Positions 1 through 32,109 of a stretch of 32,109 nucleotides of DNA are shown one piece after another. Under the pieces are notes generated by a model, which saw only the letters and a list, made by a program, of their open reading frames with translations, was not told the DNA's origin and did not search any database. Position 1 is the first letter of the stretch. Every line of letters starts with the position of its first letter. Where the stretch lies: the NCBI GenBank assembly GCA_030726915.1, contig JANRCR010000027.1, positions 1-32,109 on the forward strand, read 5' to 3'. The position numbers and the translations under genes are program-made. This stretch comes from Candidatus Nanopelagicales bacterium (lineage in GTDB: Bacteria; Actinomycetota; Actinomycetes; S36-B12).

Positions 1-119
1 AGGTCTGGGACCGAGGTGGCCTCGGTCCACAGGTCATCCTCAGCCTGACTGGCTTGGATCTGGCGGTACACCAGGTAGCCGATACCGGCCAGGGCAATGA
101 CGAGCAGCAGTTTCTTCAT
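1..119 (-). CDS. DLW-39 family small protein (C-terminus cut by window edge)
   Basis: Translated from the ATG at 119, this reads 39 residues to the window edge without a stop. It has a short N-terminal hydrophobic segment starting MKKLLLVIAL and the diagnostic ...AEDDLW motif at about residues 27-31, which names the DLW-39 family. That family is a roughly 40-residue actinobacterial protein of unknown function usually encoded just after tRNA-Ile near gyrA. The hydrophobic stretch (about residues 4-18) suggests a membrane-anchored peptide. The start is forced: an in-frame TAG lies three codons upstream (complement of 126-128) and no GTG or TTG lies between. The ATG is therefore one base beyond the mature 3' end of tRNA-Ile, with no room for a ribosome-binding site outside the tRNA. 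The stop codon is not seen. Confidence 0.85.
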   Translation of the reverse strand, partial: MKKLLLVIALAGIGYLVYRQIQASQAEDDLWTEATSVPD

Positions 120-120
120 G

Positions 121-195
121 TGGGCCTAGGTGGACTTGAACCACCGACCTCTTCCTTATCAGGGAAGCGCTCTAACCGAGCTGAGCTATAGGCCC
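121..195 (-). tRNA. ileT: tRNA-Ile(GAU)
   Basis: The reverse complement folds as a full cloverleaf. It has a 7-bp acceptor stem (GGGCCTA with TAGGCCC), a GCTC/GAGC D stem, a CTTCC/GGAAG anticodon stem around loop CTGATAA (anticodon GAT), a GGTGG/CCACC T stem with loop TTCAAGT, and discriminator A. The CCA tail is not encoded. An isoleucine tRNA in this position, downstream of gyrA and the DUF3566 gene, is standard in Actinobacteria. The 3' end abuts the DLW-39 start codon. Confidence 0.97.
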
Positions 196-231
196 TCGAA
201 CAGAGCGCTCAGGCTACACATCGCCCCTCGG

Positions 232-2271
232 TCACGCCCCGACCGGGGCCGACCTCAGACCCGCCCGACGGCCCACGAGCACGGCGGCCAGGTAGATCAC
301 CGCCGCCACCACAATGAGGAACCGATAACCCGTCAGGAGGGACAGATACTCCAGGCAGCCGCCAATCATCGCGCCAAAGAGGTTGGCGGCGAAGGCTGCT
401 GTCGGGTTGGCCGCCTCCTTGAATCGCGACGTGAAGTAGAGATTGGCGAAGAAGATCGGGGCGAAGGCCAAGATCACCGCCAGCAGCAATCGCACCGGGA
501 CCGGCACCGTCAACAACCAGGCGTTGGGCACGAGCCACAGCACCGCGAGGGAGATAAAGAGGGCCGCAATCACCCAGCGCCGCGGCGGGGTACATCGTCT
601 GGTGACCTCGATAGCCAGCAGGACCGCGCAGAGCACCCCCGCAAAAACCAGGGCATTGACCAACCACGTCGTACCGAAGAGCAGCGCGAAGGTCGTGATG
701 GAGCGCGTCTCTAAGAGGAGGAAGGCCATGCCCATGAGGAAGAGGTCCAGGTAGCCGCGCATTTGTCGCAGCGGCCCGCCGACGACACGGATGGCGATGA
801 TCGACACGGCAAGGATGAGACCAATGAGCAGCAGGTAGATGCTCGGGATGGAGGCATCCTTGAGATAGAGGAACGGACGATCATCGCCGGACGCCTGCGG
901 GATCTCCTCACCCGCGGCAACCACCGCGTCGCGCTCCCAGGTGTCAGCGCAGACAGCATTGTCCGAGGCCTTGCCCACCGCGATGACGGCCAATGATTGG
1001 ACCGCGGTGAATCGGTCGATGCAGGGGGCGTGCCCGAACACCTCGTCGACGGTGCCCGCGAGACGGTTGATGAGCCAGTCCTCGCGGTAGTAGTTGTACA
1101 TAGCGAAGACGCCATCGGGACTGAGATGGTCGTAGGCCTCCTGGATCGACTCACGCGTGAAGAGGTAGGACTCCAGGCGCAGTTGGCTCGCGCCCGAGAC
1201 GAGCGTGAGGGAGTCGGGCAGTGCAAAAAGGATGAGGTCGTACTCGGTGTCGGTGCGGGATAGGAAAGCGCGACCATCGTCGATGTACGTCGTCACGCGC
1301 GGATCGGCGTACGGCTGGTTGGGATTTTTTTCCTCACCGATCTGCTGAATGCGCGGATCAATCTCGACCGCGTCGACACGTTGAGCACCACGCGAGAGCG
1401 CCAGCGCTACATCCGTACCCGTCCCGGCGCCGATCACCAGCACATTGCGCAGGGGGTTGTCCACGGCCCGCTCGTAGGGTCGACCGTAGAGCGGCTCATC
1501 CTGCAGGCGGCTTTCGGCATCCAGCACGTTTTGATGTGGGATGCCATTGACCTGCACCGCGGTATACGGCGCGGGCTGGGCATCCGGGTAGTCCTGTGTC
1601 GTCACCTTGTAGTAAGGAGACCAGGAAACACCCGGCGTCAGTGACTCCAGTGCCAGGAGGACGATAATGCCGATGCTCGCCAGCCACGAGATGATCGGAA
1701 GCGATCGTCCGTAGAGCAGGACGAGTGCGATGAGGAGCACCGTCGGCCAGATCCACGAGGGTGAGCGCAGGAAAGCCACGAGCGTGAAGGACAGGGTCCC
1801 GGCGATGGAGCCGATGATGTCCCACCGATAGGCGTCAAGGGCCGTGAACTCCAAGAATGCGCGTCCGGTGATCTCCCCGAGCAGGGTCATGGCGAAGGCG
1901 ACCACGATGAAGACGAGGGGAAGGGTGATCCACGTGGGCAAACCGGTTGGCTTGACCTCGGTAAAGAAGATCAGGTCACTGGATGATCCCTCAATGCGTG
2001 CGGGGAAGACCGTGATGAAGATGATCAGGACCGCGAGTGCCACGGGAGCAAAGCGCCCCAGGTCTCGCTTCTTGCGTGCGCGCAGGAAGCCCAGTCCGAT
2101 CCCCAGGAACGACGCCAGGAGGATGAGGTTGGAGAAGTACGACAGATGGACAAGATTGGCGCCCGTCCACTTGATCAGGGCCAACTGCACAAACAACATC
2201 AGGGCACTCGCCACCACGAGGCGAAGTCGGGCCGAGAGCAGTCCCACGGGCACGGTCGCCTGCGCTGTCAC
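232..2271 (-). CDS. Polytopic membrane protein with spermidine-synthase-like methyltransferase-fold domain
   Basis: This 679-residue protein has three parts. Residues about 10-210 hold a run of hydrophobic helices. Residues about 220-450 hold a Rossmann core of the spermidine synthase type, with GAGTGTD at 281-287, acidic residue E303 in AVEID and the DDGRAF motif at 331-336. Residues about 470-670 hold a second set of hydrophobic helices. Proteins with this layout are annotated as membrane 'spermidine synthase' but few have a proven reaction. The usual catalytic aspartate loop reads FALPDS here, so aminopropyl transfer is not assured and another SAM-type nucleophile transfer is possible. It starts at GTG 2271 with only a weak Shine-Dalgarno. 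It sits downstream of tetR and a broken small ORF on the same strand, suggesting one transcript. Fold confidence is high, substrate unknown. Confidence 0.85.
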   Translation of the reverse strand: MTAQATVPVGLLSARLRLVVASALMLFVQLALIKWTGANLVHLSYFSNLILLASFLGIGLGFLRARKKRDLGRFAPVALAVLIIFITVFPARIEGSSSDLIFFTEVKPTGLPTWITLPLVFIVVAFAMTLLGEITGRAFLEFTALDAYRWDIIGSIAGTLSFTLVAFLRSPSWIWPTVLLIALVLLYGRSLPIISWLASIGIIVLLALESLTPGVSWSPYYKVTTQDYPDAQPAPYTAVQVNGIPHQNVLDAESRLQDEPLYGRPYERAVDNPLRNVLVIGAGTGTDVALALSRGAQRVDAVEIDPRIQQIGEEKNPNQPYADPRVTTYIDDGRAFLSRTDTEYDLILFALPDSLTLVSGASQLRLESYLFTRESIQEAYDHLSPDGVFAMYNYYREDWLINRLAGTVDEVFGHAPCIDRFTAVQSLAVIAVGKASDNAVCADTWERDAVVAAGEEIPQASGDDRPFLYLKDASIPSIYLLLIGLILAVSIIAIRVVGGPLRQMRGYLDLFLMGMAFLLLETRSITTFALLFGTTWLVNALVFAGVLCAVLLAIEVTRRCTPPRRWVIAALFISLAVLWLVPNAWLLTVPVPVRLLLAVILAFAPIFFANLYFTSRFKEAANPTAAFAANLFGAMIGGCLEYLSLLTGYRFLIVVAAVIYLAAVLVGRRAGLRSAPVGA

Positions 2272-2280
2272 CCGGGCACT

Positions 2281-2467
2281 CTAGTGGTGGGTTAGCCCAG
2301 TCAGAGCGTGGTCCGCCTGGGTGAGACCCTGCGCGATAAGTGACAGCGACTCAACGACGCCGAAGATATCCCGCAGTTCGACCGCATCCGCTGATCAGGT
2401 CGTCGATGACCGGATCGAGATCGGGGGCGAGGGCGCGCGTGAGACCCTCCGGTCCCACCTTGGCCAC
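2281..2467 (-). pseudogene. Small unknown ORF interrupted by an apparent one-base frameshift
   Basis: A GTG at 2467, five bases after the tetR stop, opens a frame that reads 25 residues with strongly GC-rich third positions (VAKVGPEGLTRALAPD..). It then becomes atypical and stops at 2351. Removing one base near 2392 moves reading into a second frame that keeps coding character (..ADAVELRDIFGVVESLS..) and stops at TAG 2281-2283, nine bases before the next gene. The reconstructed product would be about 61 residues, acidic and helix-prone. I do not recognise a family. It could be a decayed gene, a natural pair of mini-ORFs, or a sequencing error. The tight spacing to tetR and the membrane protein suggests a former operon member. 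Confidence 0.4.
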
Positions 2468-2472
2468 CGGCG

Positions 2473-3084
2473 CTACGGGACCCGGACGGGTGCGGGTTGA
2501 GCGAGATTGATGACGTGGGCGCGCAAAATCGCTCGCACATCGCCCTCGTCGCGCAGGAGAGGGTCGGTCATGCACTCCAGTGACAGGCCATCGATGACCG
2601 CGTGCAGGAGACGACCTTCGATCGTGAGGTCGCGCCCGTCGCCGATCATCCCCTGGTTGCGCATGATCTCGAGGAAATCCTCGAGCCCGTCGGCCACGAA
2701 GCGATTGAGTCGTCGCAGCACATCTGCAAATTCTGGATCAGATGCGGCCTGGGAGGCGAGTAACAGCCACACTCCCGACTTGCTGCGTCGCCTAGCACTC
2801 ACGGGCACAAGCGTGTAAAGCACCTCGGTCACCTTGTCAACGTCGAGATCGAAAAGGCCAAGTGAAATCATGTACTCCGTGTTGGTCGCGACAAAATCAT
2901 CGACGGCGAGCCCAAGAAGTTGCGGCATCGTGCCGACGTAGTGAGCGATGCTTGACTTGGGCATCCCCGCCTCGGCGGCCACATGCCGCACGGAGATTTC
3001 GTTTGCGCCATCCCGCTCCACCAAACGCCAGAAGGCATCAAGGATGTGCCGTCGGCGCTCATTGTGGTCAACGATCTTGGGCAT
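2473..3084 (-). CDS. TetR/AcrR-family transcriptional regulator
   Basis: This 203-residue protein has the typical TetR plan. An N-terminal DNA-binding domain begins ..NERRRHILDAFWRLVERDG and has the helix-turn-helix ISVRHVAAEAGMPKSSIAHY at about residues 30-49. An all-helical ligand and dimer domain of about 150 residues follows. TetR proteins usually repress a neighbouring gene and are released by a small ligand. Here the downstream membrane spermidine-synthase-like gene is the natural candidate target, which is inference. The ATG at 3084 follows the DUF3566 stop by 23 bp with no evident Shine-Dalgarno, so it may be co-transcribed with the gyrA group. Ligand unknown. Confidence 0.9.
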   Translation of the reverse strand: MPKIVDHNERRRHILDAFWRLVERDGANEISVRHVAAEAGMPKSSIAHYVGTMPQLLGLAVDDFVATNTEYMISLGLFDLDVDKVTEVLYTLVPVSARRRSKSGVWLLLASQAASDPEFADVLRRLNRFVADGLEDFLEIMRNQGMIGDGRDLTIEGRLLHAVIDGLSLECMTDPLLRDEGDVRAILRAHVINLAQPAPVRVP

Positions 3085-3107
3085 GTGGGAAGGCTACCCC
3101 TCTCTGC

Positions 3108-3695
3108 TCAGACAGCATCCGTAAAGGTCGCTTCGATACCCCCGGTTATGCCTACCGTGAGGTTATACAGCACAGCAAAGAGGGCCGCAAGAATGGACAC
3201 GAGCATCACCTCGAGGGCCGCTATGACCACGGTGATCCCCATGACGCGATCAAAGGCGAGGACCGCCTCGAGATCAAAGGTTGTGGTGCCCGAACCAATG
3301 ACCTCATCGACATTGCGTGACAACGTTGCGATGACCCCGCTGTAGTCCAGAAGCCACCACAGAGCGGCGACCGCGCAGACGATGACAATTCCGAGCGCAA
3401 CCGCCAACATGAAGGCAACCTTGAGGACCGACCACGCATCCATTCGATAGATGTAGAGGCGGGCACGCCGGGGCGTGCGGCGTCGAGGCGTCTCCCCCTC
3501 CACAGCGACAGCGCCCACCGATGGTGCGGGGGGTGTGGCCGAGGCGGCAGAGCGTGGGACCGGATCCGCAACGATGGGCACCGGTGGGAGGCCCTGGGCC
3601 GGCGTCAGGTCGCGCGGGCCGACAGCATCGGCGGGTGCCTCGCCCAGCGAGCGCCCGATAGGGGTTGGCTGACCTGGCGTCACCGTGCTGGCCAC
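3108..3695 (-). CDS. DUF3566 membrane protein downstream of gyrA
   Basis: The C-terminal ~115 residues match the DUF3566 pattern found after gyrA in Actinobacteria (Mycobacterium Rv0007 position). It has a basic RRARLYIYRMDAWSVLKVAF entry, one membrane helix, an extracytoplasmic loop with LSRNVDEVIGSGT, and a second membrane helix followed by YNLTVGITGGIE. The N-terminal part is Pro/Ala-rich and probably disordered. I chose GTG 3695 (195 residues) because a strong GAGGGG Shine-Dalgarno lies six bases upstream. A longer frame to ATG 3758 would overlap gyrA and lacks such a site. The molecular function is unknown; proteins of this family have been proposed to relate to cell division. Confidence 0.92.
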   Translation of the reverse strand: MASTVTPGQPTPIGRSLGEAPADAVGPRDLTPAQGLPPVPIVADPVPRSAASATPPAPSVGAVAVEGETPRRRTPRRARLYIYRMDAWSVLKVAFMLAVALGIVIVCAVAALWWLLDYSGVIATLSRNVDEVIGSGTTTFDLEAVLAFDRVMGITVVIAALEVMLVSILAALFAVLYNLTVGITGGIEATFTDAV

Positions 3696-3735
3696 GCGAT
3701 TCCCCTCTCTACGACGACCGGCAATGAGGTCAAGA

Positions 3736-6264
3736 CTAACCCTGCGGAGTGACCTCATCGGTCACTGACTCGTCCACAATGAGATCGTCTTCGTCGACCT
3801 CATCACTCTCTGTTGTCCGAGCGACAGCGACCAAACTGCGGTCATCTCCAAGATTCATCAGCCGCACACCCATGGTGTCGCGCCCTGATGGACGGATCTC
3901 ATCCACCCGGGTGCGGATCACAATGCCGTCACTGGCCACGGCAAAGATCTGATCATCGACCGAGCACACCAGGGCACCGACGAGGGCGCCCCGCTCCTCG
4001 ACGAGGCGCATGGCCCGTACGCCGAGAATCCCTCGCCCCTTGGGGGCCCAATCCTGGACCGGTGTGCGCTTGGCAAAGCCGCCATCTGTGACGGTGACAA
4101 CGAAGCAATCCTCCCGAACAACCTCCATCGACAGGAGTTGGTCGTCCCCGCGGAAGCGCATGCCAATCACACCTGCCGTGGCGCGTCCCATCGGGCGCAG
4201 GGTGTCATCATCAGCATGGAATCGAGCGGACAGTCCCTTGCGTGACACGAGGAGTAGGTCATCCGACTCGCTGACCAGCTGTGCCGAGATCACCTCGTCG
4301 TCCTCTCGAAGGTTGATGGCGATAACACCGCCGGACCGATTCGAGTCGTACTCGGACAGTTTGGTCTTCTTGACCATCCCCTGGCGTGTGGCAAGCACGA
4401 GGTAGGACGCCACCTCGTAGTCACGAAGTGCGACTGCCTGGGCGATCTCCTCATCCGGCTGGAAGGCCAGCAGGTTGGCCACGTGCTGGCCCTTGGCGTC
4501 GCGGCCGGCCTCCGGCAGTTGATACGCCTTGGCGCGATAGACCCGTCCCTTGGTGGTGAAAAAGAGGATCCAGTGGTGCGTCGTGGTGACGAAGAAGTGC
4601 TCAACCACATCGTCTTGACGTAGCGCCGCGCCCTTGACCCCACGACCCCCACGACGCTGGGCGCGATAGAGATCTGATTTGGTGCGCTTCGCGTAGCCAC
4701 CCGAAGTGATGGTGACGACCACATCCTCCTCCGCGATGAGATCCTCGTGGGTGACGTCACCGTCCCAGGGGACAAAACGTGTGCGCCGCTCGTCCCCAAA
4801 GTCGTTGACGACCTCAGCCAACTCCGTGCTCACGATGGATCGCTGACGAGGCTCATTGCTGAGAATGTCGTTGTAGTCAGCGATCTTGGCCATGAGGTCG
4901 TCGAACTCGTCGATAATCTTCTGGCGTTCCAGCGCGGCCAAACGGCGCAACTGCATGTCGAGGATGGCGGTCGCCTGCACCTCATCGATCTCCAGGAGAC
5001 CCATCAGGCCCGTGCGGGCGTCATCGACCGTGGCCGACGCACGGATGAGTGCGATGACCTCGTCGAGTGCATCCAGTGCCTTGAGATAGCCGCGCAGGAT
5101 GTGTGCCCGCTCCTCCGCTTTGCGCAGGCGATATCGGGTGCGGCGTTGGATGACCTCGATCTGATGGGAGATCCACGACCGGACGAATTGCTCGATGCTC
5201 AGAGTGCGTGGGACACCATCGACGAGCGCCAGCATGTTGGCGCCGAAGGTCTCCTGCAGCTGTGTCTGCTTGTAGAGATTGTTGAGGACGACCTGCGCGA
5301 CGGCATCGCGCTTCAACTCAATGATGAGTCGCATGCCCGTGCGTGACGATGAGTCGTCGCGGACGTCCGCGATCCCACCGATCTTGCCGTCGCTGACCAA
5401 TTCGGCGATGCGGAGCAAGAGATTGTCCGGATTGACCTGGTAGGGAAGCTCAGTGACGATCAGCAACTGCCGACCCTTGGCGTCTTCATCGACCGTGACC
5501 ACCGCGCGCATCGTGATGGATCCTCGGCCGGTGCGCAGCGCATCCTCGACTCCTCTGCGGCCCACGATGAGCGCACCCGTGGGGAAGTCGGGACCGCTGA
5601 CGCACTGGAGAAGGGCCTCGAGGGCCTCTTCACGAGAAGCCTCGGGATGCTCGAGCATCCACTGCACCCCGACCGCCACCTCGCGCAGGTTGTGTGGCGG
5701 AATATTGGTCGCCATACCCACGGCGATACCGGCGCTGCCATTGATGAGCAGGTTGGGGAATCGGCTCGGGAGCACCACGGGCTCGAGGGTGCGACCGTCG
5801 TAATTGGGGGCGAAGTCGACAGTGTCCTCGTCGATATCCCGCACCATCTGCATGGCTAGCGGCGCCATACGACATTCGGTGTAGCGCTGAGCCGCGGGTG
5901 GATCGTTGCCCATGGACCCGAAATTGCCCTGGCCCTGGACAAGTGGATAACGCAACGACCACGGTTGGGCGAGACGGACGAGGGCGTCGTAGATCGCTGT
6001 ATCGCCGTGCGGGTGGTAGCTGCCCATCACATCGCCGACGACGCGTGCGGATTTGGAGAAGTTGCGGTCGGGGCGATAGCCGCCGTCGTACATGGCGTAG
6101 AGCACGCGACGATGCACCGGCTTGAGTCCATCACGCACATCCGGCAACGCGCGGGAGACGATGACGCTCATGGAATAGTCGAGGTACGAGCGCTCCATCT
6201 CCTTCTGGAGATCCACGGACTCGATGCGCCCCCCCGGGGGCACCACGTCGATGTCATCGGGCAC
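3736..6264 (-). CDS. gyrA: DNA gyrase subunit A
   Basis: This 842-residue subunit is the breaking-rejoining part of the A2B2 gyrase, which introduces negative supercoils using ATP hydrolysed by GyrB. Visible hallmarks are the catalytic tyrosine Y128 in AAQRYTE, the quinolone-determining region [17 protein letters not shown] and the GyrA box QRRGGRG in the C-terminal beta-pinwheel needed for wrapping. At the position equivalent to E. coli Ser83 this protein has Thr89, and Asp87 is kept as Asp93. Start GTG 6264 has AGGAG six bases upstream. It lies 50 bp after gyrB on the same strand, and the two are surely co-transcribed. Confidence 0.98.
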
Positions 6265-6314
6265 GTCTGGCTCCTGTGGGCTAGGTGTTTGGGTCGGTGG
6301 GCTGTGTCGGCGGA

Positions 6315-8276
6315 CTAAATATCAAGGAAGCGCACGTCGCGTGCATTGCGCTGGATGAAGTTGCGTCGGGACTCGACGTCTTCACCCATGAGGACGCTGA
6401 AGGTCTCATCCGCTTGAGCAGCGTCGTCCAGGGTCACCTGGAGCAGCACGCGACGCTCCGGATCCATCGTGGTTTCCCAGAGCTCATCGGCATTCATCTC
6501 ACCCAAGCCCTTGTAGCGTTGGATGCCCTCCTCCTTGGGGACCTTCTTGCCCGCTGCCAGGCCCGCCTCAATGAGAGCGTCACGCTCCCTCGGGGAGTAG
6601 GCGTAGTCGGGTGTATCCCGCTGCCACTTGATCTTGAAGAGCGGAGGCTGCGCGAGATAGACGTAGCCCTCGAGGATCAGTTGGGGCATGAATCGAAAGA
6701 TGAGGGTCAGCAGCAGAGTGCGGATGTGTTGGCCATCCACATCGGCGTCAGCCATCAGCACCAGTTTGTGATAGCGCAACCGGTTGACGTCAAAGTCATC
6801 GTGTACGCCGGTGCCGAGGGCCGAGACGAGCGCCTGCACCTCATTGTTTTGCAGCACCTTGTCGATGCGGGCCTTCTCGACGTTGAGGATCTTGCCGCGG
6901 ATCGGGAGGATTGCCTGGGTGCGTGGATCGCGGCCCTGCCGGGCGCTGCCGCCTGCCGAGTCACCCTCGACGATGAAGACCTCACACTCCTCCGGCTCAC
7001 GGCTGGAGCAGTCGATCAGTTTGCCCGGCATGCCTGCGCCCCCGAGAAGGCCCTTGCGGTTGCGGGCCAGGTCACGGGCCTTGCGGGCGGCGAGACGCGC
7101 GGTGGCGGCGTTGACTGACTTGCGGGCGATGTCTTTGCCCTCGGCAGGATTCTGCTCCAGCCACGCACCGAACTGATCATTGACGACCTTTTGCACGAAG
7201 GCCTTCATCTCGGTATTGCCGAGTTTGCCCTTGGTCTGTCCTTCGAATTGAGGATCCCTCAACTTCACGCTGACGATGGCGGTGATGCCTTCGCGCACGT
7301 CTTCGCCCGACAGGTTGGCGTCCTTATCCTTGAGAATGCCCCACTCCCGGGCGAACTTGTTGAGAAGTGTGGTCATGGCCGCACGGAAGCCCTCTTCGTG
7401 CGTGCCACCCTCTGTCGTGTTGATGGTGTTGGCAAAGGTGTGCACGGCCTCGGTGAATCCGCCGTTCCACTGCATCGCGATCTCGGCCTGAAGACCCCGG
7501 ACGTCATCCTCGGAGGTCAACTCGATGACACTCGGGTTGCCGTGCCCCTTGGTGGCGTTGAGGTGGCGCACGAAGTCAGCGATGCCCCCCTCGTAGTAGT
7601 AGGTCACCTCGGTAATGGCCTCGTCGTCGTCTTTGAATTCCTCGTCGATCACGATGTGGTTGCGCTCATCAATCAGGGTGAGGGTCAGGCCCCGGTTAAG
7701 GAAAGCCATCTCCTGGAAGCGGCGGGCCAGGGTGGCGGTGTCGTACCACGTTGTCTCAAAAATCCCCGGGTCGGCGTAGAACGTGATCATGGTGCCGTGC
7801 TCATCGGTTTTGGCCCCCATGTGAAGCGGTGCCGTAGGAGCACCGTGCTCATACGTCTGAGTCCAGACGTGACCGTCGCGCTTGACCTCAACCTCAAGAC
7901 GTGTCGACAGGGCATTGACCACGGAGACACCGACACCGTGGAGACCACCGGAGACGGAGTAGCCGCTGCCACCAAACTTGCCACCGGCATGCAGGACGGT
8001 CAGCACAACCTCAAGCGCTGGCTTTTTTTCGATGGGATGCTCATCGACGGGGATGCCTCGACCGTTGTCGCGCACTCGAACCCCGCCGTCGGCGAGCAAC
8101 GTCACGCTGATGTGCGTCGCGTAACCGGCCATGGCCTCATCGACGGAGTTGTCGACCACCTCGTACACCAGGTGGTGGAGACCGCGCTCGCCGGTGGACC
8201 CGATGTACATACCGGGGCGCTTCCGGACAGCGTCAAGCCCCTCAAGGACGGTGATGTCACTGGCGTCGTAAGACAC
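6315..8276 (-). CDS. gyrB: DNA gyrase subunit B
   Basis: This is the ATPase and Toprim subunit of gyrase. It shows the GHKL ATP-binding residues ([36 protein letters not shown]), the Toprim Mg motif EGDSAGGSA, the DADVDGQHI acidic triad and the C-terminal tail binding GyrA ([11 protein letters not shown]). I prefer GTG 8276 (653 residues, beginning [14 protein letters not shown]) because AAGGAGG at 8287-8293 is ten bases upstream. The open frame continues to 8330 without a better site. A plausible promoter and an inverted repeat lie in the 210-bp gap before it. Confidence 0.98.
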
Positions 8277-8350
8277 AGGTGGTGAGCCTCCTTCAGGCGG
8301 TGCCGTCGTGATCGGTGCGAGGCCAGCCACTCAGCAGCGAGCCAGGTCAC

Positions 8351-8378
8351 ATCTTAGGTCCCTCATCCTAACGCTGAA
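8351..8378 (-). promoter_or_regulatory. Putative gyrB promoter
   Basis: On the minus strand a -35-like TTCAGC (complement of 8373-8378) and a -10-like TAAGAT (complement of 8351-8356) are separated by 16 bp. They would start transcription about 68 bases before the gyrB GTG. Matches to the vegetative consensus are only moderate. Confidence 0.35.
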
Positions 8379-8405
8379 TCGGCACCACAGAGGCCCGAGA
8401 GGGCA

Positions 8406-8434
8406 CCTGTGGACGACGTGGCGCCACCCACAGG
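8406..8434. repeat. Nested inverted repeat in the dciA-gyrB gap
   Basis: The arms CCTGTGG (8406-8412) and CCACAGG (8428-8434) enclose a perfect 10-bp palindrome GTGGCGCCAC (8418-8427). It lies between the dciA stop and the putative gyrB promoter. It could end the recF-dciA transcript or act as a protein-binding or supercoiling-sensitive site. There is no T-run, so a standard intrinsic terminator is unlikely. The rest of the gap from 8277 to 8487 holds no gene. Confidence 0.4.
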
Positions 8435-8487
8435 GGGGGTTGCAATCCCCATCGTGGACCCCGTGGTCCTAAGTCTCTGTGGCGTCC

Positions 8488-9045
8488 TCAGCCGTAGGTG
8501 TCCCGAGGTCCGCGACCGGGGACCCGACGGGGGCCGGATGAGCCGCGGGGAGGGGCAGGTCCGGTCACCTTGATGCGGTCGACGACGCCGGCTCCCAGGA
8601 GTACTCGGATGCGGCCGAGGATCTGCGGGATGAGCAGGCGCACCTGGGTGGCCCACGCGGTGGAATCCGCGCGCAGGAGTAACTCCCGTCCCGTTGGGGT
8701 GTCGTGGACCCCATCGGGGACCACGTGATCTGCTAGCTGAGCGCCCACAATCTCGGCCCAGCGCGCGATGAGGGATCCGGACCCCACTTCGGATTCGAAA
8801 CCTTGGTCGCGCACCCACCGACGCAGCACCGTGTCCAGGGTTTGTGGATCGCGGTCATTGGTGAAGGACGCCGGGGTGATACGCCGGCGCGGGACCCGCG
8901 GCGGTGCCGAGCGACTCGCGGCGCGGGCACGGAGCAGCATGATCCGTGCGAGGTCGACACCGGTGGCATCCGCTGGATCATCCAGCCCGGTCGACGCATC
9001 GTCCGGCGCGCGGTCCGGTGCATCACCGGGGAGCTCGTCAGTCAC
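8488..9045 (-). CDS. dciA: DciA-type replicative helicase loader (DUF721)
   Basis: This 185-residue protein carries a DUF721 domain at about residues 67-150 ([18 protein letters not shown].., [35 protein letters not shown]). This is the domain of DciA, which helps load the DnaB helicase in bacteria lacking DnaC. The N-terminal 60 residues are acidic then basic and look disordered, and the C-terminal tail is Arg/Gly/Pro-rich. The position between recF and gyrB is the standard actinobacterial one. Its GTG start at 9045 overlaps the recF stop by eight bases, so translation is probably coupled. Confidence 0.93.
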
Positions 9046-10219
9046 GGGGCGTCACAACACCCTCGTTGACGTCAAACCATGCCCCCTGCAGGGATGACGG
9101 CACATCGTTGGGGACAGCCGCGGTGATGAGCACCTGAGGAGCGCTATGCACGCGTTCGGCGAGAAGCTCACGCCGCTGGGTATCCAACTCAGCAAACACG
9201 TCGTCGAGGATGAGGACCGGGGCGGTGGACTCAGCAGTGAGGAGGTCATAGGCCGCCAAACGCAGGGCCAGCGCGGCGGACCAGGACTCCCCATGTGATG
9301 CGTATCCCTTAATGGGAGTCCCAGCCAGTGTCATATCCACATCATCGCGATGGGGTCCGACGAGGGTGATTCCACGGTCGAGCTCGTCGTTGCGTCGCCG
9401 GTCAATCTCCGACAGCACGGCGGTGTACGTCCGGGCCAATTCATCCGCGGTCACATCATCATCCGCGGTCACATCGTCATGGAGCTCCGGCACCGTGACA
9501 CTGCGATACGTCATGTCAATGGTGCTCCCTCTCGGCACGAGCGTGGCATAGGCATGTGCGGCCAGGGGCTGCAACGCTGACGTCAACTCCCGGCGGGCGA
9601 CGATGATCTCCGCACCCAGGCGGGCGAGTTGCTCATCCCACACCTCCAGTGTGCGCACGACCTCGTCGCGATTCGATCGACGTGCCGAGCCCGAGGACTT
9701 CAAGAGGGCATTGCGTTGCTTCAGGACCCGGTCATAGTCGGCCCGCGTGCCGGCCAAGCGTGGTTGCCGCTGGATGAGGAGATCGTCGAGGAACCGTCGT
9801 CGTTCGCTCGGGTCGCCCTTAACCAGGGCGAGGTCCTCGGGGGCAAACGTGACCGTGCGCAGGATGCCCAGGATGTCGCGGGTGCGGGGTGCGGGTGATC
9901 GATTGATGCGAGCTCGGTTGGCTTTGCCCGCGGTGATCTCAATCTCGAGCAGGATGGAGCGGTCATCGCGTACGACATCCGCCCTGATCACTGCCCTGTC
10001 TGCACCCTGCCGAATGAGTGGGGCGTCGGTGGCCACGCGATGACTGCCCAGTGTGGAGAGGTAGCCCACCGCCTCAACGAGATTGGTCTTGCCCTGGCCA
10101 TTGGGGCCCACGAAGGTGTTGATGCCGGGCTCAAGGGAGACCTCGACGTTCGCGTAATTGCGGACGTCGATGAGAGAGACGTGCCGGACACGGACCGGTG
10201 GGTCGGAGGTCGAGGACAC
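9038..10219 (-). CDS. recF: RecF recombination mediator
   Basis: This SMC/ABC-like ATPase loads RecA at single-strand gaps with RecO and RecR. Motifs seen are Walker [10 protein letters not shown] near residue 38, the ABC signature-like [17 protein letters not shown] and Walker [13 protein letters not shown]. The length, 393 residues, is normal. Start GTG 10219 is one base after the dnaN stop codon, without a visible Shine-Dalgarno, suggesting translational coupling to dnaN. An in-frame 18-bp tandem duplication gives the repeated DDVTA stretch in the arm region. Confidence 0.97.
9441..9476. repeat. 18-bp in-frame tandem duplication inside recF
   Basis: The 18-bp unit at 9441-9458 (TCATCCGCGGTCACATCA) is repeated directly at 9459-9476 with a single A-to-G change in the last base. 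On the coding strand it adds six residues (two DDVTA-like copies) to an arm region of RecF that is poorly conserved. It looks like a recent slippage event that kept the frame. Confidence 0.9.
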
Positions 10220-10220
10220 G

Positions 10221-11333
10221 TCAGCCGGCGAGGCGCACCGGCATCAGCAGGTAGCGGTACTCAACGTCGTTGTCTCCCGCACCGCTCAGCACCGCCGGTC
10301 GGGTTGACTGTGTGAAGGACAGCCGGGTGTCGGCGGCATCCAAGGCGGCGAGGCCATCAAGGAGGTACTGGGGATTGAAGGCAATGTCGAGAGGGTCGCC
10401 ATCAAAAGTGCATTCGAGGGTCTCTGTCGCTTGCGCCTCATCCCCCGTGCCAGCGCGCAGGGTGACCTCACCGGCGCCGAAATCCAGTCGCACCGGGGTG
10501 TTGCGCTCTGCGACGAGTGCCACGCGCTTGACGGTCTCGATCAGGTCTGCCGTGACGACGACAGCCGTCGCCAATGTTTCGGACGGCAGGAGTGATCGGT
10601 ACTTCGGGAACTCACCGTCAAGAAGCCGTGTCGTCGTACGCCGCCCGTCTCCTTCGAATCCCATCAATCCCTCACCACCCTCCGCCAATGACAGGTGCAC
10701 CAGGTCAGCAGAGGACAGGGATTTAGCCGTGTCCGCGAGTGTGCGCGCTGGGACAAGTGCCTGGACCTCAAGCGAGGGTGACGCTGGGGTCCAGGTGAAT
10801 TCCCTGACGGCAAGTCTGTAGCGATCTGTCGCCGCGAGGGTGATTGTGGACCCGTCGATCTCCACGCGAATCCCGGTGAGGGTGGGGAGGGTGTCATCAC
10901 GCCCCGCCGCGATGGCCACCTGAGCGACAGCATGTGCAAGATCCGCCCCTGCGATTGTCCCTGAGGATGCCGGCATGGCGGGCAGGGATGGATAGTCCTC
11001 CACGGGGAAGGTCGGCAGCGCGAAGGAGGACTTCCCGCAGACAAGGGATACCCGGGTGCCATCCAATGTGATGACAACAGGCTGAGCGGGAAGGGCCCGA
11101 GAAATCTCAGCAAGAAGTCGTCCTGGGACGAGAGCGCGACCCGCTTCCGTAATGTCCGCGTGCACACCCACACGTGATGATGTTTCGTAGTCAAAGCTCG
11201 ATACGACAAGACCTGACGACTCTGCCTCAATGAGGAGTCCCGCCAGGATCGGTAGCGACGGGCGGCTGGGCAGGGTGCGAGCGGCCCAGGCGACCGAGTC
11301 GGCTAGGGCGTCGCGCTCCACGCGGAACTTCAC
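10221..11333 (-). CDS. dnaN: DNA polymerase III beta sliding clamp
   Basis: The 370-residue product has the three repeated clamp domains. It begins [20 protein letters not shown], and the C-terminal [10 protein letters not shown] ending is the classic beta-clamp tail near the client-binding pocket. It forms a dimeric ring tethering the polymerase. I chose GTG 11333 because GGAGG lies five bases upstream and the downstream sequence aligns with normal beta-clamp starts. The open frame runs 18 codons further to 11387, but that part is not clamp-like and extends into the oriC gap. It is the first gene of the dnaN-recF-dciA run. Confidence 0.97.
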
Positions 11334-11455
11334 GGGGGCCTCCGGGTCCGGACCAGTGTGATGTCCGACAGTGTGACAAGTGGGCACGGTCGTGCCCGCA
11401 GACGCGTCATCCTTCCACCTACGTCACCGGGGGGCCAGGGGGTGGTGCGTTCTGG

Positions 11456-11464
11456 GTGTCCACA
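11456..11464 (+). promoter_or_regulatory. DnaA box (one mismatch)
   Basis: GTGTCCACA differs from the actinobacterial box TTGTCCACA only at the first base. It is the box nearest dnaN. Confidence 0.6.
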
Positions 11465-11578
11465 GCAACCGGGCCTGTGGTTGTGCATGAATGTCATCGG
11501 ATGGTGTTACTCGTCATCGTCGTAGCACCGGTGGATGATGGGGACGGACGATGTCGTCACACGTCAAACGGCGAGCCG

Positions 11579-11601
11579 TTATCCACAATGGCTGTGGATA
11601 A
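11579..11601. promoter_or_regulatory. Inverted pair of perfect DnaA boxes
   Basis: TTATCCACA at 11579-11587 (plus) and its exact complement TGTGGATAA at 11593-11601 (minus) face each other with five bases between. Both match the strong DnaA consensus perfectly, so this is the likely high-affinity core of the origin. Confidence 0.9.
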
Positions 11602-11672
11602 CAGGTGGAGAGTTCGACGTTGGGGGTGGATAGCCCGGATATGTGAGGGGATGGCGCCCGTTATGCGCCAGG

Positions 11673-11681
11673 TTGTCCACA
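11673..11681 (+). promoter_or_regulatory. DnaA box TTGTCCACA
   Basis: This perfect copy of the high-GC actinobacterial DnaA box is in the same orientation as the copy 42 bp downstream. Confidence 0.85.
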
Positions 11682-11714
11682 AGGGGAGGGATCTTCCCGA
11701 AGGCCTGGAGGAGG

Positions 11715-11723
11715 TTGTCCACA
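11715..11723 (+). promoter_or_regulatory. DnaA box TTGTCCACA
   Basis: This second perfect copy starts 42 bp (about four helical turns) after the previous box, so both lie on the same helix face. Confidence 0.85.
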
Positions 11724-11802
11724 GGTCTTCCCCATTGTGGGGACAGCGTGATTGTGAGATGTCGGTGGGACTGGTGGGTCGTGACTATGCCCCACGGGGG
11801 CG

Positions 11803-13242
11803 TCAGAGCCGGGATTGCGACTTGATTCGCGCGGTGAGGTCGGCGACCTGATTGTAGAGACTGCGCCGCTCACCGATGAGCTGGCGAATCTTGCGATCGG
11901 CATGCATCACGGTGGTGTGGTCGCGGCCCCCGAAGGCTTGGCCGATCTTGGGGAGGGAGAGGTCGGTGAGCTCTCGGCACAGATACATGGCGATCTGACG
12001 CGCGGTCACCAGGACGCGTGAGCGCGAACTACCGCAGAGGTCATCGACGGTCACTCCGAAGTACGCAGCGGAGGTGGTCATGATTTCTGCCGCCGTAATC
12101 TCCGGACCAGCCTCGGCGGGGAAGAGGTCCTTCAGGACAAGCTCGGCAAGTCCCAAATCAACGGGAGAGCGATTAAGTGAGGCGAACGCCGTAACCCGAA
12201 TCAGGGCACCCTCGAGCTCACGAATGTTACTGGAGACCTTGGATGCGATGAATTCCAAAACCTCCGGGGGTGCTTGCAATCGTTCCTGAGCGCTCTTCTT
12301 ACGCAGGATCGCGATGCGGGTTTCGAGGTCGGGGGGTTGCACATCTGTTGTGAGGCCCCACTCAAAACGAGAACGCATCCGACCCTCGAAGTCCTGGAGT
12401 TGCTTGGGTGCCATGTCTGAGGTGATGACAATCTGCTTGTTGGCGTTGTGCAGTGTGTTGAATGTATGAAAAAACTCCTCCTGGGTCTGGACTTTCCCCG
12501 ACAGGAACTGGACATCGTCGACAAGCAGAATGTCGATATCTCGATACCGACGTTGGAACGAAGAGGACTTGTCATCACGGATGGAGTTGATGAATTCGTT
12601 GGTGAATTCCTCGGAACTGACGTAGCGAACCCGGGTGCCTTTATACAGGGTGCGTGCGTAATGCCCGATGGCATGGAGGAGGTGGGTTTTACCCAAACCA
12701 GACCCTCCGTAGACAAACAGGGGGTTGTACGCCTTGGCTGGCTGCTCAGCGACGGCGACGGCCGCGGCATGGGCGAAGCGATTGGAGGAGCCGATTACGA
12801 ACGTGTCGAAGGTGTACTTGGCGTTGAGGCGGGCATCTTCACTGCGGGCCGCTACGCGGTCGCCGCTGCGGCCGGGTGAGCCGCCACCGGGACGTTCCGG
12901 CTGGGTGTCCGTGAGTTCCAACTGCGCCTGGTACGTGGCATCGGCTACCTCGTCGATCTCGTCTTCATCCGAGGGGGCCGCGATGCTGGGATCCACGGTC
13001 ACAGCCAGTCGAATGTCACGTCCAAGTTGCGCGGACAGCGCCGCGGTGACCACCGGGCGCAGCCGAGTCTCCAAAACATCCTTGGTGAAGTCGTTGGGCG
13101 CGGCGATCAGGGCGGTGTCTTCAACAAGTCCGAGTGGCCGAGTCAAGGCCACAAACGCCCTCTGCTGGGGCGTAAGGGATCCGTCCGTGAGGGAATCCAG
13201 TGCTTTTGCCCACACATCGGCCAGGTCCGTCGTTGTCTCCAC
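11803..13242 (-). CDS. dnaA: Chromosomal replication initiator DnaA
   Basis: This AAA+ initiator binds DnaA boxes and melts oriC. Domains in the 479 residues are: an N-terminal domain I (about 1-85), a linker rich in acidic and Gly/Arg residues (about 85-145), the AAA+ module with Walker [18 protein letters not shown] and Walker [12 protein letters not shown], and the C-terminal helix-turn-helix with the signature [16 protein letters not shown]. The start is GTG 13242 with GGGGAG upstream at good spacing. DnaA boxes lie both downstream (oriC) and upstream (13285-13304), the latter consistent with autoregulation. Confidence 0.98.
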
Positions 13243-13284
13243 GGGACTCTCCCCTCGTCACGCCCGCCCCACGCTTCCCACAAG

Positions 13285-13304
13285 TTGTCCACAGGTGTGG
13301 ACAT
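13285..13304. promoter_or_regulatory. DnaA boxes upstream of dnaA (autoregulatory region)
   Basis: TTGTCCACA at 13285-13293 is followed by the inverted near-match TGTGGACAT at 13296-13304 (one mismatch). They sit 43-62 bp upstream of the dnaA GTG in the roughly 300-bp dnaA-rpmH divergent gap, where DnaA binding would be expected to modulate its own promoter. A weaker TGTGGACGA occurs at 13377. The rest of the gap holds the rpmH promoter and no gene. Confidence 0.75.
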
Positions 13305-13456
13305 GCGGAATGCGAGGGCTATCGGTCGGACCCTAGTAGCGGACTGCGGACGACTCAAGTGCGGGTGCGAGCAAACTGTGGACGACTTCGGCGTGTCGAC
13401 GACGAGTCCCGCAGGGGTGCTGATTGGATGCACCTCTCATCGGGAGGCTCCCGGAT

Positions 13457-13485
13457 TTGTCGCCTGTGCTTCCTGTCTGTACTGT
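13457..13485 (+). promoter_or_regulatory. Putative rpmH promoter
   Basis: TTGTCG (13457-13462) and TACTGT (13480-13485) are separated by an ideal 17 bp. They would start transcription about 48 bases before the rpmH ATG. Position and spacing fit the vegetative sigma factor. Confidence 0.5.
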
Positions 13486-13539
13486 TATGGGGCCTCGGGC
13501 TGTGCCCGGGGATCCTTAACACTGAGCAGGAGTCAGGTC

Positions 13540-13677
13540 ATGTCGAAGCGCACCTTCCAGCCCAATAACCGACGTCGGGCGCGCACGCATGGCTTCCGCA
13601 CCCGCATGCGCACCCGTGCCGGCCGCGCCATCATGGCAGCGCGTCGAGCCAAGGGCCGCGTGCGCCTGTCGGCCTAA
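13540..13677 (+). CDS. rpmH: 50S ribosomal protein L34
   Basis: This 45-residue, strongly basic protein starts [20 protein letters not shown] and has the family signature [16 protein letters not shown]. It binds 23S rRNA in the large subunit. ATG 13540 has AGGAG seven bases upstream. It is the first gene of the plus-strand run rpmH-rnpA/yidD-yidC-khpB-rsmG, divergent from dnaA. Confidence 0.98.
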
Positions 13678-13698
13678 CGTCCACCGGCGCAGGCTTCT

Positions 13699-14457
13699 AT
13701 GCTGCCGGCGCGCTATCGCCTCACAACGCAATCCGCGATCACGGACACCATCCGTCGTGGTGGGCGAGCGCGCAGCGGAGGCCTAGTTGTCCATCTCGTC
13801 AGTGACCACACCGGCGCGCGGGACAACTCCCTAGGCACCCGGACCGACGGGTCCGCCCCGCGCGCGGCGTTCGCCGTGAGTAGGGCCGTGGGCAATTCCA
13901 CCGTGCGGCATCAGGTGGTCCGGCGAATCCGGGCATTTTTGCCGCCGATCCTGGACACCTTGCCCGCGGGCAGCCGCATGGTGATTCGTGCCCTACCGGA
14001 GGCGGCCGGGCAATCCAGTGCACACCTGCGACGGGACCTCGTGAAGGCCCTGGGGAAGCTCGGTGTCAGCGCGCCGGCACCTCAACCCGTACCCGAGGGC
14101 CCTGTCGCCGAGGTCATCGCGCCCAGTCACCCGCGTCGCCACGGGCTGGCGGGAGTGCTGTGGATTCTGGGAGCACCGGTGCGTGTGCTCCTGCTATCTG
14201 TGATCTGGGTGTATCGCCACACGTTTTCACTCATCCTGCCGCCAACCTGTCGCTACTACCCGAGCTGTTCGGCGTACGCGCTGGGAGCTCTCCAGGAGCA
14301 TGGTGCAGCCAAGGGGAGTGTGCTGGCGGGATGGCGTCTCCTGCGGTGCAACCCATTTACGCCCGGTGGGCTGGACCCTGTGCCGGCGCGGGGGCACTGG
14401 CGACCGGATATTCACCCGGACGGGACCCCGCGCGACGACGTTGGAACAGCGGCCTAA
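13699..14457 (+). CDS. rnpA-yidD: RNase P protein component fused in frame to YidD membrane-insertion factor
   Basis: One uninterrupted 252-codon frame contains two normally separate proteins. Residues 1-120 are RnpA (ARYRLTTQSAITDTIRRGG.., FAVSRAVGNSTVRHQVVRRIR, ..RMVIRALPEA), the protein cofactor of tRNA 5' processing. The RHQVVRR form of the signature is common in Actinobacteria. Residues about 160-232 are YidD, with VYRHTFSLILPPTCRYYPSCSA, the GALQEHGAAKGS segment and LLRCNPFTPGGLDPVP, a small factor helping YidC-dependent insertion. A Pro/Ala-rich linker (about 124-148) joins them. An internal GTG at 14179, in frame and preceded by GGGAG at five bases, could also give a free 92-residue YidD. 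The ATG at 13699 has only a weak AGG upstream. yidC follows. Confidence 0.92.
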   Translation: MLPARYRLTTQSAITDTIRRGGRARSGGLVVHLVSDHTGARDNSLGTRTDGSAPRAAFAVSRAVGNSTVRHQVVRRIRAFLPPILDTLPAGSRMVIRALPEAAGQSSAHLRRDLVKALGKLGVSAPAPQPVPEGPVAEVIAPSHPRRHGLAGVLWILGAPVRVLLLSVIWVYRHTFSLILPPTCRYYPSCSAYALGALQEHGAAKGSVLAGWRLLRCNPFTPGGLDPVPARGHWRPDIHPDGTPRDDVGTAA

Positions 14458-14505
14458 TACTCTTCACGAGCGGCACCGTGCCGCCTGTCCTTCCCCGGAG
14501 TGCGC

Positions 14506-15498
14506 GTGTTCATTATTGACTGGCTCGGCACCGGCGTCAGCTGGATCCTCGTGCAGTTCCATGCCCTCCTGTCGGCCATCGGGATGGATCCCGCGAGTGG
14601 ATGGACCTGGTCCTTCTCGATCGTGGGCCTGGTCATCGTCATTCGTATCATCTTGATCCCGCTGTTTGTGAAGCAGATCAAGGCGCAGCGCAACATGCAG
14701 ATCATCCAGCCGCGCATCAAGGAGATCCAAAAGAAGTACAGCGGTGACCGTGAGAAGCAGTCGCAGGAAATGATGAAGATCTATAAGGAGACCGGCACCA
14801 ACCCGCTGGCATCCTGTCTGCCGATCCTGCTCCAGGCACCCATCTTCTTCGCTCTCTTCAGGGTGCTTCAAGGCATCGCCATGTACAACACCGAGGACCC
14901 CGGTTATGAGGCGCCGGGAGTTTTTGCCTGGCCCCAGTACGCCGATCTGCTGCCCCAGGCACATGAGGCGTCAATCTTCGGTGTCCCTCTGTATGGCTAC
15001 TTCATGGGTGCCAGCGAGGTGGCCGCCGATGGCTTCAACCCATTGAACACTCGGATTTTGTCCCTCATCCTCATTGCTTTGATGACGACGACAACATTCC
15101 TCACCCAGCGCCAACTCATCGTGAAGAATTCCGCTCCTGACAATCCCTTCGTAAAGCAGCAGAAGATTTTGCTGTATGTCTTCCCGGTCATCTTCGCCAT
15201 CGGCGGCATCAACTTCCCGATCGGTGTGCTGATCTACTGGTTGACAACCAACCTGTGGACGATGGCGCAGCAGTTCTACGTCATCCGCAATAACCCGCAG
15301 CCCGGGACGCCTGCTTTTGACGCGTGGGAGCTGCGCAAGGCGGAGAAGGCGGCCAAGAAGAGCGGCGTAGCGATTGTGGTCGAAGAGGAACAGCCGGTGG
15401 AGCCAGCACCACGGGTGCAACCCAAACGCCAAACGCGCAGTAAGCGCAACAAGGGAGGCGGCCCAGCCGCACCCACGCCCACGAAAGGAACGCCATGA
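14506..15498 (+). CDS. yidC: Membrane protein insertase YidC (Oxa1 family)
   Basis: This single-copy actinobacterial-type YidC of about 330 residues inserts proteins into the cytoplasmic membrane alone or with SecYEG. Features are an N-terminal helix, the conserved core entry with the groove arginine in IRIILIPLFVKQ, the cytoplasmic coiled hairpin (QPRIKEIQKKYSGDREKQSQEMMK), NPLASCLPILLQAPIFFALF, later helices, and a basic C-terminal tail ending ..KRQTRSKRNKGGG. I chose GTG 14506 because GGAG lies five bases before it. GTG 14500 in the same frame overlaps that site. Its stop overlaps the khpB start. Confidence 0.96.
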   Translation: MFIIDWLGTGVSWILVQFHALLSAIGMDPASGWTWSFSIVGLVIVIRIILIPLFVKQIKAQRNMQIIQPRIKEIQKKYSGDREKQSQEMMKIYKETGTNPLASCLPILLQAPIFFALFRVLQGIAMYNTEDPGYEAPGVFAWPQYADLLPQAHEASIFGVPLYGYFMGASEVAADGFNPLNTRILSLILIALMTTTTFLTQRQLIVKNSAPDNPFVKQQKILLYVFPVIFAIGGINFPIGVLIYWLTTNLWTMAQQFYVIRNNPQPGTPAFDAWELRKAEKAAKKSGVAIVVEEEQPVEPAPRVQPKRQTRSKRNKGGGPAAPTPTKGTP

Positions 15499-16055
15499 CC
15501 GCCGAGACCGATGCCGCCGTTGTCACCGAGGTTGAGTTAGACGTCGTCGAGGCGCCGGAGACGGACGCCACGGCCCCCACCAAGACGGGCGACCTCCTTG
15601 AGCAGGAGGGGGATGCCGCGGCGGACTATCTCGAGGGCCTGTTGGACATCGCCGATCTCGACGGTGATATCGACATTGACGTCGATGGTGATCGCGCCCA
15701 GGTGTCCATCGTGGAGGTCAACGCGGGTGAGTTGAAGAAGCTCGTGGGGGTCGATGGCGAGGTGCTGGATGCGCTCCAGGAGTTGTCCCGTCTCGCCGCC
15801 GCGCAAGCGACGGGTCAGCGGTCGCGGCTCATGCTGGACATCGGTGGTTTCCGCCTGGCCCGGCGCCGGGAGCTGGAGGCACTGGCCCAGACGGCTATTG
15901 ATGAAGTGACGTCCACGGGTGAGCCGGTGCGGTTGGCCGCGATGAACGCTTTTGAGCGCAAGGTCGTGCACGACGTCGTATCGGCGTCCAGTCTGAGTAG
16001 TGAGTCGGAGGGCGTCGATCCTGATCGGCGCATTGTGATCCGGCCAGCGTCGTGA
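15495..16055 (+). CDS. khpB: KhpB/Jag RNA-binding protein
   Basis: This 186-residue protein has an acidic N-terminus, a KH-like domain (about 65-120, ..VSIVEVNAGELKKLVGVDGEVLDALQ) and a C-terminal R3H domain (about 125-186) with the RLAAMNAFERKVVHDVVS signature. KhpB with KhpA binds RNAs and affects division and envelope genes in Gram-positive bacteria. The ATG overlaps the yidC stop as ATGA, so translation is coupled. Confidence 0.94.
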   Translation: MTAETDAAVVTEVELDVVEAPETDATAPTKTGDLLEQEGDAAADYLEGLLDIADLDGDIDIDVDGDRAQVSIVEVNAGELKKLVGVDGEVLDALQELSRLAAAQATGQRSRLMLDIGGFRLARRRELEALAQTAIDEVTSTGEPVRLAAMNAFERKVVHDVVSASSLSSESEGVDPDRRIVIRPAS

Positions 16056-16088
16056 TGACGTCGGTCCCGAACGACCTCTGATCCGACC

Positions 16089-16748
16089 GTGGACGGACCC
16101 GGCCCGGTGCCTGAGGTGGTATCTCAGGTGGTTCCGGATGCCGCTGCTGCAGATGTGTTGACGCGATACGCGGAGTTTCTGGCGACGGCGGGAGTGGAGC
16201 GCGGGTTGATTGGCCCGCGTGAGGTGCCGCGGTTGTGGGATCGCCACGTGCTCAACTGTGCGGTCGTCACCCCCTTGGTCGCGGCCGGTGCGAAGGTGAT
16301 CGATGTGGGATCCGGGGCTGGCCTGCCGGGTGTGGTGTGGGCCATTGTGCGCGAGGACATCACAGTGACCTGCTTGGAGCCGCTGCAGCGGCGGGCTGTC
16401 TTCCTGGAGGAAGCGGTCACCATGCTGGGACTCCAGGACAGAGTCGTCGTTGTGCGGGCCAGAGCCGAGGACATTGTGCGAGGCCGCGGTCCGGTCACGT
16501 CGTTGCGCTCCAGTGTCGTTACGGCTCGTGCTGTGGCGCCCCTGGAGCGCCTGGCCGGGTGGACCGTGCCACTGCTGTCTCCGGGAGGAACCCTCCTGGC
16601 CCTCAAGGGGCAGTCGGCTGCGGAGGAGGTCTCCCTCGCGTCGGCAACACTGGAGCGGTTGGGTGTTGTTGAGGTGGACATCGTTGAATGTGGGCTGGGC
16701 GTTGTGGACCCGCCCACGATTGTCGTCCGGGCGCGCACGGCTGCGTAG
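16089..16748 (+). CDS. rsmG: 16S rRNA (guanine(527)-N7)-methyltransferase RsmG
   Basis: This 219-residue SAM methyltransferase (GidB) has RLWDRHVLNCAVV, the SAM-binding motif VIDVGSGAGLPGVVWAI, the acidic CLEPLQRRAVFLEE strand and TARAVAPLERLAGW, all typical of RsmG, which modifies G527 in the 530 loop. The GTG start at 16089 lacks a clear Shine-Dalgarno and an internal GTG start cannot be excluded. The gene is intact, but its TAG stop (16746-16748) is exactly where the downstream element inserted: the last base of TAG is the first base of the 9-bp target duplication. Confidence 0.96.
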   Translation: MDGPGPVPEVVSQVVPDAAAADVLTRYAEFLATAGVERGLIGPREVPRLWDRHVLNCAVVTPLVAAGAKVIDVGSGAGLPGVVWAIVREDITVTCLEPLQRRAVFLEEAVTMLGLQDRVVVVRARAEDIVRGRGPVTSLRSSVVTARAVAPLERLAGWTVPLLSPGGTLLALKGQSAAEEVSLASATLERLGVVEVDIVECGLGVVDPPTIVVRARTAA

Positions 16749-16756
16749 ACGCGGCT
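16748..16756 (+). repeat. Target-site duplication, left copy (GACGCGGCT)
   Basis: This 9-bp direct repeat is flush against the left terminal inverted repeat and identical to 18073-18081 beyond the right one. Its first base is the G of the rsmG stop codon. Confidence 0.88.
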
Positions 16757-16777
16757 CCCCCTTCCGAAAGCGTTGAC
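16757..16777 (+). repeat. Left terminal inverted repeat
   Basis: Reads CCCCC-T followed by TCCGAAAGCGTTGAC. It matches the complement of 18052-18072 at 20 of 21 positions, and the one difference is base six. Confidence 0.9.
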
Positions 16778-16844
16778 CTAAAAGTCAGCGGGCCGGAGGA
16801 AGCTTTCCTATGGCCTCACTCTTCGCTGCGGCTGTCCACTGCCG

Positions 16845-17330
16845 TCAAGAGCCAGGAACAAACACGGGCATCGCGTCCAGCACCTTGGTGCAGATGTCGA
16901 CGATCCGTCCCGCCTTGACGCAGTCCTCAAGGACGTCGTCGGGAGCGAGAGGCAGCTCGTCGCGCTTCGGGTACTCCGCGGAGCCGCGCGCCTGCTTCAG
17001 GCGTAGGAACGGACGCAGATCGCGTCCCATCGGCGGATCCAACTGGGTGAGGACCGCGTCGTAGGCCGCTTGGTGATGACCGCGCAGGCTCGTGGTGCGC
17101 AGCCCTTGATTCGCCAACACCGCAGACAGAGCTTTGCGTGCCGCGTCGTAGACCATCGCGTACCCGCCCTCGGGGTCGGTGGCGGCGATGACCCGGGCGC
17201 TGGCCAGGTGCTGACGGGCATGGGCGAGCAGCAGGTCCGCATGCTCACGACTGGCCGGGACCTGCTCCAGCGCGCCAGAGCCGAGCATTGCTTCGATGGT
17301 GCCGCGGCCCTGGTCCCAGCGCAGGCTCAC
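16845..17330 (-). CDS. HEPN-domain protein (probable toxin of MNT/HEPN pair)
   Basis: This 161-residue, mostly helical protein has a HEPN fold: REHADLLLAHARQHLASAR, then YAMVYDAARKALSAVLANQGL and the catalytic-type R-x6-H motif from R78 to H85 within RTTSLRGHHQA. HEPN proteins are often ribonucleases and form toxin-antitoxin modules with MNT nucleotidyltransferases that modify or mask them. The ATG at 17330 overlaps the MNT stop as ATGA, so the two are translated together in fixed order. The stop lies 67 bases from the left inverted repeat. The toxin role is inferred from the family and pairing. Confidence 0.85.
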   Translation of the reverse strand: MSLRWDQGRGTIEAMLGSGALEQVPASREHADLLLAHARQHLASARVIAATDPEGGYAMVYDAARKALSAVLANQGLRTTSLRGHHQAAYDAVLTQLDPPMGRDLRPFLRLKQARGSAEYPKRDELPLAPDDVLEDCVKAGRIVDICTKVLDAMPVFVPGS

Positions 17331-17923
17331 GCGTCGACCCTTGCGCCCAAGGGCAGTTCGACCAGCGGTCGGGACTGCACAGCCAGCAGGAACGGGTCAT
17401 CGGCTGGGTTGGTCCACCGGTCCGCCCGCACCCGACGAACGTTGATCTCCCGGTTGAGGGTCGCGGCAACAGCCTGAACTGCGTCGTTCAGGTCGTCGAG
17501 GTCGGCGTCGCCGACGACCAGAACATCGACGTCCTGCGGGATGCCGCCGCTACTGCCCTGATGTCGGGCGGCCCACGACCCGTAGATGTAGGCGTGAGCG
17601 ATGCCGGGCACGTCAGCCAGCGCCTGCGTGAGCAGGGGCATGGGTCCGTAGGTGACGGTGAGCAGGTCAGTCAGAGGACGGGCGATGATCGTGTTGGTGT
17701 TCGCACGGAGCATGCGGTTGTTGCCGACCCGCTCCTGCGTGACCCACTGGGCGGTTGTTAGCCGGTTCGCCTCGGCGTGAACCGCCCGCACGCTGGCGTG
17801 AGAGCGCCTGGCCAGGTCGGTGAGGCTGAAGGCGCGCTCGGGGTTCAGGAAGAGCGTGGCGAGCATGTCGCCCTGCACCCGTGAGCGAAGCATGGGTAGC
17901 AACGGCGACTCCGTAGTTTCCAT
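17327..17923 (-). CDS. Winged-helix fused to MNT-type nucleotidyltransferase (probable antitoxin/regulator)
   Basis: This 198-residue protein has two domains. Residues about 18-75 form an ArsR/MarR-like winged helix (MLATLFLNPERAFSLTDLAR, SHASVRAVHAEANRL, then the wing QERVGNNRMLRAN). Residues about 105-190 form a minimal nucleotidyltransferase with G115-S116 in YGSWAARH and the metal pair D131/D133 in QDVDVLVVGD. Fourteen residues separate GS from the DxD motif, longer than the classic spacing. In MNT/HEPN systems this partner neutralises the HEPN toxin, in some cases by adding nucleotides. The fused DNA-binding domain suggests it also represses the operon. The ATG at 17923 is seven bases after a good -10 element, so the mRNA is probably leaderless. 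Confidence 0.88.
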   Translation of the reverse strand: METTESPLLPMLRSRVQGDMLATLFLNPERAFSLTDLARRSHASVRAVHAEANRLTTAQWVTQERVGNNRMLRANTNTIIARPLTDLLTVTYGPMPLLTQALADVPGIAHAYIYGSWAARHQGSSGGIPQDVDVLVVGDADLDDLNDAVQAVAATLNREINVRRVRADRWTNPADDPFLLAVQSRPLVELPLGARVDA

Positions 17924-17926
17924 AAG

Positions 17927-17958
17927 AGGTAATGTATCTTACCTGTGGCGTAAGTCAA
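17927..17958 (-). promoter_or_regulatory. MNT/HEPN promoter with overlapping palindromic operator
   Basis: On the minus strand -35 TTGACT (complement of 17953-17958) and -10 TACATT (complement of 17931-17936) are 16 bp apart. An inverted repeat AGGTAA-N6-TTACCT at 17927-17944 covers the -10 element and ends three bases before the ATG. Arms of this size suit a dimeric winged helix, so autorepression by the MNT fusion is the simple reading. Confidence 0.65.
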
Positions 17959-17993
17959 GGAGCCTGAGCAGTTGGCAGGCTATTGGGGGGTCA

Positions 17994-18022
17994 GATTGCG
18001 CCGTGAGACTGCCGGCGCAATC
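17994..18022. repeat. Strong hairpin inside the right end of the element
   Basis: A perfect 10-bp stem GATTGCGCCG / CGGCGCAATC flanks a nine-base loop. It lies between the toxin-antitoxin promoter and the right inverted repeat. It lacks a T-run. It may block transcription entering the element, as hairpins near insertion-sequence ends do, or be a transposase accessory site. Confidence 0.6.
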
Positions 18023-18051
18023 TTCATGAGATTCGAAAGTCAACCGATTGA

Positions 18052-18072
18052 GTCAACGCTTTCGGATGGGGG
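18052..18072 (-). repeat. Right terminal inverted repeat
   Basis: Its complement reads CCCCC-A then TCCGAAAGCGTTGAC and mirrors the left end. A degenerate internal copy of the core (TTCGAAAGTCAACC) begins about 20 bp inside. Confidence 0.9.
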
Positions 18073-18081
18073 GACGCGGCT
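18073..18081 (+). repeat. Target-site duplication, right copy (GACGCGGCT)
   Basis: It is identical to 16748-16756 and starts at the base after the right inverted repeat. Confidence 0.88.
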
Positions 18082-18210
18082 GGCTCGAAACACCGATCGT
18101 GGTGAAGTCGAACCCTGTCCTATCCTGGATGCTGATGTCCGTTGCGCCCGGGGACGGGTTGATGCAGCCTCGCCGTACCCACAGACGGGGTATGGGTGCA
18201 GAATAGGGCC

Positions 18211-18369
18211 GTGAGTACACCGCTAACTGGACTGGGCTGGCCTGTTTCACGTGAAACACACAGCGGGGATGTTTCACGTGAAACGTCGTTTCTTACGGGC
18301 CTAGGGTGGCCGGGAGATACCTCCGCGCAGTCCACTCCTGCCGAGACGCCGACAAAGAGTCCCTCGTGA
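18211..18369 (+). CDS. 52-aa parS-containing leader ORF overlapping parA (split ParA N-terminal extension?)
   Basis: GTG 18211 opens a 52-residue frame whose TGA overlaps the parA GTG as GTGA. Both parS sites are read as VSRET (residues 12-16 and 21-25). The peptide LTGLGWP occurs twice (residues 5-11 and 28-34). Between the copies six of seven codons differ, every time only at the third base and synonymously, so the frame has been translated and selected. In Streptomyces the ParA N-terminal extension also carries VSRET from a parS site, so this frame probably corresponds to that extension, either separated by a frameshift or naturally encoded as a coupled leader. A CAGAAT six bases before the GTG could be a -10 for a leaderless start. 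Confidence 0.55.
   Translation: MSTPLTGLGWPVSRETHSGDVSRETSFLTGLGWPGDTSAQSTPAETPTKSPS
18243..18258. promoter_or_regulatory. parS: parS centromere site 1 (perfect)
   Basis: TGTTTCACGTGAAACA is the exact 16-bp ParB-binding palindrome. ParB dimers load here and spread with CTP to form the segregation complex. Confidence 0.97.
18270..18285. promoter_or_regulatory. parS: parS centromere site 2 (one mismatch)
   Basis: TGTTTCACGTGAAACG differs from the consensus in the final base only. It is centred 27 bp after the first site. Confidence 0.95.
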
Positions 18370-19166
18370 CCCGAATCCTGGCCGTGGCGAATCAAAAAGG
18401 CGGCGTGGGGAAGACAACGACAACGGTCAACATCGCCGCCGCCCTGGCCCTGGCCGGCAAGCACGTCCTCGTGATTGATCTGGATCCGCAGGGCAATGCC
18501 TCCACGGCCCTGGGGCTGGAGCACCACAGCGGGGTGCCCAGCACGTACGAGGTGCTGACCCAAGACCTCCCCCTGCGAGACATCGTCACCCGCAGCCCCG
18601 AGGGGGACGGGAGACTGTGGGCCGCACCCGCCACGATTGACCTCGCCGGAGCTGAGATCGAACTTGTGTCGCTCGTTGCTCGGGAGGGACGCCTCGACCG
18701 GGCAATTCAGCTCTATGTCGAGGACCATGCCCGCCAGCACGGTGCGCCCCTGGACTACGTGATCATTGACTGTCCCCCCAGCCTGGGTCTTTTGACCCTC
18801 AATGCCCTGGTCGCGGCGCGGGAACTCCTGCTGCCCATCCAGTGTGAGTACTACGCCCTGGAGGGGGTGTCCCAACTTCTGCGCACCGTCGACCTCGTGA
18901 CTCGCCATCTCAATCCGAATCTGCGGGTGGGTGCCGTGATTCTCACGATGTACGACGGGCGCACTCGACTGTCCTCGCAGGTGGTCCAGGAGGTCCGGGC
19001 GCATTTTGGGGAAGCCGTCCTGCCGACCCTCATCCCCCGATCGGTGCGTCTGTCCGAGGCCCCGTCCTATGGCCAGACCATCCTCGGGTACGACGCGGGA
19101 TCCTCGGGTGCGCTGGCCTATATCCAAGCGGCCAGCGACCTGGTCGAACGTGAGGGAATGGGATAG
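18366..19166 (+). CDS. parA: Chromosome partitioning ATPase ParA
   Basis: This is a deviant Walker ATPase that moves ParB-parS complexes. With GTG 18366 the protein is 266 residues and starts VTRILAVANQ directly before the P-loop KGGVGKTT (K11 signature lysine, K16). VLVIDLDPQGNAS (Walker A'), YVIIDCPPSLG (Walker B) and the DNA-binding arginines near the C-terminus complete the family pattern. This start overlaps the leader ORF stop (GTGA). A start at GTG 18306 is open but has no ribosome site and cuts across the second frame's selected codons. The stop TAG is followed immediately by a DnaA box. Confidence 0.95.
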   Translation: MTRILAVANQKGGVGKTTTTVNIAAALALAGKHVLVIDLDPQGNASTALGLEHHSGVPSTYEVLTQDLPLRDIVTRSPEGDGRLWAAPATIDLAGAEIELVSLVAREGRLDRAIQLYVEDHARQHGAPLDYVIIDCPPSLGLLTLNALVAARELLLPIQCEYYALEGVSQLLRTVDLVTRHLNPNLRVGAVILTMYDGRTRLSSQVVQEVRAHFGEAVLPTLIPRSVRLSEAPSYGQTILGYDAGSSGALAYIQAASDLVEREGMG

Positions 19167-19186
19167 TTATCCACAGGTTATCCACA
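19167..19186 (+). promoter_or_regulatory. Two tandem perfect DnaA boxes between parA and parB
   Basis: TTATCCACA at 19167-19175 and again at 19178-19186 have the same orientation and an 11-bp repeat distance, about one helical turn. The first begins on the base after the parA stop. They lie 36-55 bp before the parB ATG, where a parB promoter could sit. Confidence 0.85.
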
Positions 19187-19221
19187 CACTAGTTTTGCCC
19201 TCAACTACCAGGGGAGACGCT

Positions 19222-20160
19222 ATGGCAGAAGCTCGTCGCGGGCTAGGTCGCGGGCTGGGCGCCCTGATCCCGGATGCCCCGGAGTCGGCGACGCCCGGCA
19301 CCTTCGCGGGATCCAGTCCAACGTCGGCACCGCTCGGCGCCACGTATCTGGAGGTCCGGGCCGCCGATGTGGTCCCCAATCCCCGGCAGCCCAGGCAGGT
19401 CTTTGACCCCGACGCCCTCGCGGAGTTGGTCCACTCGATCACAGAGGTGGGTCTCCTCCAGCCCATCGTGGTGCGTCGGCGCCACCCTGGCAGTGACGCG
19501 GATGCACCCTTTGAACTCGTCGCTGGTGAGCGTCGATGGCGTGCATGTCAGATGGCCGGGCTCGACGCCATCCCCGCCATCGTCCGCGACACGGCTGATG
19601 ACGAGCTGCTGCGCGATGCCCTCCTGGAAAATCTCCATCGCGCGAACCTCAATCCACTGGAGGAAGCAGCGGCGTACCAGCAACTCCTGGCTGACTTCGG
19701 TGGCACCCAGGAGGAGCTTGCCCGCAAGCTTGGACGATCACGGCCGCAGGTCGCAAACACCATGCGACTACTCAAACTCCCGCCGCAGGTGCAGCGTCGT
19801 GTTGCCGCGGGTGTCATTAGCGCTGGCCATGCTCGCGCCCTCCTGTCACTGGACAACCCCGCAGCGATGGACGCCCTCGCCGAACGCATCATCAGGGAGG
19901 GACTCTCGGTGCGTTCTGTCGAAGAGATCGTTCTCATCGGGGACGACGATGGCCCGCGCAAGCGTCAGCACCGCAAACGTCACCCCGGTGACGTCGACGT
20001 GCTGTCTGAGACCGGTGAGATTGCGGCGCTCCTCAGCGACCACCTCGATACACGAGCGCGAGTGGAGGGTGCACGCACGGCGTCGGCGAAGGGCCGCCTC
20101 GTGATTGAGTTTGCTGACCTGGAGGATCTGCGGCGCATTCGCGACCTCTTGACGCACTGA
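19222..20160 (+). CDS. parB: Chromosome partitioning protein ParB
   Basis: This 312-residue CTPase binds parS. The N-terminal basic peptide RRGLGRGLGALIP is of the type that stimulates ParA. The CTP-binding region includes VPNPRQPRQVFDPDAL and GERRWRACQMAGL, then ENLHRANLNPLEEA. The helix-turn-helix is TQEELARKLGRSRPQVANTMRLLKLP, and the C-terminal dimer domain ends ..FADLEDLRRIRDLL. The ATG at 19222 has AGGGGAG upstream at good spacing. The open frame extends upstream through parA but is not ParB-like there. A hairpin follows the stop. Confidence 0.97.
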   Translation: MAEARRGLGRGLGALIPDAPESATPGTFAGSSPTSAPLGATYLEVRAADVVPNPRQPRQVFDPDALAELVHSITEVGLLQPIVVRRRHPGSDADAPFELVAGERRWRACQMAGLDAIPAIVRDTADDELLRDALLENLHRANLNPLEEAAAYQQLLADFGGTQEELARKLGRSRPQVANTMRLLKLPPQVQRRVAAGVISAGHARALLSLDNPAAMDALAERIIREGLSVRSVEEIVLIGDDDGPRKRQHRKRHPGDVDVLSETGEIAALLSDHLDTRARVEGARTASAKGRLVIEFADLEDLRRIRDLLTH

Positions 20161-20185
20161 CGCGATCCAAGATCGACGGATCGCG
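20161..20185 (+). terminator. Hairpin directly after parB
   Basis: Perfect arms CGCGATCC / GGATCGCG with a nine-base loop begin on the base after the parB stop. No T-run follows, so it is either a weak terminator or an RNA-stabilising 3' structure. Confidence 0.5.
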
Positions 20186-20253
20186 CACCATGCTGATGAG
20201 TGCGAGTATTGTCGCGACGTCGGACTCGATTGTCAGACCACCAGGAGACAGTG

Positions 20254-21540
20254 ATGCGCACGGTGATCATCGGCGGAGGCGTCCTCGGCCTGACCCTGGC
20301 GTATGACCTCGCTCGTCAGGGTGTCGACGTCGACGTTATTGACGCCCGCCGCCCAGGCCTGGGCGCATCAGAGGTGAATGCGGGTTGGGTCGTGCCGGCC
20401 GAGGCCGCTCCTGTGCCGGGGCCCGGGCTGATCGCCAAGTCACTGAAGTGGATGGTGCGCCGCGACTCACCCCTCTACATTCGGCCATCCCTCCAGCCCT
20501 CGCACGTGCGCTTCATGGTCAGCATGTGGCGGCGCTGCAATGCACGTGACTTCCGCAGGGGCTTCCAGGCACACCTGGCACTGGCTGAGACGACCAACGA
20601 GATCCTGGACGACTATGCCCGCAACGGCGTGGTGTTTGACTCCTACGAGCAGGGCCTCCTCATGGCCTTTGCACACCGACCGCACCTGGAGCATCACCTG
20701 GGCGACCTGGACATCCCCACGTCCTTTGGCCTTGATCCCCAGGTCCTCATCGGCGACGAGATCCAACAGGTCGAGCCTGGTTTGCGCGCGGGGCTCGGGG
20801 GAGGCATCTACTTCCCAGGGGAACGCCATCTCGACGCTGCGTCACTCACCACGGGACTGCGCGCGCGGTGCATCGAACTCGGTGTCACCATGACGGCGGA
20901 CACACCCATTGATGCGGTGGAGCGCCTAGGGGAGCGTGTCCTTGCTGTGCGCAGTGGTGACCGGCGCATTGCAGCGGACATGTTTGTCGTCGCCGCCGGT
21001 GCATGGACGGGTCGCATCACCGCGATGTTCGGAGTGCCGCTACCGATCCGTGCCGGCAAGGGCTACTCCTTGGACCTCACACCCGCGCCCGTGCAGGTGC
21101 GCACGGCGCTCAACCTCTCCGATGCCAAGGTGGCAATGACGCCGTACGCCGGTCGACTGCGTCTGTCGGGCACGATGGAATTCGCCGGCCATGACGAGAA
21201 GGTCAACCAGACCCGGGTGCAGGCCATCCTGCGCGCGCCCACGAACTACTTCGATGACTATGTGGCACCGTCACATGCACCGCAGGCCCGGGCGGGCATG
21301 CGACCCATGACTCCGGATGGCATGCCGGTGATCGGTCTGCTTCCCGGCACCGACAACAGCTATGTCTCCAGTGGTCACGGCATGCTGGGCATAACACTCG
21401 GCCCCGGTACGTCCCTTGCGCTCGCGGAACTCATGCTCGGCACGGCCCGACCGACTCAACTGCTGCCCTTCACCCCCGACCGATTCGTCCGGCGTCCTCG
21501 ACCCATGCCGGCCCTCGCCCGATCCGGAGCACACCGATGA
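20254..21540 (+). CDS. FAD-dependent D-amino acid dehydrogenase (DadA-like; candidate D-hydroxyproline dehydrogenase)
   Basis: This 428-residue DAO/DadA family oxidoreductase has the FAD-binding dinucleotide motif MRTVIIGGGVLGLTLAYDLA at the N-terminus and the GMRPMTPDGMPVIGLLPG plus SSGHGMLGITLGPG segments that close the flavin site. It would oxidise a D-amino or imino acid carbon-nitrogen bond and pass electrons on. The next two genes (DapA-family and proline racemase-family) suggest cis-4-hydroxy-D-proline or a related proline derivative as substrate. This is inferred from the pathway layout. ATG 20254 has AGGAG six bases upstream. The stop overlaps the next start as ATGA. Confidence 0.88.
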   Translation: MRTVIIGGGVLGLTLAYDLARQGVDVDVIDARRPGLGASEVNAGWVVPAEAAPVPGPGLIAKSLKWMVRRDSPLYIRPSLQPSHVRFMVSMWRRCNARDFRRGFQAHLALAETTNEILDDYARNGVVFDSYEQGLLMAFAHRPHLEHHLGDLDIPTSFGLDPQVLIGDEIQQVEPGLRAGLGGGIYFPGERHLDAASLTTGLRARCIELGVTMTADTPIDAVERLGERVLAVRSGDRRIAADMFVVAAGAWTGRITAMFGVPLPIRAGKGYSLDLTPAPVQVRTALNLSDAKVAMTPYAGRLRLSGTMEFAGHDEKVNQTRVQAILRAPTNYFDDYVAPSHAPQARAGMRPMTPDGMPVIGLLPGTDNSYVSSGHGMLGITLGPGTSLALAELMLGTARPTQLLPFTPDRFVRRPRPMPALARSGAHR

Positions 21541-22418
21541 CTCTTACCGGAATTCTCGTTGCCCTTGTCACGCCCTTTGCCGAGGACGGCAGCATCGATG
21601 ACGCCGGCATCACCGATCACGTCAATCGCATGGTGGCGGCCGGCATTCACGGTCTCGTTCCACTGGGTACGACGGGTGAGTTCACCACGATGACCACCGC
21701 TGAGCGTGAGCGTGTGTGCGAGGCCGTCATCGCGGCCGCAGGTGGGCGCATACCGGTGGTTCCGCACACCGGTGCACAGTCGACCGCGGAGACCATCTCG
21801 CTGAGTCGTCACGCGCAGACGTCCGGAGCCGCTGGCGTGATGATCGTGCCGCCGTACTACGACCCACTGCGCCTGCACGAACTACGGGCGCATCTGACTG
21901 CCGTGGGTGAGGCCATCGATATTCCGATCGTGTACTACAACGTCCCCGGGGCCACGGGATTGCGCCTGACACCGGAGGAGCTTGCATCGCTCGGCGACAT
22001 ACCGGGGGTGGACTACATCAAGGACACGAGCGGTGACTTCTCATCGGTGACCGCGTTGCTCATGAACTACTCCGACCGCATCACCACATTCAACGGATGG
22101 GACACGCTCACCTTCGGGGCGCTTGCGACGGGTGCCACGGGATCGGTGTGGGGCATGGCCAATCTGCTGCCCGAACAGGCCGTCAAGCTCTACGACGTCG
22201 TTGCCGTCAAGGGTGACCTCGCGGAGGGTCGTCGTCTCTGGGCGGGGCTCTGGCCGGTCAACAACCTGCTGGAGTCGCACAACTACGTCGCTGCTATCAA
22301 GGCGGGTCTTGAGGAGATTGGCGCACCGGCGGGCCCGACGCGTGCCCCGGTCAAGCCGCTCGACCCGGCCGTCCGTGCGGAGCTTGGCCGCCTGCTGCGG
22401 CATGCTCAGACGCTGTGA
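21537..22418 (+). CDS. DapA-family aldolase/deaminase (candidate pyrroline-4-hydroxy-2-carboxylate deaminase)
   Basis: This 293-residue TIM barrel of the dihydrodipicolinate synthase family has the GTTGEF motif, tyrosine in VYYNVPG and the Schiff-base lysine in DYIKDTSGD. Lysine synthesis is unlikely given the neighbours. In hydroxyproline catabolism a member of this family deaminates the dehydrogenase product to alpha-ketoglutarate semialdehyde. Translation is coupled to the upstream dehydrogenase (ATGA), with CGGAG seven bases before the ATG. Confidence 0.85.
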   Translation: MTLTGILVALVTPFAEDGSIDDAGITDHVNRMVAAGIHGLVPLGTTGEFTTMTTAERERVCEAVIAAAGGRIPVVPHTGAQSTAETISLSRHAQTSGAAGVMIVPPYYDPLRLHELRAHLTAVGEAIDIPIVYYNVPGATGLRLTPEELASLGDIPGVDYIKDTSGDFSSVTALLMNYSDRITTFNGWDTLTFGALATGATGSVWGMANLLPEQAVKLYDVVAVKGDLAEGRRLWAGLWPVNNLLESHNYVAAIKAGLEEIGAPAGPTRAPVKPLDPAVRAELGRLLRHAQTL

Positions 22419-22446
22419 CGCACTCCTGTGACCCCGGTCCTCTGAC

Positions 22447-23496
22447 GTGACACTGCGCCTGACGGCTTTAGAAGCCCACGCGGAGGGAGAGCCCGGTCGG
22501 GTGATCGTGGACGTGGACGATCTCGTCCCGGGTGACACCATCGCGGAGAGATTCGCCTATGCCTCGCGCGAGTTGCACGGTCTGCGTCGCCTGGTGCTGC
22601 ATGAGCCGCGCGGCTATCCGGGTCTGTGCGCTGTGCTGGCACTCACCCCATCCGACCCGCGCGCAGATGTAGCCATCATCGTGATGGAGCAGGGTGCCTT
22701 CACACCCATGTCGGGCAGCAACACGATCTGCACCGTGACAGCCCTGCTGGAGTCGGGCCGCATCCCCATGGTGGAGCCCATGACGACGGTGATTGTCGAG
22801 ACGGCGGTGGGGTTGGTGACCGTCGACGCCCGATGCGCCGATGGCAAGGTGCTCGATGTCACGATCCACAATGTGCCGGCGTTCGCCGTTCACCTGGGCG
22901 TGCCGCTTGATGTGCCAGAGCTCGGGACAGTGCCGGTCGACATTGCCTTCGGCGGACAGTTCTTCGTGCTGGGCAATGCGGCGGACCTGGGTGTCGGGCT
23001 GGCACCCTCCGACGCCAAGGACCTGCTGAGCATCGGTGCGCGGATGAAGCTGGCCGTGAATCGCCAGTATCCGGTGGCACATCCGCTCAACCCGGGAATC
23101 GACTCCGTCAACCTCGTGATGATCACCGGTCCGGGTGACGGCGCGGGCATCGATGGCCGCAACGCCATGGTGATGGCGACGGACCGCCTGAGCGATGACC
23201 CCATCACCTGGACGGGTGCACTGGATCGGTCACCGTGCGGCACCGGCACCTGCGCCCGGATGGCATGCATGCACGCGCGTGGGGAGTTGGCGCTGGACCA
23301 CGCCTTCGTCCACCAGGGCATGCTCGATACGACGTTCACCGGTCGGCTGGTGGGCGAGACGACGGTGGGTCCCTACCCCGCTGTGCTGCCCACCATCACC
23401 GGGCGCGGTTGGGTGACGGGACGCAGTGAGTGGATCCTTGACGAGAGTGATCCCTTCCCCGAGGGCTACACCATCGGTGACATCTGGCCGGCGTGA
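22447..23496 (+). CDS. Proline racemase-family enzyme, Ser/Cys type (hydroxyproline 2-epimerase and/or 3-hydroxyproline dehydratase)
   Basis: This 349-residue protein has the two symmetric halves of the proline racemase family. The first acid/base position, usually Cys in an MCGH-type motif, is Ser89 in TPMSGSNTIC. The second is Cys264 in DRSPCGTGTCAR. Cys/Cys members are racemases or 4-hydroxyproline epimerases and Cys/Thr members are trans-3-hydroxyproline dehydratases. Ser/Cys members have been reported as mixed 4-hydroxyproline epimerase and 3-hydroxyproline dehydratase. The order with an FAD dehydrogenase and a DapA-like deaminase supports hydroxyproline use. GTG 22447 has no clear ribosome site. 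Confidence 0.88.
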   Translation: MTLRLTALEAHAEGEPGRVIVDVDDLVPGDTIAERFAYASRELHGLRRLVLHEPRGYPGLCAVLALTPSDPRADVAIIVMEQGAFTPMSGSNTICTVTALLESGRIPMVEPMTTVIVETAVGLVTVDARCADGKVLDVTIHNVPAFAVHLGVPLDVPELGTVPVDIAFGGQFFVLGNAADLGVGLAPSDAKDLLSIGARMKLAVNRQYPVAHPLNPGIDSVNLVMITGPGDGAGIDGRNAMVMATDRLSDDPITWTGALDRSPCGTGTCARMACMHARGELALDHAFVHQGMLDTTFTGRLVGETTVGPYPAVLPTITGRGWVTGRSEWILDESDPFPEGYTIGDIWPA

Positions 23497-23525
23497 TGAG
23501 TGGGCCGCAGGTCGGGGTGAATGCC

Positions 23526-24311
23526 ATGGCCGGGATCAATCGCATCGCACCACAGCTCTCCGGCCCGGCTCTGTTTGACCAGGACTGGTTGTCGGTCTTC
23601 TTCCTGCACTGGGCCGTTGACCCGGTAGACGTCGCATCACTCTTCCCGCGCGGCACCCGACCTGACGAATTCAACGGGGCGACGTACGTCGGTCTCGTGC
23701 CATTCCGCATGGTCAGGGCGGGGGTCGGTCGTGGACTGCCGACGCCGTACCTCGGCACGTTCCTGGAGTGCAATGTGCGGTTGTATTCCGTCGACGATCA
23801 GGGCCGACACGGTGTTGTCTTCCTCAGCCTGGAGGCATCCCGCTGGGTCACGGGCATGTCAGCACGCTGGGGATATCGCCTGCCGTACACCTGGGCGCGC
23901 ATGCACGTACGCCAGCGCGGGGCACGCTGGAGGTGGCTCTCGCAACGACGCTACCCGCGTGGTGGCGACTCGATGGAACTCTCACTCGACGTGGGTGATC
24001 CGATTGAGCCGACGGACCTCGAGGTCTTTTACACCGCGAGGTGGGGCTTGCATTCCACACTCGCGGGGCGCACGCTGTGGACGCCCAATGAACATCAGCC
24101 CTGGTCGCTGCGATCCGCCCACGTCGTCTCACTCGAGGAGGACCTCATCTCCCGGGCCGGGGTGGACGTCCGCGGTGGGCCGACTGAGCGTGTCCTGTAC
24201 TCCCCCGGCGTGCACACGACCTTTGGACGACCGGTCCCGGTCGGGTACGTCCCGACCTCGCAAGAGGTGCGGATGCCGCACATCGCGGCGCGGCGTACGG
24301 TGGGCCGGTGA
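23526..24311 (+). CDS. DUF2071 (YqjF-like) protein
   Basis: About 261 residues match DUF2071: QDWLSVFFLHWAVDPVDVASLFPRGTRPDEF near the N-terminus, TYVGLVPFRM, TFLECNVRLYS, then the basic RWGYRLPYTWARM and the FYTARWGLHS segment. The fold resembles acetoacetate decarboxylase-like proteins; no reaction is established. I chose ATG 23526 because GGGGTGA is five bases upstream. An ATG at 23496 overlapping the racemase stop is possible but has no such site. The stop overlaps the next start (GTGA), linking it to the molybdoenzyme gene. Confidence 0.85.
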   Translation: MAGINRIAPQLSGPALFDQDWLSVFFLHWAVDPVDVASLFPRGTRPDEFNGATYVGLVPFRMVRAGVGRGLPTPYLGTFLECNVRLYSVDDQGRHGVVFLSLEASRWVTGMSARWGYRLPYTWARMHVRQRGARWRWLSQRRYPRGGDSMELSLDVGDPIEPTDLEVFYTARWGLHSTLAGRTLWTPNEHQPWSLRSAHVVSLEEDLISRAGVDVRGGPTERVLYSPGVHTTFGRPVPVGYVPTSQEVRMPHIAARRTVGR

Positions 24312-25921
24312 GTGAGCCCGAGGACACGTCAAGCGGGGCCACCACGGTGAGTGATCGCGGTCGATCCGCCGCGCGGCCCATGACAAGCACGCTGTACGGC
24401 GTTCTCGGTGTGGTGTCAGCAGCCTTCGGTGTCGCCGTCGGCACCCTCGTGGCGGCGTTCACCGACCCCGCATTTGCTCCCATCGAGGTGGTTGCGTCGA
24501 CAGCCGTCGACATCCCTCCTGCCATCGTCAAGGAATGGGCGACGTCGACCTTTGGGACGGCGACGAAATCCATCGTGATCGTTGTGGTGATCGTCGCGGT
24601 GGTTGTGCTGTCCGCATGGGCCGGTGTCATGGCACGGCGGAGGATGAGCCTGGGTGTGCTGATGATGCTGGTCGGTGGTGCGGCCGGGGCGGCAGCAGCC
24701 CTCCTGCGTCCCATCGACACGCTGCTGGCTCCGATTCCGGCGCTCATCGCGGGTGGTGTGGCGGCAGGGACGCTCTGGGCGTTGGTGCGCTGGAGTGTGA
24801 CCGACGTCGCTGTGGTCCCGGATGGGATCACCTTCGGTGATGTCGTTGCTCCGGCAGCGGCTGTGGATCGGCGCGGATTCCTGCTCGGTGTCGGTGGTGT
24901 TGTCCTTGTCGGCGGGGCCGTCTTTGCCAGCGCGCGCTGGCTGACCAATCAGGCCAGTGCCGTGGCGTCCCGGGTGGCCACCGTGCTTCCGCGACCGGCA
25001 GCTCCACTGCCGGCCTTGCCCGCGTCCGTCCAGGCTCCCGTGCCCGGTATGACACCGTTTATCACCCCGAACAGCGACTTTTATCGGATTGATACGGCCA
25101 TCCTCGTGCCGCAATTGGCGGCAGAGGAGTGGTCGCTGACCATTGATGGGATGGTGCGTCGCCCCCTCACCATCACCTACGCCGATCTCCTCGATATGGA
25201 GATGGTCGAGCGAGACGTCACCATCATGTGCGTGTCCAATCCCATCGGCGGCGACCTCATCGGCACGGCCCGATGGTTGGGCACCCCCCTGATGCCGCTG
25301 CTCGAGCGTGCAGGCATTGAGGTCGGCGCGGATCAGCTGCTCAGTACGTCCATCGATGGATGGACCTGCAGTACTCCCCTGGATGGCCTCGCCGAGCGCG
25401 AGCCACTCCTCGTCGTGGGCATGAACGGCGAACCGCTGCCGATCCAACACGGCTTCCCCGTGCGCATGGTGATCCCCGGTCTGTATGGATTCATCTCCGC
25501 GACCAAGTGGGTCACCAGCATCCAGGTCACGACGTACGCCGCCGACCCGGCGTACTGGACGGTGCGCGGCTGGGCGACCGACGCACCCGTCCTCACCGGC
25601 AGTCGGATTGACCTGCCCTCGGGCAGCCTCTCCGCGGGCCTCACCGGGATCGCCGGGATCGCCTGGGCGATGGACGGTGACGGCATTTCCCGCGTTGAGG
25701 TGAGTGTTGACGGGGGAGCCTGGCAGGACGCCACGCTGGCTGATCAGCCCACACCGCGGACCTGGCGTCAGTGGTGGATCGACTGGGAGGCCTCCTCTGG
25801 CTCGCACGTCATTGCCGTGCGCGCGACCAATGGTCTGGGTGAGGTGCAGACGAGCGAGGTCCAAGACGTGATTCCCTCGGGGGCCACCGGTTATGACACC
25901 CGCAGTGTCGACGTTGCGTAG
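24308..25921 (+). CDS. Membrane-anchored sulfite-oxidase-fold molybdopterin oxidoreductase
   Basis: This 537-residue protein has four hydrophobic segments: about 28-52, 86-108, 113-133 and 142-160. A fifth follows DRRGFL at about 187-208, which resembles a twin-arginine-like anchor within the chain. The rest is exported. Residues about 255-420 form the molybdenum cofactor domain with the Mo-ligand cysteine C308 in VTIMCVSNP and later GFPVRMVIPGLYG and ATKWVTSI. Residues about 430-530 form the beta-sandwich dimer domain. Related actinobacterial proteins are annotated as sulfite oxidase-like; the true substrate is unknown. The GTG start overlaps the DUF2071 stop. Confidence 0.9.
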   Translation: MSEPEDTSSGATTVSDRGRSAARPMTSTLYGVLGVVSAAFGVAVGTLVAAFTDPAFAPIEVVASTAVDIPPAIVKEWATSTFGTATKSIVIVVVIVAVVVLSAWAGVMARRRMSLGVLMMLVGGAAGAAAALLRPIDTLLAPIPALIAGGVAAGTLWALVRWSVTDVAVVPDGITFGDVVAPAAAVDRRGFLLGVGGVVLVGGAVFASARWLTNQASAVASRVATVLPRPAAPLPALPASVQAPVPGMTPFITPNSDFYRIDTAILVPQLAAEEWSLTIDGMVRRPLTITYADLLDMEMVERDVTIMCVSNPIGGDLIGTARWLGTPLMPLLERAGIEVGADQLLSTSIDGWTCSTPLDGLAEREPLLVVGMNGEPLPIQHGFPVRMVIPGLYGFISATKWVTSIQVTTYAADPAYWTVRGWATDAPVLTGSRIDLPSGSLSAGLTGIAGIAWAMDGDGISRVEVSVDGGAWQDATLADQPTPRTWRQWWIDWEASSGSHVIAVRATNGLGEVQTSEVQDVIPSGATGYDTRSVDVA

Positions 25922-25930
25922 GCTGATGAC

Positions 25931-26308
25931 ATGAAGCCGATTCTGATCTACGACGGCGACTGTGGCTTTTGCACCGTTTCAGCCAACGCCATGCGCCGCT
26001 GGATCCGGCCGCGGGCGCACATCCAGCCGTGGCAGAGCACCGATATCGCTCGCTTTGGTCTCACCGATAAGGAATGCACGACAGCTGTGCAGTTCGTCCT
26101 CTCCGATGGCAGTGTCCGGGCCGGAAGCCGGGCGATCATGGCCATGTTGCGATCCGCGCCCGTGCCCTGGCCGGTGCTCGGTCACGTGGGTGACTTGCCC
26201 GGGGTGGCGCAGTTGGCCAATGTCACCTATCTGTGGATCGCCAAGAACCGCCATCATCTGCCAGGGTCCACCGAGGCCTGCGCCGTTTCGGCGGCTACGG
26301 CCGCCTGA
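25931..26308 (+). CDS. DCC-family thiol-disulfide-like protein (DUF393)
   Basis: This 125-residue protein begins MKPILIYDGDCGFC, the defining DxxCxxC motif of the DCC family, with the two cysteines at 11 and 14, followed by RWIRPRAHIQPWQ and a SRAIMAMLR helix. The family is thought to have thioredoxin-like redox activity. It starts ten bases after the molybdoenzyme stop and is probably in the same transcript, which hints at a partner in cofactor or cysteine redox state. A short convergent gap of about 60 bp separates it from ddl. Confidence 0.88.
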   Translation: MKPILIYDGDCGFCTVSANAMRRWIRPRAHIQPWQSTDIARFGLTDKECTTAVQFVLSDGSVRAGSRAIMAMLRSAPVPWPVLGHVGDLPGVAQLANVTYLWIAKNRHHLPGSTEACAVSAATAA

Positions 26309-26371
26309 GGTCACGGAGCCGTTGAGCCCTGTTTCCGCGTCGGGGGATGACAAAGCCGGCCAGGGTGGGCG

Positions 26372-27316
26372 TCACACTCGGGCGGTGGCGCGATCGACCA
26401 GGGCCGCCATCTGCTGACCCATGTCCAGCCCCGCGGCGGTGAGTGCCTGAGGCACCAGGGATGTCTCGGTCATCCCCGGTGCGACGTTGACCTCGAGGAA
26501 CCACGGTGTGCCGTCGGCGTCCACGATGAAGTCACTGCGTGACCAGTCCCGTAGCCCGAGGGTCGCGTGCGCGAGCAGCGCAACATCTGCCGCGGCCTGT
26601 GCCACAGCCGGGTCGAGACGTGCCGGCACGTGGAATTCCGTCGTGCCGGCGGTGTAGCGCGCGGCATAGTCGTAGAAGCCCCCATCGGCACAAATCTCCA
26701 CAGCCGGGAGCGCGACCGGGCCCTCCGATGTTTCGACAACACCGATGGCCACCTCGGTGCCGGTGACGAAGCGCTCCAGGAGGGCAGCATCACCGTAGGC
26801 AAACGCCCCCATCATCGCCGCGGGCAATTCCTCATGGGCGCGGACGACGCTGACGCCCAGCGCCGATCCGCCCCGGGCGGGCTTGACCACGAGCGGCAGC
26901 CCGATACCGGCTTCGAGGGCAGCCATCACTCCGGGTGCACCGAGTTCGCGGAAGGTGGCATGGGGAAGCGCGACGGACTCCGGTGTCGACGCACCGGCAC
27001 GGCGTACAAGCGTCTTGGCGATCGGCTTATCGAAGGCGAGTCGACACGCGGCGGGACGCGACCCGACGTAGGGCAGGCCAAGGCATTCGAGCACGTCCCG
27101 GAGGGCACCGTCCTCACCGGCACTGCCATGGAGCAGGGGGACTACGCAGTCAGGAGCATCTGCTGCAAGTGCGCCGAGGAGCGCTGCGTCTACGTCGCGC
27201 TCAACAATGTCCCAGTCGGGGCGGGCAGCGCGCAGGGCTTCGGCGACACGACGACCAGAGCGCAGCGACACCTCACGCTCGGCGTTGAGTCCGCCAGCGA
27301 GGATCATGACCTGCAT
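26372..27316 (-). CDS. ddl: D-alanine-D-alanine ligase-like ATP-grasp enzyme
   Basis: This 314-residue ATP-grasp protein has the Ddl residues NAEREVSLRSG (catalytic Glu), VPLLHGSAGEDG, the ATP loop RGGSALGVSVV, the omega-loop FYDYAARY and the metal site RSDFIV..FLEVNVAPGMTETSLVPQA. It would join two D-alanines for peptidoglycan. Actinobacteria often carry a second Ddl elsewhere, so this may be an accessory copy or act on a related dipeptide. ATG 27316 has GGAAGG five bases upstream. It follows the aminotransferase gene on the same strand. Confidence 0.92.
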   Translation of the reverse strand: MQVMILAGGLNAEREVSLRSGRRVAEALRAARPDWDIVERDVDAALLGALAADAPDCVVPLLHGSAGEDGALRDVLECLGLPYVGSRPAACRLAFDKPIAKTLVRRAGASTPESVALPHATFRELGAPGVMAALEAGIGLPLVVKPARGGSALGVSVVRAHEELPAAMMGAFAYGDAALLERFVTGTEVAIGVVETSEGPVALPAVEICADGGFYDYAARYTAGTTEFHVPARLDPAVAQAAADVALLAHATLGLRDWSRSDFIVDADGTPWFLEVNVAPGMTETSLVPQALTAAGLDMGQQMAALVDRATARV

Positions 27317-27347
27317 GGGTGCCTTCCGGTCGTGGGATTCAGTGTGA

Positions 27348-27362
27348 CTGACACGGTGTCAG
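27348..27362. repeat. Palindrome at the aminotransferase stop codon
   Basis: CTGACAC-G-GTGTCAG spans the aminotransferase TGA and lies 32 bp before ddl. It could be a protein-binding site or a short RNA hairpin. No T-run follows. Confidence 0.35.
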
Positions 27363-28654
27363 AGCACATTGGGTGCGGGGTTGTCCGATCCGTCACCATC
27401 GCGCAGCACATGTCCGGTGCCGAAGGTCTGCGCCAACTCAAGTTCTGATTCGATGACCCCGGCGAGACGACGGACCCCCTCGCGGATGCGATCCGGATCG
27501 GGATAGCAGTAGGACAGGCGCAGATGTGCGCGCCCTTGACCATCGACGTAGAAGCCGGTCCCGGGGACGTAGGCGACCAGCGCGGCGATTGCGCGCGGCA
27601 GCATGGCCTTGGAATCCAGGCCCTCCGGCAGTGTTAACCACGAATAGAACCCACCCTGCGGATGCGTCCAGGTGGTGCCTGCCGGCATGAGTTGATCGAG
27701 GGTCTCGAGCATGGCGTCACGACGTTCGCGATACAACTCACGGAAGACCTTGACCTGCTCCCGCCAGGGTTGCGTCGCGAGGTAGTCCGACACGGTGAAC
27801 TGGGCGTAGTTGGAAGGGCACAGCACGGCCGACTCGGCGGCGAGGACGAGCTTTTCGCGTACGCCGTGGGGAGCGACAGCCCAACCGACGCGGAGTCCGG
27901 ATGCGATCGTCTTGGAGAAGGAGCCGAGGTAGACGACCTGCTGATCGTCATCGGCACGGATCGCCCGAGGCGGGGGACCCTCAAAGCCGAGGAGGCCGTA
28001 GGGATCGTCCTCGAGGAGCAACACCCCCTCGCGCTGGGCGATGGCGAGGATGTCCTGGCGACGCTGCGGCCCCTGCGTCACTCCGGCAGGGTTGTGGAAC
28101 GACGGGATCGTGTAGATCATCTTGACCCGTTTGCCGTCTGCGCGCGCCGCGATGATGGCTGCGTCGAGTGCGGAGGGCACGAGGCCTTCAGCGTCCATGG
28201 CCACGTGCACGATGTCGCACTCGTAGGAGCGGAAGACTCCGAGTGCGCCGACGTACGACGGGGCTTCGACGAGGACAACGTCACCCGGATCACAGAAGAC
28301 GCGGGTCACGAGATCCAGAGCCATCTGCGATCCGGTCGTGACGACGATGTCATCCGGATGCGCGGTGATGCCGACCTCGCTCATGACATCAAGAATCTGC
28401 TCCCGCAGGGTGACGTCACCCTGGCCGGATCCGTACTGCAAAACCTGCGTGCCGCGCTCTCGGATGAGACGCGACGCCGTCTCGGCGAGGATGTCGAGTG
28501 GAAGTGCCTGGACGTAGGGCATGCCCCCGGCGAGGGAGACAACCTCAGGACGCGATGCGACGGCGAAGAGCGCGCGGATTTCGGAGGCGGTCATACCGCG
28601 CGCGCGGGCGGCATAGGAATCCACCCAGGGGTCTAGCCTCGACCCTCCACTCAT
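27359..28654 (-). CDS. PLP-dependent aminotransferase, fold type I (2-aminoadipate/aromatic type)
   Basis: This 431-residue class I/II aminotransferase has SLAGGMPYVQALP, TTGSQMALDLVTRVF, the PLP-contacting IPSFHNPAGVT, EDDPYGLLGF and the Schiff-base lysine in LGSFSKTIASGLRVGWAVAP. This sequence type resembles MocR-like, LysN and KAT II aminotransferases without a DNA-binding domain. I chose ATG 28654 because GGGAGG lies six bases upstream. The open frame extends to 28699 without such a site. The gene sits beside ddl, so a link to D-amino acid or wall precursor supply is possible but unproven. Confidence 0.92.
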   Translation of the reverse strand: MSGGSRLDPWVDSYAARARGMTASEIRALFAVASRPEVVSLAGGMPYVQALPLDILAETASRLIRERGTQVLQYGSGQGDVTLREQILDVMSEVGITAHPDDIVVTTGSQMALDLVTRVFCDPGDVVLVEAPSYVGALGVFRSYECDIVHVAMDAEGLVPSALDAAIIAARADGKRVKMIYTIPSFHNPAGVTQGPQRRQDILAIAQREGVLLLEDDPYGLLGFEGPPPRAIRADDDQQVVYLGSFSKTIASGLRVGWAVAPHGVREKLVLAAESAVLCPSNYAQFTVSDYLATQPWREQVKVFRELYRERRDAMLETLDQLMPAGTTWTHPQGGFYSWLTLPEGLDSKAMLPRAIAALVAYVPGTGFYVDGQGRAHLRLSYCYPDPDRIREGVRRLAGVIESELELAQTFGTGHVLRDGDGSDNPAPNVL

Positions 28655-28710
28655 CACGCACCTCCCTGTCTCCCGCGTCATGGCCCTATCCAGCCCCACG
28701 TCGAGTCTCT

Positions 28711-28881
28711 ATGCTGACGGATGGCTTCGATGAGGCGTGGGATGGGGTGAGGGGCGTGGCGAACGACGTCGCCGAGAGGGGCGGCTCCGTGCTGGCCTTC
28801 CTCGTCCTGGCCGTCCTCGTTTTTGCCCTCGGTGCCGCGGTGGGATTTGTCGGGCGACTCCTCTGGCCCGGCCAACGCTGA
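28711..28881 (+). CDS. Small single-pass membrane protein
   Basis: A 56-residue frame begins MLTDGFDEAWDGV, with a polar amphipathic N-terminus and one hydrophobic helix (about 29-50, LAFLVLAVLVFALGAAVGF) ending in RLLWPGQR. I do not recognise a family. It is divergent from the aminotransferase and convergent with cwlM, ends at a clean hairpin, and has normal high-GC codon positions, which favours a real gene. No strong ribosome site precedes the ATG. Confidence 0.6.
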   Translation: MLTDGFDEAWDGVRGVANDVAERGGSVLAFLVLAVLVFALGAAVGFVGRLLWPGQR

Positions 28882-28888
28882 CGCAAGT

Positions 28889-28908
28889 CCGGACACGCTG
28901 GTGTCCGG
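28889..28908. terminator. Bidirectional hairpin between convergent genes
   Basis: Perfect arms CCGGACAC / GTGTCCGG with loop GCTG lie in the 35-bp gap between the small membrane gene and cwlM. A second GC hairpin (GCCCCC/GGGGGC, about 28911-28931) overlaps the cwlM end. There is no T-run, as is common for actinobacterial hairpin terminators. Confidence 0.6.
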
Positions 28909-28916
28909 GAGCCCCC

Positions 28917-30008
28917 TCAGTCCGCGGGGGCAAAAAAGTCGATCACCGCGGTGGCAATGGCCTCACCCACAGTGTCGCGGAATCGTGGATCAGCCAGGCG
29001 CGCAGCATCCCCGGCGTGGGAGAGGTAGCCGAGCTCGACCCACACCGCGGGCATGGTCGTCAGCCTCAGGAGATCCCAGGTGCGGGGATGGCTACGACAA
29101 TCAACGAGGTCGGTACGCCGACACACCTCTTCTTGGATCTGCTCCGCAGCCACACGGCCGCTTTCGGAGAGTGCACCGCCCAGGGGTGCACCGAAGTAGA
29201 ACGTGGCAAAGCCGTTGGCTCCGGGCAGATCAACGCGCTCAACATGAAGTGACACGAGCAGGTCAGCTCCCGCATCGTTGGAATACACGGCGCGCACATG
29301 TTCATCGACCAACTCGGGTGTGGGGGTGCGCGTGTACATGACCTGGGTGCCGAGCGCGGCCAGTCGACCCTCAATGCGTGCGCATACGTCGGCCACGATG
29401 GTTGCCTCGGTGAGAGCGAATCGTTCGTCAGCATCAGCACCACCCGGGTCGAGCACGATCACCTTGCCCGCGACCCCGGAGCGCAACTCCTGCATTGCCT
29501 GCCGCTCTCGAATCAAGACAGCGTTGCCGTCACCCACCGTGCGGGTGAGGCGTTCGAGTGCCCAGTAGGTGGTGAAGCCACATGTCCCGTCTGACTCGAG
29601 GCCGACATTGCGTTGGAACTCACGTAAAGCTCGGTCGGTGAGGACGCCGAAGATCCCGTCGGGTCGACCGCAGTCAAAACCCATTCGCGTGAGCCTGTCT
29701 TGCAGATCCTGCACATCATCACCATGGATGAGGTGGCCGGGTGTGAAGGCCAAGACCCGATCCCCGAGGGCCCAGCGAGCCTCGTCGAGATGGCGAAGTG
29801 TTTGCGGACCGACGATACCGTCCACGGGGATCCCACGCTGCTGCTGGAATGTCCGAACGGCTTGCTCAACGTCGTGGTCAAACTCAACGTCATCATCAAG
29901 GGATGCCGTCGCGCGGTCGGGGTCCACGTCGATCAAGGACAGACGTACGAGGCGCGCGCGGATGTCTGCCACCGCGACGCCGGAGTCCCCGCGCCGGATG
30001 ACGGACAC
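28917..30008 (-). CDS. cwlM: CwlM-like peptidoglycan-binding amidase homologue (probably inactive)
   Basis: The 363 residues comprise two peptidoglycan-binding repeats (about 5-75 and 92-155, the second with FQRNVGLESDG) and an N-acetylmuramoyl-L-alanine amidase (Amidase_3) domain (about 180-360). Zinc and catalytic positions are E201, H255 in SLHVE and E325 in WVELGYLS. The first zinc histidine of the usual DPGHGG motif is replaced (DPGGADAD, G190). In mycobacteria CwlM next to trxA/trxB is a non-enzymatic, phospho-regulated activator of MurA and precursor flow. This gene has the same place and the same kind of lost residue. GTG 30008 lies six bases after the trxA stop. Confidence 0.92.
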   Translation of the reverse strand: MSVIRRGDSGVAVADIRARLVRLSLIDVDPDRATASLDDDVEFDHDVEQAVRTFQQQRGIPVDGIVGPQTLRHLDEARWALGDRVLAFTPGHLIHGDDVQDLQDRLTRMGFDCGRPDGIFGVLTDRALREFQRNVGLESDGTCGFTTYWALERLTRTVGDGNAVLIRERQAMQELRSGVAGKVIVLDPGGADADERFALTEATIVADVCARIEGRLAALGTQVMYTRTPTPELVDEHVRAVYSNDAGADLLVSLHVERVDLPGANGFATFYFGAPLGGALSESGRVAAEQIQEEVCRRTDLVDCRSHPRTWDLLRLTTMPAVWVELGYLSHAGDAARLADPRFRDTVGEAIATAVIDFFAPAD

Positions 30009-30014
30009 CCTCGA

Positions 30015-30338
30015 CTACTGGAGGAAGGGCTGGAGGTCGGAGAGCAGCGCTGCCTTGGGCTTGGCCCCGATGATCGTCTTCACGACATCGCCACCGGAGT
30101 AGACGTTGAGCGTGGGGATCGAGGTGATGCCGTACGACGCTGCCGTCTTGGGGTTTTCGTCAACGTTGAGTTTGGCGACGGTGATGGTGCCGTCGTACTC
30201 GTTGGCGATCTCCTCCAGGATGGGGGCGACCATGCGGCACGGACCGCACCACTCGGCCCAAAAATCGACGATGACGGGGTGCGGGCTCTTGAGGACGTCT
30301 GCATCGAAGGACGCATCGGTCACGACTTTGGTGGGCAT
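30015..30338 (-). CDS. trxA: Thioredoxin
   Basis: This 107-residue thioredoxin has the active site WCGPC (C31, C34), the buried aspartate in VDFWAEW, the cis-proline in SIPTL and a C-terminal amphipathic helix. It reduces cytoplasmic disulfides using electrons from TrxB. ATG 30338 has AAGGAG at short spacing. The open frame to 30359 is not thioredoxin-like. It lies between trxB and cwlM on one strand. Confidence 0.97.
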
Positions 30339-30424
30339 GGAACTCCTTCCGGGTGCCACCAGCCTACGGGGCTGCGTGGGCCCCCGGCTGCGTGGGATTC
30401 ATCGGCATGATTTGCGGTGCCGCA

Positions 30425-31357
30425 CTACTCCTGAGCGGCGAGGTAGCGCTCGGCATCCAGGGCGGCTGAGCAGCCTGTGCCGGCCGCGGTGATCGCCTGG
30501 CGATAGATGTGGTCGACGAGGTCTCCCGCAGCGAAGACTCCGCGGACGTCGGTGCGGGTGCTGGGTGCATCGACCAGGACGTATCCGTTGTCGTCGACAG
30601 CGACCTTGCCCTTGACCAACTCAGATCGAGGATCGTGACCGATCGCGATGAAGAGTCCCGTGACAGCGAGTTCGCGCGTCTCACCGGTCACCGTGTCCCT
30701 GAGGACGATTCCGCTGACTTTGGCGTCGCCGAGGACGTCCACGACCTCTGAATTCCACGCGAAGTGAATCTTGGGATTGGCCAGGGCGCGCTCCTGCATG
30801 ATCTTGCTCGCGCGCAGGCCGTCACGTCGGTGGATCAGGGTCACGCTTGAGGCAAATCGGGTGAGGAAGGTGGCCTCCTCCAGTGCGGAGTCACCACCCC
30901 CGACGACGGCGATGTCCTGATCACGGAAGAAGAAGCCGTCACAGGTGGCGCACCAGGAGACGCCGTGCCCCGAGAGGCGCTTCTCGTTGGGCAGGTTGAG
31001 CTCGCGATAGCCGGATCCCATGGCCAGGATGAGCGCGCGCGATGAGTATTCGCGACCACTGCCGTCGCGGACCTTTTTGATGTCACCCGACATGTCGATG
31101 TCGACGATGTCGTCCGTGATTATCTCCGCCCCGAAGCGCACAGCCTGCGCGCGCATCTCCTCCATGAGGGCCGGACCCATGATGCCGTCCTTGAACCCGG
31201 GGAAATTCTCCACCTCGGTGGTGTTCATCAAGGCTCCACCGGCGGTCACGGCACCTTCGAAGACCAGGGGTGCCAACTGTGCCCGCGCGGTGTAGATCGC
31301 GGCGGTGTAGCCGGTGGGTCCTGAGCCAATGATGATCACATCGCGGACGTCGGTCAC
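30425..31357 (-). CDS. trxB: Thioredoxin reductase (NADPH, FAD)
   Basis: This 310-residue flavoenzyme has the FAD motif [20 protein letters not shown], the redox pair C136/C139 in SWCATCDGF, the NADPH motif [15 protein letters not shown] and the closing FAD motif [16 protein letters not shown]. It transfers electrons from NADPH to TrxA, encoded 87 bp downstream. GTG 31357 has TGGAG eight bases upstream. Confidence 0.97.
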
Positions 31358-31436
31358 GGTGCACGCTCCAGGATTGATAGTGAGGGGCTTGGCTCATTGT
31401 GCTGCATTGGTGCAGGGACGATCTGGTGGCCCGGGC

Positions 31437-32078
31437 CTACGGCGCGAGGGGGAGGTCCCAATGCCTCGCATTAGCCACGTCGGCGTCATCACAGTCCCAC
31501 CCCACCGCGACCACATGCAGACTGCGAGGGGTGACTGCCTCAGCGGGTGTATCCACGGTGACGATCACCCCGGCCTTGGCACCATCGAAGGTCGCCATAT
31601 CGAGCAGCAGCGGGGTGGAACTGACGGGCAGCCCCAACCGGCCGAGGCAGTCCGCAAGTGCCTCCGGACTGGCGCCGAGGCCGGTGCTCGCCATGGCCAT
31701 GGCGGAGGGTGTCGCAGCCATCGCGGCAGACACGGCCCCGGGATCGGCAAATCCGGAGGAGGTCAAGAGTGTGGTGAGTTGTGCCGGCATGGATTCGGCC
31801 GCGTAGTCGATGCCGGTCGCCACCATGGCACGCGGCGTGGCAGGCGCGGGGAGGGCGCCCGCCTGGGGAAGGGACTCACGGTCTGCGTCGACCTGGGCGG
31901 CTGGTCCGCCTGAGGTGTCCGTCGCAGGCGACATCTCGGTCACCGCGACGCTGGACCCACCGTCAGCGACGGGATCTCCCCCGCGCAGTGAGGGCACGAC
32001 AACGGCGCCCACCAAGACCAGGCCCGCGGCCCCGGCGAGGACCGGCAGGAGTGCTCCGCGGCGGCGACGCTGCCCGCG
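31437..32078 (-). CDS. Anti-sigma-factor-like single-pass membrane protein (N-terminus missing)
   Basis: About 213 residues are visible. They begin with a basic RGQRRRR stretch and a membrane helix (ALLPVLAGAAGLVLVGAVVV), then an Ala/Pro-rich extracytoplasmic linker and a small C-terminal domain (..LADCLGRLGLP.., ATFDGAKAGVIVTV, LHVVAVGWDCDDAD). The cytoplasmic sigma-binding part would lie beyond the window. In actinobacteria the gene before trxB in this block encodes an anti-sigma factor, preceded by an ECF sigma gene (sigM-type), and this protein's layout fits. The frame hits a stop only inside the low-complexity end sequence. Confidence 0.65.
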   Translation of the reverse strand, partial: RGQRRRRGALLPVLAGAAGLVLVGAVVVPSLRGGDPVADGGSSVAVTEMSPATDTSGGPAAQVDADRESLPQAGALPAPATPRAMVATGIDYAAESMPAQLTTLLTSSGFADPGAVSAAMAATPSAMAMASTGLGASPEALADCLGRLGLPVSSTPLLLDMATFDGAKAGVIVTVDTPAEAVTPRSLHVVAVGWDCDDADVANARHWDLPLAP

Positions 32079-32109
32079 TATCTATCTATCTAACTGTATA
32101 TATATATAT
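32079..32109. repeat. Low-complexity terminal tract (TATC and TA repeats)
   Basis: Three TATC units are followed by TAACTG and a TA dinucleotide run. The stretch contains almost no G and abruptly interrupts a GC-rich coding frame at the window edge. This looks like an assembly or read-end artefact rather than genome sequence. Confidence 0.75.

Follow-up and report, generated by a model that had tools for sequence, protein, structure and literature searches.

The stretch of DNA analysed here, referred to as the window throughout (32,109 nucleotides), starts at the edge of its assembly contig (G000:C27), and two genes on the minus strand lie almost without spacing next to this edge. The first is a tRNA-Ile(GAU) gene of 75 nt (195-121), whose acceptor strands GGGCCTA/TAGGCCC are fully paired as read from the sequence and whose discriminator base is A121; the RF00005 model matches 121-195, and the ARAGORN call (195..120) is one base longer. 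Reading on along the minus strand, the discriminator is followed by a single base, C120, which corresponds to C74 of the tRNA, and then directly by the ATG (119-117) of DLW-39. The coding sequence of DLW-39 (3..119, minus strand) breaks off with the contig; its 39 visible codons match, in a profile search, the family model NF038356 (actino_DLW39) with an E-value of 9.3e-16 and 57.4 bits against a cut-off of 24. As base 1 of the window lies inside the gene, its 3' end and stop codon are absent from the window; the protein of a genus mate (G247) has 41 amino acids. The in-frame codons upstream of the ATG are CAC, GCC and TAG, the last of these (128-126) lying within the acceptor stem, and an upstream in-frame start is thereby excluded. 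A -10-like TANNNT box, TAGCCT (216-211, minus strand), recognised by consensus match only, precedes the tRNA by 15 nt. The window stretch is present in a single copy in its genome, and of 30 tRNA genes read from that genome this is the only one for Ile(GAU).

An earlier note on this DNA, made from the sequence alone, had placed the discriminator at 121 and the ATG at 119-117 with one base between them, which is exact, and had argued that the TAG bars an upstream start, to which we can add that none of 53 loci with the same spacing of one nucleotide (1-nt loci) offers an alternative in-frame upstream start. In a genus mate the junction sits inside a multi-gene block (L192:875-7902), which we take to consist of genes for a gyrA-like protein, a small membrane protein, a spermidine-synthase-like protein, tRNA-Ile, DLW-39 and a peptidyl-prolyl isomerase, in this order.

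DLW-39 is present in 203 of 296 genomes sampled from the class (E ≤ 0.001; 198 of them over the family cut-off), and the tRNA found within 110 nt upstream of it is tRNA-Ile(GAU) in all 128 unique loci that have one there. The gap between this tRNA and the start codon is bimodal: it measures 1 nt in 50 of 214 unique loci, a count inflated because part of the loci stem from searches for short gaps, and then 17, 18, 20 nt and upwards, with no locus at 0 or 2-16 nt; the junction of the 1-nt loci always reads A-C-RTG. The empty range is not an artefact of these searches, since they allowed gaps of 0-4, 0-6 or 0-30 nt. The same picture emerges from 179 unique loci collected by protein match alone, with 26 at 1 nt, 69 at 17-110 nt, 18 beyond, none at 0 or 2-16 nt, and 66 tallied as having no tRNA in the stretch. 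Loci whose tRNA is truncated, such as L226, were tallied as lacking a tRNA although the junction is visible in them. Repeats, defined by identity over 40 nt upstream plus 60 nt of coding sequence (150 nt upstream for the SD and start-codon counts), were removed before counting, and HMM scores below 15 were dropped (below 20 for the TANNNT-distance and 179-locus counts, and below 30 for the genus table).

Scans of whole genomes gave corresponding results. With gaps of 0-30 nt allowed, 394 genomes of the class yielded 18 at 1 nt and 21 at 17-30 nt, along with one 11-nt match lying away from the DLW-39 locus of its genome, and among 166 genomes of the window's order the gap was 1 nt in 42 and 21-30 nt in 10. 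In a scan of 84,980 species in which gaps of 0-4 nt and any intervening base were allowed, all 51 DLW-39 matches (one of them identified from the 15 residues left ahead of a contig edge) showed exactly 1 nt, always a C, and of 17 non-DLW-39 matches 6 lay at 1 nt and 11 at 2-4 nt, a contrast that exceeds chance. One locus, in a Candidatus Ancillula MAG (L165), was left out of the counts: its A-C-ATG is present, but its protein has no NF038356 match. There, a tRNA-Ile-like end is followed by C-ATG and a different, lipoprotein-like ORF of 62 residues, perhaps a replaced or degenerate DLW-39.

The earlier note had proposed a comparison of this spacing across Actinobacteria and had stated that its reading would be refuted if the gap varied among relatives and held ribosome sites. 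This is what most Actinobacteria read show: their gap amounts to tens of nucleotides, usually with an SD-like motif (at least 4 nt in 56/71 loci and at least 5 nt in 33/71). The 1-nt arrangement is therefore a derived state of some lineages and does not characterise DLW-39 in general.

The derived state is spread over several groups, namely the kinship families f1, f4 (7 genomes in the order scan), f19, f31 and f32 (one genome each in the class scan) and a Bifidobacteriaceae MAG (L190). Its carriers include Frankiaceae bacterium BP_195 (f19), Nocardioides sp. SYSU D00038 (f32) and N. flavescens (L226), and within the window's family it is found in 35 of 85 genomes and 9 of 14 genera, DLW-39 itself being present in 62 of the 85. 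The tRNA end of the 1-nt Nocardioides, CTGTTAGGCCCAC, is common to congeners with gaps of 24-46 nt and an SD-like motif, which indicates that the 1-nt state arose in place while the native tRNA was kept. The 1-nt junction thus occurs in five or more families and, judged from this distribution of sequences, has evolved repeatedly; f1 and f4 belong to the same order, and the 1-nt state of the window's order may go back to one ancestral event. If gaps of 0-16 nt were drawn at random in five families, the chance of one shared value would be about 1 in 80,000, a figure that serves as illustration only and is not a phylogenetic test.

Apart from the junction itself, these loci show no recognisable start signal. 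An SD of at least 5 nt occurs in 0/53 1-nt loci and AAGG in 6/53; a TANNNT box is found in 0/50 at the distance typical of leaderless starts (5-9 nt before the start codon; 2.1 expected by shuffling) and in 0/50 inside the tRNA. In 38/50 loci such a box does occur further upstream, at most 45 nt ahead of the tRNA, and TAGCCT (216-211) is the probable promoter of a joint tRNA/DLW-39 transcript; a strict sigma-70 scan requiring a -35 box gave no promoter or terminator in window positions 1-420. An SD within the tRNA (TAGG, 128-125) was considered and rejected, as it forms part of the acceptor stem and varies among relatives (TGGG or TATG). The joint precursor folds no better than its shuffles (z -0.82), and its fold is consequently uninformative.

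The reading frame itself is maintained. DLW-39 of the 1-nt loci is under purifying selection, with divergence of 0.146, 0.058 and 0.341 at codon positions 1, 2 and 3 over 170 pairs. The start codon is GTG in 32 and ATG in 21 of the 53 loci, many of them from scans that required RTG, and the MKK start of the protein is conserved while the codon alternates.

We hold with moderate confidence, on the strength of sequence comparison, that the DLW-39 mRNA is made leaderless by a tRNA 3' cut after C74. The tRNA and DLW-39 would be transcribed together from the tRNA promoter, and the tRNA 3'-trimming nuclease would cut between positions 120 and 119, one base beyond the discriminator. The tRNA would retain A-C and be completed with C and A by the CCA-adding enzyme. 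The downstream piece would be a 5'-phosphorylated mRNA with AUG, or in many relatives GUG, as its very first nucleotides, and it would be translated as a leaderless message. A single cut would both finish an essential tRNA and create the only translatable form of the DLW-39 message. The core of this proposal, a message made leaderless by processing, is supported by the convergent 1-nt spacing, by the lack of an SD or of an own -10 box, by purifying selection and by the leaderless promoters of sister genera described below. An RTG placed right at the 5' end proved both necessary and sufficient for such translation in mycobacteria, where SD-less leadered starts failed in a reporter (PMC4633059); according to a review, leaderless translation is favoured by a phosphate at the 5' end and by a short distance (PMC9031893). 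The cut after C74 fits leaderless translation because the RTG then stands exactly at the 5' end of the mRNA, whose first 8 nt are predicted to be unpaired.

The position of the start codon depends on the exact place of the cut: with a cut after C74 the A-C-RTG junction puts the start exactly at the 5' end, and with a cut after the discriminator it is one base off. The earlier note had suggested the latter, with RNase Z leaving C-AUG, a one-base leader that would have to be translated as such. Canonical tRNase Z does cut CCA-less precursors after the discriminator, and the spacing fits this equally well; we nevertheless regard it as unlikely, since the published actinobacterial maps place the cuts elsewhere. 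Differential RNA-seq of P. acnes (Cutibacterium) found cleavage within CCA triplets, in the examples given "always between the Cs" (PMC3848588). In S. coelicolor, most of 12 CCA-encoding tRNAs are likewise cut between the Cs, and several CCA-less tRNAs are described as processed "within a few nucleotides downstream". These between-C cuts come from families other than the window's and from CCA-encoding tRNAs. In addition, the mycobacterial work found that the RTG had to stand exactly at +1 (PMC4633059), which a C-AUG message would not provide.

A further argument comes from the tRNA genes of the window genome, since in all 30 that were read, out of 37 RF00005 matches, the discriminator is followed by C, although only 3 encode CCA; this is hard to square with a constant removal of the base, and a C as special adaptation of the DLW-39 locus was rejected on the same count. 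Elsewhere, C at +1 was found in 12/12 genes in Streptomyces, 13/13 in Mycobacteriaceae, 13/13 in Bacteroidota, 11/11 in Acidimicrobiales and only 5/12 in Treponema (the family labels of genomes G018 and G003 in this comparison being inferred), which points to some phyla encoding C74 as a rule. Since Bacteroidota share the feature, it does not by itself prove a cut site. Weighing the published maps with the retained C, a cut after C74 appears more likely than one after the discriminator, and the mRNA would then start exactly at AUG or GUG, not at C-AUG.

RNase Z, the nuclease named in the earlier note, is likewise an unsafe candidate. None of the 166 genomes searched in the window's order holds a match to the tRNase Z model TIGR02651 that exceeds the cut-off, compared with 9 of 14 control genomes, and P. 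acnes has no obvious tRNase Z (PMC3848588). The best candidate of the window genome, an RNase Z-like protein of the MBL fold (L331:2384-3130, on G000:C22), reached 215 bits in the search with the model for cyclic-nucleotide phosphodiesterases, below the cut-off of 400, and 103 bits with that for RNase Z, and was rejected as RNase Z because it stands nearer to the phosphodiesterase. Its neighbours are presumably murI and rph. Of the note's reading, the comparative evidence supports the core, a leaderless message whose 5' end comes from tRNA processing, and lends no support to the cut after the discriminator, to RNase Z or to generality.

Alternatively, the spacing could merely reflect genome compaction, with DLW-39 translated from the uncut co-transcript by SD-less internal initiation. 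The genes do abut, the window's order has small genomes and a co-transcript is plausible, but the start codon would then adjoin a stable acceptor stem. Moreover, compaction predicts a range of short gaps, yet the values of 0 and 2-16 nt are empty, and a Nocardioides genus (g54) with genomes of 3.3-5.3 Mb still carries the junction. Compaction is accordingly an improbable explanation.

A promoter within the tRNA, giving rise to a primary leaderless transcript from the ATG, is less probable still. It draws on the fact that sister genera appear, by sequence, to use such promoters: among the loci of the window's family without the 1-nt junction, a TANNNT box lies 6-8 nt before the start in 20/28, compared with 1.3 expected by shuffling, and in the rest of the sample a box at leaderless distance occurs in 4/131 against 3.0 expected. 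The loci with an own box at 6-8 nt include L034, L038, L151, L154, L155, L157-L159, L228-L230 and L239-L246; 6 of the 28 loci, from genus g119, have a strong SD. At the 1-nt loci, however, neither the leaderless distance nor the tRNA body holds a TANNNT, and a separate DLW-39 promoter, whether at the start codon or within the tRNA, was rejected on this consensus. In the window's family DLW-39 therefore has the look of a leaderless gene, made so by a promoter or, as we infer, by a tRNA cut, with one arrangement taking the place of the other; genus g5 contains both, with the junction in 2 genomes and the promoter in the other 10 read. In one genome (G354, L241) DLW-39 is present twice, 50 nt and 1363 nt downstream of the tRNA, and the two copies have an identical leaderless promoter sequence.

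That the frame is not translated from the window's ATG, or that the arrangement is a neutral relic, is equally improbable: the gene is broken by the contig end and DLW-39 is known here from sequence alone, but the family model is over its cut-off, divergence is biased to the third position and the MKK start is kept across the ATG/GTG switch.

On a broader level, we lean slightly towards the view that bacteria have repeatedly evolved tRNA punctuation, in which the C74 cut would be, in at least five families, the sole creator of a start-first DLW-39 mRNA, its synthesis being tied one-to-one to the maturation of tRNA-Ile(GAU). If true, this would constitute a bacterial form of mitochondrial tRNA punctuation, leaderless mRNAs would gain a source other than promoters, and a conserved protein, DLW-39, would be coupled to tRNA supply. 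The junction also makes testable the place and the nuclease of the actinobacterial tRNA 3' cut, and why C follows the discriminator in CCA-less genes. In the literature searched, neither a description of tRNA processing as the origin of a leaderless mRNA in bacteria nor a paper on 'DLW-39' was found.

Several known systems share parts of the proposed arrangement. In the tRNA-tufB operon of E. coli an mRNA lies downstream of tRNA in one transcript, as proposed for DLW-39; the tufB message carries an ordinary leader with a ribosome site, whereas the DLW-39 start codon would be exposed by the cut itself. Actinobacterial leaderless mRNAs made by promoters resemble the DLW-39 message in the RTG expected at the exact 5' end, the lack of an SD and the use of both ATG and GTG; their 5' end is the transcription start (Shell et al., 2015; PMC4633059), whereas DLW-39, which lacks its own -10 box, has a predicted 5'-monophosphate processing end. 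The leaderless mRNAs attributed to the stress toxin MazF of E. coli, which are disputed in a review (PMC9031893), would also be made by a nuclease after transcription, which in the case of DLW-39 would be routine tRNA maturation. The closest known system appears to be the tRNA punctuation of animal mitochondria. There, tRNA end processing reportedly frees mRNAs that have no 5' untranslated region, as Ojala, Montoya and Attardi are said to have described in 1981. In both cases the 5' end of the mRNA, here predicted, would come from tRNA end processing and carry no 5' untranslated region, whereas DLW-39 represents a single small gene on a bacterial chromosome, a derived state of some lineages, and a cut proposed to follow an encoded C74.
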